From contig CACIZC010000009.1 of the NCBI GenBank assembly GCA_902591045.1, forward strand, positions 1 to 50,439: DNA of 50,439 bases, given 5' to 3'. Below, piece after piece: positions 1 through 50,439 of this stretch. The stretch comes from an uncultured Pelagibacteraceae bacterium (GTDB lineage Bacteria > Pseudomonadota > Alphaproteobacteria > Pelagibacterales > Pelagibacteraceae). How positions within the stretch are numbered: position 1 is the first letter of the stretch; every line of letters begins with the position of its first letter. Below the pieces are notes generated by a model, which was not told the DNA's origin, did not search any database, and saw only the letters and a program-made list of their open reading frames with translations. A program made the position numbers and the translations under genes.

Positions 1-506
1 AAAAGCTTACTATTTTTTTTTAAATTAATAATTTTTCCATTTTCCAACATGACTTTTAAACTTATGACATTATCTCCAAAAACTGAGAATTTTTTATTTT
101 GAGGTCGACCATGCACATTGCCAGATATTGCTCCACCTAAACTAACATTTTTTCCACCAGGAATATTATAAATAGACAAACTATCTTTTTTTAAAACTTT
201 AAATAAAGTATAAAGATTTACTCCCGTTTGAGCTGTTAAAACTAATTTAGTTTTATTTATAGATATAATTTTATTAATATTTTCTAAAGAAATAGTTAAA
301 TCAGAAATATCTAAATTTGTCTTATCTCCATGACCACATTTACCAGACTTTATAAGAACTTTTTTTTTAATTTTTCTTAAATATTTAAAGATATTTTTTA
401 ATTCAGTATAGTTTTTTGGATAAAATATTTTTCTGTTAGATGAATATGTCAAATTGTAAGAGGCAACCCTGGAGTTTTTATTTTCAATTGCTTTAATAGA
501 ATTCAT
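1..506 (-). CDS. FAD-binding oxidoreductase, partial (DprE1 / lactone-oxidase-like)
   Basis: The N-terminal 168 residues of a protein that runs off the left edge. The start is an ATG at 504-506 and the frame is open to base 1. It has the look of a PCMH-type FAD-binding domain: a KSGKCGHGD stretch near residue 55, then GGKNVSLGGAISGNVHG near residue 120, followed by FSVFGDNV, which resembles the flavin-binding region of DprE1 and sugar-lactone oxidases. It lies 7 bp downstream of a membrane glycosyltransferase-like gene on the same strand, so the two are probably cotranscribed. DprE1-type enzymes oxidise a lipid-linked sugar and often sit with glycosyltransferases. The substrate cannot be told because the C-terminal substrate domain is outside the window. 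Confidence 0.75.
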   Translation of the reverse strand, partial: MNSIKAIENKNSRVASYNLTYSSNRKIFYPKNYTELKNIFKYLRKIKKKVLIKSGKCGHGDKTNLDISDLTISLENINKIISINKTKLVLTAQTGVNLYTLFKVLKKDSLSIYNIPGGKNVSLGGAISGNVHGRPQNKKFSVFGDNVISLKVMLENGKIINLKKNSKL

Positions 507-513
507 TAGAAAA

Positions 514-2076
514 TTATTTTTCTCTTATAGTAGATAGCACAAGACCATTTCTTTTTACAGTTGACAAATCTTTACCGTGATATTTATCAAAACATGTTTT
601 TAATTTATAGTTATTGGAATTTTCTTTATCAAGCAATGTTCTATTAGTCATTATTATAACATCGTAATCTTGCTTTTCATCCACTAACTCTATTTTTTTG
701 GAATAATATTTGGATAAATAAAATTCAATTACAACTTTATTAACACCACAGTATGCTATTTTTTTTCTTTCTTTTAAAAAATCAGATTTTTTTATAAGTT
801 CCTTTAACGAACCTCCCCAATAATCATTTTCAAATCTTTTGTGAGCACTAGAAAAATTTCCATTTAGTGAATTTAAATATGTATATTGATAAGGAGTAAA
901 AGATACAAAGTTATAAAAAAAATATAAAGATAGTGTCATCACAAAAATAATTATTAGATTGTAAGAATTTTTGATTAAATAATAAAAAGCTAAAGCTGGA
1001 ATAATACAATAGTATGGTATTGCCCAAAGAAATAATCTTGCACCATCATAAACTGGAAAGGGAATAAAAAATAAAATTAGATTAGGTAATAGTAATATTA
1101 AAAATATTAATGTTAACTTATAATAAAAGAATTTAAAATTTTTAGTAAAGAATTTATCAAATGTTAAAACAGACAAAGGAAAAATAATATACAAAAATAA
1201 GAAAAATTCTGGAGATTTAAACAGTAAATTTTTAAGAAAATATAGTTTTGGAATTTCTTTTGAGTAAAAATATTCTCCATTTAATAAGTTAAATGGCCAA
1301 CCTCTAAAATGATCTTCAGATAAATTTTCTAAAAAAATATTTTTTTGATTTTCAAAAATATTAGGATGTGTATCAATCCAGAACAAAGTTAAAACGAAAT
1401 AGAAAATTAAAAATCCTTTTATTAAATCAAATAAAAATTTTTTCTTTTTAAATCTTTTATTGGAAATTTTTTTGAAAATGAAAATATCTGCCAGTATAAA
1501 TAATAAAATAGAAATCATTGAACCTAGAAAAACAAGTTGTATGCCGGTAGATGTAGCAGCCAAAAGCGACATCAGGACGATGTACTTTGTCGATTTAAAA
1601 TTAATATTTTGCTTTTTTATATATCTTAAAATTAAATAAAAAATCCAAACATGACAAAAGGCAAGAATAGTATCTTTCGGATTAAAACCCATGTGTCCAA
1701 AAAATATTGGATAAAAAAATAAAATTAAAAATGCAATTTGACCAATTTTCTTATTAAATAACTCTCTACAAACTTTTCCAAAACCAAAAATAGCTGCAAA
1801 TGAAAATGTCAAATTCACAAAATGCATGGTTTCAATTTGATAGTTTGAAGTTGATATTTTGGTTACAAAATATTGTAGGAACCAATATATTGACGAATAA
1901 AACTCTCTATAAAAAACTTCTTTATCCAAACTTCCAAAAGAAAATAAATAATCATATGTGGATTTTCCTAGATGTAAATGAAGAAACTCATCCCAAGATC
2001 TCCCTATGGTTAATGCGCAATAGGCTGAAAAGATAAATAACAAAAAAAGTAAAATTTTTTGTTTTTTTTTAGTCAT
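514..2076 (-). CDS. GT-C fold (GT39/ArnT-like) membrane glycosyltransferase
   Basis: A 520-residue multi-pass membrane protein with roughly ten hydrophobic helices and a soluble C-terminal tail of about 100 residues. After the first helix comes an acidic pair, SWDEFLHLHL (D29, E30), where GT-C enzymes carry their catalytic Asp. A second landmark, GHMGFNPKDT near residues 128-136, recurs in bacterial GT39-like proteins. Such enzymes move a sugar from a polyprenyl-phosphate donor to an acceptor outside the inner membrane. It sits between a small membrane protein gene (upstream, 20 bp gap) and an FAD oxidoreductase (downstream, 7 bp gap), giving a three-gene leftward unit. Family level only; donor and acceptor are unknown. 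Confidence 0.75.
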   Translation of the reverse strand: MTKKKQKILLFLLFIFSAYCALTIGRSWDEFLHLHLGKSTYDYLFSFGSLDKEVFYREFYSSIYWFLQYFVTKISTSNYQIETMHFVNLTFSFAAIFGFGKVCRELFNKKIGQIAFLILFFYPIFFGHMGFNPKDTILAFCHVWIFYLILRYIKKQNINFKSTKYIVLMSLLAATSTGIQLVFLGSMISILLFILADIFIFKKISNKRFKKKKFLFDLIKGFLIFYFVLTLFWIDTHPNIFENQKNIFLENLSEDHFRGWPFNLLNGEYFYSKEIPKLYFLKNLLFKSPEFFLFLYIIFPLSVLTFDKFFTKNFKFFYYKLTLIFLILLLPNLILFFIPFPVYDGARLFLWAIPYYCIIPALAFYYLIKNSYNLIIIFVMTLSLYFFYNFVSFTPYQYTYLNSLNGNFSSAHKRFENDYWGGSLKELIKKSDFLKERKKIAYCGVNKVVIEFYLSKYYSKKIELVDEKQDYDVIIMTNRTLLDKENSNNYKLKTCFDKYHGKDLSTVKRNGLVLSTIREK

Positions 2077-2096
2077 TCATTAAGCTCAGAAATTAG

Positions 2097-2399
2097 CTAT
2101 TCTATGTCTTTAAATTCAGATTTTAATTTTTTGTAAAGTCTGTAAAGCAAAACTTTGTCTTCTTTGTTAATCAAATTATCTTTTTTTAATAAATCATTTA
2201 AACTATTTCTTAATTCATCACCTAATTCTTTTCTTTCTTGAACTTCTGATAACAACATAAGTTTATCTATTTTCTCTAGTTTATCAGAAAGCAAAATATT
2301 AAAGAGAGTGTTAATTATTATAATAATTGCAATTGAAATAGATACTAATTTTATAAAAAATATTTTTAGGCTGTTTGTCTTTGGGATTTTGGGGTTCAT
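2097..2399 (-). CDS. Small single-pass membrane protein, unknown function
   Basis: A 100-residue protein with an ATG start. Residues 1-15 are polar, residues about 16-33 form one strongly hydrophobic helix, and the rest is charged and helix-prone (Lys, Glu and Leu rich), probably a short coiled region. It is not recognised. It is the first gene of a leftward unit with the GT-C protein and FAD oxidoreductase, so it may be an accessory to that envelope pathway. It is divergent from the methyltransferase gene on its other side. The opposite strand is also partly open but shows no protein-like sequence. Confidence 0.55.
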   Translation of the reverse strand: MNPKIPKTNSLKIFFIKLVSISIAIIIIINTLFNILLSDKLEKIDKLMLLSEVQERKELGDELRNSLNDLLKKDNLINKEDKVLLYRLYKKLKSEFKDIE

Positions 2400-2472
2400 A
2401 ACTTTCCTTCTATAATACTATTACTTATTGCACAACATCTTAAATAATCTAGAATATAATTTGGACAAAAAA

Positions 2473-3270
2473 ATGATATTTTTCAAAGAATATAATGCAA
2501 AAAAAATAAAAGATGGAGATATTTCAAAGTCTAGAGATAGATTTAAGAATAAAAAAAATAAAAATTTAATATTTTTGCTTGAAAATAGATTTTTATGGAT
2601 GAAAAAATTTATTAATAATAAAAAAAATATTATAGAACTTGGGTCAGGAAATGGTGCGTCAAAAGAGATTTTAAATAATAAAAATATAATTTTAACAGAC
2701 ATTCAGGAGTATGAATGGATATCTAAAAAATTAGATATGAGGGAATTAAATCTTGGCAATGAATACATTGAAAATGTTGATGTTTTTATAATTAATCATG
2801 CATTACATCACTGCGCGAACCCTGCAAAATTAATAGATAAAATTTCAAAATATTTAAAAAAAGATGGTCTAATTTTAATGAATGAACCTGAAATTTCTTT
2901 CTTTTTAAAATTTTTTCAATTCATCTTAAAAGATGAAGGCTGGTCATTTAAAGTTGATATATTTGATAGAAATAAAGATATATTTAAATCTGAAAATCCA
3001 TGGGTAGGTAATACGGCTGTCGCACAAATGTTGTTTAAAAACAAAATTAAATTTAAAGAAAACTTTCCTCAATATGAAATAATAAAAAATGAATTAACTG
3101 AATTCAGTATTTTTCTTAATTCAGGAGGAGTTATCAATAATATATTTCATATACCAGTAAATAGATTTTTTTTTAGTTTTATGAATTTAATAGATAAACT
3201 ACTTATTTTTTTATTACCTGCTGTATTTGCTTTAAATAGAAGGGTTGTTTTAAAAAAGATTAGTAATTAA
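2473..3270 (+). CDS. Class I SAM-dependent methyltransferase
   Basis: A Rossmann-type methyltransferase. IIELGSGNGASKEIL is motif I (the Gly-rich SAM loop), VDVFIINHALHHCANP carries the motif IV/post-II region, and KYLKKDGLILMNEP matches the post-motif seen in ubiE-like enzymes. I prefer the ATG at 2473 (265 residues). A TTG at 2428 in the same frame would add 15 residues but leave only 28 bp to the divergent gene, and neither start has a clear Shine-Dalgarno. The 3' end overlaps the convergent gene by 4 bp. Lying among glycosyltransferases, it probably modifies a sugar or lipid precursor, but the substrate is not visible. Confidence 0.75.
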   Translation: MIFFKEYNAKKIKDGDISKSRDRFKNKKNKNLIFLLENRFLWMKKFINNKKNIIELGSGNGASKEILNNKNIILTDIQEYEWISKKLDMRELNLGNEYIENVDVFIINHALHHCANPAKLIDKISKYLKKDGLILMNEPEISFFLKFFQFILKDEGWSFKVDIFDRNKDIFKSENPWVGNTAVAQMLFKNKIKFKENFPQYEIIKNELTEFSIFLNSGGVINNIFHIPVNRFFFSFMNLIDKLLIFLLPAVFALNRRVVLKKISN

Positions 3271-4841
3271 TTAAACAACTCTTTGCAATTTACTAATAGT
3301 TGCACTTGTAATGATTCTGAAATCTGAGATTTTTTTATACAATCTTTATTCAAAATAGTTTCTAAAGCATCATATTCTCCATGCATAGGTTTAATTGTAT
3401 AAACTACCTCTATTTGATTTTCTTTTAATTTTTCAATAAAAAAGTTTTTATAAATATCAAAGTATTTTTCATTCAAACCAGGGTAGGCATGTTTACGGTA
3501 CCAATATTTATTGGGAGATTTATCGTAAGATGATAAAATTACTGATATAAATTGATAATCAGTAACTATTAGTTTGCTTCTGGTATCCGTTTTAATTTTA
3601 TTAATTACATTTTTTAACATTAAGATTTCTTTTTTTGGATCTTCGGGACTCCAAAAAGTTAACCATTTTAATCCTTTTAGTTTAATATCTATCTCTTCTG
3701 CTGGTATAGCTTTTTGCAAGTCTGCATCTGACAAATCCATAAAATGTCTAGTGTTAATGTATTTGTTTGAATAATGTATTGTTGATCCAATGCTTATTAT
3801 TAATAACAATACTGAGAAAAAATTTTTCCTGTTTTTTAAATATTTTAATGAGTAAATGTGCACAAAACCACACAAAATTGGAACCATAAAAAAAATAAAG
3901 ATTCCATTTATTGTCATAAGTTGATGAGAAATTAAAGCAAAAGTAGAAGTTATTATGGAAAGAATTATTAAAAAATCTTTGTTTAAAAAATATTTTCGGC
4001 TTATAAAAATTTCTTTTAAAATTATAATTAGCAAAATTAATAGAGGAATATGCAGCAGTTTGAATCGTAAAAAGAATCTATTAAATTCAATTGGAAAGAG
4101 GAAATCTAGCCTTGACTCCCCAAGTGACATTGGAAATAAAATATATTGATAAAAAAAAGATTTTACAGGAATTTTTCCTAAATAAAATATTGCTAAAGTA
4201 ACCAAGATTAATAATAAAAATCCTAAGAAGCCTGACAATATTTTTTTATAATCAAAATTTAAAATGAAATAAAAAATTGATAAAATTCCGATTATTAAAA
4301 TAATATGGGCTGTAGGAGCCTGTTTGGTTAAAAATGAAACACCAAAAATTATTGGTAAAAAAAACCAATTTATTCTTGAATTTTTTACTAAAGCAAGAAT
4401 AAAGCAATATAAACCCATAATAGATAAATAGGCTGATTGGTGATCAACGTAAGGGGTTCCAGCAGATGGATAAGCTAATATTGAAACTAAAATTGCGTAT
4501 AAAAAACAGTAATTTATATTTAAATTTAATTTATAAAAAATAAAAAAAGTTGAAATTGCAAATATAAAATTAAATATTGATGCATGTAAAACATAACTAA
4601 ACCAGGATACTCCAAATAACCAAAAGAAAAAAGATTGTATGAAATCTATAAATGGTCCTGTAATTGTCCAATAGTCCTTGAATGGAAATTTTCCTATATA
4701 GATATCATAACCCGAATTAAAACTGAAAAAACTATCAATAGGCTGTACACCAATATATCCATAATACTGATTAATTAGAACTGAAAAAATAAATATAAAA
4801 AAAATAAAAAAATAACTTTTTCTTTTTGAAATAAAGTTCAT
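3267..4841 (-). CDS. Multi-pass membrane protein, probable GT-C glycosyltransferase
   Basis: A 524-residue protein with about ten to twelve hydrophobic helices and a soluble C-terminal domain of about 150 residues. After the first helix come GVQPIDSFFSF and GKFPFKDYWTITGPFIDF, a layout with an acidic residue in the first extracytoplasmic loop as in GT-C enzymes. Similarity to defined families is weak by eye, so this is a fold-level call. The upstream gene is NAD kinase, 6 bp away on the same strand, so it may be read through from nadK. The 3' end overlaps the convergent methyltransferase gene by 4 bp. Confidence 0.6.
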   Translation of the reverse strand: MNFISKRKSYFFIFFIFIFSVLINQYYGYIGVQPIDSFFSFNSGYDIYIGKFPFKDYWTITGPFIDFIQSFFFWLFGVSWFSYVLHASIFNFIFAISTFFIFYKLNLNINYCFLYAILVSILAYPSAGTPYVDHQSAYLSIMGLYCFILALVKNSRINWFFLPIIFGVSFLTKQAPTAHIILIIGILSIFYFILNFDYKKILSGFLGFLLLILVTLAIFYLGKIPVKSFFYQYILFPMSLGESRLDFLFPIEFNRFFLRFKLLHIPLLILLIIILKEIFISRKYFLNKDFLIILSIITSTFALISHQLMTINGIFIFFMVPILCGFVHIYSLKYLKNRKNFFSVLLLIISIGSTIHYSNKYINTRHFMDLSDADLQKAIPAEEIDIKLKGLKWLTFWSPEDPKKEILMLKNVINKIKTDTRSKLIVTDYQFISVILSSYDKSPNKYWYRKHAYPGLNEKYFDIYKNFFIEKLKENQIEVVYTIKPMHGEYDALETILNKDCIKKSQISESLQVQLLVNCKELFN

Positions 4842-4847
4842 TAAATT

Positions 4848-5615
4848 TTAATTAATTTTCTTTTTTTGTTCATGTTTTATTTTTTTAATAAGACTTTCTC
4901 TTGAATTAAACAATAATTTAAACTTAATTTTTTTATTTGATTTTATATAAACACTTTGAATATTTCTAATTTCATTGTTGTCAGAGACTGCTGCTATCGG
5001 TCTTTTTTTAGGGTCAAGATTTTTAATAAAGATTTTTTTATTATCAGTCACAACTCTTCCTTTCCATCTTCTTGGTCTAAAAGGACTTATGGGAGTTATG
5101 GCTAATTTTTTTGAATTTAAAGATAAAATTGGGCCGCTAACAGAAAGATTGTAGGCTGTACTTCCCGCGGGTGTAGATACCAAAACTCCATCACCTACTA
5201 ACTTTTTCACTAAAATTTTTTTATTTATTTTTAATCGTAACGATGAGGTTTGTTTGCTTTGTCTTAAAAGAGATAACTCGTTTATAGCTAAAAATTTATT
5301 TGAAATCTTTTTTGAGTTAACAGTTGTAATTTGTAAAGGATTTATTGTAATAATTTTTGATCTTCTTATCGATTTATCAATTTGATTAGAAACATATTTA
5401 TTCATTAAAAAACCAACTGAACCACAATTTATCCCATAAAATAATTTTTTAAACTTATGAAATTTTTTAATTGTTTTAAGCATAAAACCGTCCCCGCCTA
5501 CTACTACAATTACATCAGATTTTAAAATGGGAAAACTTTTAAATTTTTTTTGAATAGTTTTCTTAAACTTTATCGAACTTGCGGTTCTATCAAATATAAA
5601 ATGACATCTGTTCAT
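4848..5615 (-). CDS. nadK: NAD kinase
   Basis: Phosphorylates NAD+ to NADP+ in the cytoplasm. The 255-residue length is normal for the bacterial family. The GGDG catalytic motif is at residues 40-43 (VVVGGDGFMLKTI), followed by GINCGSVGFL near 61-70, and the NAD-binding GDGVLVSTPAGSTAYNLSVS near 141-160, then ITPISPFRPR. These are the family's core blocks in the right order. It begins 8 bp past the 3' end of tRNA-Leu, so the tRNA transcript may continue into it. The NAD+ synthetase gene nadE is also in this window, but about 33 kb away. Confidence 0.93.
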   Translation of the reverse strand: MNRCHFIFDRTASSIKFKKTIQKKFKSFPILKSDVIVVVGGDGFMLKTIKKFHKFKKLFYGINCGSVGFLMNKYVSNQIDKSIRRSKIITINPLQITTVNSKKISNKFLAINELSLLRQSKQTSSLRLKINKKILVKKLVGDGVLVSTPAGSTAYNLSVSGPILSLNSKKLAITPISPFRPRRWKGRVVTDNKKIFIKNLDPKKRPIAAVSDNNEIRNIQSVYIKSNKKIKFKLLFNSRESLIKKIKHEQKKKIN

Positions 5616-5623
5616 AATTATTT

Positions 5624-5708
5624 TGGTGCCCTCGGCCAGACTCGAACTGGCACTCCCTTGCGGGCAAGGATTTTAAGTCCTTTGTGTCTACCATTTCACC
5701 ACGAGGGC
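5624..5708 (-). tRNA. tRNA-Leu (anticodon UAA)
   Basis: An 85-nt tRNA with encoded CCA. The acceptor 5' strand GCCCTCG pairs with CGAGGGC before the ACCA end. The anticodon stem AAGGA/TCCTT frames the loop CTTAAAA, with anticodon TAA at 5675-5673. A class II variable arm (GCCCGCAAGGGAGT region) and a T arm with GTTCGAGTC complete it, as expected for tRNA-Leu. The first 42 bases plus one base upstream are repeated exactly at 12569-12611. This copy is complete, but its upstream DNA belongs to the transporter module and is AT-rich with no strong -35/-10 pair. Confidence 0.96.
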
Positions 5709-5709
5709 A
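5667..5709. repeat. Proximal 43-bp direct repeat (inside tRNA-Leu)
   Basis: Exact match, same orientation, to 12569-12611. It covers tRNA bases 1-42 plus one upstream base. Identity stops at the 3' strand of the anticodon stem: base 5666 is A here, while its partner 12568 is G. It behaves as a candidate attachment site. Confidence 0.9.
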
Positions 5710-5781
5710 CTGTGTTATTTTATTGTTATTGTTTATATATAATTGAACAAGTTTAATAAGTAAATTTATTTCGTTTAAGAA

Positions 5782-6975
5782 CTACCCTTTTACACTACCC
5801 GAAGTAAGGCCGCTTACCAAATATTTTTCAAAATATACAAAAATAAAAAGCACTGGTAGGGTGACTATAACAGATCCAGCCATTAAATATTGGCGCGGAG
5901 TTTCCGCATCTCCACTTAAATATTGAATAGCCCTCGATAAAGTAAAAGATTTAGGACTATCTAAAAACATTAAAGAAAAAAGAAATTCATTCCATGCAAT
6001 CATAAAGACATATAAAGCGACTGATGCAATCGCTGGTAAACTTAATGGTATAATAATCTTTAATATTATGCCAAACCAATTCTGGCCATCCATAATTCCT
6101 GCGTCTTCAATTTCTTTTGGAATACTTTTAAAATATCCTTGAAGCATATAAATAGCGACCGGCAAGGTTGTGGCTGTATAAACAATCAATAGACCAAAAA
6201 TTGAGTTTCTTAATCCAAGTTGACTAAACACAGTATATAATGGGATCACTAAAACTATAGCTGGAAACATATAAATAATTAAAATTGAAGTTGATAAAAA
6301 ATTTTTACCAAAGAAATTTAATCTAGCAACTGCATAAGCGGCAGGTATTGCAAATAATAGTGTTACAATAACAGTTCCAACTGAAACTGCTGAGCTTATT
6401 AAGATATATCTTCCAAAATTATAAGTTTCAAAGATTACAAAATAAGACTTAAATAACTCTGTTAAGCTTTTTGTAAAATCTAGACTAAAGTCCAAAGGAT
6501 TAACTAATAAAGCTATCTGAGTTTTAAAACTAGTAACCAGCATAATGTAAAATGGAAATAAAATTACGAATGCAAAGAAAACAATGCCAAACAAGGTGAT
6601 AAAATCAAAAATAATCTTTTCAGATATGAAATCTTCTTTAAAAGACTCCATGCTATATTTTTTGAGTTTGTTGGTAAAAAATAAAGAGATTAAGAAAACC
6701 CCAAGAATATACCAATATGGTGATGCCTCGTTTAAGTAAAAATATAAAATTGAAAATAAAAATGATAATGAGAAAATCTTTATTAAGTGATTAATCTTTT
6801 TTCCGATTAAGACAAATGATAACGACAACAGGATACAAATAGAGAAAACTGGTGTGATGTTTAAATTAGTAAAACTTAGACCCTGTAAGGTCGACATAAT
6901 CTTCCAAATTGACAAGATACATGTGAGAAAAAAAGACGATATGATTAAAAATATTGAAAGAGATTTAAACTTCAT
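5782..6975 (-). CDS. ABC sugar transporter permease, MalG/UgpE type, with extended N-terminus
   Basis: Inner-membrane permease of a carbohydrate-uptake-1 type ABC transporter. The EAA loop that docks on the ATPase is EIEDAGIMDGQNWFGIILKI, in the C-terminal third, and the C-terminus SGLTSGSVKG matches the MalG-like ending. I choose the ATG at 6975 (397 residues), preceded by GGAAAGAGAG; a TTG five codons upstream is less likely. It overlaps the upstream permease gene by 11 bp, so translation is coupled. The usual family length is about 280-300; here about 110 extra N-terminal residues add three or four hydrophobic helices before the conserved core (FPFYIMLVTSFKT). Confidence 0.9.
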   Translation of the reverse strand: MKFKSLSIFLIISSFFLTCILSIWKIMSTLQGLSFTNLNITPVFSICILLSLSFVLIGKKINHLIKIFSLSFLFSILYFYLNEASPYWYILGVFLISLFFTNKLKKYSMESFKEDFISEKIIFDFITLFGIVFFAFVILFPFYIMLVTSFKTQIALLVNPLDFSLDFTKSLTELFKSYFVIFETYNFGRYILISSAVSVGTVIVTLLFAIPAAYAVARLNFFGKNFLSTSILIIYMFPAIVLVIPLYTVFSQLGLRNSIFGLLIVYTATTLPVAIYMLQGYFKSIPKEIEDAGIMDGQNWFGIILKIIIPLSLPAIASVALYVFMIAWNEFLFSLMFLDSPKSFTLSRAIQYLSGDAETPRQYLMAGSVIVTLPVLFIFVYFEKYLVSGLTSGSVKG

Positions 6976-8224
6976 TAGCTCTCTTTCCAATTAATCTAAA
7001 ATAAATAACCATGAAAGTAAGAAGCAACATTACAATTACTATTGAAACAGCTGAGCCCATTCCGATATCTGATACAGCAAACCCTTGTTGATAAACATTA
7101 ATAGGGAGTGTTCTTGTTCCTGAGGCGCCACCTGTTAATAAAAAAATATCTTCAAATTTATTAAAGTTCCAAATAAACCTAATCATAAATAAAATTGAAA
7201 TGATTGCTGTAATTTGAGGCAGCGTTATATGGATAAATTTTTGGATTGGGCTCGCTCCATCCACATCAGCTGCTTCGTACAAACTGTGTGGAATAGCTTG
7301 TAATCTTGCTAAAATAAAAAGAAAAGCGAGAGGAAAATAACGCCAAATTTCAAAAAATATAACTGTGGTTAAAGCTAGTCTTAATTTAAATTCAAAACCT
7401 AAAATACTCATTGTTATGTATTTTTGGCCCAGTAAATTTATTGGTTTCTCTATAATATTAAAATTAACCAATAATGCATTTAAAGTTCCACTATTTGGGT
7501 CTAACAATAAAGTCCAAGTATAAGCTAAAGCAACCACAGGACCCACATAAGGAAAAAGCAAAATACCTCGCATGTAAGTTCGACCTTGAATATTTTGATT
7601 AACTAATTGTGCTGCTAAAATTCCAAAGATAATTGCACCTACAGTGCCAAAAAAAGTGAAGTAAAATGTAGTTAAAAGCAATTCAACAAAATTATTTTCA
7701 TAAAAGACTTTTTTAAAATTTTCTAAAGTAAAACTTGTAGACAATAGTGGATTATCTGCTTTTCCACTTAAAATTGGTTTTTGAGATTTAATTGATTTTT
7801 TATTAATTGTTTCACCATTAATATTCTTTATGGTTATCTCAAAATTTTCTCTATATTTGGCCTCCCAATTTCCAAAATTACAAATCACCTTTTTAGATTG
7901 AAAATTACATCTTGAATCTAGATTTATTGGTGAAATATCTTTTGGAAATTTATCTTGGAACTGAACATTTCTTATTTCTTGAATTAACGAGCTATTTCTT
8001 AATTTATAAATAATTTTTAATTCTGATTGATTTTCTGAAATTGATTTAACAATTTTCTTTGCTCTCGGTTCAGGAATTCTAATATCTTTTAACTCAATGT
8101 CTTTAAAACTGATCCAAACATTTGCAAATATAGGAAATAAAACGATAGCAAAAACTAATAGGACTGCAGGTAAAACTAAAGTGTAAGCAGTTCTTTTTTC
8201 TAATTTTGATAATGTATCGCTCAT
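6965..8224 (-). CDS. ABC sugar transporter permease, MalF/UgpA type, with periplasmic DUF11-like insert
   Basis: Partner inner-membrane permease. Helix 1 is at about residues 15-35 and the conserved helical core at about 180-415. The EAA loop is EAADVDGASPIQKFIHITLP near 317-336. Between them, about residues 40-165 form a soluble extracytoplasmic insert with alternating beta-type sequence and two cysteines (C106, C115). Its pattern (KFPKDISPIN, then CNFQSKKVICNFGNW, then FEITIK) looks like a DUF11-type beta-sandwich repeat. MalF of E. coli also has a large periplasmic loop at this place that contacts the binding protein. The start codon lies 3 bp after a strong RNA hairpin. Confidence 0.9.
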   Translation of the reverse strand: MSDTLSKLEKRTAYTLVLPAVLLVFAIVLFPIFANVWISFKDIELKDIRIPEPRAKKIVKSISENQSELKIIYKLRNSSLIQEIRNVQFQDKFPKDISPINLDSRCNFQSKKVICNFGNWEAKYRENFEITIKNINGETINKKSIKSQKPILSGKADNPLLSTSFTLENFKKVFYENNFVELLLTTFYFTFFGTVGAIIFGILAAQLVNQNIQGRTYMRGILLFPYVGPVVALAYTWTLLLDPNSGTLNALLVNFNIIEKPINLLGQKYITMSILGFEFKLRLALTTVIFFEIWRYFPLAFLFILARLQAIPHSLYEAADVDGASPIQKFIHITLPQITAIISILFMIRFIWNFNKFEDIFLLTGGASGTRTLPINVYQQGFAVSDIGMGSAVSIVIVMLLLTFMVIYFRLIGKRANEV

Positions 8225-8227
8225 AAT

Positions 8228-8261
8228 AAAGAGCAGATAATACTTTTATTATCCGCTCTTT
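8228..8261 (-). promoter_or_regulatory. Intercistronic hairpin between binding-protein and permease genes
   Basis: The arms 8228-8241 and 8248-8261 form a 14-bp stem with a 6-base loop. In leftward RNA the only imperfect pair is a G-U wobble; in rightward RNA it would be an A-C mismatch, so the structure fits the leftward transcript. It lies 3 bp before the permease ATG, in the 50-bp gap after the binding-protein gene. Such hairpins commonly stabilise or partly terminate transcripts, so that the binding protein is made in excess over the permeases. Confidence 0.65.
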
Positions 8262-8274
8262 ATAAATTTATTAT

Positions 8275-9597
8275 TTAAAACTTAGCTAATTCAGCGTTAA
8301 TTTTCTTAACAGCTTCATCAACTGAGATTTGATCATCAATATATTCTCTAGTAATTCTATTTAAAAACTGAGAATTAATGATTTTTGATGCTCGAGAAAG
8401 TTCACCTTCTTTAACTCCCCATCTGTTTGCGGTGTCTAAACCAGCAACAATGTTATCAATAACATCTGCAGAATAAAGGTCAGTCAATGGTGCTTTTCTA
8501 TCAACACCTACAGGTAATTTACTCCAAGCTTTCGTGTAAGCACTAGGATCACTTTTGTTTCCTCTTCTTACAGGGAATTTTCCTTCCGGAGCAATTCCTA
8601 ATGTCGCTGTATATCCATCACTCATTGAATATTCTATGAATTTTTTAGCTTCATCTGTATCTGCATCCGCTGTTATTCCGAAGTATCTTACATCTGCCCA
8701 AGCAGCTCCTTTTTTATTATTAGGTCCACTAAAATTAGTAATAAAACCAGTTTTAGAGGCTAGCTCTGGTGATGTAGGATCACTATTTATTGTTGGAGGA
8801 GCAGAGTCTCTTAATCCTGCTAATTCATCCATTATAAATGGTGACCAAATAACCATAGGTGTTTTTCCTGCAAAATATAAAGCTCTAGATTGTTTCCAGA
8901 ATAATTCTCCTGGAGGACTTGCTTTAGCAATTACTTTATAAAATTCTAAAGAATTCTTTAAAGCTTTACCTTGCTTTTTAGTTCCACCTTTTTTAACTAA
9001 GTTAACTCCATTTGCTAAAAGTACATGCTCAAGTACTTGACTCATAAAGTTTTCATCTGTTTTAGTGGCAGCTACAAAGCCAAACATGTCATTGCTTGAT
9101 AATGCGTTAACAGCTTTAACTATATTTGCATATGATGTTGGTGGTTCTAAACCAGCTTTTGCAAATAGATCTTTTCTATAAACAACCATTTGTGTCCACC
9201 CATCAACTGGAACAGCTGCAATTTTTCCACCTTTCTTAGCCATGTTTAATGCGCCTGGTGCAAATGTTTTTTTTCCTAATGATTTAACAACATCATTATT
9301 TGCATCTACATCTAATATTCCCGCCTCAGCCCAAGGTAAAACATATTGCAATGTGTGATAAATCACATCTGGAAGATTTCCTGCTGCTGCTGCTGCAGTA
9401 GCTCTTGTTCCAAGATCTTTTTCTTCAACAGGTATTACTTCAACACTAATACCAGTTTTCGACTCAAAAGCCTTAGCCATTGATTTTTGTTTTTCCATTC
9501 TTTCTGGTTGAACTTCAGTAGTCCAGAACGTAATTCCGGCATAACTTGAGTTAACAAAAAATGAAAAAGCAAATATGTATACTAATATTTTTCTCAT
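8275..9597 (-). CDS. ABC sugar transporter periplasmic substrate-binding protein
   Basis: A 440-residue extracellular solute-binding protein of family 1 (MalE/UgpB-like). Residues 1-20 are a Sec signal peptide with a likely cut after SSYA (MRKILVYIFAFSFF core). The mature start GITFWTTEVQPERMEKQ and VEVIPVEEKDLGTRATAAAAAGNLPDVI are typical first-lobe features, and DGWTQMVVYRKDLFAKAGLEPP matches the family signature near residue 125. A strong Shine-Dalgarno, GAGGGG, stands six bases before the ATG. It is first in the leftward operon, ahead of the two permeases, and its promoter must lie in the 168-bp gap shared with the divergent ATPase gene. Ligand unknown; the GH13 partner suggests a small alpha-glucoside. 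Confidence 0.92.
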   Translation of the reverse strand: MRKILVYIFAFSFFVNSSYAGITFWTTEVQPERMEKQKSMAKAFESKTGISVEVIPVEEKDLGTRATAAAAAGNLPDVIYHTLQYVLPWAEAGILDVDANNDVVKSLGKKTFAPGALNMAKKGGKIAAVPVDGWTQMVVYRKDLFAKAGLEPPTSYANIVKAVNALSSNDMFGFVAATKTDENFMSQVLEHVLLANGVNLVKKGGTKKQGKALKNSLEFYKVIAKASPPGELFWKQSRALYFAGKTPMVIWSPFIMDELAGLRDSAPPTINSDPTSPELASKTGFITNFSGPNNKKGAAWADVRYFGITADADTDEAKKFIEYSMSDGYTATLGIAPEGKFPVRRGNKSDPSAYTKAWSKLPVGVDRKAPLTDLYSADVIDNIVAGLDTANRWGVKEGELSRASKIINSQFLNRITREYIDDQISVDEAVKKINAELAKF

Positions 9598-9765
9598 TAT
9601 TCCCCTCTATATTTTTATTAATTTTCAGAAAAACCTACCAAATCTGTTCGGAAAATAAACCCTTTAAAAAAAATATGGCAGGTATGCAAATTTTACATTA
9701 CCCTAATTTTGTAGTTAAAATAAAATCTTAACTGTTAAAACTAAACTCTAGGTTGAATTTTTTTT
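9598..9765. promoter_or_regulatory. Divergent control region of the transporter module
   Basis: The 168 bp between the binding-protein gene (leftward) and the ATPase gene (rightward) is the only sizeable non-coding stretch inside the module, so both promoters should be here. Rightward, TTTACA and TAAAAT are separated by 18 bp. Leftward, TTGCAT occurs, but I see no good -10 at proper spacing. I found no convincing inverted repeat that would be a regulator site, and the module encodes no regulator. Confidence 0.45.
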
Positions 9766-10818
9766 ATGGCATCTATAGAACTGAAAAATATTGAAAAAAG
9801 TTTTGGAACAAACAAGGTAATCAATAAATTTGACATAAAAATAAACGATGGAGAATTTGTTGTTTTAGTTGGTCCATCAGGTTGCGGAAAGTCTACACTT
9901 TTAAGAATGATCTCAGGTTTAGAGTCAGTTGATACAGGAGAAATTTATTTAGATAACAAACTAATAAATAATTTAATTCCTTCTAAACGTGAAATTGCAA
10001 TGGTTTTTCAATCCTATGCTTTATATCCACATATGAATGTTTTTGAAAATATGGCTTTCGGCTTAAAAATGGAAAAAATTCCAAAAAGTGAAATCAATCA
10101 AAAAGTTAATAGTGCTGCTGCTACACTTCAAATAGAGGATTTGCTTGAAAGGAAGCCTAAACAGTTATCAGGTGGACAAAGACAAAGAGTTGCAATTGGT
10201 AGAGCAATCACAAGAAGTCCTAAAGTTTTTTTATTTGATGAACCATTATCAAACCTTGATGCTGCTTTAAGATCTGAAATGAGAGTTGAAATATCTAAGC
10301 TACATAAAAAAATGAATTCAAATATAATATATGTAACTCATGATCAAGTTGAAGCAATGACATTAGCTGATAGAATTGTAGTTCTTAATAAGGGAAATAT
10401 CGAACAATATGGAACGCCTAATGAGATTTATTCAGATCCAAATAATATTTTTGTTGCAGAATTTATTGGATCCCCAAAAATGAATATAATTAAGATTAAT
10501 AATGAACATATTTCTAATTCAAACACTTTGCACTTATTTAATAATAAAATAACTTTTGATAATTTAGAATTTAAAGATGAGATTTATATAGGTATTAGAC
10601 CTGAGCATATAAGCTTAAAAAACAATCATGAAATCAAGGTAGATGTAAAAATTGATCTTGTTGAAAATCTAGGATTTGAAAAAATTATTTATTCTAAAGT
10701 TTCAGAAAATCAAATTATAATTAAATCATCAGAAAATGTTAATAATCACTCGCTTAGGATATCTTTTTCAAAAGATAAAGTATTATTCTTTGATAAGGAT
10801 AAAAATAGGATTAGATAA
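9766..10818 (+). CDS. ABC sugar transporter ATPase, MalK/UgpC/MsmK type
   Basis: A 350-residue nucleotide-binding subunit. Walker A is GPSGCGKST near residues 37-45, the Q loop MVFQSYALYPHMNVFENM near 82-99, the signature LSGGQRQRVAIGRA near 134-147, Walker B VFLFDEPLSNLDAAL near 155-169, and the switch His in YVTHDQ near 190-195. The C-terminal part (about 240-350) is the beta-rich MOT/TOBE region of sugar importers (IGIRPEHISL). It powers the two permeases encoded leftward across the divergent gap, and heads a rightward pair with the GH13 gene, 26 bp downstream. Confidence 0.94.
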   Translation: MASIELKNIEKSFGTNKVINKFDIKINDGEFVVLVGPSGCGKSTLLRMISGLESVDTGEIYLDNKLINNLIPSKREIAMVFQSYALYPHMNVFENMAFGLKMEKIPKSEINQKVNSAAATLQIEDLLERKPKQLSGGQRQRVAIGRAITRSPKVFLFDEPLSNLDAALRSEMRVEISKLHKKMNSNIIYVTHDQVEAMTLADRIVVLNKGNIEQYGTPNEIYSDPNNIFVAEFIGSPKMNIIKINNEHISNSNTLHLFNNKITFDNLEFKDEIYIGIRPEHISLKNNHEIKVDVKIDLVENLGFEKIIYSKVSENQIIIKSSENVNNHSLRISFSKDKVLFFDKDKNRIR

Positions 10819-10844
10819 TTTCATTTGAATAAAAAATATTATTA

Positions 10845-12569
10845 ATGTCTACTCAAAAAGGTCAAAATAAAATAAGATCTAAATTAGATAATATATACAA
10901 AATATCTTTATCCAAAAAAGATATTGATAAATTTGAAGATGAAATAATTCAAATAATTAAAAATTTTAATAAAAAAAATCCAAAAAAGAAAAAGAATATT
11001 TCAGAGAAAACTTCATTAATAATTTGTTATGGAGATAGTATTTATTCAAATAAAAAAAATTCAATCTCATTATTTAAGACTTTTTTCCAAAAAAAATTAA
11101 AGAAATATTTTAATATGATACATTTTTTACCCTTTTATCCTTCTAGTAGTGATAGCGGGTTTTCAGTAAAGGATCATTATAAAATTGATAATAAACTAGG
11201 TAGTTGGTCTGATATAAAAAAAATTTCAAAATCAAATGACATTATGGCTGATATAGTAATTAATCATGCATCAGCGAGAGGTTTATGGTTTAGAAACTTT
11301 TTAAAAAATAAAAAACCAGGTAGAAATTATTTTTTAACCATCGACTCTAAATTTAATACTTCAAAAGTAATACGACCAAGAGATCACAAGTTATTAAAAA
11401 AAATTAATATTTTTAATAAGAAAGAATACCTTTGGAGAACTTTTAGTGCAGATCAATTAGATCTAAATTTTAAAAATCCATCCGTATTATTAAGATTTAT
11501 TAAAATTATGATTTATCTTATCAATCATGGTGTAACTGTTTTTAGGTTAGATGCAATTGCATATCTTTGGAAAGAGAGTGGTACAAAATGTATTAATTTA
11601 AAACAAACACATCAAATCATTAAACTTTTAAGAACAATTTGTAGTTCTCTAAATGTGGAAACCATAATTATTACTGAAACAAACTTACCCGAAAAGGAAA
11701 ATCTAAGTTATTTTGGTAAAAACGATGAAGCTAATTGGATTTATAATTTTTCTCTTCCACCATTATTAATTCATGCTTTTTTATTTGAGAATAGTTCATA
11801 TTTAAATCAATGGAGTAAAAAACTTCCAGTTACAAAAAATGGAAATAGCTATTTGAACTTTATATCATCTCATGATGGAATTGGTATTAGGCCTACTGAG
11901 GGAATATTTAACCAAAAAATATTAAGTAGCTTTCTTAAAAGGCTAAAAAAAAATGGATCAAAATTTTCATATAGAAAAGTTAAAAACAAATTAAAAAAAG
12001 TCTATGAAGCAAATATAACTGTTTTCGACGCACTTAAAAAATCGGATTATGACTCAAAAGGAAAATTTTTTTTAGAAAGATATGTTTCTGCACATTCAAT
12101 TATGATTTCTTTTGAAGGAATCCCTGCAGTATATTTTAATTCTTTGTTTGGCAAATCTAATGATGAAGCTAAATATATAATAACTGGAAATAATAGAGAT
12201 GTTAATAGATATAAATGGAATTATAAAAATATTTCAAAAAAACTTGATAACAAAAATTCCAAACAAAGCATATTTTTTCAGAAAATTTCGAATTTACTTA
12301 ATGTGAGAAGAAAACAAAAAGCATTTCATCCAAATGCCTCAAGACACAATATAAACCTTGGCTCAAAAATTTTTTCTTTCAAAAGAATAAGCATTAATAA
12401 AGAACAAACTATAATTTGTATTACAAATTTGTCATCAAAAACTCAAGGAGCTCACATAAATAAAATTTATCATAATTGGAATAATTTAATTGGATCTAAA
12501 ATTGAAATAAAGAATAAGCTTTTAATATTAAAACCCTTTGAAACAATTTGGTTAAGCAATAAACGATGA
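10845..12569 (+). CDS. GH13 subfamily 18-like glucoside phosphorylase (YcjM/sucrose phosphorylase type)
   Basis: A 574-residue alpha-amylase-fold enzyme without signal peptide, so cytoplasmic. Catalytic landmarks: nucleophile D236 in VFRLDAIAYLWKE, acid/base E278 in IIITETN, and D344 in SSHDGIGIRP. HFLPFYPSSSDSGFSV (near 93-108) and KQTHQIIKLLR (near 253-263) are characteristic of GH13_18. That subfamily covers sucrose, glucosylglycerol and glucosylglycerate phosphorylases, which release glucose-1-phosphate. An N-terminal extension of about 55 residues and the overall length are nearer to E. coli YcjM (a glucosylglycerate phosphorylase) than to the roughly 500-residue sucrose phosphorylases. 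The exact substrate is undecided. The TGA stop touches the distal tRNA repeat. Confidence 0.85.
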   Translation: MSTQKGQNKIRSKLDNIYKISLSKKDIDKFEDEIIQIIKNFNKKNPKKKKNISEKTSLIICYGDSIYSNKKNSISLFKTFFQKKLKKYFNMIHFLPFYPSSSDSGFSVKDHYKIDNKLGSWSDIKKISKSNDIMADIVINHASARGLWFRNFLKNKKPGRNYFLTIDSKFNTSKVIRPRDHKLLKKINIFNKKEYLWRTFSADQLDLNFKNPSVLLRFIKIMIYLINHGVTVFRLDAIAYLWKESGTKCINLKQTHQIIKLLRTICSSLNVETIIITETNLPEKENLSYFGKNDEANWIYNFSLPPLLIHAFLFENSSYLNQWSKKLPVTKNGNSYLNFISSHDGIGIRPTEGIFNQKILSSFLKRLKKNGSKFSYRKVKNKLKKVYEANITVFDALKKSDYDSKGKFFLERYVSAHSIMISFEGIPAVYFNSLFGKSNDEAKYIITGNNRDVNRYKWNYKNISKKLDNKNSKQSIFFQKISNLLNVRRKQKAFHPNASRHNINLGSKIFSFKRISINKEQTIICITNLSSKTQGAHINKIYHNWNNLIGSKIEIKNKLLILKPFETIWLSNKR

Positions 12570-12611
12570 GGATTTTAAGTCCTTTGTGTCTACCATTTCA
12601 CCACGAGGGCA
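12569..12611 (-). pseudogene. Orphan 5' half of tRNA-Leu(UAA), distal 43-bp repeat
   Basis: An exact copy of tRNA-Leu bases 1-42 plus one upstream base, in the same orientation as the intact gene 6.9 kb away. It contains the acceptor 5' strand, D arm and most of the anticodon arm, and then stops: there is no variable arm, T arm or acceptor 3' strand, so it cannot make a tRNA. It abuts the stop codon of the GH13 gene. Upstream of it (to the right) is a good promoter, suggesting that this is the original 5' end of the chromosomal gene, displaced by the insertion. Confidence 0.92.
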
Positions 12612-12632
12612 ATATATATTCTTTTAACATGT

Positions 12633-12661
12633 TTTATACTGCTGGCAATTGCTAAGTGCAA
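12633..12661 (-). promoter_or_regulatory. Sigma70-like promoter in front of the orphan tRNA half
   Basis: Reading leftward, the -35 box TTGCAC (12661-12656) and the -10 box TATAAA (12638-12633) are separated by exactly 17 bp. The tRNA 5' base would be about 22 bp past the -10. This is about as good a match as the rpsD promoter in this window. It now points into the orphan half-tRNA and then antisense to the GH13 gene. It also overlaps the 5' region of the rightward BKACE gene. Confidence 0.65.
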
Positions 12662-12693
12662 TCCTTGGAACAATCATTTATAAAAGTATTATT

Positions 12694-13473
12694 ATGAATT
12701 TTTATAAGCCAGAACATCTGCCGCGTTTAATGGTTGCTCCTAATGGAGCTAGACCTACAAAAAAAGATCATCCTGCTGTTCCTGTAACTATTTCTGAAAC
12801 AGTTGAAACCGCAAAGGCTTGTTTTAAATCAGGTGCTACTGGAATACATTTTCATATGCGTGATGAAAAAGGACAACATATTTTAGATTCGGGTCTTTGC
12901 AAAGAAGCTTTGACTGAACTTCAAAAACAAGTTCCAAAAATGCATTTACAAGTCACAACAGAAGCTGTTGGGAGATATTCGCCAGAAGCAATGCGTAAAC
13001 TTGCTTATGATGTTGTCCCCCCTGGTATTTCAATTGGAATTCGAGAGATGATACCTTCACGTCAACCAACATCTGATGACATTAAAGTTTATAAAAAACT
13101 TACAGAGTCGGGAACAAAAATCCAGCACATATGTTATGGACCAGAAGATGTTGATCTTCTTTCAAATCTTTTAGATAAAGCTGAACTTTCAAAGAATGGA
13201 ACATGGTGTATGTTTGTAATAGGACATTACTCAGGAAAAATTAGTAATCCCGAAAATATTTCTCCTTTTGTTGAAAGACTTAAAAAAAATAATATGAATG
13301 CTGATTGGGCAGTGTGTGCTTTTGCTAAAAAAGAACTGTCTTGTCTAAAAATGGCAATAAAACTTGGTGGAAAAATTAGAGTTGGTTTTGAAAACTCATT
13401 ACTTATGCCAGATGGAAGTGTTGCTCCTAATAACGAAACAAAAGTTAAAGCGGCAAATGCTCTATTTGACTAA
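12694..13473 (+). CDS. Beta-keto acid cleavage enzyme family (BKACE, DUF849)
   Basis: These zinc enzymes condense a beta-keto acid with acetyl-CoA and split it into acetoacetate and a new CoA ester. The 259-residue protein has the metal-binding GIHFHMRDEKG (H52, H54) and a late RVGFENSL block whose Glu matches the third ligand position of the family; VAPNGARPTK at the N-terminus is also typical. I choose the ATG at 12694; a TTG at 12649 would place the start inside the leftward promoter. The 3' end overlaps the convergent hydroxylase gene by 29 bp. Side-chain specificity cannot be read, but the next genes suggest an aromatic or carboxylic acid pathway. Confidence 0.85.
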   Translation: MNFYKPEHLPRLMVAPNGARPTKKDHPAVPVTISETVETAKACFKSGATGIHFHMRDEKGQHILDSGLCKEALTELQKQVPKMHLQVTTEAVGRYSPEAMRKLAYDVVPPGISIGIREMIPSRQPTSDDIKVYKKLTESGTKIQHICYGPEDVDLLSNLLDKAELSKNGTWCMFVIGHYSGKISNPENISPFVERLKKNNMNADWAVCAFAKKELSCLKMAIKLGGKIRVGFENSLLMPDGSVAPNNETKVKAANALFD

Positions 13474-14896
13474 AATCATTAATAGTCTTACAAGTTTTAA
13501 GAATAAATCTATCTGGCCTTACGATAACAGCTTTTGCTTTATAGCCTTTTAGCACATTAGATAAACCTACCACTTCTTTCTCAGTAATTATTGGTATTTT
13601 GCTTTTTGACTTTTGCTTCTTTAACTCTGAAGACAAAAGCACAAGAGGTGATGTAGAAAATTTGTCGTCTAATGTTTTGCCATTTTTCATTTTTAGCTGA
13701 GGAAAAATTCTGCCTCTGTTTCTATCCATTTTATCTCCAAGCCCAAAACCTAACTTTGGTTTTATTGACTCCATTTTTTTTGTTCCATCTGGTTTTGAAG
13801 ATATATTGTCTGTAATTTTATCTGATCCAATGGCATTTACGAATTCACCCATTCTCATTGTAGTTTCTATATATTCTTTAGCATTTGAAAATCTCTCTGT
13901 TTGATATGTATCCAAAAACTTTTCATCATGTTTATTTTTAATACATAAACTAATTTTCCAAGCCAAGTTTGAAACATCCCTAATTCCTGCACACATACCC
14001 TGCCCCATAAATGGCGGCATCAAATGTGCCGCGTCACCAGCGATAAAAATTCTTCCTTTTCTCCATTTTCTAGCAATAGCTGATTGAAATGTATAAATTG
14101 TTTTTCTTTCTAAATTAGCTTCTTCTGGTGATAACCATGGCTTTAAAAAATTCCAAATATAATTATCTGACAGTATTTCTTGTTCATTCTCATGATCGTG
14201 GATAGCAAATTCCCATCGTCTCCTTTTACCTACGTTCCTACAATAAGTAGCTGGTCTTTTAGGATTAGAATATTGAATGGTTCTGTCAGGTAGTTCGTCT
14301 TTCTTTTTCTTTAATATTAAATCAACAACTACCCATTTTTGAGTAAATCCAAGATTATCAAGTTCAGTTCCTATTTGTGTTCTTGTGGTTGAACGTGCCC
14401 CATCACAACCAATAACATATTTAGAAGATACATTGTGTAGCTTCTGATTAGTCGTATCTTTAAAAACTAAATCTACTTTGTCTTTTGTGCTTTCTATTTT
14501 ACAGACATCAGAGTTTTGTCTTATTGAAACTTTCTTGAATTTACGCAAACGCATCCGAAGATTTCTTTCTAAATCAGGCTGATGAAACCTATAACTTGGA
14601 TACCATCCATTTTCCGTAATTGTGCGAGGACGAGGCCAATCAAGTAGTATTTTACCTTCGGAATTTACAAATTTAGTTCCTTTATTAACAATTGTGTCCT
14701 TTAAAAATTTTTTAGTAATACCAATTGTTTGAAAAACCCTCATTATTTCATCATCAAAGTGAACTGCTCTAGGTAACGAGTAAAGACTTTTTTCGCGTTC
14801 TAAAATTAATATAGAGAATCCATTAAGGGCTAATAAGTTGGCTAATGTTCCACCTGTTGGTCCAAGTCCTACTATAACAACATCATATTTTTTCAT
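13445..14896 (-). CDS. FAD-dependent aromatic hydroxylase (MhpA/PheA-like)
   Basis: A group A flavoprotein monooxygenase that would hydroxylate a phenolic ring using NAD(P)H and O2. The FAD GxGxxG loop is GLGPTGGTLANLLALNGF (residues 10-27), the DG motif is VIGCDGARSTTR (161-172), and the GD motif is IFIAGDAAHLMPPFMGQG (283-300), which binds the FAD ribose. At 483 residues it is shorter than E. coli MhpA (about 550), lacking most of the C-terminal thioredoxin-like part. It lies 26 bp downstream of the ring-cleavage dioxygenase gene, the expected next enzyme, so the pair is probably one operon. The substrate is a guess; a hydroxyphenyl acid would fit. Confidence 0.85.
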   Translation of the reverse strand: MKKYDVVIVGLGPTGGTLANLLALNGFSILILEREKSLYSLPRAVHFDDEIMRVFQTIGITKKFLKDTIVNKGTKFVNSEGKILLDWPRPRTITENGWYPSYRFHQPDLERNLRMRLRKFKKVSIRQNSDVCKIESTKDKVDLVFKDTTNQKLHNVSSKYVIGCDGARSTTRTQIGTELDNLGFTQKWVVVDLILKKKKDELPDRTIQYSNPKRPATYCRNVGKRRRWEFAIHDHENEQEILSDNYIWNFLKPWLSPEEANLERKTIYTFQSAIARKWRKGRIFIAGDAAHLMPPFMGQGMCAGIRDVSNLAWKISLCIKNKHDEKFLDTYQTERFSNAKEYIETTMRMGEFVNAIGSDKITDNISSKPDGTKKMESIKPKLGFGLGDKMDRNRGRIFPQLKMKNGKTLDDKFSTSPLVLLSSELKKQKSKSKIPIITEKEVVGLSNVLKGYKAKAVIVRPDRFILKTCKTINDFSQIEHLPL

Positions 14897-14922
14897 TGAT
14901 TCAAACTTGAATAATTAAAAAT

Positions 14923-15897
14923 TTATTTTTTTTTATTAATTTTCGAATAAAGCCAAGGACAATCTACTAATAATGGAGCTTGCTTACCTTCAGCTGCAGT
15001 TTCCAATCTTTTATTTCTAAATTTCATTCTTTCTTCCTTTGGAAGATAAAGACGTTCATGTCCCCAAAAACTTGGTCCTTCAAAAGTTTCATGAGATTTC
15101 CATGTACTAGGATCGATTATTCGGCCACCCCATCCATTTTCAACAAAAAAACCTGATGGCGTAATTGAATAAAAAGAAGTCATGTAATCGTTTGTGTGTC
15201 TTCCCATTGTGTAAGCTATTGCGTTATCTTTATATTGTACCAAATCATAACCTTGTCCAACATCATCTAGACTATTGTATTCCACCATAAAATGATGAAA
15301 ACCAATTTTCCCTGAACCAAATAATGCAAGACTGTGGTGACGACCGTTGATATGAAAAAAACATAATGAGATAGGTGTATGACTATAATCGCTAATTTTA
15401 AAACCTAATAGATCGCGATAAAAAGGCACAACTTTACCAAAATCTTTTACATGTAAAACAACATGCCCCATACCTAAAGCTCCAGTTTTAAAACCAGAAA
15501 TTGGACGAGAAGGTTTAAATGGTTCGGTATCTTTCATTGGATTATAAACAAGTTCCACACGATTGCCTTGTGGATCATTAAAATGAATTAAATCTTTAAC
15601 AAATCTTTTGTCTGAGTAAGATGAATTACCTAAAGTAACTTTAACGTTTTTTTTTTCAAGTTTTGCTGCAAAAGTTTGAAGATCTTCTTTTTTATCAACT
15701 TCAAAACCAACAAATGCTAAACTATCTCCAGTGTCTCCTGTTATCGCTAATCTTTGCTTATGATCATCCATTCGAAATGACAAAGTTCCCTTACCTCTAT
15801 CGACTCTCTGCATTCCCAAACATTTTTCTGAATAGTCAGACCAGTCTTCAAGTTTATCTGAGTTAACGCCTATATAGCTTAATGCTTTTACTGCCAT
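14923..15897 (-). CDS. Type I extradiol ring-cleavage dioxygenase (VOC superfamily, BphC-like)
   Basis: A 324-residue protein with two tandem VOC modules, as in 2,3-dihydroxybiphenyl 1,2-dioxygenase. The C-terminal module carries the Fe(II) triad: H145 in GMGHVVLHV, the H201/H202 pair in IGFHHFMVEY, and E253 in GFFVENGWGG, with the supporting Tyr near 243. It would open a catechol next to its hydroxyls to give a ring-fission product. The following gene makes a ring hydroxylase, and an FAH-family hydrolase lies two genes upstream, so a meta-cleavage route is likely. The gene for the TRAP binding protein is upstream, separated by a strong hairpin. Confidence 0.88.
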   Translation of the reverse strand: MAVKALSYIGVNSDKLEDWSDYSEKCLGMQRVDRGKGTLSFRMDDHKQRLAITGDTGDSLAFVGFEVDKKEDLQTFAAKLEKKNVKVTLGNSSYSDKRFVKDLIHFNDPQGNRVELVYNPMKDTEPFKPSRPISGFKTGALGMGHVVLHVKDFGKVVPFYRDLLGFKISDYSHTPISLCFFHINGRHHSLALFGSGKIGFHHFMVEYNSLDDVGQGYDLVQYKDNAIAYTMGRHTNDYMTSFYSITPSGFFVENGWGGRIIDPSTWKSHETFEGPSFWGHERLYLPKEERMKFRNKRLETAAEGKQAPLLVDCPWLYSKINKKK

Positions 15898-15920
15898 GAA
15901 TTTATTATACTAGAAATTGT

Positions 15921-15950
15921 TTGAGCCCGCTATAGATAAGGCGGGCTCAA
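15921..15950 (-). terminator. Hairpin terminator/attenuator after the TRAP binding-protein gene
   Basis: A perfect 10-bp stem (15921-15930 with 15941-15950), GC-rich against a very AT-rich background, with a 10-base loop. It is 13 bp past the stop of the leftward TRAP binding-protein gene and 23 bp before the dioxygenase start. The run of U on the leftward RNA is weak (ACAAUUU), so it may be a partial terminator or a 3'-end stabiliser rather than a full stop. It could also act for rightward RNA, where a T stretch follows. Confidence 0.7.
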
Positions 15951-15963
15951 GTATTTTTATAAT

Positions 15964-16980
15964 TTAGCCGTCAATTTTCTTAATGATTTGTCTTGCTCTT
16001 TTCAGAACACCAGCACCATCAAGTCCTTTGCCTTTCATTTCGGCTAACCAATCTTTTTCGATAGGTTTTAATATTCTCTTATACTTTGAAATAACCGCAG
16101 GAGACGCAACTGCAATTTCGTGTCCTGACGTACCAGCAACAACTTTTTTCATTTTTGCATTTTGTCTATCAATTAAATCTGCAGCCCAAGCGCTAAAAGC
16201 ATGACCGCTGTTGTTGTCTATACATTTTTTTCCAACAGCATCTAAACTTTTGTACTTGTCTTTATTCATAATCAAACCGAATGTAGCATTCGTGATGTTT
16301 ACTTCAGTGTGATATTTGGTTACTTCGAATAATTTAAACGAACCAACCGCTGTATAAGGAAAAGGAGTTCCATCTAGTACTCCTTTATTAAGAGCTTCAT
16401 AAGTACCAGGAGCAGGAACTTTAACTCCAGTAGCGCCTAGTTTCTTAAGAATTGTACCAGCTATTTTGCTAGGTACTCTCATTTTTAAACCTTTTAAGTC
16501 AGATGGATCCATAACTTTTTTATTCTTCATATGGAATTGATACGCAGGATTAGAATGTAATCCAATTAGATGAATGCCTGACATTTCTTTATCAAGGTAT
16601 CCTTCTTCATATAAAGTATTTAAAGCTGTAGAACCTGCCTTAGATGTTCTTGTAAGGAACGGTAATTCGATAACTGAACTTAAAGGAAACTGTCCTCCAA
16701 TGTAACCGAGAACGGTCCATGAAATGTCTGCAACTCCTTTTGTTACGATATCGTATTGTTTAGGTGGACTACCTAAAACACCGCCGGCATACATTTTAAC
16801 ATTAACTTTTCCAGCAGCACATTTATTAACTTTTTCAGCCCACGCTCCAAGAATCTTGCTAGCGATAAAAGCTTTTGGTGGTTCAAAAGTTGCTAATTTA
16901 AGTTCAGTCGCAGATACTGAGCTGATCAAACTTAAAGAGAAAACTCCGAACAAAAAACCAATTAGTTTTTTCTTAATCAT
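15964..16980 (-). CDS. TRAP transporter substrate-binding protein (DctP family)
   Basis: Periplasmic receptor of a tripartite ATP-independent transporter. The 338-residue form starts at the ATG at 16980, directly after a strong GGGGGAAAAA Shine-Dalgarno; a TTG four codons earlier lies inside that site. A signal peptide (KKKLIGFLFGVFSLSLISSVSA) precedes the mature start TELKLATFEP. The DctP family pattern GLKMRVPSKIAGTILKKLGA is near residue 165-185, including the Arg that usually binds the ligand carboxylate. The membrane subunits dctQ and dctM are encoded rightward just beyond the FAH gene. The ligand is likely an organic acid; context suggests an aromatic one. Confidence 0.92.
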   Translation of the reverse strand: MIKKKLIGFLFGVFSLSLISSVSATELKLATFEPPKAFIASKILGAWAEKVNKCAAGKVNVKMYAGGVLGSPPKQYDIVTKGVADISWTVLGYIGGQFPLSSVIELPFLTRTSKAGSTALNTLYEEGYLDKEMSGIHLIGLHSNPAYQFHMKNKKVMDPSDLKGLKMRVPSKIAGTILKKLGATGVKVPAPGTYEALNKGVLDGTPFPYTAVGSFKLFEVTKYHTEVNITNATFGLIMNKDKYKSLDAVGKKCIDNNSGHAFSAWAADLIDRQNAKMKKVVAGTSGHEIAVASPAVISKYKRILKPIEKDWLAEMKGKGLDGAGVLKRARQIIKKIDG

Positions 16981-17027
16981 TTTTTCCCCCAAATAAATTA
17001 ATTTATTGTTTTAGCTTAGCGTTAAAT

Positions 17028-17879
17028 TTAGATTTTTTCATCCTTAATTATGTTTGAAAGTACACCAATTTCTGAGATTTCTACCTCAACTTGGTCTCCT
17101 TCTTTCATAAAAACAGGAGGTTTTCTCTTAAAACCAACTCCGCCTGGAGTTCCTGTAACTAAAACATCACCTGCTCGCCATGGAATAGCTTTGGAAATAT
17201 ATGAAATAAGAGTTGGAATATCAAAAATAAGTTGGCTTAGTTTTGCTTGTTGCATAACTTTTCCATTTAGTCGAGTTTGAATTGATAGTTTTGTATAGTC
17301 AGAAATATTTTCTGCTAAAACCATATGAGGACCAAAGCTTCCTGTCTTCTCGAAATTTTTTCCCATACCAAATTGCCTTGTATGTTGCTGCCAATCTCTA
17401 ACTGTGCTTTCGTTGTAACAAGAGTATCCCACGATATGCTTTAAAGCATCTTCAGGTTTTATATGTTTGCCAGCTTCCCCCATTATTACAGCCATTTCGC
17501 ACTCGTAATCTAAACTTGTTGAAACTTTTGGTCTTTGTATGGGTTGTTTATGTGCGGTCTGACTTTCAGGAACACGAAGAAATATAACTGGATTTTGTTC
17601 AACAGTTCGGCCGGTTTCTTTAACATGTTCACTATAATTTAAACCAACACAAATAATTTTACCTGGATTTGGTATGACTGGTAAATATTCAATTTGGTCT
17701 AAACTTATATTTCCTGGATTTTTTTTTGCATATTCTCTTGCTTCTCGAATTCCTTTGTTTGAAATAAGTTCTTTTAAGGTATTAGCCCCTTTTATTTTGC
17801 CCGTAAGATCTGTTAGGTTTTTATCATCAGAAATCCCAAATTTAGCCTGGCCTTTCTGTAAAAAAGAAACAAATTTCAT
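17028..17879 (-). CDS. Fumarylacetoacetate hydrolase (FAH) family protein
   Basis: A 283-residue protein with a short N-terminal domain and the FAH catalytic fold from about residue 70 (NPGKIICVGLNYSEHVKE). Acidic metal ligands are visible in LDYECEMAVIMGE (E126, E128). The third ligand position, usually Asp in an NDVS-type motif, reads CYNESTVRDW here, so it would be E157. GDVLVTGTPGGVGFKRKPP is the conserved C-terminal block. Family members hydrate, hydrolyse or decarboxylate ring-fission products. Encoded just upstream of the TRAP receptor, extradiol dioxygenase and hydroxylase, it would act on the product of ring opening. It is divergent from dctQ. Confidence 0.85.
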   Translation of the reverse strand: MKFVSFLQKGQAKFGISDDKNLTDLTGKIKGANTLKELISNKGIREAREYAKKNPGNISLDQIEYLPVIPNPGKIICVGLNYSEHVKETGRTVEQNPVIFLRVPESQTAHKQPIQRPKVSTSLDYECEMAVIMGEAGKHIKPEDALKHIVGYSCYNESTVRDWQQHTRQFGMGKNFEKTGSFGPHMVLAENISDYTKLSIQTRLNGKVMQQAKLSQLIFDIPTLISYISKAIPWRAGDVLVTGTPGGVGFKRKPPVFMKEGDQVEVEISEIGVLSNIIKDEKI

Positions 17880-17932
17880 AATCTATTTTGTGTGCCTTTA
17901 TCTATTAAACTCTGTTAGGCTATATTATTCTT

Positions 17933-18412
17933 ATGCAAATTAAAATAAATAAAATATTTGACTATGCGGCAATTGCATCTGGTTCAATTTTATTTTCTCT
18001 TGCAATATTAACTTTTTGTGATGTATTCGGTAGGCGTTTTTTAAATTCTCCCGTTGCAGGTACAATTGAAATTGTTGAGTTTGGAATAGCTTTGGTTGCC
18101 TTTTTTGCAATGCCAAGAGCTTTCTTTTTAAATGCACACGTTTCCGCTGATTTCATAAAAAATGTATCTATCACAAAGCTACAAACTTTTATTACCACTC
18201 TTCGATTTGTTTTGATGTTGATAATCATGTCTTTTGTAGCTTACGGAACTACTAAAGAAGCTTTTGCTTTTTTCAAAAATAACAGAGTAACTATTGATCT
18301 TGAACTAAGTTTTTATCCATTTTATTTCGCTTCGGCTATAGCAATGTGGCTTAGCGTATTAGCAATAATCCTTTGGTTTTTAAAAGCTATATCAGAAAGA
18401 AATAATCAATGA
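17933..18412 (+). CDS. dctQ: TRAP transporter small membrane subunit (DctQ family)
   Basis: A 159-residue protein with four hydrophobic helices, the standard layout of DctQ. FCDVFGRRFLNSPVAGTIEI near residue 28-47 holds the conserved Arg and the GT-IE segment. It overlaps dctM by 4 bp (ATGA), so the two are translated together. It lies 53 bp from the divergent FAH gene, so both promoters must share that gap. With the DctP protein encoded 1 kb away on the other strand it completes a three-part, cation-driven importer. Confidence 0.9.
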   Translation: MQIKINKIFDYAAIASGSILFSLAILTFCDVFGRRFLNSPVAGTIEIVEFGIALVAFFAMPRAFFLNAHVSADFIKNVSITKLQTFITTLRFVLMLIIMSFVAYGTTKEAFAFFKNNRVTIDLELSFYPFYFASAIAMWLSVLAIILWFLKAISERNNQ

Positions 18413-19719
18413 GTTTAGATCCGATTACTAGTGGGGCATTAGCGTTTGCAACCGTTCTAATCTTGATGGCACTAAATATTCCTATTGGCATTTCGATGCT
18501 GATAGTTGGTTTTACAGGTTTTGGATTTATAGTAGGTTTTGAACAAGCATTTTTTATTCTAGGAACAGCGCCATACGAAGCCGTATCAAAATATAGTCTT
18601 TCCGTCTTACCTTTCTTCGTATTGATGGGTAATCTTGCAAACAGAGCTAACCTTTCAAGAAATTTATATGACGCTGCGTATGCAGTTGTTGGTCATTACA
18701 AAGGTGGCCTTGCGATGTCAACGGTTGGTGCTTGTGCTGGTTTTGGAATGATTTGTGGTTCTTCTATTGCAACAGCAGCTACGATGTCTCAAATGGCTGC
18801 TCCTGAAATGAGAAGACATGGTTATAGTGATGCTTTAATAAGTGGTTCAATTGCATCTGGTGGAACTTTAGGAATTATAATTCCTCCAAGTGTCATTTTG
18901 GTTATTTACGCTTATCTAACTGAGCAGTCTGTTCAAAAACTTTTCTTTGCAGCTTTAATTCCAGGTTTGATCGCAGTTGTTTTATATATGATTGCCATTC
19001 GAGTTTATCTTTTAGTTTATCCTGACCAAGGTGGTTATGGAACTAAGATGCCTCTTAAAGAAAGAATCGCGGCACTTTGGAAAGTGTTTCCAATATTTTT
19101 AATTTTTGCAATCATAATGGGTGGACTTTATCTAGGTTTCTTTACTGCAACGGAAAGTGCGGCTGTTGGAGTAATTTTGGTAATGATTTTTGTTTTTTTA
19201 AGACGTCAATTAACTCTTGAGATGTTAAAGAATTCAGTGTGGGATACAATTAAAACTGTTGGAGCTTTATATCTTATTGTTGTGGGTGCTGCTGTCTTTA
19301 ATGTTTTAATTACAGTAACCCAGTTACCTTTCACAGTTGTTGATTTTATAAATGATTTACAATTAAGTCCTCTCGGAATTATTTTGGTCATTTGTGCAAT
19401 CTATTTAGTTCTTGGAACAGTTATGGATTCGCTTGCGATGTTGTTTTTAACAATACCTGTATTTTATCCAGTTATTGCTGATGCAGGAATTGATCCCATT
19501 TGGTTTGGAATTTTTGCTGTGATTGTTGTTGAGTTTGGTTTGATCTCACCTCCCGTTGGTATGAATTTATTTGTAATTAAAGGTGTTATGCAAAGAACTC
19601 CTCTTCAAACTATTTGGTTTGGAACTGTTCCTTTTTTAGTTACAGATATAATTAGACTTGCTCTTATTATTGCTTTCCCTGCGATATGTTTGTATCTTCC
19701 AAGTCTAATGATGGGTTAG
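18409..19719 (+). CDS. dctM: TRAP transporter large membrane subunit (DctM family)
   Basis: A 436-residue, about twelve-helix protein of the usual family length. ALNIPIGISMLIVG near the N-terminus, SVLPFFVLMGNLANRANL near 65-80, and GGTLGIIIPPSVILVIYAYL near 145-165 are family blocks; LISPPVGMNLFVIKGV recurs as the second repeat near 365-380. This is the ion-coupled translocation subunit of the importer. It is coupled to dctQ by a 4-bp overlap. Its 3' end overlaps the end of a small leftward gene by 4 bp. Confidence 0.94.
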   Translation: MSLDPITSGALAFATVLILMALNIPIGISMLIVGFTGFGFIVGFEQAFFILGTAPYEAVSKYSLSVLPFFVLMGNLANRANLSRNLYDAAYAVVGHYKGGLAMSTVGACAGFGMICGSSIATAATMSQMAAPEMRRHGYSDALISGSIASGGTLGIIIPPSVILVIYAYLTEQSVQKLFFAALIPGLIAVVLYMIAIRVYLLVYPDQGGYGTKMPLKERIAALWKVFPIFLIFAIIMGGLYLGFFTATESAAVGVILVMIFVFLRRQLTLEMLKNSVWDTIKTVGALYLIVVGAAVFNVLITVTQLPFTVVDFINDLQLSPLGIILVICAIYLVLGTVMDSLAMLFLTIPVFYPVIADAGIDPIWFGIFAVIVVEFGLISPPVGMNLFVIKGVMQRTPLQTIWFGTVPFLVTDIIRLALIIAFPAICLYLPSLMMG

Positions 19720-19916
19720 TTTCTTTTATCTTTTATACATTTCATTAGAGCCATTCCTCTTTTCGTTTCATCTTTAATGTTAAGATTTTTAACCATTTTT
19801 TTACATTCCTTTGTATAAATAACATTAGCCTGTCTGTTGTTTGAAATGTATATGGAGAAAATGATAATTATTGAAGCAATTATTATTGAATAAAAAATTT
19901 TATTTTTTGTTTTCAC
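19716..19916 (-). CDS. Small single-pass membrane protein, unknown function
   Basis: A short protein of 66 residues from a GTG at 19916; an in-frame TTG at 19925 would add three residues and overlap the sulfatase gene. It has one hydrophobic helix (IIIASIIIIFSIYI) and a polar C-terminal part with two Cys residues (KECKKM and MKCIKDKR) that would face outside if the N-terminus is inside. It follows the sulfatase gene by 2 bp and is probably cotranscribed. I do not recognise it. Its protein-like composition and tight packing favour a real gene. Confidence 0.5.
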   Translation of the reverse strand: MKTKNKIFYSIIIASIIIIFSIYISNNRQANVIYTKECKKMVKNLNIKDETKRGMALMKCIKDKRN

Positions 19917-19918
19917 GT

Positions 19919-21502
19919 TTACCAAACGCCTATCATTATTCCATCTTCTTTAGTGTAGTCTCTGTCTTTGAGAACAAATTCATCAGTTGCAGCTACTCTA
20001 TTTTTTCTACTAACCAATCTTTGTAAAAGTAATTCTTTCATTTCATCTCTTGTTTTGGAATGTTTCGTTGATTGTCCAAGATCTTTAAATTCGTCTGGAT
20101 CATTCTCTAAATCAAATAATTGAGCTGGAAATCCTTTGTAATAAATGTATTTCCATTTATCTGTTCTTAACATGTAAGCTCTTGCATCTGATGCTCCAAG
20201 CTTAAGTAATTTTCTAGCTTCGTTAAATGAGTAATCAATCTCGCTAAAAACTGAATTTCTCCATTTTTTTATCTTCTCTCCTTTAATAATTGGCATTAAA
20301 GAATTACCTTCTAAACGATGTTTGCTTGCTGGGCTTTCTACAGCATCCAAAAATGTTGGGAGAAGGTCAATTGCCTCTATGAAACGCTTTTCTTTATGTC
20401 CTCTTGTTTTATTTGCTGAATCGCTTGGGTCGTAAATAATCATTGGAACTTTAACGATTTGTTCGTGAAAGAATTCTTTTTCTCCCAGCCAATGATCCCC
20501 ATGATAATCTCCATGGTCCGAAGTAAAAACAATCATCGTATCTTTCATATTTTCAGACTCTTCTAAAAATTTAAACAGTCTTCCTAAGTTATCATCGATT
20601 TGTTTAATTAATCCCATGTAACCTGTAAGCACAGTATTACGTACTTCGTCTCTAGAAAAAGTTTTAGAAACACTTGTTTCTATAAAAGCTTTATATACGG
20701 GATGAGCATTTTCTTTTTGAGATTCACTTCTGTGTACTGGATAAAATTGATTTTGAGAAAACATATTATGATACGGTGCAGGTGCCATGTAAGGCCAGTG
20801 TGGTTTTATATAAGATAAATGTAAGAACCACGGATTGTCTGAGCTTTCTTTTATAAATTCCATTGCTCTATTTGTCATGAATGCGGTTTCAGAATGTTTC
20901 TCAGGAATTCTTGCAGGTTTATTTGAATTTCTTAATTTCCATCCACTTAATATTTCTCCGTTCTTTCCTTCTGCAGAATTTGCCCAAGTATTCCATGGAT
21001 TATCACCATCATATCCAAGTTTATTTAACCATGCATTATAAGACAAAGTTTTTTTTAATTTTTTGATTTGATTATTTGGATGAAGCCCATCGTCTCTTTC
21101 GTAAGGTTCAAAACCTGGTTCGCTAACTATTAAACCAATTTCTGTATCTTTGTTTATACCTAAACGTGCCATACCTTCAGCATCTGGTTTCATATGTGTC
21201 TTGCCAACTATTCCTGTTCTTATTCCCGATTGTCTTAAATAATCACCAATAGTTAATTCGCCGATTGGGAGTGGCACTTGATTCCAGGTAGAACCGTGAC
21301 TGAAAACTGTTCTACCAGTATAATAAGAAGCTCTTGATGGACCGCACACCGGGGATTGGACATAAGCTGACTCAAATAAAATTCCTTTTTTTGAAAGATT
21401 GTCAATGTTTGGAGTTTTTAAATGAGGATGACCATAACAAGATAGATAATCCCATCTTAATTGGTCAGTCATAATAAATAAAATGTTACGAACCTTGCCC
21501 AT
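19919..21502 (-). CDS. Sulfatase, Cys-type (arylsulfatase / phosphonate monoester hydrolase superfamily)
   Basis: A 527-residue alkaline-phosphatase-superfamily enzyme. The formylglycine motif is VCGPSRASYYTGR, with C53 the residue converted to formylglycine; R57 and T62-G63-R64 complete it. N-terminal metal-binding D13-Q14 occurs in IMTDQLRWD, and the second site is VFTSDHGDYHGDHWLGEK in the C-terminal half. There is no signal peptide, so it is cytoplasmic and acts on an imported ester. It needs a formylglycine-generating enzyme, which is not in this window. Choline-sulfatase, arylsulfatase and phosphonate monoester hydrolase cannot be told apart by eye. It sits beside the TRAP/aromatic gene block, converging on dctM. 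Confidence 0.85.
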   Translation of the reverse strand: MGKVRNILFIMTDQLRWDYLSCYGHPHLKTPNIDNLSKKGILFESAYVQSPVCGPSRASYYTGRTVFSHGSTWNQVPLPIGELTIGDYLRQSGIRTGIVGKTHMKPDAEGMARLGINKDTEIGLIVSEPGFEPYERDDGLHPNNQIKKLKKTLSYNAWLNKLGYDGDNPWNTWANSAEGKNGEILSGWKLRNSNKPARIPEKHSETAFMTNRAMEFIKESSDNPWFLHLSYIKPHWPYMAPAPYHNMFSQNQFYPVHRSESQKENAHPVYKAFIETSVSKTFSRDEVRNTVLTGYMGLIKQIDDNLGRLFKFLEESENMKDTMIVFTSDHGDYHGDHWLGEKEFFHEQIVKVPMIIYDPSDSANKTRGHKEKRFIEAIDLLPTFLDAVESPASKHRLEGNSLMPIIKGEKIKKWRNSVFSEIDYSFNEARKLLKLGASDARAYMLRTDKWKYIYYKGFPAQLFDLENDPDEFKDLGQSTKHSKTRDEMKELLLQRLVSRKNRVAATDEFVLKDRDYTKEDGIMIGVW

Positions 21503-21503
21503 A

Positions 21504-22418
21504 TTATTTTATTCCAAATCTTAAACTTTTTTCAATTTTTTTTCCTTCAAGAGTTTTTAATTCAACTTTAACATCTTTATTTAACCTCATATCTTTATTG
21601 TTTTTCCACAAACCAGCTGCTAAGTGTATAATTCCGATTTTTTCATTAGGAAGAAAAGGTTCAACAAATGAATCATTTTTTGTATCATACTTTGGAAGTA
21701 AGTGACTAGTTATCCAATTGCACTTTAGAGGTAAGAATTCAACTTCAACATTGTCATGATAAACAGCAATATTAATTGCTAAACCTTCCGAGCCAAAAAC
21801 TTTTCCTTTTGACAAGGTTTTTTTTAAATTTTTTTGCCAAACTTCCCAACATTTAGAATTTTTTTTCAAGGAAAAAACTCCGATATTTATATGTGGTGCA
21901 AAAGCTAATTTTCTGGAAATACTATCTTCAATGCCTGAAGCTTTAGCGTGTTTATAATTTTGTGACTTTATAATCGCAACCTTTCCCAGCAACCATTTAA
22001 CCTTTGACATTATTCTATAACCTGGTCCTATACTTTGTGTAATTCCAAGTTTTCCATCGTCGCAAGCTCTAAAATAAAGATCTATGGCAGACCAAGAGTG
22101 AACCCAAGCGTCTGAGTCGATCCAAAGATATTTATCAAATTCGGGAAAATAATTTGGTAGGAACGCTCTAGAAACTTGGCTCTTTAACCATTCTTTCCCT
22201 ACAACTTTATACCCGGGAATTTCAATGTCCCAGTTTGCTTTTTTAATTTTATAAACTTTATTTTTTAAAAAATTAATTTGTTTTTCAGATAATCCTGCAT
22301 CCAAAATACATATTGATACATCTTCACTTTCTTTATGAGTTTTAATTGAGTCAATCAATTCATTTAAAAGCTCAAAATAATTAGCATCAGCCATTGTAAC
22401 TATTGCTTTGGACTTCAT
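21504..22418 (-). CDS. Glycosyltransferase, GT-A fold (GT8-like)
   Basis: A 304-residue soluble protein. The nucleotide-sugar metal site is KYLWIDSDAWVHSW, with D101-S-D103 as the DxD. A late HLAAGLWK stretch (near residue 260) is where GT8-like enzymes place a conserved His near the metal. MKSKAIVTMADANYFELL looks like the first strand and helix of the fold. It ends 1 bp before the sulfatase start and lies 13 bp from the GT17-like gene upstream, in a leftward run. Donor and acceptor are unknown; surface glycan work is the likely role. Confidence 0.7.
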   Translation of the reverse strand: MKSKAIVTMADANYFELLNELIDSIKTHKESEDVSICILDAGLSEKQINFLKNKVYKIKKANWDIEIPGYKVVGKEWLKSQVSRAFLPNYFPEFDKYLWIDSDAWVHSWSAIDLYFRACDDGKLGITQSIGPGYRIMSKVKWLLGKVAIIKSQNYKHAKASGIEDSISRKLAFAPHINIGVFSLKKNSKCWEVWQKNLKKTLSKGKVFGSEGLAINIAVYHDNVEVEFLPLKCNWITSHLLPKYDTKNDSFVEPFLPNEKIGIIHLAAGLWKNNKDMRLNKDVKVELKTLEGKKIEKSLRFGIK

Positions 22419-22431
22419 TTAATATTCTCCT

Positions 22432-23322
22432 TCATTCAATCCAATTTTGATATTTTGTTAAATTCTTTTGTATATATTCTGGTAACTCATTATTTTCGGT
22501 TACTATCAATTGTTGTCCACCTTCAAACTTTGATTTTTTCATGTCCGCTGAAAGATTATAAACAGGTTCTTTGTTTTTCATCATTTCCTGGATTTTTTTT
22601 CTTCCTAAAGGATTAATATCGTATTCTCTATGATGTAAATATGAAGTAAGCTTTTTTTCAATATTTTCTGCTGACTTTAAATATGAGAAGTGCCAGCCTC
22701 CATTATCTATAAAACAAATATCATTGTATTTATTTTTTGAAAAGAGAATATCTAGTCTCCATAATGGATATTTCCTATCTTTAATATTTCTTAACCATTG
22801 AGGTGTTTTTAGATTAAGTTTTTTGCATGCTTTTGTACCAAACCAATCAAAAGATTTTAGTTTAAGATTAAATTTATAATAAAATAACTTCTGTTTGAAA
22901 AAAATTAATTTATTTTTTATTTTTTTTAAATTATTTGTTTCTAAATTTGGTATTTCATCTAGATCAGAAATCATAATTATGTCTTCTGGCTCAGCTTTTT
23001 CTACACCCCTGCTTATACAATTTCTCTGAAAATTTTCCCTTTTAGCGGCATTTAAAATGTATTTAGAATTTTTTTCATCATCTGTATCGCCTGAACTTAT
23101 TTTAAGAATATTGTCTGGCTGCTGATCAGCAACTATATATAAAATTTTATCTTTAAATTTTTTATACTTATTAATATCAAATAATAAACTTCTTTTTTCT
23201 CCGCTATGAGTATAGGGGCTTTCAACAATGACAAACTTATCGACATAAGTATTTAAATAGTTTAAACGAAAATCTAAAAGCATTTCTTCATCAAAAAACA
23301 TAAAACAGTCGTAAATTTTCAT
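22432..23322 (-). CDS. Glycosyltransferase family 17-like protein
   Basis: A 296-residue protein with the GT17 pattern. The start MKIYDCFMFFDEEMLLDFRL leads into VDKFVIVESPYTHSG, then RENFQRNCISRG (near 95-106), and the acidic DIIMISDLDEIPN (near 114-126), whose Asp residues should hold the nucleotide sugar. GGWHFSYL near residue 208 is another conserved piece. GT17 was named for the eukaryotic beta-1,4-N-acetylglucosaminyltransferase of N-glycans, with bacterial members of mostly unknown role. The gene overlaps the upstream cyclotransferase gene by 4 bp, so translation is coupled. Confidence 0.8.
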   Translation of the reverse strand: MKIYDCFMFFDEEMLLDFRLNYLNTYVDKFVIVESPYTHSGEKRSLLFDINKYKKFKDKILYIVADQQPDNILKISSGDTDDEKNSKYILNAAKRENFQRNCISRGVEKAEPEDIIMISDLDEIPNLETNNLKKIKNKLIFFKQKLFYYKFNLKLKSFDWFGTKACKKLNLKTPQWLRNIKDRKYPLWRLDILFSKNKYNDICFIDNGGWHFSYLKSAENIEKKLTSYLHHREYDINPLGRKKIQEMMKNKEPVYNLSADMKKSKFEGGQQLIVTENNELPEYIQKNLTKYQNWIE

Positions 23323-23747
23323 CTTACTCTAACTTTGCTTTTTCTTAATAAAATTTTGATATCTAAATCTTTGTAGCCACAATCTTTGTAGCCTTGTATG
23401 ATTAAATTTAAATATCTTTTGCTGGGCGAAATAAACTTCGTTTTTTTTGGCATATAATAAAACATTACTTTTCTTCCTGAGAGTTTAAAGTATTTCTTGA
23501 TATAAACGTTGGGAAAATCTTCATATACATCTAATTTTTTCTCATCCTTCTTGCTTATTTTATATATTGCTCCCAAAACCAAGCTATTTTTTTTTCTTTC
23601 TACATCTGCAACTCCTCCTCCATAATACATGTGTCTAAAATTAATTTTATAACCTCTTAACTTGTGACATCTAATGTACTTAGAATCTTTACATCGTCTT
23701 TTCATTTGTTTTCTGTAAAGATTACTTCCGAAAGCAAAATAAAGCAT
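23319..23747 (-). CDS. Gamma-glutamylcyclotransferase-like (AIG2/GGCT fold) protein
   Basis: A 142-residue protein starting MLYFAFGSNL, the hallmark substrate-binding loop of the fold (residues 2-10). The general base Glu is expected in LDVYEDFPNVYIKK (E76). FRHMYYGGGVADVERKKNSLVLGAIY is the second conserved region. Known members release 5-oxoproline from gamma-glutamyl amines or peptides. It shares one base with the cinA-like gene upstream (23747) and overlaps the GT17 gene downstream by 4 bp, so it belongs to the leftward operon. Its substrate is not predictable. Confidence 0.82.
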   Translation of the reverse strand: MLYFAFGSNLYRKQMKRRCKDSKYIRCHKLRGYKINFRHMYYGGGVADVERKKNSLVLGAIYKISKKDEKKLDVYEDFPNVYIKKYFKLSGRKVMFYYMPKKTKFISPSKRYLNLIIQGYKDCGYKDLDIKILLRKSKVRVR

Positions 23748-24508
23748 TAAGCACCTCTAAAAATTTGTATTTTTTTATTTCTTAACATCTTAATAATAGC
23801 TTTGTGGCAAGATTGTAAGCTAATTTTTTTTTCAGATCTTATAACAATTGAAACACCTATTTTTCCTAGTCTAAAAAAAGGATAGCTACCTATCTCAACA
23901 AATTTTCTGTATTTTTTTTGAATACTTTCCAATTCCCTTGCAATATTGCTTTCGATTGTCTGAATGCTTATTGTTTGACTATAAATTTTAATTCCTGGTT
24001 TTAAATATTTTTTCAAATTTCCGCTCATAGATTTTAGTATTGAGGGAACGCCTGGAAGGCATATAACATTTTTAACAACAAAGCCTGGGGCTGCACTTGA
24101 CGGGTTAAAAACTAACCTGGATCCCTGTGGCATTTTTGCCATTTTTTTTCTTGGATCGTTAAAGTTTTTTTCTCCGTAATATTTTTTTAATATTCTGTAA
24201 GCTTCTTTGTGATAGGTATATTTTTTTTTGAAAGCTTTTGATATTGATCGCGACGTAATATCGTCATGTGTTGGTCCTATTCCACCTGTAGTTAAGACAT
24301 AATCATAGCTTTTACTTAAAGCTAAGACGCTTTTTATTATTTTACTTTCAATATCTGGTACAATTCTAACCTCTGGAACCTTTATTCCTAAACTATTGTT
24401 CAACCACAAGGCTAAATAAGAAACGTTTTTATCTGACGTTCTTCCTGATAAAATTTCATTACCAATAACTAAGATTGCAGCAGTAATTTTTTTACTTTTT
24501 CTTACCAT
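23747..24508 (-). CDS. CinA-type MoaB/MogA domain protein
   Basis: A 253-residue protein equal to the N-terminal half of CinA (competence/damage-inducible protein A). AAILVIGNEILSGRTSDKN at residues 10-28 and YVLTTGGIGPTHDDITSRS near 70-88 are the molybdopterin-binding-fold signatures; VICLPGVPSILKSM near 148-161 is also typical. Full CinA of about 410 residues adds a nicotinamide-nucleotide amidase domain, absent here. Stand-alone proteins of this type have been linked to ADP-ribose pyrophosphatase activity in the family, but the role here is uncertain. It is divergent from sfsA with only 20 bp between them. Confidence 0.85.
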   Translation of the reverse strand: MVRKSKKITAAILVIGNEILSGRTSDKNVSYLALWLNNSLGIKVPEVRIVPDIESKIIKSVLALSKSYDYVLTTGGIGPTHDDITSRSISKAFKKKYTYHKEAYRILKKYYGEKNFNDPRKKMAKMPQGSRLVFNPSSAAPGFVVKNVICLPGVPSILKSMSGNLKKYLKPGIKIYSQTISIQTIESNIARELESIQKKYRKFVEIGSYPFFRLGKIGVSIVIRSEKKISLQSCHKAIIKMLRNKKIQIFRGA

Positions 24509-24528
24509 AATTTGATAATATTAAAAAA

Positions 24529-25239
24529 ATGGATTTTGAGAACGAATTAATACCAGGAGTTTTAATAAAAAGATACAAGCGATTTTTTGCCGATATTAAG
24601 TTAAAAAATAAAATTATTACCGCTCACTGTCCAAATCCTGGATCAATGTTTAAACTTCTTGATCAAGGGAATCCTGTTTGGATAACAAAATCCAACAATG
24701 AAAAAAGGAAATTGAAATACACTCTTCAAATTATCGAGGTTAATAAAATAAAATTTTGTGTAAATACCCATATAACAAATAAAATAGTTCAAGAATCTCT
24801 GGAAAAAAAATTAATTAAAGATTTAGTAGAATATAGTCTTATTAGACCAGAAAAAAAATTTGGAGCTAATACCAGATTTGATTTTCTTTTACATAATACA
24901 AAAAAAGATAAAAAGGCATTTCTTGAAGTAAAAAGCGTATCCCTTAACAGAAAAGAGTCCCACGCCGAATTTCCTGACGCTGTAACAAGTAGAGGTAAAA
25001 AGCATTTGGAAAGTCTCATGGCTGCAAATAAACAGGGATATGAAAGCTATCTGATGTTCCTAATTCAAATAGAAAAATGTAAATCTTTTGGTATTGCTTC
25101 AGATATTGATCCTGAATATTATGAAGTTTTTAAGGATGCATTAAAAAAAAACGTTAAAGTGCTTTGTTATGATTGTAAATTTTCTAACAAAGGAATAGAA
25201 ATAAATAATAAATTAAATATATTATTTGATGAAAAATAG
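24529..25239 (+). CDS. sfsA: SfsA family protein (sugar fermentation stimulation / nuclease-like)
   Basis: A 236-residue protein, normal for SfsA. The N-terminal OB-like part has RYKRFFADIKL and AHCPNPGSM (near residues 34-42). The nuclease-fold part has RFDFLLHN and AFLEVKSVSL (near 142-151), with the acidic-Lys arrangement of a PD-(D/E)XK core, then FPDAVTSRGKKHLESL. SfsA was first described in E. coli as affecting maltose metabolism. It starts a rightward run and overlaps the map gene by 11 bp, if map begins at its ATG. Confidence 0.92.
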   Translation: MDFENELIPGVLIKRYKRFFADIKLKNKIITAHCPNPGSMFKLLDQGNPVWITKSNNEKRKLKYTLQIIEVNKIKFCVNTHITNKIVQESLEKKLIKDLVEYSLIRPEKKFGANTRFDFLLHNTKKDKKAFLEVKSVSLNRKESHAEFPDAVTSRGKKHLESLMAANKQGYESYLMFLIQIEKCKSFGIASDIDPEYYEVFKDALKKNVKVLCYDCKFSNKGIEINNKLNILFDEK

Positions 25240-26005
25240 CACTATCGAATCATTTTCGGGGATCAGAAAGGCTGGGTCCATAGCATCTGCAGCTCTAGAT
25301 GAAGTTACAAAAATAATTAAACCTGGAATAAAAACTAACGAAATCGATAAAATTTGTTTTGAATTTATCAATGATAACGGAGCTTACTCCGCTCCATTGT
25401 TTTACAGGGGTTTTCCCAAGTCCTGTTGTACATCTCCTAATCATATTGTTTGTCATGGAATTCCAAAAGATAAAGTTTTGAACGAAGGTGATATTGTAAA
25501 TGTTGATGTAACTGCAATTAAAGATGGTTGGCATGGCGACACAAGTAGAATGTTTTTTGTTGGCGATGTTTCTGTAAAAGCTAAAAAATTAGTATCAACT
25601 ACTTATGAGTCCATGAATAAAGCTATAAAAATTCTTAAAGATGGAATTCATATTGGTGACATAGGCCATACAATTCAAAAACATGTAGAGTCACAAGGTT
25701 TCTCAGTTGTTAGAGATTTTTGTGGCCATGGTATTGGAAAAATTTTTCATCAGCTTCCTAATATTTTACATTTTGGTGAACCTAAATCTGGGGAGAGGCT
25801 TAAATCTGGCATGGTATTTACTATAGAACCAATGATAAATGAAGGAGAATACGGTACAAAATTATTAAATGATGGTTGGACTGCGGTTACTAAAGATAAA
25901 AAATTATCAGCGCAATTTGAACACACTGTTGGTATAACTGATGAAGGCTATGAAATATTTACTCTATCAAAAAAAGGTTTAGATTTTCCACCATATCAAA
26001 CATGA
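25229..26005 (+). CDS. map: Methionine aminopeptidase, type I
   Basis: Removes the initiator methionine from new proteins. All five metal ligands are present: D93 and D104 in NVDVTAIKDGWHGDTSRM, H167 in CGHGIG, E200 in FTIEPM and E231 in FEHTVG; H76 in VCHGIP lines the active site. I choose the ATG at 25229 (258 residues); a TTG one codon earlier is also open. It overlaps sfsA by 11 bp and purB by 4 bp (ATGA), so the three are likely translated together. The N-terminal zinc-finger extension seen in some Map proteins is absent, as in most bacteria. Confidence 0.96.
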   Translation: MKNSTIESFSGIRKAGSIASAALDEVTKIIKPGIKTNEIDKICFEFINDNGAYSAPLFYRGFPKSCCTSPNHIVCHGIPKDKVLNEGDIVNVDVTAIKDGWHGDTSRMFFVGDVSVKAKKLVSTTYESMNKAIKILKDGIHIGDIGHTIQKHVESQGFSVVRDFCGHGIGKIFHQLPNILHFGEPKSGERLKSGMVFTIEPMINEGEYGTKLLNDGWTAVTKDKKLSAQFEHTVGITDEGYEIFTLSKKGLDFPPYQT

Positions 26006-27297
26006 TTGAAAGATACTCAAGAAAAGAATTAACAGAAATTTGGCAAGATTCAAATAGATATAAAATCTGGCTAGATGTTGAATTAGCTGCTGCAGAAGCT
26101 ATGGAAAAATTAAAAATTATACCGAAAGGTATAGTTAAAAAAGTTAAATCTAAATCAAAAATTAATGTAGAAAGAATTAATAAACTAGACGGCAAACTAA
26201 GACATGATGTCATAGCATTCTTAACCTCTATAACAGAAAAAGTTGGAAAAGAAGGAAATTTCTTGCATAAAGGAATGACTTCTTCGGATATTTTAGATAC
26301 ATGTTTTAATTTGCAACTGAAGCAGTCTGGATTAATTTTATTAAAAGATTTGCAGGAACTTAATAGCTCTATCAAAAAGCAAGCTATGAAACACAAATAT
26401 ACTTTGTGTATAGGAAGAAGTCACGGTATTCATGCTGAGCCTACTACATTTGGATTAAAACTACTTACTTTTTATGAAGAATTTTCTAGAAATCATAAAC
26501 GTTTGGTTAATGCAATAAATGAAATTTCCACATGTGCTATCTCTGGTGCCGTTGGAACGTTTGCTAATATTGATCCAAGAGTAGAAAAATATGTTGCTCA
26601 AAAATTAAATTTAAAAATTGAGCCTATATCAACCCAAATTATACCAAGAGACAGGCATGCTTACTTTTTCTCTGTTCTTGGAATTATAGCCAGTTCAATA
26701 GAAAGATTTGCTGTTGAAATTAGACATCTACAAAGAACTGAAGTTGCTGAGGTTTATGAATTTTTTAAAAAAAAACAAATGGGATCATCTGCCATGCCAC
26801 ATAAAAAAAATCCTGTGCTTAGCGAAAATCTAACAGGTTTAGCAAGATTGGTAAGGGCTAGTGTTATACCAGCTCTTGAAAATGTTGTGCTTTGGCACGA
26901 AAGAGATATCTCTCACTCAAGTGTAGAAAGGAATATCGGTCCTGATACAACAATAACTTTAGATTTTGCTTTGAATAGACTGAATGAAATTGTCAAGTCC
27001 ATGGTAATAAATTCTAGTAATATGAAAAAGAATTTAGATATAACCAAAGGTCTATTTTTTTCTCAAAGAGTGCTGTTGGAGCTGATATCTAAAGGCTTAA
27101 AAAGAGAGAAAGCTTATAGAATTGTTCAAAAATGTGCCTTAAAATCTCTTGAAGAAAATGACTCTTTTTACGAGAGTTTGCTAAGAGATAAAACTGTAAT
27201 GGATAAAATACCTGTTAATAGTTTAAAAAAATTATTTGATTTTAGTTATCACACAAGAAAAATTGATGTAATTTTTAAAAGAGTTTTAAAAAGATAA
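26002..27297 (+). CDS. purB: Adenylosuccinate lyase
   Basis: Cleaves SAICAR to AICAR and adenylosuccinate to AMP, both with release of fumarate, in purine synthesis. The 431-residue length is normal. [14 protein letters not shown] is the typical start, H141 in [10 protein letters not shown] is a catalytic His, and the fumarase/aspartase superfamily signature [16 protein letters not shown] begins at residue 261, with the mobile catalytic Ser. It overlaps map by 4 bp and is followed by purC after 4 bp, opening the purine block purB-purC-purS-purQ. No separate promoter is visible in these junctions. Confidence 0.97.
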
Positions 27298-27301
27298 GAT
27301 A

Positions 27302-28087
27302 ATGAATAAAGGAAAAAAACTTTACGAAGGAAAAGCAAAAATCATATACGAGACCAAGGAAAATGGTCTAGCTGTCCAACATTTTAAAGATGATGCGACA
27401 GCCTTTAATAATAAGAAAAAAGCTACTGTTGAAGGTAAAGGAGTTCTGAATAATAGGATATCAGAACATATTCTTCAAAATTTAAATCAAGTTGGTATTA
27501 AAACCCATCTAATTAAAAGATTAAACATGAGAGAGCAATTAATCAAGCTAGTCGAAATTATACCGATAGAAGTTATAGTTAGAAATATAGCTACAGGCTC
27601 TTTGACAAAAAGACTTGGTATAACTGACGGTACAATCTTAGAAAAACCTTTATTAGAATTTTGTTACAAAAAAGATGAACTAGATGATCCATTAGTTGCA
27701 AAGGAACATATCTTAGCTTTTAATTGGGCAACAGAAAACGAAATAAAAACTATTGAAGATATGACTTTTAGAATAAATGATTTTATGTCTGGTATGTTTA
27801 GAGGTATTGGAATTAAACTTGTAGACTTTAAATTAGAATTTGGAAGACTGTGGAATGGAGATAAGAAAGAGATTATTCTTGCAGATGAAATAAGCCCTGA
27901 CACTTGCAGACTTTGGGATATAAAAAGTGAGAAAAAATTAGATAAAGATAGATTTAGAAAAGATCTGGGAAATATTATACAGGCCTATCAAGAAGTTGCG
28001 AGAAGACTAGGAATCGTACCTGAACAAACCAATATAAGTGAAGTAAACTTTAAAAAACCTACATCAATAAGTATTAAGAAAAAATAA
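27302..28087 (+). CDS. purC: Phosphoribosylaminoimidazole-succinocarboxamide (SAICAR) synthase
   Basis: ATP-dependent joining of CAIR and aspartate. The 261-residue protein starts [16 protein letters not shown], the nucleotide-binding entry of the family, and has FKDDATAFN near residues 29-37. [21 protein letters not shown] (near 82-102) and [16 protein letters not shown]-type sequence (near 193-208) are the two family signatures. It is placed between purB and purS with 4 bp and 1 bp gaps, so it is one transcription unit. The PurB product step follows directly on PurC chemistry. Confidence 0.97.
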
Positions 28088-28088
28088 A

Positions 28089-28331
28089 TTGAAATTTGCA
28101 GTAACAGTCACTTTGAAAAAAGATGTGCTAGACCCCCAAGGTAAAGTGGTTGGTCAAACAATAAAAAATATGGGTATTAAAAATTTAAATCAGATAAGAC
28201 AAGGAAAATTCTTTGAGATAGAAATGAATGAAAAAGATTCTATGAAAGCTGAAAGTCAGGTTAAAGAAATGTGTGAAAAATTACTGGCGAATCAAATTAT
28301 TGAGGATTTTAAAATTAAAAAAGCAGAATGA
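28089..28331 (+). CDS. purS: FGAM synthase subunit PurS
   Basis: An 80-residue small subunit that bridges PurQ and the short PurL in the formylglycinamidine ribonucleotide synthase complex. KFAVTVTLKKDVLDPQGKVV is the family start, followed by IRQGKFFEIEM and CEKLLANQIIEDFKI. The start codon is TTG: there is no ATG before the conserved strand, and purC ends 1 bp upstream. It overlaps purQ by 4 bp. Presence of PurS agrees with the 732-residue PurL in this window, as opposed to the 1,300-residue single-chain type. Confidence 0.95.
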   Translation: MKFAVTVTLKKDVLDPQGKVVGQTIKNMGIKNLNQIRQGKFFEIEMNEKDSMKAESQVKEMCEKLLANQIIEDFKIKKAE

Positions 28332-29005
28332 AATCATCCGTTATAGTTTTTCCAGGTTCAAATTGTGACAGAGACATAGCTGTTGTGTTAGAAAAATTAC
28401 AATTTAAAAATACAATGGTATGGCATAAAGAAACTGAATTGCCAAAATCTGATCTAATAGTTGTCCCTGGTGGTTTTTCTTATGGAGATTATCTTCGTTC
28501 AGGAGCTATTGCAGCAAAATCAAATGTTCTATCTGAAGTAACTGCACAGGCTAATAAAGGAACTTTAATACTAGGAGTTTGTAACGGTTTTCAAATTTTA
28601 ATAGAATCAGGTTTGCTTAAAGGAGCTTTGCTAAGAAATATTGGTTTAAAATTTATATCTAAGAATGTTTTTATAAAAATAATATCAAACAAGAATAAGT
28701 TTTGTAATAAATACAAAAAAGATCAAGTAATTGAATTAAATATAGCTCACAACGAAGGAAATTATTTCACAAGCAAAGATCATTTAAAAGAACTTGAAGA
28801 TAACGATTTGATTGCATTTAAATATAGTAACAAAAAAGGTGAAATTCTTAATGAATCAAATCCTAATGGTTCAATAAAAAACATTGCAGGTATTTTAAAT
28901 AATAATAAAAATATTTTAGGCATGATGCCTCATCCTGAAAGAATGGCTGACAAGCTTTTGTCTGGTGAGGATGGTTTAGATTTATTTTTAAGTATAATGA
29001 GTTAG
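28328..29005 (+). CDS. purQ: FGAM synthase glutaminase subunit PurQ
   Basis: A class I glutamine amidotransferase of 225 residues. The nucleophile is C85 in LGVCNGFQIL, and the His-Glu pair is H202/E204 in MMPHPERMAD. It starts VIVFPGSNCDRD, the family N-terminus. Ammonia from glutamine passes to PurL with the help of PurS. It overlaps purS by 4 bp, but purL is not next: two envelope-type genes (29011-30760) stand between, so the subunits of one complex are separated by 1.8 kb. Confidence 0.96.
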   Translation: MKSSVIVFPGSNCDRDIAVVLEKLQFKNTMVWHKETELPKSDLIVVPGGFSYGDYLRSGAIAAKSNVLSEVTAQANKGTLILGVCNGFQILIESGLLKGALLRNIGLKFISKNVFIKIISNKNKFCNKYKKDQVIELNIAHNEGNYFTSKDHLKELEDNDLIAFKYSNKKGEILNESNPNGSIKNIAGILNNNKNILGMMPHPERMADKLLSGEDGLDLFLSIMS

Positions 29006-29010
29006 AAAAT

Positions 29011-29964
29011 ATGTCAAATTTTTTTAAAAAAAAGAGAGTAACAATAACAGGGGGGCAAGGCTTTTTGGGCCAATTCATTAAAAAAAATTTAGAAAAAAAA
29101 GATTGTAAAGAGATATCTGTAGTTAAACATAAAGAATATAATTTGGTGTCAATGGAAGATGTTAAAAAAATGTATCGTGATCAAAAACCAGATATAGTTT
29201 TTCATTTGGCTGCTACAGTTGGTGGTATAGGAATTAATAAAAAAAATCCTGGAAAGTTTTTTTATGAAAACGTTATGATGAATCTCCAAGTTATTCATGA
29301 AGGATATTTAAATGGTATTGAAAAAATTATTTCTGCTGGATCTGTATCTTCGTATCCGGCTAACACTCCTTTGCCTTTTAATGAAAAAAATTTATGGAAT
29401 GGTTTCCCTGAAGATGGTGCCTCATCTTACGGAATAGCAAAGAGAATAATTCATACTCAATCCACAGGCTATAGAGAACAGTACAAATTCAATTCTATTC
29501 TCTTGTTGTTAACAAACCTCTACGGACCAAACGATAATTTTAATCCTAATTCTTCACATGTAATAGCATCTTTGATAAAAAAATTTTATGATGCCAAAAT
29601 TAAAAATAAAAAAGAAGTTGTAGTTTGGGGAACTGGAGAAGCTACGAGAGATTTTTGCTTTGTAGAAGATGTTGCTGATGGAATTATACTTGCTGCTGAA
29701 AAATATAATCACACAGATCCAGTAAATTTAGCATCAGGAAAAGAAACTACAATTAAAGAAATTGCGCTAAATATAAAAAAAAATATAGGTTTCCAAGGAG
29801 AGATAATATGGGATACCAAAATGCCTACTGGTCCTAAAAGAAGAGTGGTGGATATTTCTAAAGCAAAAAAAGAATTTGGATTTAAGATCAAAACCTCAAT
29901 GAAGGATGGAATTAAAAAAACAATTGATTGGTATATTAAACAAAATGAAAAAAATACTTCCTAA
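29011..29964 (+). CDS. fcl: GDP-L-fucose synthase-like NAD(P)-dependent epimerase/reductase
   Basis: A 317-residue extended short-chain dehydrogenase. The cofactor loop is TITGGQGFLGQF (residues 11-22), and the catalytic set includes Ser in SAGSVSSYP (near 108-116) plus Y140 and K144 in SSYGIAKR. FHLAATVGGIGINKKNPG and DFCFVEDVADGI are shared with GDP-fucose synthases, which turn GDP-4-keto-6-deoxymannose into GDP-L-fucose. Other WcaG-like reductases remain possible. No GMD gene lies in the window. It follows purQ by 5 bp and overlaps the next gene by 20 bp. Confidence 0.78.
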   Translation: MSNFFKKKRVTITGGQGFLGQFIKKNLEKKDCKEISVVKHKEYNLVSMEDVKKMYRDQKPDIVFHLAATVGGIGINKKNPGKFFYENVMMNLQVIHEGYLNGIEKIISAGSVSSYPANTPLPFNEKNLWNGFPEDGASSYGIAKRIIHTQSTGYREQYKFNSILLLLTNLYGPNDNFNPNSSHVIASLIKKFYDAKIKNKKEVVVWGTGEATRDFCFVEDVADGIILAAEKYNHTDPVNLASGKETTIKEIALNIKKNIGFQGEIIWDTKMPTGPKRRVVDISKAKKEFGFKIKTSMKDGIKKTIDWYIKQNEKNTS

Positions 29965-30760
29965 CGATTACAATTTTATTTTACCCTATTCTCCTGAAAG
30001 CTTATTTAGATTAGGAACCAACAAAGATGGAGGTTATGTAATTGACAAAAAAATTGTTGATAGAACAAATATTTTAGTAAGTTTTGGTATGGGGGATGAA
30101 TATTCTTTTGAAGATGACTTCCTAAAAAAAGATATGAACAATAAAGTTTTTATTTTTGACTATTCCGTTAGCCATATTTTTTATATTAAAGAAATTATGA
30201 AAAATATAAGAAGAATTTTAAAATTTAAAAAAAGATATAAAGAATTAAAGGATGTATTAAAATCTTATTCAAATTTTAAAAAATTTATTAACAGAGAAAG
30301 AGTATATTTCTTCCCTAAAAAAATTACTAGAGATGTAATAAATAAAGAAGATATAAATATTTCAAAAGTTTTTGAGGAATTTAAACTAAATCCTGAACAG
30401 GAAATAACTTTGAAAATAGATATAGAAGGTAGCGAATACGATATAATTGACGATATATTGTCTTATGAAAAACATATTGGGCAAATAGTGATGGAATACC
30501 ATGATATCCACAAAAACAAGAATATTTTTTTTGATCATATGAGAAAATTTCAGAAATTTTTTAACATTATTCACCTGCATGGAAATAATTATAGAGAATT
30601 AAATGATGATGGTTTTCCAATAAATATTGAGGTTACTTTTTGTAAAAAAAAATATATTGGGGTGTCTTGTAAAAAATCTTATACTTTTCCAATAGAAAAA
30701 TTAGATTACCCCAACAATCCAAAATTACCAGATTTACAAATTGAATTCCAAAAAAATTAA
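29945..30760 (+). CDS. FkbM-like methyltransferase
   Basis: A 271-residue protein from the ATG at 29945; an upstream in-frame start at 29906 would overlap fcl by 59 bp and is less likely. The landmark is ITLKIDIEGSEYDIIDDIL (near residues 160-178), the FkbM motif with acidic residues for SAM or metal. LFRLGTNKDGGYVID near the N-terminus and VSFGMGDEYSFEDDF resemble SAM-domain motif I. Members often methylate sugars or lipids in surface glycans, which suits its neighbour fcl. It sits 15 bp before purL, so purL may depend on transcription through it. Confidence 0.72.
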   Translation: MKKILPNDYNFILPYSPESLFRLGTNKDGGYVIDKKIVDRTNILVSFGMGDEYSFEDDFLKKDMNNKVFIFDYSVSHIFYIKEIMKNIRRILKFKKRYKELKDVLKSYSNFKKFINRERVYFFPKKITRDVINKEDINISKVFEEFKLNPEQEITLKIDIEGSEYDIIDDILSYEKHIGQIVMEYHDIHKNKNIFFDHMRKFQKFFNIIHLHGNNYRELNDDGFPINIEVTFCKKKYIGVSCKKSYTFPIEKLDYPNNPKLPDLQIEFQKN

Positions 30761-30775
30761 TTAATTTTAAAATTA

Positions 30776-32974
30776 ATGAAAATTGACGAAAAAATTATAT
30801 CATCACATGGTTTAAAAACAGAGGAATACTCTAAGATAAAAGAACTTTTAAATAGAGATCCTAATATTTTGGAGTTAGGAATTTTTTCTGCAATGTGGAA
30901 TGAACATTGCTCATATAAATCCTCTAAAATACATTTAAAAAAATTACCAACAAAAAATAATATTGTAATTCAAGGTCCGGGTGAAAATGCAGGTGTTATA
31001 GACATTGGGGATGACGATGCAATAGTTTTTAAAATTGAAAGTCACAATCATCCATCTTTTATAGAGCCTTATCAAGGGGCTGCTACAGGTGTTGGGGGTA
31101 TTTTAAGAGATGTTTTTACTATGGGAGCTAGACCGATTGCCTTGATGAACTCCATTCATTTCGGTGAACCTAAAAATGAAAAAACTCAGAATCTATTAAA
31201 TGGCGTAGTTTCAGGTATAGGAGGTTATGGGAATTGTATTGGAATACCGACTGTTGGAGGAGAGATAAAATTTAATAAAACATACAATGAAAATATATTA
31301 GTTAACGCAATGGCTATAGGGTATGCCAAAAAAAATAAAATTTTTTACTCAAAAGCGAAGGGTTTAGGTAAATCGGTTGTTTATGTAGGTTCAAAAACTG
31401 GAAGAGATGGAATTCATGGGGCAAGTATGGCATCTGCAGAATTTGATGAAAATTCTGAGAAAAAAAAACCAACTGTTCAAGTTGGGGACCCATTTACAGA
31501 AAAGCTTTTATTAGAAGCTTGCTTGGAATTAATGAAGGATGAATCAATTATATCGATTCAGGATATGGGTGCAGCTGGTTTAACCTCATCAAGTGTTGAA
31601 ATGGCATCAAAAGGTAAATTGGGTATTGAACTTGATTTAGATAAAATTCCTTGTCGAGAAAAAAATATGTCTCCTTATGAAATGATGTTGTCTGAAAGCC
31701 AGGAAAGAATGTTAATTATTTTGAACAATGGTAAAGAAAATAAAGCTAGAAAAATTTTTAATAAATGGGATTTAGACTTTGTTGTAATTGGAAAAACTAA
31801 TGATACCAACAATCTTTCTTTAAGATTTAAAAATAAAAAAGTTGCTGAAATACCAATAGAAGCTTTGGCTGATAAAGCACCTTTGTACGATAGAAAATCA
31901 ACTAATCCCAAAATATCAAAAAAAAAACTAAATACTAAAGATTTTAAAAACATTAAAATTGAGGATGCGTTAATTAAAATTTTGTCCTCTGCAAACTATT
32001 CAAAAAAAGACTGGGTTACTGATCAATACGATCAAATAGTAATGTGCGATACAATACAAAAATCTGGTGGTGATGCTGCAGTTGTAAGAATTCATAACAA
32101 AGATAAAGCAATAGCAATATCTGTTGACTCATCGGCAGAGTATTGTAAGGGAAATCCAAAAATTGGAGGGAAACAAATTGTTTGTGAAAATTGGAGAAAT
32201 TTAGTTTCAGTTGGAGCAAAACCTTTGGCTATAACAAATTGTTTAAATTTTGGAAGTCCAGAAAAACCGAATGTAATGGGTGAATTTATAAATTGTATTG
32301 ATGGAATAAAAGAAGCTTGTGAATTTTTAGATTTTCCAGTGGTTTCTGGAAATGTTTCCTTTTATAACGAGACAAATACCAAAAGTATAAACCCAACTCC
32401 TGTCATTGGTGGAATTGGTTTAATAAATGACCTTAAAAAAATAATAAGCATGGAAACAAAAAAAAATAAAAATTTAATAATGATTATTGGAAAAACTTTT
32501 GGTCATTTGGGAAAAAGTGCTTTTGCAGAAGAAAATTTGGGTTTTTCTGATGGAGTTCCTCCTGAAATAAACCTTCAAAATGAAAAAAATAATGGTTTAA
32601 CAATTCTAAAATTGATTAGAGAAAATTTAGTAGAGTCAGTACACGATATCTCCTCGGGTGGAATACTGGTTTCTCTTGCTGAAATGTGTATTGGTTCAAA
32701 ACTGGGGATGAAAATTAAAAAACCAAAAGATTTAGTAAATTCTATTGAATACTTTTTTGGTGAGGATCAAGGAAGATATTTGATAGAAATTAGTCCAGAT
32801 AATCTTCAAAAAATTAACATATTCTTGAAAAAAAATAACATTTATGGAGAAATTATTGCTGAAGTACAAAATGACGCTTTTGAATTAGAAAAAGTGTTTA
32901 GTTTAAGTGTTGAGAAACTTTGTAAATGCAATAATCAATGGTACTATAATTATAATGCCATTAACAAAAAATGA
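30776..32974 (+). CDS. purL: FGAM synthase subunit PurL (small type)
   Basis: ATP-dependent formylglycinamidine ribonucleotide synthase, 732 residues, the short form that works with PurS and PurQ. Early blocks are [15 protein letters not shown] (near 39-53) and [21 protein letters not shown] (near 89-109); the ATP-site regions GASMASAEF and [20 protein letters not shown] follow, and a second-half [15 protein letters not shown] matches the internal duplication of the family. Its neighbours downstream are bolA, whose start lies inside the purL end, and grxD. Upstream lie two surface-glycan-type genes rather than purQ. Confidence 0.97.
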
Positions 32975-33185
32975 ATTGGAAAAAATGATTAAAGAAGCTT
33001 TTCCGGATGCGATAATTGTTTTGGAAGATTCTCAGGGTGATAATAATCATTATTCTGCTAGAATTTGTACTGAAGCTTTTAACGGTAAAACAAAAATTGA
33101 ACAGCATAAAATGGTTTACAAAGCTTTGAAAGGTAAAATGGGAAATGAGTTACATGCTCTTCAATTAGAAACTATGGGAAAATAA
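32955..33185 (+). CDS. BolA family protein
   Basis: A 76-residue protein from the ATG at 32955, overlapping purL by 20 bp; a longer frame from 32907 lacks BolA similarity in its first 16 residues. [15 protein letters not shown], then [15 protein letters not shown] and [14 protein letters not shown], then [11 protein letters not shown] follow the BolA/IbaG pattern, with the conserved His in the H-x-M-like helix. BolA proteins bind an Fe-S cluster jointly with a monothiol glutaredoxin, and the next gene encodes exactly that, 0 bp away. The pair probably takes part in Fe-S handling or iron sensing. Confidence 0.93.
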
Positions 33186-33503
33186 ATGAATATAAATGAA
33201 CAAATAAAAAATGTAATTAGTCAAAATGATATATGTCTTTTTATGAAAGGGACACCTGAAGCTCCTAAGTGCGGTTTCTCTCTGGCTGTTTCAAACATAT
33301 TAAAAACTTTCAATATTAAATTTCACTCAGTCGATGTTTTAGCTAACGATGAAATTAGAAATGGAATTAAAGTTTATAGTGATTGGCCAACTATTCCACA
33401 ATTATATCTAAAAGGTGAATTCGTCGGTGGTTGCGATATAGTTAAAGAAATGTTTGAAAAAGGCGAACTAAAAGAAGTTCTTAAAAAAAAGTCTTTAATA
33501 TAA
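33186..33503 (+). CDS. grxD: Monothiol glutaredoxin, Grx4 family
   Basis: A 105-residue thioredoxin-fold protein with the CGFS motif at C29 (APKCGFSLAV), the mark of Fe-S-carrying monothiol glutaredoxins. FMKGTPEAP before the motif, DWPTIPQLYLKGEFVGGCDI after it, and a C-terminal helix complete the usual length. It begins directly at the bolA stop codon. Grx4 and BolA proteins form [2Fe-2S]-bridged heterodimers in many organisms, so this pair probably works as a complex. It converges on rpsD with 12 bp between. Confidence 0.96.
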   Translation: MNINEQIKNVISQNDICLFMKGTPEAPKCGFSLAVSNILKTFNIKFHSVDVLANDEIRNGIKVYSDWPTIPQLYLKGEFVGGCDIVKEMFEKGELKEVLKKKSLI

Positions 33504-33515
33504 AAACTAAGCTTA

Positions 33516-34133
33516 TTATCTTGAATAATATTCAATTACCAACTTAGGTTCCATAACAACTGGATAAGGAATCTCAGAAAATTTAGGAACTCTGACTAAC
33601 TTTGCAGTTTTGTTCTTAATATCTGACTGAATATATTCTGGGACATCTCTCTCTTTACTTACAAGACACCCTTCAATAATAGTTAATGATTTTGATTTAT
33701 CTTTTATTTCTATCAAATCGTTCTCTTTGACTGAATAGCTAGAAATGTTTACTTTTTTTTTATTAACTCTTATATGGCCATGATTAATTAGTTGTCTAGC
33801 AGAAAAAACTGTTGGGGCAAATTTTGCTCTGTACACAACTGTATCCAATCTAGTTTCTAGCAGACCTACTAAATTTTCAGTAGTGTCCCCTCTTTTTTTA
33901 ATGGCTTTTCTATAAATATTTCTGAATTGTCTTTCGTTAATATTGCCGTAATACGATTTAAGTTTTTGTTTTGCTATAAGCTGAACACCATAATCAGTTG
34001 GTTTTGATTTTTTACTTTGACCATGCTGACCAGGTTGATAATTACGAGTATTAAATGGGCTTTTTGGACGACCCCATAGATTAACCTTTAATCTCCTATC
34101 AACTTTATGTTTTGCATTAACTCTTTTTGTCAT
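33516..34133 (-). CDS. rpsD: 30S ribosomal protein S4
   Basis: A 205-residue primary 16S rRNA-binding protein. The N-terminal part has [20 protein letters not shown], and the S4 RNA-binding domain runs from about residue 95 ([20 protein letters not shown], then [18 protein letters not shown]). The zinc-finger cysteines of some S4 proteins are absent, as in many proteobacteria. It stands alone rather than in an rpsM-rpoA operon, and has its own strong promoter in the 44-bp gap to trmJ. Confidence 0.97.
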
Positions 34134-34143
34134 AAAAAAAACG

Positions 34144-34171
34144 TTTATAGTCTTTATAATATATTTGTCAA
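34144..34171 (-). promoter_or_regulatory. rpsD promoter, sigma70-like
   Basis: Reading leftward, the -35 box TTGACA (34171-34166) and the -10 box TATAAA (34149-34144) are 16 bp apart. The -10 ends 10 bp before the rpsD start codon, so the leader would be only a few bases long. It is the closest match to consensus I found in this window. Confidence 0.7.
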
Positions 34172-34177
34172 TTGTTC

Positions 34178-34882
34178 TTATAACTTGCTAAAAACACTGG
34201 ATAAAATCCTTAATTCCTTGTTGCTTAACTGAGTTCTTCCAAAAATATTTCTAAGGTTAATAAGCATTGTCTTTTTCTTTTCTCTTGGTGAAAAAAATCC
34301 TTTTTTTTCTAAACGACTTTCAACAAAACTAACAAATGTGTTAAGTTTTGCCTTGCTTATAACGTTGATTAATTTTTTTTCTTTTTTAAAATAACTTGGT
34401 TTTAAGTTTTTAAATATTTCATAACAAATTAGAATTATGCTGTGAGAAAGATTAATAGACTCAAAATTTTTATTTACTGGAATTTTAAAAATATAGTTTG
34501 AATATGATATATCTTCATTAGATAAGCCTGAGGCTTCAGGACCAAACATGATTCCAATTTTCTTTTTTTTATTTTTTTTAATACTTTGAATGAATTGATT
34601 AAAAGATAGGTGTCTTTTATTTATATCTCTTCTTCTTGCTGAAGAAGCATAAACAATATCATATTTATTTATAGCATCTTTGATATTCAAATATACTTTT
34701 GTTTTACTAAGAATATCTTTTGCTCCCACGGATGTTGCTGTTGCTTTTTTATTTGGCCATGTTTCTTTGGGACTAACCAGGTCTAAAGTCTTAAAACCAA
34801 AATTTTTTAATCCTCTAGCAGAAAAACCAATATTTTCAGGTAACTGAGGTTTTACAAGAAGAAAACCAATTTTGTTAATCAT
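34178..34882 (-). CDS. trmJ: tRNA 2'-O-methyltransferase, TrmJ/SpoU family
   Basis: A 234-residue SPOUT methyltransferase. From the ATG at 34882 it reads [20 protein letters not shown], the typical TrmJ start, in which Asn and Arg (ARGLKNFG) belong to motif 1. [13 protein letters not shown] (near 125-137) is motif 2 of the SAM knot, and [12 protein letters not shown] is motif 3. TrmJ methylates the ribose at position 32 in the anticodon loop of several tRNAs. An upstream start at 34927 is open but would overlap cimA by 53 bp; the chosen one overlaps by 8 bp. Confidence 0.9.
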
Positions 34883-36476
34883 TTGCTGGAGCTTTTTCTT
34901 TGTACAGTTTATAATCCAAGCTATCAATTAAAGCTTTAAAAGATGCATCAATTATATTTGGAGATACTCCTATCGTGAACCAATTTTTTCCATCTTTGTC
35001 AGTACTTTCTATAGAAACACGTGTTGTTGCATTTGTTCCAGTATTTAAAATTCTTACTTTGTAATCTACTAACTTTAAATCCTTTAAGTATTTTGAATAT
35101 TTCCCAACTTTATCAACGTTAGACCTAATAGCATTATCCAATGCATTAACTGGTCCATTACCTGAGCCTTCGCAAATAATTTCTTTTCCATCAACCAGTA
35201 TATGGGCTTTCGCAAAAGAATTTATTTTATCTTTTGAATCTCTTTTTACAGAAACATCATACTTTGAAATAGTTAAGTACTTTGGTATTTCTCCTAAAAG
35301 ACGTCTTGCCAACAATTCAAAGGAAGCATCTGCTCCATCATAAGAATAACCTGCAAATTCTCTGTCCTTTACCTCGTCGAGTAAACTTTGGACTTTTGGA
35401 TCATTTTTATCAATTTTTATTCCGTACTTTTCTAATCTAGACATAATATTAGATTTTCCCGACTGGTCAGAAACAATAATATTTCTAAAGTTTCCAACTA
35501 AATTTGGATTTATATGTTCGTAAGTTTTTGGATCTTTTGTAACTGCTGATACGTGGAGACCACCTTTGTGTGCAAAAGCTGATGCACCCACATAAGCTGA
35601 ATGTCGATTAGATTTTCTATTTAATATTTCATCTAATAATCTAGAGCATTCTGTTAATGTTTTCATTTTATCTTTAGAAATTCCTATTTCAAAATTCTTG
35701 CTGAAACTTTCTTTTAAAACTAAAGAAGGAATTACTGACATTAGGTTTGCATTACCACATCTTTCTCCTAATCCATTAATTGTACCTTGAACTTGACGAA
35801 CTCCTGACAATACGGCTGTCAAAGAATTAGACACAGCATTTTCTGTATCATTGTGAGCATGTATTCCAAGATTTTTACCAGGGATAACTTTGCCAACTTT
35901 TAAAATAATCTCCCCAACTTCGTGTGGAAGTGTTCCACCATTTGTATCACAAAGAACGATCCATCTTGCTCCTTCATCATAAGCGGTTTTTATACAGCTT
36001 AAAGCATATTCTGGATTATTTTTGTAACCATCAAAGAAATGTTCGGCATCAAACATGAACTCTTTTTTCTCTTTAATAAATAGTTTTGCGGACTCTTTGA
36101 TATTCTCTAAATTTTCTTTTTTAGTTATCCCTAAAGCTACATCAACATGAAAATCCCATGACTTTCCTACTAAACAGACAGCGGGTGTATTTGAATTTAA
36201 AACTGCAGACAATCCGGGATCGTTTTGGGCACTTCTTCCTGCTTTTTTTGTCATTCCAAAAGCTGTTAGGATAGTGCTTCCTAATTTTGGCGGTTTATTA
36301 AAAAAAGTTGTATCTAAAGTATTGGCTCCGGGCCATCCACCTTCTAAATAATCAACGCCAAGATCTGATAATGCTTTTGCTATTTTATTTTTATCATCAA
36401 GAGAAAAATTAACTCCTTCTGTTTGAGCTCCATCTCTCAAAGTAGTATCAAAAATATATATTTTTTCTTTACCCAT
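34875..36476 (-). CDS. cimA: (R)-citramalate synthase
   Basis: Condenses pyruvate with acetyl-CoA into citramalate, the entry to isoleucine without threonine deaminase. The 533-residue protein has the HMGL-type TIM barrel: IFDTTLRDGAQTEGVNFS (near 8-25) with the metal Asp and catalytic Arg, LEGGWPGAN near 44-52, and the HxH metal site GIHAHNDTENA near 200-210. The C-terminal LeuA dimer-type regulatory domain runs from about residue 400. Length and GGWPG fit the CimA-type subgroup rather than 2-isopropylmalate synthase. It is followed by trmJ with an 8-bp overlap. Confidence 0.92.
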   Translation of the reverse strand: MGKEKIYIFDTTLRDGAQTEGVNFSLDDKNKIAKALSDLGVDYLEGGWPGANTLDTTFFNKPPKLGSTILTAFGMTKKAGRSAQNDPGLSAVLNSNTPAVCLVGKSWDFHVDVALGITKKENLENIKESAKLFIKEKKEFMFDAEHFFDGYKNNPEYALSCIKTAYDEGARWIVLCDTNGGTLPHEVGEIILKVGKVIPGKNLGIHAHNDTENAVSNSLTAVLSGVRQVQGTINGLGERCGNANLMSVIPSLVLKESFSKNFEIGISKDKMKTLTECSRLLDEILNRKSNRHSAYVGASAFAHKGGLHVSAVTKDPKTYEHINPNLVGNFRNIIVSDQSGKSNIMSRLEKYGIKIDKNDPKVQSLLDEVKDREFAGYSYDGADASFELLARRLLGEIPKYLTISKYDVSVKRDSKDKINSFAKAHILVDGKEIICEGSGNGPVNALDNAIRSNVDKVGKYSKYLKDLKLVDYKVRILNTGTNATTRVSIESTDKDGKNWFTIGVSPNIIDASFKALIDSLDYKLYKEKAPAND

Positions 36477-36478
36477 AT

Positions 36479-37318
36479 TTACTTAACAAAAGTTCCGTTT
36501 TTATAATCCTGAACAGCTTGAAGAATTTCTTCCTTGGTATTCATAACAAATGGACCTCCCCGAGCTATTTGCTCACCAATAGGTTTTCCAGCGATGAATA
36601 AGAACTCACTGTTTTTCGTAGCTTTGATCTTAAGAATATCACCTCTATTTAAAAGAATTAAATTTGAATTTTCAGTTTTTGAATGCTTTTCGTTACCTAC
36701 TTTTAGTTCACCTTTTAGTAAATAAATAAATGAGTTATGTCCTGAGGGAACGCTTGTTTTAAACTCTTTATCTATATTTAATTTAATATGAAAGTAAATT
36801 GGCTCAACATTATGCCCTTTTTCAGGACCTTCAACATTTTCATATTTGCCAGCAATTACTTTAACTATTTTTTCATTATCTTTATGGACTCCTATTTGAT
36901 CAGCATTAATAAAGCTATAAACGGGTTTGTTTTTTTTTAATTTTGCTGGCATATTAATCCAAAGTTGGAAGCCTAAAAGTTTACCAGCAGACATTGCTGG
37001 CATTTCAGAGTGAATAATTCCTCTTCCAGTTTTCATCCATTGCACTGCCCCAGCAGTCATTTTACCTTTAGAGCCTGTGCTATCCTCATGTTGAAATGCA
37101 CCATTTAGCATGTAAGTAACTGTCTCAATGCCTCTATGTGGATGAGGAGGAAATCCTGCAATATAATCATCTTTGTTTTCAGATCCGAACTCATCAAGCA
37201 TTAAGAATGGATCAATATAGTCTGCTTCAGGTGTACCGATACTTCTCTTTAATTTTACACCAGCACCATCTGAGGTTTCAATTGCTGTTATAATTTTTTT
37301 GATTTCAATATTGCTCAT
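36479..37318 (-). CDS. Pirin family protein
   Basis: A 279-residue bicupin. The N-terminal cupin has GFPPHPHRGIETVTYML with metal-binding His residues (near 54-70), then GSKGKMTAGAVQWMKTGRGIIHSEMP, where a further His and Glu complete the site. The C-terminal half has the GPFVMNTKEEI end. Some pirins act as quercetin dioxygenases or transcription cofactors; no specific role can be given here. I choose the ATG at 37318, giving a 4-bp ATGA overlap with cysS. It precedes cimA by 2 bp in the same leftward run. Confidence 0.9.
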   Translation of the reverse strand: MSNIEIKKIITAIETSDGAGVKLKRSIGTPEADYIDPFLMLDEFGSENKDDYIAGFPPHPHRGIETVTYMLNGAFQHEDSTGSKGKMTAGAVQWMKTGRGIIHSEMPAMSAGKLLGFQLWINMPAKLKKNKPVYSFINADQIGVHKDNEKIVKVIAGKYENVEGPEKGHNVEPIYFHIKLNIDKEFKTSVPSGHNSFIYLLKGELKVGNEKHSKTENSNLILLNRGDILKIKATKNSEFLFIAGKPIGEQIARGGPFVMNTKEEILQAVQDYKNGTFVK

Positions 37319-38676
37319 TTGTACCTCCAAGCTGTCTTGTTGCCTTTGTCTTCAATAATTATTCCGTCATTTTCTAATTCTTTTCTTAGACTGTCTGCTA
37401 ATTTATAATCACCTTTTTCTCTAGCATTTTCTCGATCTTTGATTTTACTTTTAATTGTTTTTTCATCAATTTTTGACTTTGTTTTTTTAAATTTTTTCCA
37501 TGTTTCTATGTCTTCTTCTAATAGGCCAATGAGCCTACATCCTGAAAGAAAAAGTTTTTGTGAAACTTTATCCCCTTTAGAAGCTTTATCGTAAAGCAAA
37601 TGTAATTTTGATATATAGCCCGGAGTATTTATATCTTCCAAAAGTGGTTTTAATAAATCATCATCTAATTCATCTTGTGTGGTTTTTTCAAACTGTGTGT
37701 ACCATTTATCAAGAGTATTTTGACTTTCCTTAATTAAATTTTCATTCCAATCCAAAGGTTGTTTGTAATGGGTGCTCAACAATGCAAGTCTAATAACCTG
37801 TCCATTGATTGTTCCTCTCATTTGTTCAATAGAAACAACGTTCCCTAGAGATTTTGACATTTTTTCTTTATTAAAAGTAACATAACCATTGTGTAACCAA
37901 TAGTTTGCAAATTTATCTGTTTTGTTTGCACAGCATGATTGCGCAATCTCATTTTCATGATGAGGAAAAACAAGATCTAATCCTCCTCCGTGAATATCAA
38001 AATTTTTTCCAAGAAATTTTTCGCTCATAACAGAACACTCTAAGTGCCAACCAGGTCTTCCTCTTCCCCATGGTGAATCCCATCCTGGATCTTCCGGTGT
38101 TGATGGTTTCCAAAGAACAAAATCAAGTGGATCTTTTTTTGATTTTGAGATTTCTACTCTTGCTCCAGCGACTAATTCTTCTGGATTTTTTTTGGATAAT
38201 TTTCCGTAATTTTTAAATGAATTTACAGAAAAATAGACATGCTTATCTTTTTCATAAGCATTTTTATTTTTTAATAGTTTCTCGGTCATAGCAATCATAC
38301 CTTTGATATGCTCTGTCGCTTTTGGTTCAAAGTTTGGTTTAAGACAATTTAAATATTTACAATCATCATGAAAGCTTTTTGTGGTACTTGTTGTAAGCAT
38401 ATCTATAGGTACGTTATTTTTTTTTGATGACTCAATAATCTTATCGTCAATATCGGTTATATTTCTGACATAAGTCACTTTATTTTTACCAAAAATCTTT
38501 AATAGAATTCTGTATAAAACATCAAAAACAATTAACGGTCTTGCATTTCCTATGTGCGGAAAGTCATATACTGTTGGACCACAAACATACATGCCTACTT
38601 TATCTTTGTTGATTGGAACAAATTTTTCTTTTTGTCCAGAAAGTGTATTAAAAATATTTAATTCTTTATTCATCAT
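37315..38676 (-). CDS. cysS: Cysteinyl-tRNA synthetase
   Basis: A 453-residue class I synthetase. The zinc-site Cys is in MYVCGPTVYDFPHIGNARP, which also contains the HIGN ATP-binding motif; the second zinc Cys and His are in HLECSVMSEKFLG and GGGLDLVFPHHENE. The KMSKS loop is EKMSKSLGNVV near 265-275. The C-terminal helical part is present. It overlaps nadE upstream by 11 bp and pirin downstream by 4 bp. Two consecutive ATG codons make the start ambiguous by one residue. Confidence 0.96.
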   Translation of the reverse strand: MMNKELNIFNTLSGQKEKFVPINKDKVGMYVCGPTVYDFPHIGNARPLIVFDVLYRILLKIFGKNKVTYVRNITDIDDKIIESSKKNNVPIDMLTTSTTKSFHDDCKYLNCLKPNFEPKATEHIKGMIAMTEKLLKNKNAYEKDKHVYFSVNSFKNYGKLSKKNPEELVAGARVEISKSKKDPLDFVLWKPSTPEDPGWDSPWGRGRPGWHLECSVMSEKFLGKNFDIHGGGLDLVFPHHENEIAQSCCANKTDKFANYWLHNGYVTFNKEKMSKSLGNVVSIEQMRGTINGQVIRLALLSTHYKQPLDWNENLIKESQNTLDKWYTQFEKTTQDELDDDLLKPLLEDINTPGYISKLHLLYDKASKGDKVSQKLFLSGCRLIGLLEEDIETWKKFKKTKSKIDEKTIKSKIKDRENAREKGDYKLADSLRKELENDGIIIEDKGNKTAWRYK

Positions 38677-39406
38677 CCATCAAACAAACAGGTATAGGTT
38701 TCATTTTATGTAAATTTTTTTTTCTAATCTCAAGATATTTGTTATAATCTTTGCTTGCTTTATCTTTCATTGCTTTTTCTAATTCTTCATAAGACATTCC
38801 TAACTGCTTAACATCTGTTCTGCCATCGTCCCAAAGTCCGTCTGTTGGTTCTGCATCTAGTATTTCTTTTGTAATACTAAGTGATTTGCCCATTTCCCAA
38901 ACCTGGGTCTTTGTACAGTCAGCTATTGGTGAAATATCAACTCCACCATCTCCATATTTTGTATAAAAGCCAACACCAAAATCCTCTACCTTATTTCCAG
39001 TTCCTACAACTATTCCATTATTAGCTGCTGCAGCTTGATAAAGAGATGTCATTCTTAGTCTTGCCCTAGAATTAGCCATGCCATGATCATTTTCAAATTT
39101 TGATAAACTTTTTTTAAATGATAAGAAAACTTCATCAAGTTCAATTGTGTGGCCTTCTACATTGCTAAATTTATTTTTTAACCATTCTTGATGTTTTAAG
39201 CTCAGATCATGCTGTTCTTTAATCTGTTTAATAGGCATTGAAAGAACAATGGTTTTTTTTCCTGTCAAAGCACAAAGTGTGCTGGTTACAGAAGAATCTA
39301 TACCTCCAGATATTCCTATGACTAATGCGCTAGCTTCTTTTGGCATTGACTTACAATAGGATAGTATCCAATTTTTAATTTTGTTTATTCTGTCTAAAGT
39401 TTGCAT
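38666..39406 (-). CDS. nadE: NAD+ synthetase, ammonia-dependent type
   Basis: Converts nicotinate adenine dinucleotide to NAD+. The 246-residue protein is the short form without a glutaminase domain. The PP-loop is LVIGISGGIDSSVTS (near 27-41); VVGTGNKVEDFGVGFYTKYGDGG (near 137-160) holds residues that bind the substrate, and DISPIADCTKTQVWE follows. It overlaps cysS by 11 bp. It lies 49 bp downstream of aroG, with a hairpin between, so it may be separately transcribed or read through in part. Confidence 0.95.
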   Translation of the reverse strand: MQTLDRINKIKNWILSYCKSMPKEASALVIGISGGIDSSVTSTLCALTGKKTIVLSMPIKQIKEQHDLSLKHQEWLKNKFSNVEGHTIELDEVFLSFKKSLSKFENDHGMANSRARLRMTSLYQAAAANNGIVVGTGNKVEDFGVGFYTKYGDGGVDISPIADCTKTQVWEMGKSLSITKEILDAEPTDGLWDDGRTDVKQLGMSYEELEKAMKDKASKDYNKYLEIRKKNLHKMKPIPVCLMDDE

Positions 39407-39433
39407 AATTTTACTATCATCTAATTAATAGAC

Positions 39434-39460
39434 CTTAGTAATTATTTTTCAATTACTAAG
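39434..39460 (-). terminator. Hairpin at the end of aroG
   Basis: A perfect 10-bp inverted repeat (39434-39443 with 39451-39460) with a 7-base AT loop, spanning the TAG stop codon of aroG. It is AU-rich and is followed on the leftward RNA by GGUCUAUUAAUU rather than a clean U run, so it may be a weak terminator or RNA-stabilising element between aroG and nadE. Confidence 0.5.
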
Positions 39461-40838
39461 ATACTGCCTGAATAATGTTTTTAGAATATTGGGAGTTTTT
39501 CTTAATTTCATCAGAAATCAAGAATGCTAGTTCTAATGCCTGATTAGCATTTAGTCTAGGATCGCAATGAGTATGGTATCTATGAGATAAATCTTTATCT
39601 GATATTCTTTGAGCGCCACCAGTACATTCGGTAACATTTTGTCCTGTCATTTCTATATGAAGCCCGCCAGCATAACTTCCTTCAGCTTTGTGAACTCCAA
39701 ATACTCTTTTAACTTCTTTTACCACATTATTAAAAGGTCTGGTTTTAAATCCTGTAGCAGATTTAATTGTATTGCCGTGCATAGGGTCACAAGACCAGAC
39801 TACATTAAGACCTTCTTTTTTAATCGATCTAATTAATTTCGGTAAATGCTTTTCAACATTATCTGCACCGAATCTTGATATAAGAGTTATCCTTCCTAAT
39901 TCATTTTTTGGATTAAGTATATTGCAAAGCTTAATTAGTTCTGAGTCTTTCAAAGTCGGACCACACTTAATTCCAATTGGATTTTCAATCCCTCTACAAA
40001 ATTCCACATGTCCACCATCAGGTTGTCTTGTTCTATCACCTATCCATACAAAATGTGCTGATGTATCATGATATTTTCCAGAAGTTGAGTCTATTCTTGT
40101 CATTGATTGTTCGAAAGGTAGAAGCAAAGCTTCATGTGAAGTATAAAAATTTACTGTTCTTAGTCTCCTGTTGTAGTCTGGGTGTAAACCACAAGCTTCT
40201 ATGAAAGATAACGCATCACTTATTTTGTCTTCAATTTCTTTGAACTTTTTTCCTTCAGGACTTTTCTTTATAAATCCTAAATTCCATAAATGAATTTTTT
40301 TTAAATCAGCAAAACCACCTTGGGAAAGTGCTCTTAATAAATTTAAAGTTGATGCTGCTTGAGAATAAGCTCTAAACATTCTTTTAGCGTCAGGTTTTCT
40401 TGCTTTATCACTAAACTCGATTCCATTTATATTGTCTCCTAAATATGTTGGAAGTTCTTTTCCATCTTTTACTTCAACAGGCGAGCTTCTTGGTTTAGAA
40501 AATTGTCCAGCTATTCTTCCAACTTTAACAACCGGTAAAGAGGCAGAGGAAGTTAAAACTAAAGCCATTTGCAATATAACTTTAAATGTATCTCTTATAT
40601 TATCTGGATGAAACTCTGCAAAACTTTCGGCACAGTCTCCACCTTGTAAAAGAAAAGCTTTTCCTTCACATACATCTCCTAAACTCTTTTTAAGAGAGCG
40701 TGTTTCTCCAGCAAAGACTAAAGGGGGGAAGCCTTGTATTTTTTTTAAAACAAGGTCTAATTCTTTCTGGTCTTCATATTCAGGAATATGTTTGACCGGA
40801 TAATTCTTCCAGCTATTTAATTTCCATTTTTTCATCAT
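39456..40838 (-). CDS. aroG: DAHP synthase, class II (plant type)
   Basis: First enzyme of the shikimate pathway: phosphoenolpyruvate plus erythrose-4-phosphate to DAHP. At 460 residues it belongs to the class II family, unlike the 350-residue class I enzymes of E. coli. KAFLLQGGDCAESFAEF (near 77-93) has the metal-binding Cys; VGRIAGQFSKPRSSP and DSTSGKYHDTSAHFVWIGDRTRQ are family blocks, and WSCDPMHGNT and HIEMTGQNVTECTGG supply the His, Glu and Asp metal ligands. Two adjacent ATG codons leave the start uncertain by one residue. It follows glmS after a 36-bp gap. Confidence 0.96.
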   Translation of the reverse strand: MMKKWKLNSWKNYPVKHIPEYEDQKELDLVLKKIQGFPPLVFAGETRSLKKSLGDVCEGKAFLLQGGDCAESFAEFHPDNIRDTFKVILQMALVLTSSASLPVVKVGRIAGQFSKPRSSPVEVKDGKELPTYLGDNINGIEFSDKARKPDAKRMFRAYSQAASTLNLLRALSQGGFADLKKIHLWNLGFIKKSPEGKKFKEIEDKISDALSFIEACGLHPDYNRRLRTVNFYTSHEALLLPFEQSMTRIDSTSGKYHDTSAHFVWIGDRTRQPDGGHVEFCRGIENPIGIKCGPTLKDSELIKLCNILNPKNELGRITLISRFGADNVEKHLPKLIRSIKKEGLNVVWSCDPMHGNTIKSATGFKTRPFNNVVKEVKRVFGVHKAEGSYAGGLHIEMTGQNVTECTGGAQRISDKDLSHRYHTHCDPRLNANQALELAFLISDEIKKNSQYSKNIIQAVS

Positions 40839-40874
40839 TCAACTCTTGAGTGATATTTATAGTATTATGAGTCT

Positions 40875-42692
40875 TTATTCAACCGTAACAGATTTTGCTA
40901 AGTTTCTTGGCTTATCTATATCGCATTTTTTAAATAATGCCACATGATAAGAAAGAAGCTGAAGAGGAATAGTAAATAGAAAAGGCGTAAGCGTTAAATC
41001 GGACTCTGGAAGATCAATTTGAAATCTTATATTTTCACTTATTACTTTACCGCTTGAATTGGTTAGCAACAAAACCTTACCTCCTCTTGCTATAACTTCT
41101 TGCATGTTTGATAAAGTTTTTTCAAAATATTTATCTTTTGGAGCAATAACAACAACTGGAAGTCCGTCTTCTATTAGAGCTAAAGGGCCATGCTTCATCT
41201 CCCCTGCTGGGTATCCTTCAGCATGAAGATACGAAAGTTCTTTCAGCTTTAGTGCTCCCTCCAAAGCTATTGGAAAAGATAAGCCTCTTCCTAAAAACAT
41301 TGATCCTTTGGATTTATAAATATCCTTGGCGATTAATTGTATTTTCTCTTCTTCATTTAAAGATTCGGATATCAGTTTTGGTATTTTTTTTAATTCAACT
41401 ATTTTCTTTTTGTATTCTTTTTCATCAATATCTTTTCTTATTTCTGAAATTTTGAGAGACAGTAAATATAACACAAGCATTTGGCCTATAAATGCTTTGG
41501 TTGACGCAACACCAATTTCCGGTCCAGCATGAATTGGTAAAACACAGTCAGAGTTTCTTGCGATAGAACTTTCAACAACATTCACAACTGAGCATGTTTT
41601 TACATTTTCTTTTTTACAAAGGTCTAAAGCTGCATAGGTATCAGCTGTTTCGCCAGATTGAGATACAAATATATATAGAGCATTTTTGTCAAACCTAACT
41701 TTTCTATATCTAAATTCTGATGCTATGTCAGTTTCAACACTCAAAGATGTAAATTCCTCTAGCCAATATTTTGCCACCAAACATGAATGGTAAGCAGTTC
41801 CGCATCCTATTAAAACTATTTTGTTTATTTTTTTAGGATCAACTGGAAGATTATAGAAGTTAATTTCTTCTCTAATTTTATCAATATATTCTTTTAAACA
41901 AGTTTTTGTTGTAATTGGTTGTTCAAAAATTTCTTTTATCATAAAATTTTTGTAATTACCTTTGCTTATGGAAGATTTATCTTCTGATAATGTAAAAATT
42001 TCTTTGTTAATTTTATCTTTGTTGGAATTATAAAACTTTACTTCGTTTTTAGATAAAACGCATATATCTCCGTCATCTAAATAAGAAATCTTATTTGTCA
42101 TAGACTTTAAAGCGTAAGAATCTGAACCCAAGTAGTTTTCTTTATTGGAATACCCAACAGCAAGAGGGCTTCCTCTTCTTGCTCCAATAACAAAATCTTT
42201 AAAATTTTTAAATATAATTCCTAACGCAAAACTTCCCTTTAACATGTCTAAAGTTTCGAATACAGCCTCTAGAGGTTCTAATTTTTTTAGTTTTTCTGTA
42301 AGTAAAATCGTTATTACCTCTGTGTCAGTTTGAGACTTAAAAATTTTTCCAGATTTTTCTAATTCTTTTTTTAATTCATCAGAATTTTCAATTATTCCAT
42401 TATGTACAACAGAAACTATTTCACTTGAATGTGGGTGAGCATTAACTTCGTTTGGAACACCGTGTGTCGCCCATCTTACGTGACCTATTCCTAAATTTCC
42501 TTCACTTGGATTTTGAAATAAAATTTTTTCTAATTTCTCAACTCTACCTGGACATTTCTTTTCATTAATTTCTCCATTTACAATAGTAGCCAAACCAGCA
42601 GAATCATAACCTCGATACTCTAATTTTTTTAAAGCATTTATTATATTGATTGATACCGACTTATTACTAGCTATACCTATAATTCCACACAT
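40875..42692 (-). CDS. glmS: Glutamine-fructose-6-phosphate aminotransferase
   Basis: Makes glucosamine-6-phosphate for peptidoglycan and lipopolysaccharide. The 605-residue protein has the N-terminal nucleophile glutaminase (C2 in MCGIIGIAS, then LEYRGYDSAGLA and GHVRWATHGVP) and two SIS sugar-isomerase domains (IGCGTAYHSCLVAKYW and SQSGETADTYAAL near 350, GRGLSFPIALEGALKLKE near 470). The C-terminus DKPRNLAKSVTVE is the conserved end that closes the sugar site. It overlaps the GlmU-like gene by one base (TAATG). I see no glmS ribozyme or riboswitch upstream. Confidence 0.97.
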   Translation of the reverse strand: MCGIIGIASNKSVSINIINALKKLEYRGYDSAGLATIVNGEINEKKCPGRVEKLEKILFQNPSEGNLGIGHVRWATHGVPNEVNAHPHSSEIVSVVHNGIIENSDELKKELEKSGKIFKSQTDTEVITILLTEKLKKLEPLEAVFETLDMLKGSFALGIIFKNFKDFVIGARRGSPLAVGYSNKENYLGSDSYALKSMTNKISYLDDGDICVLSKNEVKFYNSNKDKINKEIFTLSEDKSSISKGNYKNFMIKEIFEQPITTKTCLKEYIDKIREEINFYNLPVDPKKINKIVLIGCGTAYHSCLVAKYWLEEFTSLSVETDIASEFRYRKVRFDKNALYIFVSQSGETADTYAALDLCKKENVKTCSVVNVVESSIARNSDCVLPIHAGPEIGVASTKAFIGQMLVLYLLSLKISEIRKDIDEKEYKKKIVELKKIPKLISESLNEEEKIQLIAKDIYKSKGSMFLGRGLSFPIALEGALKLKELSYLHAEGYPAGEMKHGPLALIEDGLPVVVIAPKDKYFEKTLSNMQEVIARGGKVLLLTNSSGKVISENIRFQIDLPESDLTLTPFLFTIPLQLLSYHVALFKKCDIDKPRNLAKSVTVE

Positions 42693-43333
42693 TATTTTTT
42701 TCTCTTGTAGTTTTCTATTTCCTCTTGTTCAGATCTCTCTAAAGCTAGAGAGTTTTCTTTTACATCTTTAGTAATTACCGAACCAGCCCCAATAACTGAT
42801 TTTTTATTAATTTTTATGGGAGCCACTAAAGATGAATTTGATCCAATAAAAACATTATCAGAAATTATTGTTTTGTTTTTTTTAACACCATCATAATTAC
42901 ATGTGATAGTTCCAGCTCCTATATTTGTATTCTTGCCTATATCGCTATCGCCGATATAAGATAAATGACTCACTTTTGAGTTAGATTTAATTTTAGATTT
43001 TTTAATCTCCACAAAATTTCCAATCCTAGCTCCTGACATCAAGTGGGTTCCAGGTCTAATTCTTGCGTAAGGCCCAATGGCAACTTTGTTTTCTATTTTT
43101 GCGCCCTCGATATGGCTAAAAGATAAAATTTCAACATTATTTCCAACCTTTACTTTTTTGCCAATAACTACATAAGGATTTATTGTTACATTTTTTCCAA
43201 ACTTAGTATCATTAGATAAGAAGATGGTTTCGGGAGCAATTAAATTTACACCAGAATTTATTGCTTTTTTTCGTAAACTTTCCTGATTTGCCTTATAGGC
43301 TTTAATCTTTTTAAATTTTGAATTTGTCTTCAT
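42692..43333 (-). CDS. glmU: GlmU-type acetyltransferase domain, stand-alone (left-handed beta helix)
   Basis: Only 213 residues, matching the C-terminal acetyltransferase half of bifunctional GlmU (about 455). Hexapeptide repeats run from about residue 35 to 190. Active-site pieces of GlmU are kept: IGPYARIRPGTHL with Arg, EIKKSKI with Lys, KVSHLSYIGD with His and Tyr, and NIGAGTITCNYDGVKKNKT with Asn and Lys. The N-terminal uridylyltransferase (LAAGxGTRM type) is missing and there is no room for it upstream. It should acetylate glucosamine-1-phosphate; making UDP-GlcNAc then needs another protein. Cotranscribed with glmS, its pathway partner. Confidence 0.88.
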   Translation of the reverse strand: MKTNSKFKKIKAYKANQESLRKKAINSGVNLIAPETIFLSNDTKFGKNVTINPYVVIGKKVKVGNNVEILSFSHIEGAKIENKVAIGPYARIRPGTHLMSGARIGNFVEIKKSKIKSNSKVSHLSYIGDSDIGKNTNIGAGTITCNYDGVKKNKTIISDNVFIGSNSSLVAPIKINKKSVIGAGSVITKDVKENSLALERSEQEEIENYKRKK

Positions 43334-43405
43334 AAAAATTTCTCTTTACATTAGATTTATGATGGTAATAAGTCACAAAATGTTTCTTTTTAATACTTAA
43401 TAAAA

Positions 43406-44068
43406 ATGACTCAAAAATTAACAATTTTATTTGATTTAGATGGTACCCTGGTCGATACCGCGCCAGATCTGATGGGTGCACACAATCATGTTATGAAAAA
43501 ATTTGGTTTTCACCAAAAAAAGCTTGGGGACATTAAACACCTTGCTGGACGTGGTACTTGGGTAATGATGCAAAGATCTTTTAGGGAAAAAATTACAGAT
43601 GAAAAAATCAAAAAAGATATGGTCAAGGAATTTGTGGATCATTATGCTAAGAATATTGATAAAGGAAGTAAGCCAATTAAAGGTGTTGTTGATTTTCTAA
43701 AGTGGGCAAAATCAAAAAAAATTTCAATGGCTGTATGTACTAACAAACAGGAAAGACTTGCGGTTGATTTGTTAAAAAAAATAAAGTTGGCAGAATATTT
43801 TGAATATATAGCAGGCTCTGATACGTTTGATTTTAATAAGCCAGATCCGAGACATCTCACAAATGTTGTTGAAATACTTGGTGGAAATATAAACAAAACT
43901 ATAATGGTTGGTGATAGTGAAGTAGACTCTCAATCTGCTTATAATGCCAAAGTTCCATTTATATTAGTTGAAGACGGATACACAGAGAAGAAGGTAGATG
44001 AAATTCCTCATGATATTCTAGTTAAAGATTTTGTAAATTTTGATAAAACTATACAAAAATATTTATGA
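43406..44068 (+). CDS. gph: Phosphoglycolate phosphatase-like HAD hydrolase
   Basis: A 220-residue HAD-superfamily phosphatase. Motif I is ILFDLDGTLVDT (nucleophile D10, acid/base D12), motif II lies in ISMAVCTNKQERLAVDLL, and motif III/IV is GSDTFDFNKPDPRHL with MVGDSEVDSQSAYNA. The sequence after motif I (PDLMGAHNHVMKKFG) resembles Gph, which clears 2-phosphoglycolate. Other small sugar phosphates are possible. It is divergent from the glmU-like gene and overlaps the LysE-type exporter gene by 4 bp (ATGA). Confidence 0.87.
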   Translation: MTQKLTILFDLDGTLVDTAPDLMGAHNHVMKKFGFHQKKLGDIKHLAGRGTWVMMQRSFREKITDEKIKKDMVKEFVDHYAKNIDKGSKPIKGVVDFLKWAKSKKISMAVCTNKQERLAVDLLKKIKLAEYFEYIAGSDTFDFNKPDPRHLTNVVEILGGNINKTIMVGDSEVDSQSAYNAKVPFILVEDGYTEKKVDEIPHDILVKDFVNFDKTIQKYL

Positions 44069-44667
44069 TCGACTTTCAGCTTTTCTCTGCGCTTGTTACT
44101 TATTATTTTATAATGTTTGCAACTCCAGGACCCAATAATGCTATGCTTACTGCTTCTGGATTAAAATTTGGTTTTGTTAGAACCCTGCCACATATAATTG
44201 GTATTCCTCTTGGTCACATTTTGCAAATAGGACTGGTTTGTTATGGGTTAGGTAATTTATTTTTAATTGTACCACAATTACAATTTTACATGAAGATCAT
44301 GTGTTTTATTTATTTGTTATACCTTGGTTGGAAAATAATTGGTTCTTTTAGCTTAGTTGAAAAAGATACTGGTGGAAGACCGTTAAAATTTTATGAAGCA
44401 TCACTATTTCAATTCATTAATCCAAAGGCGTGGACAGTAGCCATTACTGTTGCATCTGGATTTTTTCCTACAGAAGAAAATTTTCTAATCGCAACTATGT
44501 TTATAACTATTACAGCTGCGGTAGTTTGTTTTCCTTCAATATGTATTTGGGTTATCTTTGGAAATAGCTTAAGAATCTTTATTAAAAACGCCAAAACTAA
44601 AAAAATTACTGAGTATATTTTGGCAGTTTTATTGGTTTTAACTGCAATAGCCGTTTTACTAAAATAG
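44065..44667 (+). CDS. LysE/RhtB family amino-acid exporter
   Basis: A 200-residue inner-membrane protein with about six hydrophobic helices. FATPGPNNAMLTASGLKFG (near 18-36) is the family motif of RhtB-type exporters, followed by GIPLGHILQIG; FQFINPKAWTVAITVASGF (near 115-133) is the second conserved region. Members export amino acids or related metabolites. It is translationally coupled to gph by a 4-bp overlap and followed by prpB after 38 bp. The exported compound is unknown. Confidence 0.9.
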   Translation: MIDFQLFSALVTYYFIMFATPGPNNAMLTASGLKFGFVRTLPHIIGIPLGHILQIGLVCYGLGNLFLIVPQLQFYMKIMCFIYLLYLGWKIIGSFSLVEKDTGGRPLKFYEASLFQFINPKAWTVAITVASGFFPTEENFLIATMFITITAAVVCFPSICIWVIFGNSLRIFIKNAKTKKITEYILAVLLVLTAIAVLLK

Positions 44668-44705
44668 TCTTTGATTTTATATTTCTGTTTTAATATAAAA
44701 ACTTG

Positions 44706-45602
44706 ATGCATTTTACAAAGAAAGATGCTGGGGAAAAAAGAAAAGACTTTATAAACGATCTTAAAGGAAAAAAATTGCTTAGATTTCCTGGTGCCTATAA
44801 TCCATTATGTGCAAAATTGATCGCTGAAATAGGTTTTGATGGTGTTTATATTTCTGGTGGTGTTATGTCGAATGATTTAGGAATTCCAGATATAGGTTTA
44901 ACCACGCTAAAACATGTTAGTTATAGAGCAAATCAAATTGCAAAAGTAACTGATCTGCCTTCAATAGTTGATGCTGATACTGGTTTCTCTGACTGCAAAA
45001 AAACAATAGAAACTTTTGAAAGTATGGGTTTGGCTGCCTGTCATATAGAGGACCAAGTAGCTGAAAAAAGATGTGGGCACTTAGAAAACAAAGAACTAAT
45101 TTCAACAAACGAAATGGTAAAAAAAATAAAAACTTCTGTTGCTTCAAGAAAAGATAAGAATTTTTTAATAATTGTTAGAACAGACGCTAATCTTGTAGAA
45201 GGACTTGAAAAAACTATTGAAAGAATAAAAGCTTATGAAGATGCAGGAGCGGACATAATATTTCCAGAATCTATGAAAGATGAAAAAGAATTTGAGAATG
45301 TAAGAAAAAAATCAAAAGTTTACTTGCTAGCTAACATGACTGAATTTGGTAAATCAAAATTACTGTCTACAAAAGAGCTAAAAAACCTAGGATATAATAT
45401 TGTTATTTACCCAGTAACAACCCAGAGGTTAGCAATGAAGAATGTTGAAGATGGGCTAAAGATCATCTTTAAAGATGGACACCAAAATAATATTATAGAT
45501 AAAATGCAAACAAGAAAAAGGCTGTATGAACTAGTGGAGTATGAAAAATATAATACTCCTGACAAAAAAATTACTGATTTTAAAACTGATGGACATGAAT
45601 AG
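44706..45602 (+). CDS. prpB: Methylisocitrate lyase / PEP mutase family enzyme (PrpB-like)
   Basis: An isocitrate-lyase-superfamily enzyme of 298 residues from the ATG at 44706; a TTG one codon before is also open. LRFPGAYNPLCAKLIAEIGF, then GVYISGGVMSNDLGIPD (near 47-62), SIVDADTGF (near 86-94, metal Asp residues), and HIEDQVAEKRCGHLENK (near 113-129) with catalytic C123 make a good match to PrpB, which splits methylisocitrate into succinate and pyruvate. The neighbour prpC, 3 bp downstream, supports this. Propionyl-CoA from DMSP, odd-chain acids or branched amino acids would be the carbon source. Confidence 0.9.
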   Translation: MHFTKKDAGEKRKDFINDLKGKKLLRFPGAYNPLCAKLIAEIGFDGVYISGGVMSNDLGIPDIGLTTLKHVSYRANQIAKVTDLPSIVDADTGFSDCKKTIETFESMGLAACHIEDQVAEKRCGHLENKELISTNEMVKKIKTSVASRKDKNFLIIVRTDANLVEGLEKTIERIKAYEDAGADIIFPESMKDEKEFENVRKKSKVYLLANMTEFGKSKLLSTKELKNLGYNIVIYPVTTQRLAMKNVEDGLKIIFKDGHQNNIIDKMQTRKRLYELVEYEKYNTPDKKITDFKTDGHE

Positions 45603-45605
45603 TTT

Positions 45606-46730
45606 ATGAGTGATGATATTAAAAAAGGATTGTTGGGTATAGTAGTTGATGAAACAACAATATCTCAAGTAATGCCCGATATAAACTCTCTTACATACAG
45701 GGGGTATGCGGTACAAGATTTGTGTGAGAAATGTAGTTTTGAGGAAGTTGCTTACCTTATATTAAATAAAGAACTGCCTAATAAATCTCATTTAAAAAAA
45801 TTTAAAAAAGATCTAGAAAAAAATAGAAATATTACAATAAATCTTAGAGAAATTGTAAAACACATGCCAAAAAAAGCACATCCAATGGATGTTGCTAGGA
45901 CAGTAGTTAGTGTTATGGGTCTTGAAGATAAAGATGCAAGAAATAATTCCCCCGCAGCCAATATGAGAAAAGCAATAAGAATATTTGCAAAAACACCAAC
46001 TGCTATAGCTGCATTCTTTAGAGCAAGAAGAGGTAAAAATGTAATACCGCCAAAAAAAGGTTTGGGTTTTTCTGAAAATTTTTTTTATATGTGTTTTGGA
46101 AAAATTCCTAAAAAAGAAATTGTTAAGGCTTTTGACGTATCTTTAATTCTTTATGCAGAACATAGCTTTAATGTTTCAACTTTCACAGCAAGAACAATTA
46201 CAAGTAGTTTGTCAGATATTCATAGTGCGATCACTGGTGCAATAGGAAGTTTAAAAGGTCCTTTGCATGGCGGCGCCAATGAAGAAGTTATGCATATGAT
46301 GAATAAAATTAAAAAACCCGAGAATGCCTTAAAATGGATTAATAAAGCTCTTGATAATAAAGATGTTGTAATGGGTTTTGGTCATAGAGTTTATAAAAAA
46401 GGTGACTCTAGAGTACCAACCATGGAAAATTACTTCAAAAAAGTTTCTAAAATTCAAAAAGATAAAAAACTTTATAAAATTTATGATTTAGTTAAAAATG
46501 TGATGATTGAAAGAAAGAATATTCATCCAAATGTTGACTACCCTACTGGCCCAACTTACCATTTGATGGGATTTGATACTGACTTTTTTACTCCTATTTT
46601 TGTTTTATCTAGAATAACAGGTTGGTCTGCTCACATCATGGAGCAACATGCGGCTAATAAATTAATTAGACCGCTTTCCAAATATAGCGGTGAACAACAT
46701 CGTAAAGTGATGCTTCTCAATCAAAGATAG
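45606..46730 (+). CDS. prpC: 2-methylcitrate synthase (citrate synthase family)
   Basis: Condenses propionyl-CoA and oxaloacetate. The 374-residue protein is the short citrate-synthase form. DINSLTYRGYAVQDLCEKCSF at the start, the substrate-binding HSFNVSTFTARTITSS, GGANEEVMHMM with catalytic His nearby, VMGFGHRVYKKGDSR (near 257-271), and a late GWSAHIMEQHA region follow the family order. Ordinary citrate synthase in this clade is longer, and pairing with prpB three bases upstream favours the methylcitrate role. No prpD or acnD follows; the next gene, nrdB, is convergent. Confidence 0.9.
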   Translation: MSDDIKKGLLGIVVDETTISQVMPDINSLTYRGYAVQDLCEKCSFEEVAYLILNKELPNKSHLKKFKKDLEKNRNITINLREIVKHMPKKAHPMDVARTVVSVMGLEDKDARNNSPAANMRKAIRIFAKTPTAIAAFFRARRGKNVIPPKKGLGFSENFFYMCFGKIPKKEIVKAFDVSLILYAEHSFNVSTFTARTITSSLSDIHSAITGAIGSLKGPLHGGANEEVMHMMNKIKKPENALKWINKALDNKDVVMGFGHRVYKKGDSRVPTMENYFKKVSKIQKDKKLYKIYDLVKNVMIERKNIHPNVDYPTGPTYHLMGFDTDFFTPIFVLSRITGWSAHIMEQHAANKLIRPLSKYSGEQHRKVMLLNQR

Positions 46731-46734
46731 TTTT

Positions 46735-47739
46735 TTAAGAGAAAGCTTCTGCCCAAGAACCTTTTGTGGAAGCTTTAGAATATTCTGTAGCTCTTCCTTC
46801 AAAGAAGTTCATGTGTTCCACAGCGTTAAGCATCGTGTCGAGCCATGTAAGTGGGTTTTCTTTAACTTTGTAAATTGGGTTCAATCCCAATTGCTGCAAT
46901 CTTCTGTCGCCTATCCATCTGATATATTTTTTTACCTGGTCTGCTGTTAAACCTTCTAATGGTCCCATTTGAAATGCTAGATCAATAAATGCGTCTTCGT
47001 GGGAAACTATTTTTTCACATGCATCGTAAAGTTCTTTTTTTAATTTTTCATTCCAAATTTCAGGATTTTCTTTAATGAATACTCTAAAAAGTCTAATCAT
47101 AGAATTACAATGTAGTGTTTCGTCTCTTACAGACCAAGTAACAATCTGGCCCATACCTTTCATTTTGTTGTGTCTTGGAAAATTAAGAAGAATTGCAAAG
47201 CTTGCAAAAAGCTGGAGTCCTTCTGTGAAAGCACTGAACACAGCAACCGTTTTAGCAATATCTGTTTTTGATTTTATGTTGAATCCTTGCATGTAATCAT
47301 ACTTATCTTTCATTTCTTTGTATTTCATGAACGCTGAATATTCTGACTCTGGCATTCCAATTGTATCGAGCAAGTGAGAGTATGCTGCAATATGAACTGT
47401 CTCCATCGCTGCAAAGGCTGTCATCATCATTAAAACTTCTGTAGGTTTAAAAACAGTTGTATAATGTCTTAAATAACAATTATTAACCTCAACATCAGCC
47501 TGAGTAAAAAATCTAAAAATCTGAGTTAATAAATTTTTTTCTGCTGGAGATAAATTTTTTTGCCAATCTCTAACATCGTCCCCAAGAGGTACTTCTTCTG
47601 GCAACCAGTGTATTCTTTGTTGTGTTAACCATGCATCATAACACCAAGGATATCTAAAAGGTTTATAAACAGGATTCTCTACTAAAAGACCTCCTTCTTT
47701 TCTTGATTCTTGATCTTGTTTTAATTTTGTTACTGACAT
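46735..47739 (-). CDS. nrdB: Ribonucleotide reductase class I beta subunit
   Basis: A 334-residue ferritin-like radical subunit from the ATG at 47739; an ATG at 47748 would deepen the overlap with nrdA from 10 to 19 bp. Metal ligands appear in FFTQADVEVNNCY (E84), METVHIAAYSHLL (E113, H116) and, late, WSVRDETLHCNSM. Y120 keeps the spacing of the E. coli radical Tyr122 (E, +3 H, +7 Tyr), so a tyrosyl radical is expected. There is no ATP-cone. It is cotranscribed with nrdA. Confidence 0.95.
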   Translation of the reverse strand: MSVTKLKQDQESRKEGGLLVENPVYKPFRYPWCYDAWLTQQRIHWLPEEVPLGDDVRDWQKNLSPAEKNLLTQIFRFFTQADVEVNNCYLRHYTTVFKPTEVLMMMTAFAAMETVHIAAYSHLLDTIGMPESEYSAFMKYKEMKDKYDYMQGFNIKSKTDIAKTVAVFSAFTEGLQLFASFAILLNFPRHNKMKGMGQIVTWSVRDETLHCNSMIRLFRVFIKENPEIWNEKLKKELYDACEKIVSHEDAFIDLAFQMGPLEGLTADQVKKYIRWIGDRRLQQLGLNPIYKVKENPLTWLDTMLNAVEHMNFFEGRATEYSKASTKGSWAEAFS

Positions 47740-49679
47740 GACAAACATTCTTCGTAATTGTCTTCTTTTTTATTTCTTTCCTCTGTGCTTGAGTAAACAT
47801 TCTTTGTCACATCTGTTGATGAACCTGAATTAATATTTTCAGCCCTTTGAATTGATTTAGATCTACAGTAATAAAGGCTTTTCAGGCCTTTTTTCCATGC
47901 CTGAAAATGAATTTGATGAAGTTCTTTCTTGTGCACATCTGCTGGAACAAAAATATTTATTGATTGTGCTTGCGAAATGTTTGGTGTTCTGTCTGCTCCT
48001 AGCTCAATGATCCACTTTTGATTAATTTCAAAAGCTGTTTTAAATACTTCTTTCTCCTCTTCGGTCAAAAAATCCAAGTGTGAAACTGAACCTTGATTTG
48101 TTGTAATAGTTGACCAAACTGTGTCTGTATTTTTTCCATGTTTTTCTAAAATTCTAGCAAGATATTTATTTTTTACATTGTATGAGCCTGATAAAGTTTT
48201 GTGAGTGTAGCTATTTGCTGCTATTGGTTCAATTCCAGGTGATGCACCTCCACAGATAATTGAAATGGAAGCTGTTGGAGCAATTGCTGTTTTGTTAGAG
48301 AATCTTTCTTTAATTCCAAATTCAGCAGCATCTGGGCAAGCTCCTCTTTCTTCGGCAAGATCTTTTGAAGCTTGATCAACTTTTTTTTGTATATTAGAAA
48401 ATATTTTTTTGTTCCAAACTTTACTCATTACAGAACCAAAAGAAATATTTTTTTTCTGAAAATAAGAGTGTAAACCCATAACACCAAGTCCAACGCTTCT
48501 TTCTCTTGTTGCTGAATATTTTGCGTTATCAAAACTATCAGGAGCTTTGTTTATAAAATCCGTAAGAACATTGTCTAAAAATCTCATAATATCTTCAACA
48601 AATAATTTATCATCTTTCCATTCATCATATTTTTCAATATTTAGCGAAGATAAACAGCATACTGCTGTTCTCTCTCTACCTTCTCTGTCTATACCAGTTG
48701 GAAGCGTAATCTCACTACAGAGATTTGAAGTTTTTACATTTAGTCCTGCTAATTTATGATGTTGTGGAATTTGACGATTAACTGTATCGATATAAATAAT
48801 GTAAGGTTCTCCTGTTTCAACTCTTGCTGTTAATAGTCTAATCCATAAATTTCTAGCCGAAAGAGTTCCTTGTACTGCGCCATCTTTGGGGCTTCTAAGT
48901 GCCCACTGATTATCTGTTTCGACAGCTCTCATAAAAGCATCTGAAACCAAAACACCATGATGCAAATTTAAAGACCTTCTATTGGTGTCTCCTCCTGTTG
49001 GTCTTCTCATTTCTATAAACTCCTCAATCTCTGGATGATCTATTGGAAGATAACAGGCAGCAGAACCTCTTCTCAAAGAACCTTGGCTTATGGCTAAAGT
49101 TAAAGAGTCCATAACTTTTATAAAAGGTATAATTCCTGAAGTCTTTCCAACTTTTCCTATTTTTTCACCTATCGATCTTAAATTTCCCCAGTAACTTCCT
49201 ATACCTCCTCCTCTAGCTGCTAACCAAACATTTTCACTCCATAAACCTAAAATTCCTTCCAGACTATCGCCTGCTTCGTTTAGAAAACATGAGATTGGCA
49301 GGCCTCTTTCAGTTCCTCCATTAGATAGAACCGGTGTTGCTGGCATAAACCAAAGATTACTTATGTAATTATAAATTCTTTGAGCGTGAAGATTATTGTC
49401 AGCATATGTACTCGCAACTCTTGCAAACAAATCTTGGTATGACTCATTCTGACCTAAATATCTGTCGCTTAAAGTTGCTTTACCAAAATCAGTTAGGTTG
49501 TTGTCTTTAGATCTATCAATTTTTATGGTTATACCTTTGTCATTTTGGAATAATTCGGTTTGTTGGTTTAAAGAGAACAGATCCGGTTTTTTGTTATTTA
49601 AGCCTTTTAAATCGCTTCTTTTGATCTTATCTAAATTTGAGACAGCTTTTTCTATTGCCAAAGATACGTTTTTATTCAT
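47730..49679 (-). CDS. nrdA: Ribonucleotide reductase class I alpha subunit
   Basis: Reduces ribonucleoside diphosphates. The 649-residue catalytic subunit has the active-site Cys in GLPISCFLNEAGDSLEGI (near 120-137), then LAARGGGIGSYWGNLRS, the finger-loop region NLCSEI near 310, and the C-terminal redox pair in YEECLSCQ. E. coli NrdA has 761 residues with an ATP-cone; here the N-terminal stretch before the catalytic core (about 75 residues) is too short and shows no ATP-cone sequence. So overall activity control by dATP through that domain is unlikely. It overlaps nrdB by 10 bp. Confidence 0.95.
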   Translation of the reverse strand: MNKNVSLAIEKAVSNLDKIKRSDLKGLNNKKPDLFSLNQQTELFQNDKGITIKIDRSKDNNLTDFGKATLSDRYLGQNESYQDLFARVASTYADNNLHAQRIYNYISNLWFMPATPVLSNGGTERGLPISCFLNEAGDSLEGILGLWSENVWLAARGGGIGSYWGNLRSIGEKIGKVGKTSGIIPFIKVMDSLTLAISQGSLRRGSAACYLPIDHPEIEEFIEMRRPTGGDTNRRSLNLHHGVLVSDAFMRAVETDNQWALRSPKDGAVQGTLSARNLWIRLLTARVETGEPYIIYIDTVNRQIPQHHKLAGLNVKTSNLCSEITLPTGIDREGRERTAVCCLSSLNIEKYDEWKDDKLFVEDIMRFLDNVLTDFINKAPDSFDNAKYSATRERSVGLGVMGLHSYFQKKNISFGSVMSKVWNKKIFSNIQKKVDQASKDLAEERGACPDAAEFGIKERFSNKTAIAPTASISIICGGASPGIEPIAANSYTHKTLSGSYNVKNKYLARILEKHGKNTDTVWSTITTNQGSVSHLDFLTEEEKEVFKTAFEINQKWIIELGADRTPNISQAQSINIFVPADVHKKELHQIHFQAWKKGLKSLYYCRSKSIQRAENINSGSSTDVTKNVYSSTEERNKKEDNYEECLSCQ

Positions 49680-49713
49680 AATTCCCTTATTTTACCTGAC
49701 TTTTAGAGCAAAA

Positions 49714-49760
49714 CAACTATATGTTGTGTTGCAAGTATATTAATATACTAAATAACATGT
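49714..49760. promoter_or_regulatory. Possible tandem NrdR boxes upstream of nrdA
   Basis: The 16-mer at 49714-49729 (CAACTATATGTTGTGT) matches 13 of 16 positions of the known NrdR consensus acaCwAtATaTwGtgt. A weaker 11/16 match lies at 49745-49760, exactly 31 bp (three helical turns) on, the usual spacing. A perfect 16-bp palindrome, AGTATATTAATATACT, sits between at 49734-49749 and could be part of the same site or another operator. All are in the 196-bp gap between nrdA (leftward) and the phosphohexomutase gene (rightward). Confidence 0.5.
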
Positions 49761-49875
49761 ATTTCAAGAGAACATTACATGAACATAAATATTTTTTCAA
49801 GTTTAAAATTAATAATGACGTAGTTTTGTCATACTACAATCTGATAAATCATTTAAAAACAAAGCAATAAAGATC

Positions 49876-50439
49876 ATGAAAATCAAACAAAACGGTTTCA
49901 GAGAATATGATGCTAGATGGTTGTACCCTAATGATGTTGATTTGGAGGGAATCGAAGAATTAGGAAAAGGTTTTGGCACACAGGTAATAAATAAAACAAA
50001 AAAAAAGAATCCAAAAATTATTGTTGGTCACGATTACAGGTCTTATAGCGAAGAAGTAAAGGCTGCTTTAAAAAAAGGCTTAATTTCCACCGGGTGTAAT
50101 ATTGAAGATATAGGTTTGTCGCTAACACCTACAGTCTATTTTGCACAATTTAAATTAAATTCTGATGCAATTGCAATGGTAACGGCTAGTCATAATGAAA
50201 ATGGTTGGACTGGTGTTAAAATGGGAATTGAAAAAGGTTTGACTCATGCTCCCGAAGAAATGAACGAACTAAAAGAAATAACTTTAAATAGAAAATTTCT
50301 TAACGGTAAAGGAAGTAACAAGGATATAAAAGATTTTCAAAAAATTTACATTAAAGATCTAATTAAAAAAAATAAATTGGATAAGAAAATAAAAGTTATA
50401 GTAGCTTGTGGTAATGGAACAGCAGGTGTATTCGCTCCA
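49876..50439 (+). CDS. Phosphomannomutase/phosphoglucomutase, partial
   Basis: The first 188 codons of an alpha-D-phosphohexomutase that continues past the right edge. FREYDARWLYPNDVD is the start of domain 1, IIVGHDYRSYSEE (near 48-60) is the substrate-entry region, and the phosphoserine loop is VTASHNENGWTGVKMG with S105. The family interconverts sugar 1- and 6-phosphates; an enzyme of AlgC type could feed GDP-mannose or handle the glucose-1-phosphate made by a glucoside phosphorylase. The domain 3 sugar-specificity loop is not in the window. Confidence 0.88.
   Translation, partial: MKIKQNGFREYDARWLYPNDVDLEGIEELGKGFGTQVINKTKKKNPKIIVGHDYRSYSEEVKAALKKGLISTGCNIEDIGLSLTPTVYFAQFKLNSDAIAMVTASHNENGWTGVKMGIEKGLTHAPEEMNELKEITLNRKFLNGKGSNKDIKDFQKIYIKDLIKKNKLDKKIKVIVACGNGTAGVFAP

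Follow-up and report, generated by a model that had tools for sequence, protein, structure and literature searches.

Why does half of a leucine tRNA gene lie against the stop codon of a GH13 phosphorylase gene in a SAR11 bacterium, and does the promoter-like sequence in front of it matter to that gene? We have analyzed this locus in a 50,439-nt stretch of DNA (the window) from a member of the Pelagibacteraceae (SAR11) with 30% GC. An earlier interpretation from the letters alone (the sequence-only reading) held that the half had kept a near-consensus promoter that now fires antisense into the GH13 gene, and that the resulting RNA could dampen phosphorylase expression, act as a decoy for tRNA-binding enzymes or be a harmless scar. 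The harmless scar is the likeliest of these three options. Very probably the fragment is the scar at the left end of a site-specific insertion that entered tRNA-Leu(UAA) at the anticodon loop, and any RNA from the promoter displaced by that insertion is most likely a by-product. We regard the recurrent integration at this 5' half, which swaps the tRNA promoter, as of greater interest than the antisense RNA.

An insertion in tRNA-Leu(UAA)

tRNA genes are classic integration sites. The orphan half, the presumed attL scar, occupies positions 12569-12611 on the minus strand and consists of 42 tRNA nucleotides plus one base. It is a 43-nt direct repeat, 100% identical, of positions 5667-5709, and corresponds to a T followed by nucleotides 1-42 of tRNA-Leu(UAA), with the anticodon-loop bases (nucleotides 32-38) at 12579-12573 on the minus strand. 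A perfect repeat of this length far exceeds what chance would produce. ARAGORN did not call the half as a tRNA, but did call the complete tRNA-Leu(UAA) at 5624-5708 (minus strand; Rfam tRNA, 59.3 bits), in which the other copy of the repeat lies. The 5' half of this complete gene is derived from the inserted DNA and its 3' half is native; on the 3' side follows a native NAD kinase gene (4848-5615, minus strand; NF003406) that is linked to tRNA-Leu in relatives. The GH13 gene ends in the stop codon TGA (12567-12569), the last base of which belongs to the orphan half as well, so that the contact described in the sequence-only reading is in fact an overlap of one base.

Genome G008, of the same genus, represents the empty site. 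Its intact tRNA-Leu(UAA) adjoins a BKACE (beta-keto acid cleavage enzyme) gene and is preceded by the same TTGCAC-17-TATAAA sequence that precedes the orphan half in the window, and the sequence shared at the insertion ends inside the tRNA anticodon arm. The locus thus has a tRNA direct repeat at both ends, one copy of which completes the gene, and an uninterrupted counterpart in a relative, as in tRNA-targeted integrative elements. The earlier identification of the fragment as a 43-nt orphan of a tRNA-Leu gene is borne out by the exact repeat and by this empty site.

Between the repeats lies a 6.9-kb cassette (5709-12568) for sugar uptake. On the minus strand it encodes two ABC sugar-transporter permeases, MalG-like (5782-6990) and UgpA/MalF-like (6965-8224), and an extracellular solute-binding protein (8275-9597); on the plus strand it encodes a UgpC/MalK-like ABC transporter ATPase (9766-10818, above the NF008653 cutoff) and the GH13 phosphorylase (10845-12569), whose nearest solved relatives are glucosylglycerol and sucrose phosphorylases. 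The cassette shares 94% DNA identity over 6,880 bp with G344, a genome of another genus, whereas the adjacent NAD kinase shares 60% protein identity. The solute-binding protein is 97-99.5% identical in genomes of another genus (g4). None of the other 30 same-genus genomes has a GH13 homologue, but 70 further genomes of the Pelagibacteraceae do, with up to 94% identity. In G344's genus the same cassette is found at the same tRNA-Leu/NAD-kinase locus, and the GH13 gene abuts a tRNA-Leu half in G344, G054, G336, G232, G359 and G351, which represent that genus and a third one; the abutting halves range from intact to decayed. The difference between about 94% identity in the cassette and about 60% in the NAD kinase, together with the patchy distribution of GH13, shows that the cassette was acquired horizontally by way of the tRNA-Leu site.

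The complete tRNA now stands behind sequence unlike its native promoter, with a candidate cassette-borne promoter, TTATTA-16-TATAAA, at 5732-5759 on the minus strand (8 of 12 consensus bases). Related upstream sequence occurs in other genera. The last ~25 nt before the tRNA are unlike the nearest donors, and the right end of the cassette therefore appears to be a mosaic.

No integrase was found in 5709-12568 or nearby. The only PF00589 (tyrosine recombinase) match in the window's genome (G000), a fragmented assembly that is 82% complete, is on contig C6 and not on the window contig. Most Pelagibacteraceae genomes checked have one such match each, in a search that may miss divergent integrases, as the satellite integrase described below scores below the family cutoff. 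Nor did tblastn with the satellite and phage integrases detect a homologue in those chromosomal tRNA-Leu(UAA) hot-spot loci that were retrieved. Additional tyrosine recombinases in G005 and G045 adjoin tRNA-Met and not tRNA-Leu. These genes, beside tRNA-Met(CAT) at L176 and L206 (G005:C2) and at L177 and L207 (G045:C1), resemble the borders of tycheposons.

We propose that the chromosomal tRNA-Leu recombined with a circular DNA that brought in a promoter and a tRNA 5' half of its own. Joined to the native 3' half, the half on the cassette would have restored the complete tRNA, now behind a new promoter from which it is presumably expressed, and the native 5' half would have been pushed 6.9 kb away with the old promoter still attached. 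A tyrosine integrase acting in trans presumably moved the cassette; homologous recombination between tRNA halves could have done so instead. The window cassette has neither an integrase nor the AGTC repeats described below.

A recurrent site in SAR11 genomes, phages and satellite-like elements

A second, partial copy of tRNA-Leu is present in six of the 20 same-genus genomes with a tRNA-Leu match, the window's genome included. Where genes were read, the cargo at the hot spot varies: pyruvate kinase and phosphofructokinase in G005, G012 and G026, a protease-like protein in G006 and G016, and a secreted-looking protein of 768 or 789 amino acids in G014 and G027. The pyruvate kinase and 6-phosphofructokinase cassette was located at L023:11641-14207 (G005) and L037:3351-5920 (G006). 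Several loci are stacked in tandem. In G344 the complete gene is preceded by two halves, and in G248, G135 and G359 a tRNA half lies between cassettes; in such stacks even promoters brought in by elements have been orphaned. Orphan halves in the family genomes compared range from intact to decayed, the pattern expected for scars. Substitutions of this kind are seen in the other-genus halves at L162:10036, L164:10282 and L171:12304.

The same half occurs in phages. HTVC105P (MH598804.1:4684-4727, L312) and HTVC109P (MH598805.1:4110-4148, L313) each carry an unannotated tRNA-Leu(UAA) 5' half 84-88 nt downstream of the integrase gene, and an uncultured Pelagivirus (AP013542.1:34497-34540, L314) has it just downstream of its integrase gene. 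This position suggests that the half in pelagiphages is likely the attP. In IMG/VR a search pattern that included the extra T of the D-loop retrieved such halves in 23 contigs, most of which continue from the half into non-tRNA DNA; the pattern without that T (GTGGTGAAATGG) returned complete phage tRNAs only and was set aside.

Among these contigs is a 7.8-kb sequence (L289:1-7799, IMGVR_UViG_3300025897_001356) with a 99-bp terminal repeat, which indicates a circle of about 7.7 kb. It encodes a 545-aa integrase (phrog_1), an AEP-TOTE/DUF5906 primase-helicase and a RusA-like protein. Homologues of all three are found in L304 and L310, and of the integrase and RusA-like protein in L308, whose similarity in the primase is only weak. 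A circular form, an integrase and a primase are features of satellites, and from its gene content L289 may depend on a helper phage. The putative attP of L289 contains three AGTCTC repeats spaced 10 bp apart. AGTC-containing 10-bp repeats inward of the core, at +23/+33/+43, are shared by the satellites and the scars in G016, G006, G135, G159, G359 and G248, although not all three are present in every copy; they resemble integrase arm sites.

The displaced promoter and the BKACE gene

Upstream of the orphan half, the minus strand reads TTGCAC (12661-12656), a 17-nt spacer and TATAAA (12638-12633), the latter 22 nt upstream of G1 of the tRNA. Boxes, spacing and leftward direction are as the sequence-only reading described them, but the description as near-consensus does not hold. 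TTGCAC matches TTGACA at 3 of 6 positions and the pair matches at 8 of 12, which is ordinary for the window: pairs of this quality occur about 11 times per kb per strand, 19% of random points in the window have one at least as good at a suitable distance, and a stricter promoter scan of the window did not list this pair. Promoter strength was accordingly discarded as evidence, 8/12 matches being common in this AT-rich DNA. What raises the boxes above chance is that both, with their spacing, stand intact before the intact tRNA-Leu of G008. They are thus the native tRNA-Leu promoter, now displaced, and the proposal that the fragment had retained its original promoter is confirmed. The -35-like box is kept in G008, G014, G027 and G005; the -10-like box is kept in the first three and lost in G005.

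The displaced promoter probably remains able to bind RNA polymerase, and antisense firing is plausible. By geometry a leftward transcript would start near 12625, cross the tRNA 5' half and continue antisense to GH13. Neither a terminator-like site, in a sequence scan of 11500-14000, nor a minus-strand ORF of at least 60 amino acids within GH13 was found.

The boxes lie in a native intergenic region (12612-12693) that separates the divergent tRNA-Leu and BKACE genes and aligns to the empty site of G008. On the plus strand the -35-like hexamer reads GTGCAA and is followed, after 17 nt, by a -10-like TATAAA (12679-12684), 9 nt before the ATG of the native BKACE gene (12694-13473, plus strand; PF05853). 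The hexamer thus appears to be shared, as their -35, by two divergent promoters with spacers of 17 nt (12656-12684), and a BKACE mRNA would be nearly leaderless. The arrangement GTGCAA-17-TATAAA or TATAAT, then 9-10 nt to the ATG, is found in the window, G008, G014, G027 and G005, all five genomes that keep the region. G015 (L042/L058, G015:C4) has a BKACE 94% identical to the window's beside a different tRNA-Leu, whose anticodon reads TAG, and beside a trigger-factor-like gene. Phages of the HTVC011P/HTVC025P type reportedly integrate at tRNA-Leu(TAG) with a flanking trigger factor.

The conserved BKACE promoter explains the retention of the leftward boxes at least in part. There is an appreciable chance, short of even, that the boxes now serve BKACE only and that leftward initiation has been negligible since the tRNA was displaced. 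The conservation of the rightward promoter in all five genomes fits this, as does G005, which keeps the rightward boxes although its leftward -10 has become AATATT; against it, the leftward -10 is retained after tRNA displacement in the window, G014 and G027, and in the last two it lies 28 nt before a cargo gene.

Those two genomes bear on another reading, possible but somewhat unlikely in our estimation, that the displaced tRNA promoter normally reads in sense into an integrase or cargo gene of the elements that use this site, so that it works as a promoter trap and only the window cassette faces the opposite way. In G014 and G027 the leftward boxes are in sense orientation to the 768/789-aa gene, 28 nt ahead of its start codon. 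The gene sits, at L029:13736-16105 (G014) and L028:13553-15859 (G027), as if it had captured the native tRNA-Leu promoter. In L289, L304 and L310 the integrase gene lies about 100 nt past the core in the direction of the tRNA, an arrangement that after integration would place the copy behind the tRNA promoter of the host; the satellites may, however, possess an integrase promoter of their own. A wider version is that tRNA-Leu(UAA) 5'-half elements of SAR11 repeatedly replace the tRNA promoter and reuse the displaced one as a trap, in sense for the integrase in satellites and for cargo in G014 and G027, and antisense to GH13 in the window; we consider this unlikely, if worth stating.

A functional cis-antisense RNA from the displaced promoter, lowering expression of GH13 and perhaps of the MalK-like ATPase, is highly improbable. 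The native promoter is intact in the right place and orientation and the scanned region has no terminator-like site, but an 8/12 match of the boxes is weak and often arises by chance, most other-genus genomes have different sequence without this promoter 3' of GH13, and orphan halves decay elsewhere. We rejected conservation of the boxes as an argument for such a function: the hexamer is also part of the conserved BKACE promoter, and its retention is no evidence of selection for the RNA. The suggestion that the half RNA is a decoy for tRNA-processing or modifying enzymes is extremely improbable: the anticodon hairpin AGGA-CUUAAAA-UCCU is still predicted within the longer RNA, but the RNA lacks acceptor and T arms, the half on its own folds poorly and uninformatively (-3.9 kcal/mol), and the scars decay in other genomes.

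The reading we prefer is therefore the insertion scar. The old promoter would fire an RNA from near 12625 through the tRNA 5' half and antisense to GH13, with little effect, and its leftward boxes would be retained at least partly through the hexamer that serves the divergent BKACE gene. If made, such an RNA is most likely a by-product of low value.

Comparison with known elements

A close parallel is with pTN3-like archaeal integrative elements, in which a tRNA 5' half serves as attB and integration splits a suicidal integrase (PMC8371274). The window cassette resembles them in its 5'-half attB, in the tRNA rebuilt behind element sequence and in the old promoter facing the element, but it has no integrase in 5709-12568, split or otherwise. 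Replacement of the tRNA promoter is seldom encountered in bacteria, where the rebuilt tRNA almost always retains its own (PMC8371274, citing Williams 2002). The temperate pelagiphages HTVC105P and HTVC109P (Autographiviridae, Pelagivirus) have the same half just downstream of the integrase gene, their att sites being read from the sequence; the window cassette differs in having transporter and GH13 genes and no phage structural or replication genes. Tycheposons of Prochlorococcus, and of Methylophilaceae in PMC10872708, likewise place metabolic cargo at a tRNA gene of a streamlined marine bacterium, and border tRNA sequence and cargo are both present in the window, but their border tRNA comes with xerD, whereas the window has a 5' half and no tyrosine recombinase. 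Marine phage satellites (VEIMEs; PICMIs, PMC10803314) are matched by L289 and its kin, which are about 7.7 kb, circular and likely site-specific, with an integrase and a DUF5906 primase-helicase; neither AlpA nor Fis, which define PICMIs, turned up among the L289 proteins scanned. The window cassette, unlike these satellites, has neither integrase nor primase. The Fonsibacter phage paper describes tRNA-Leu(TAG), and our literature search found no paper describing tRNA-Leu(UAA) 5'-half integration in SAR11.

One 5'-half site is thus common to phages, satellite-like elements and integrase-free metabolic cassettes in highly abundant ocean bacteria. The shared half being the 5' one, every insertion gives tRNA-Leu(UAA) a new promoter and leaves the previous one stranded; if displaced promoters do act as traps, expression of both the tRNA and the cargo would depend on the last-arrived element. 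The site also makes a helper enzyme for integrase-free cassettes a testable question, and it provides an entry route for sugar-uptake and glycolysis genes into the streamlined genomes of SAR11.
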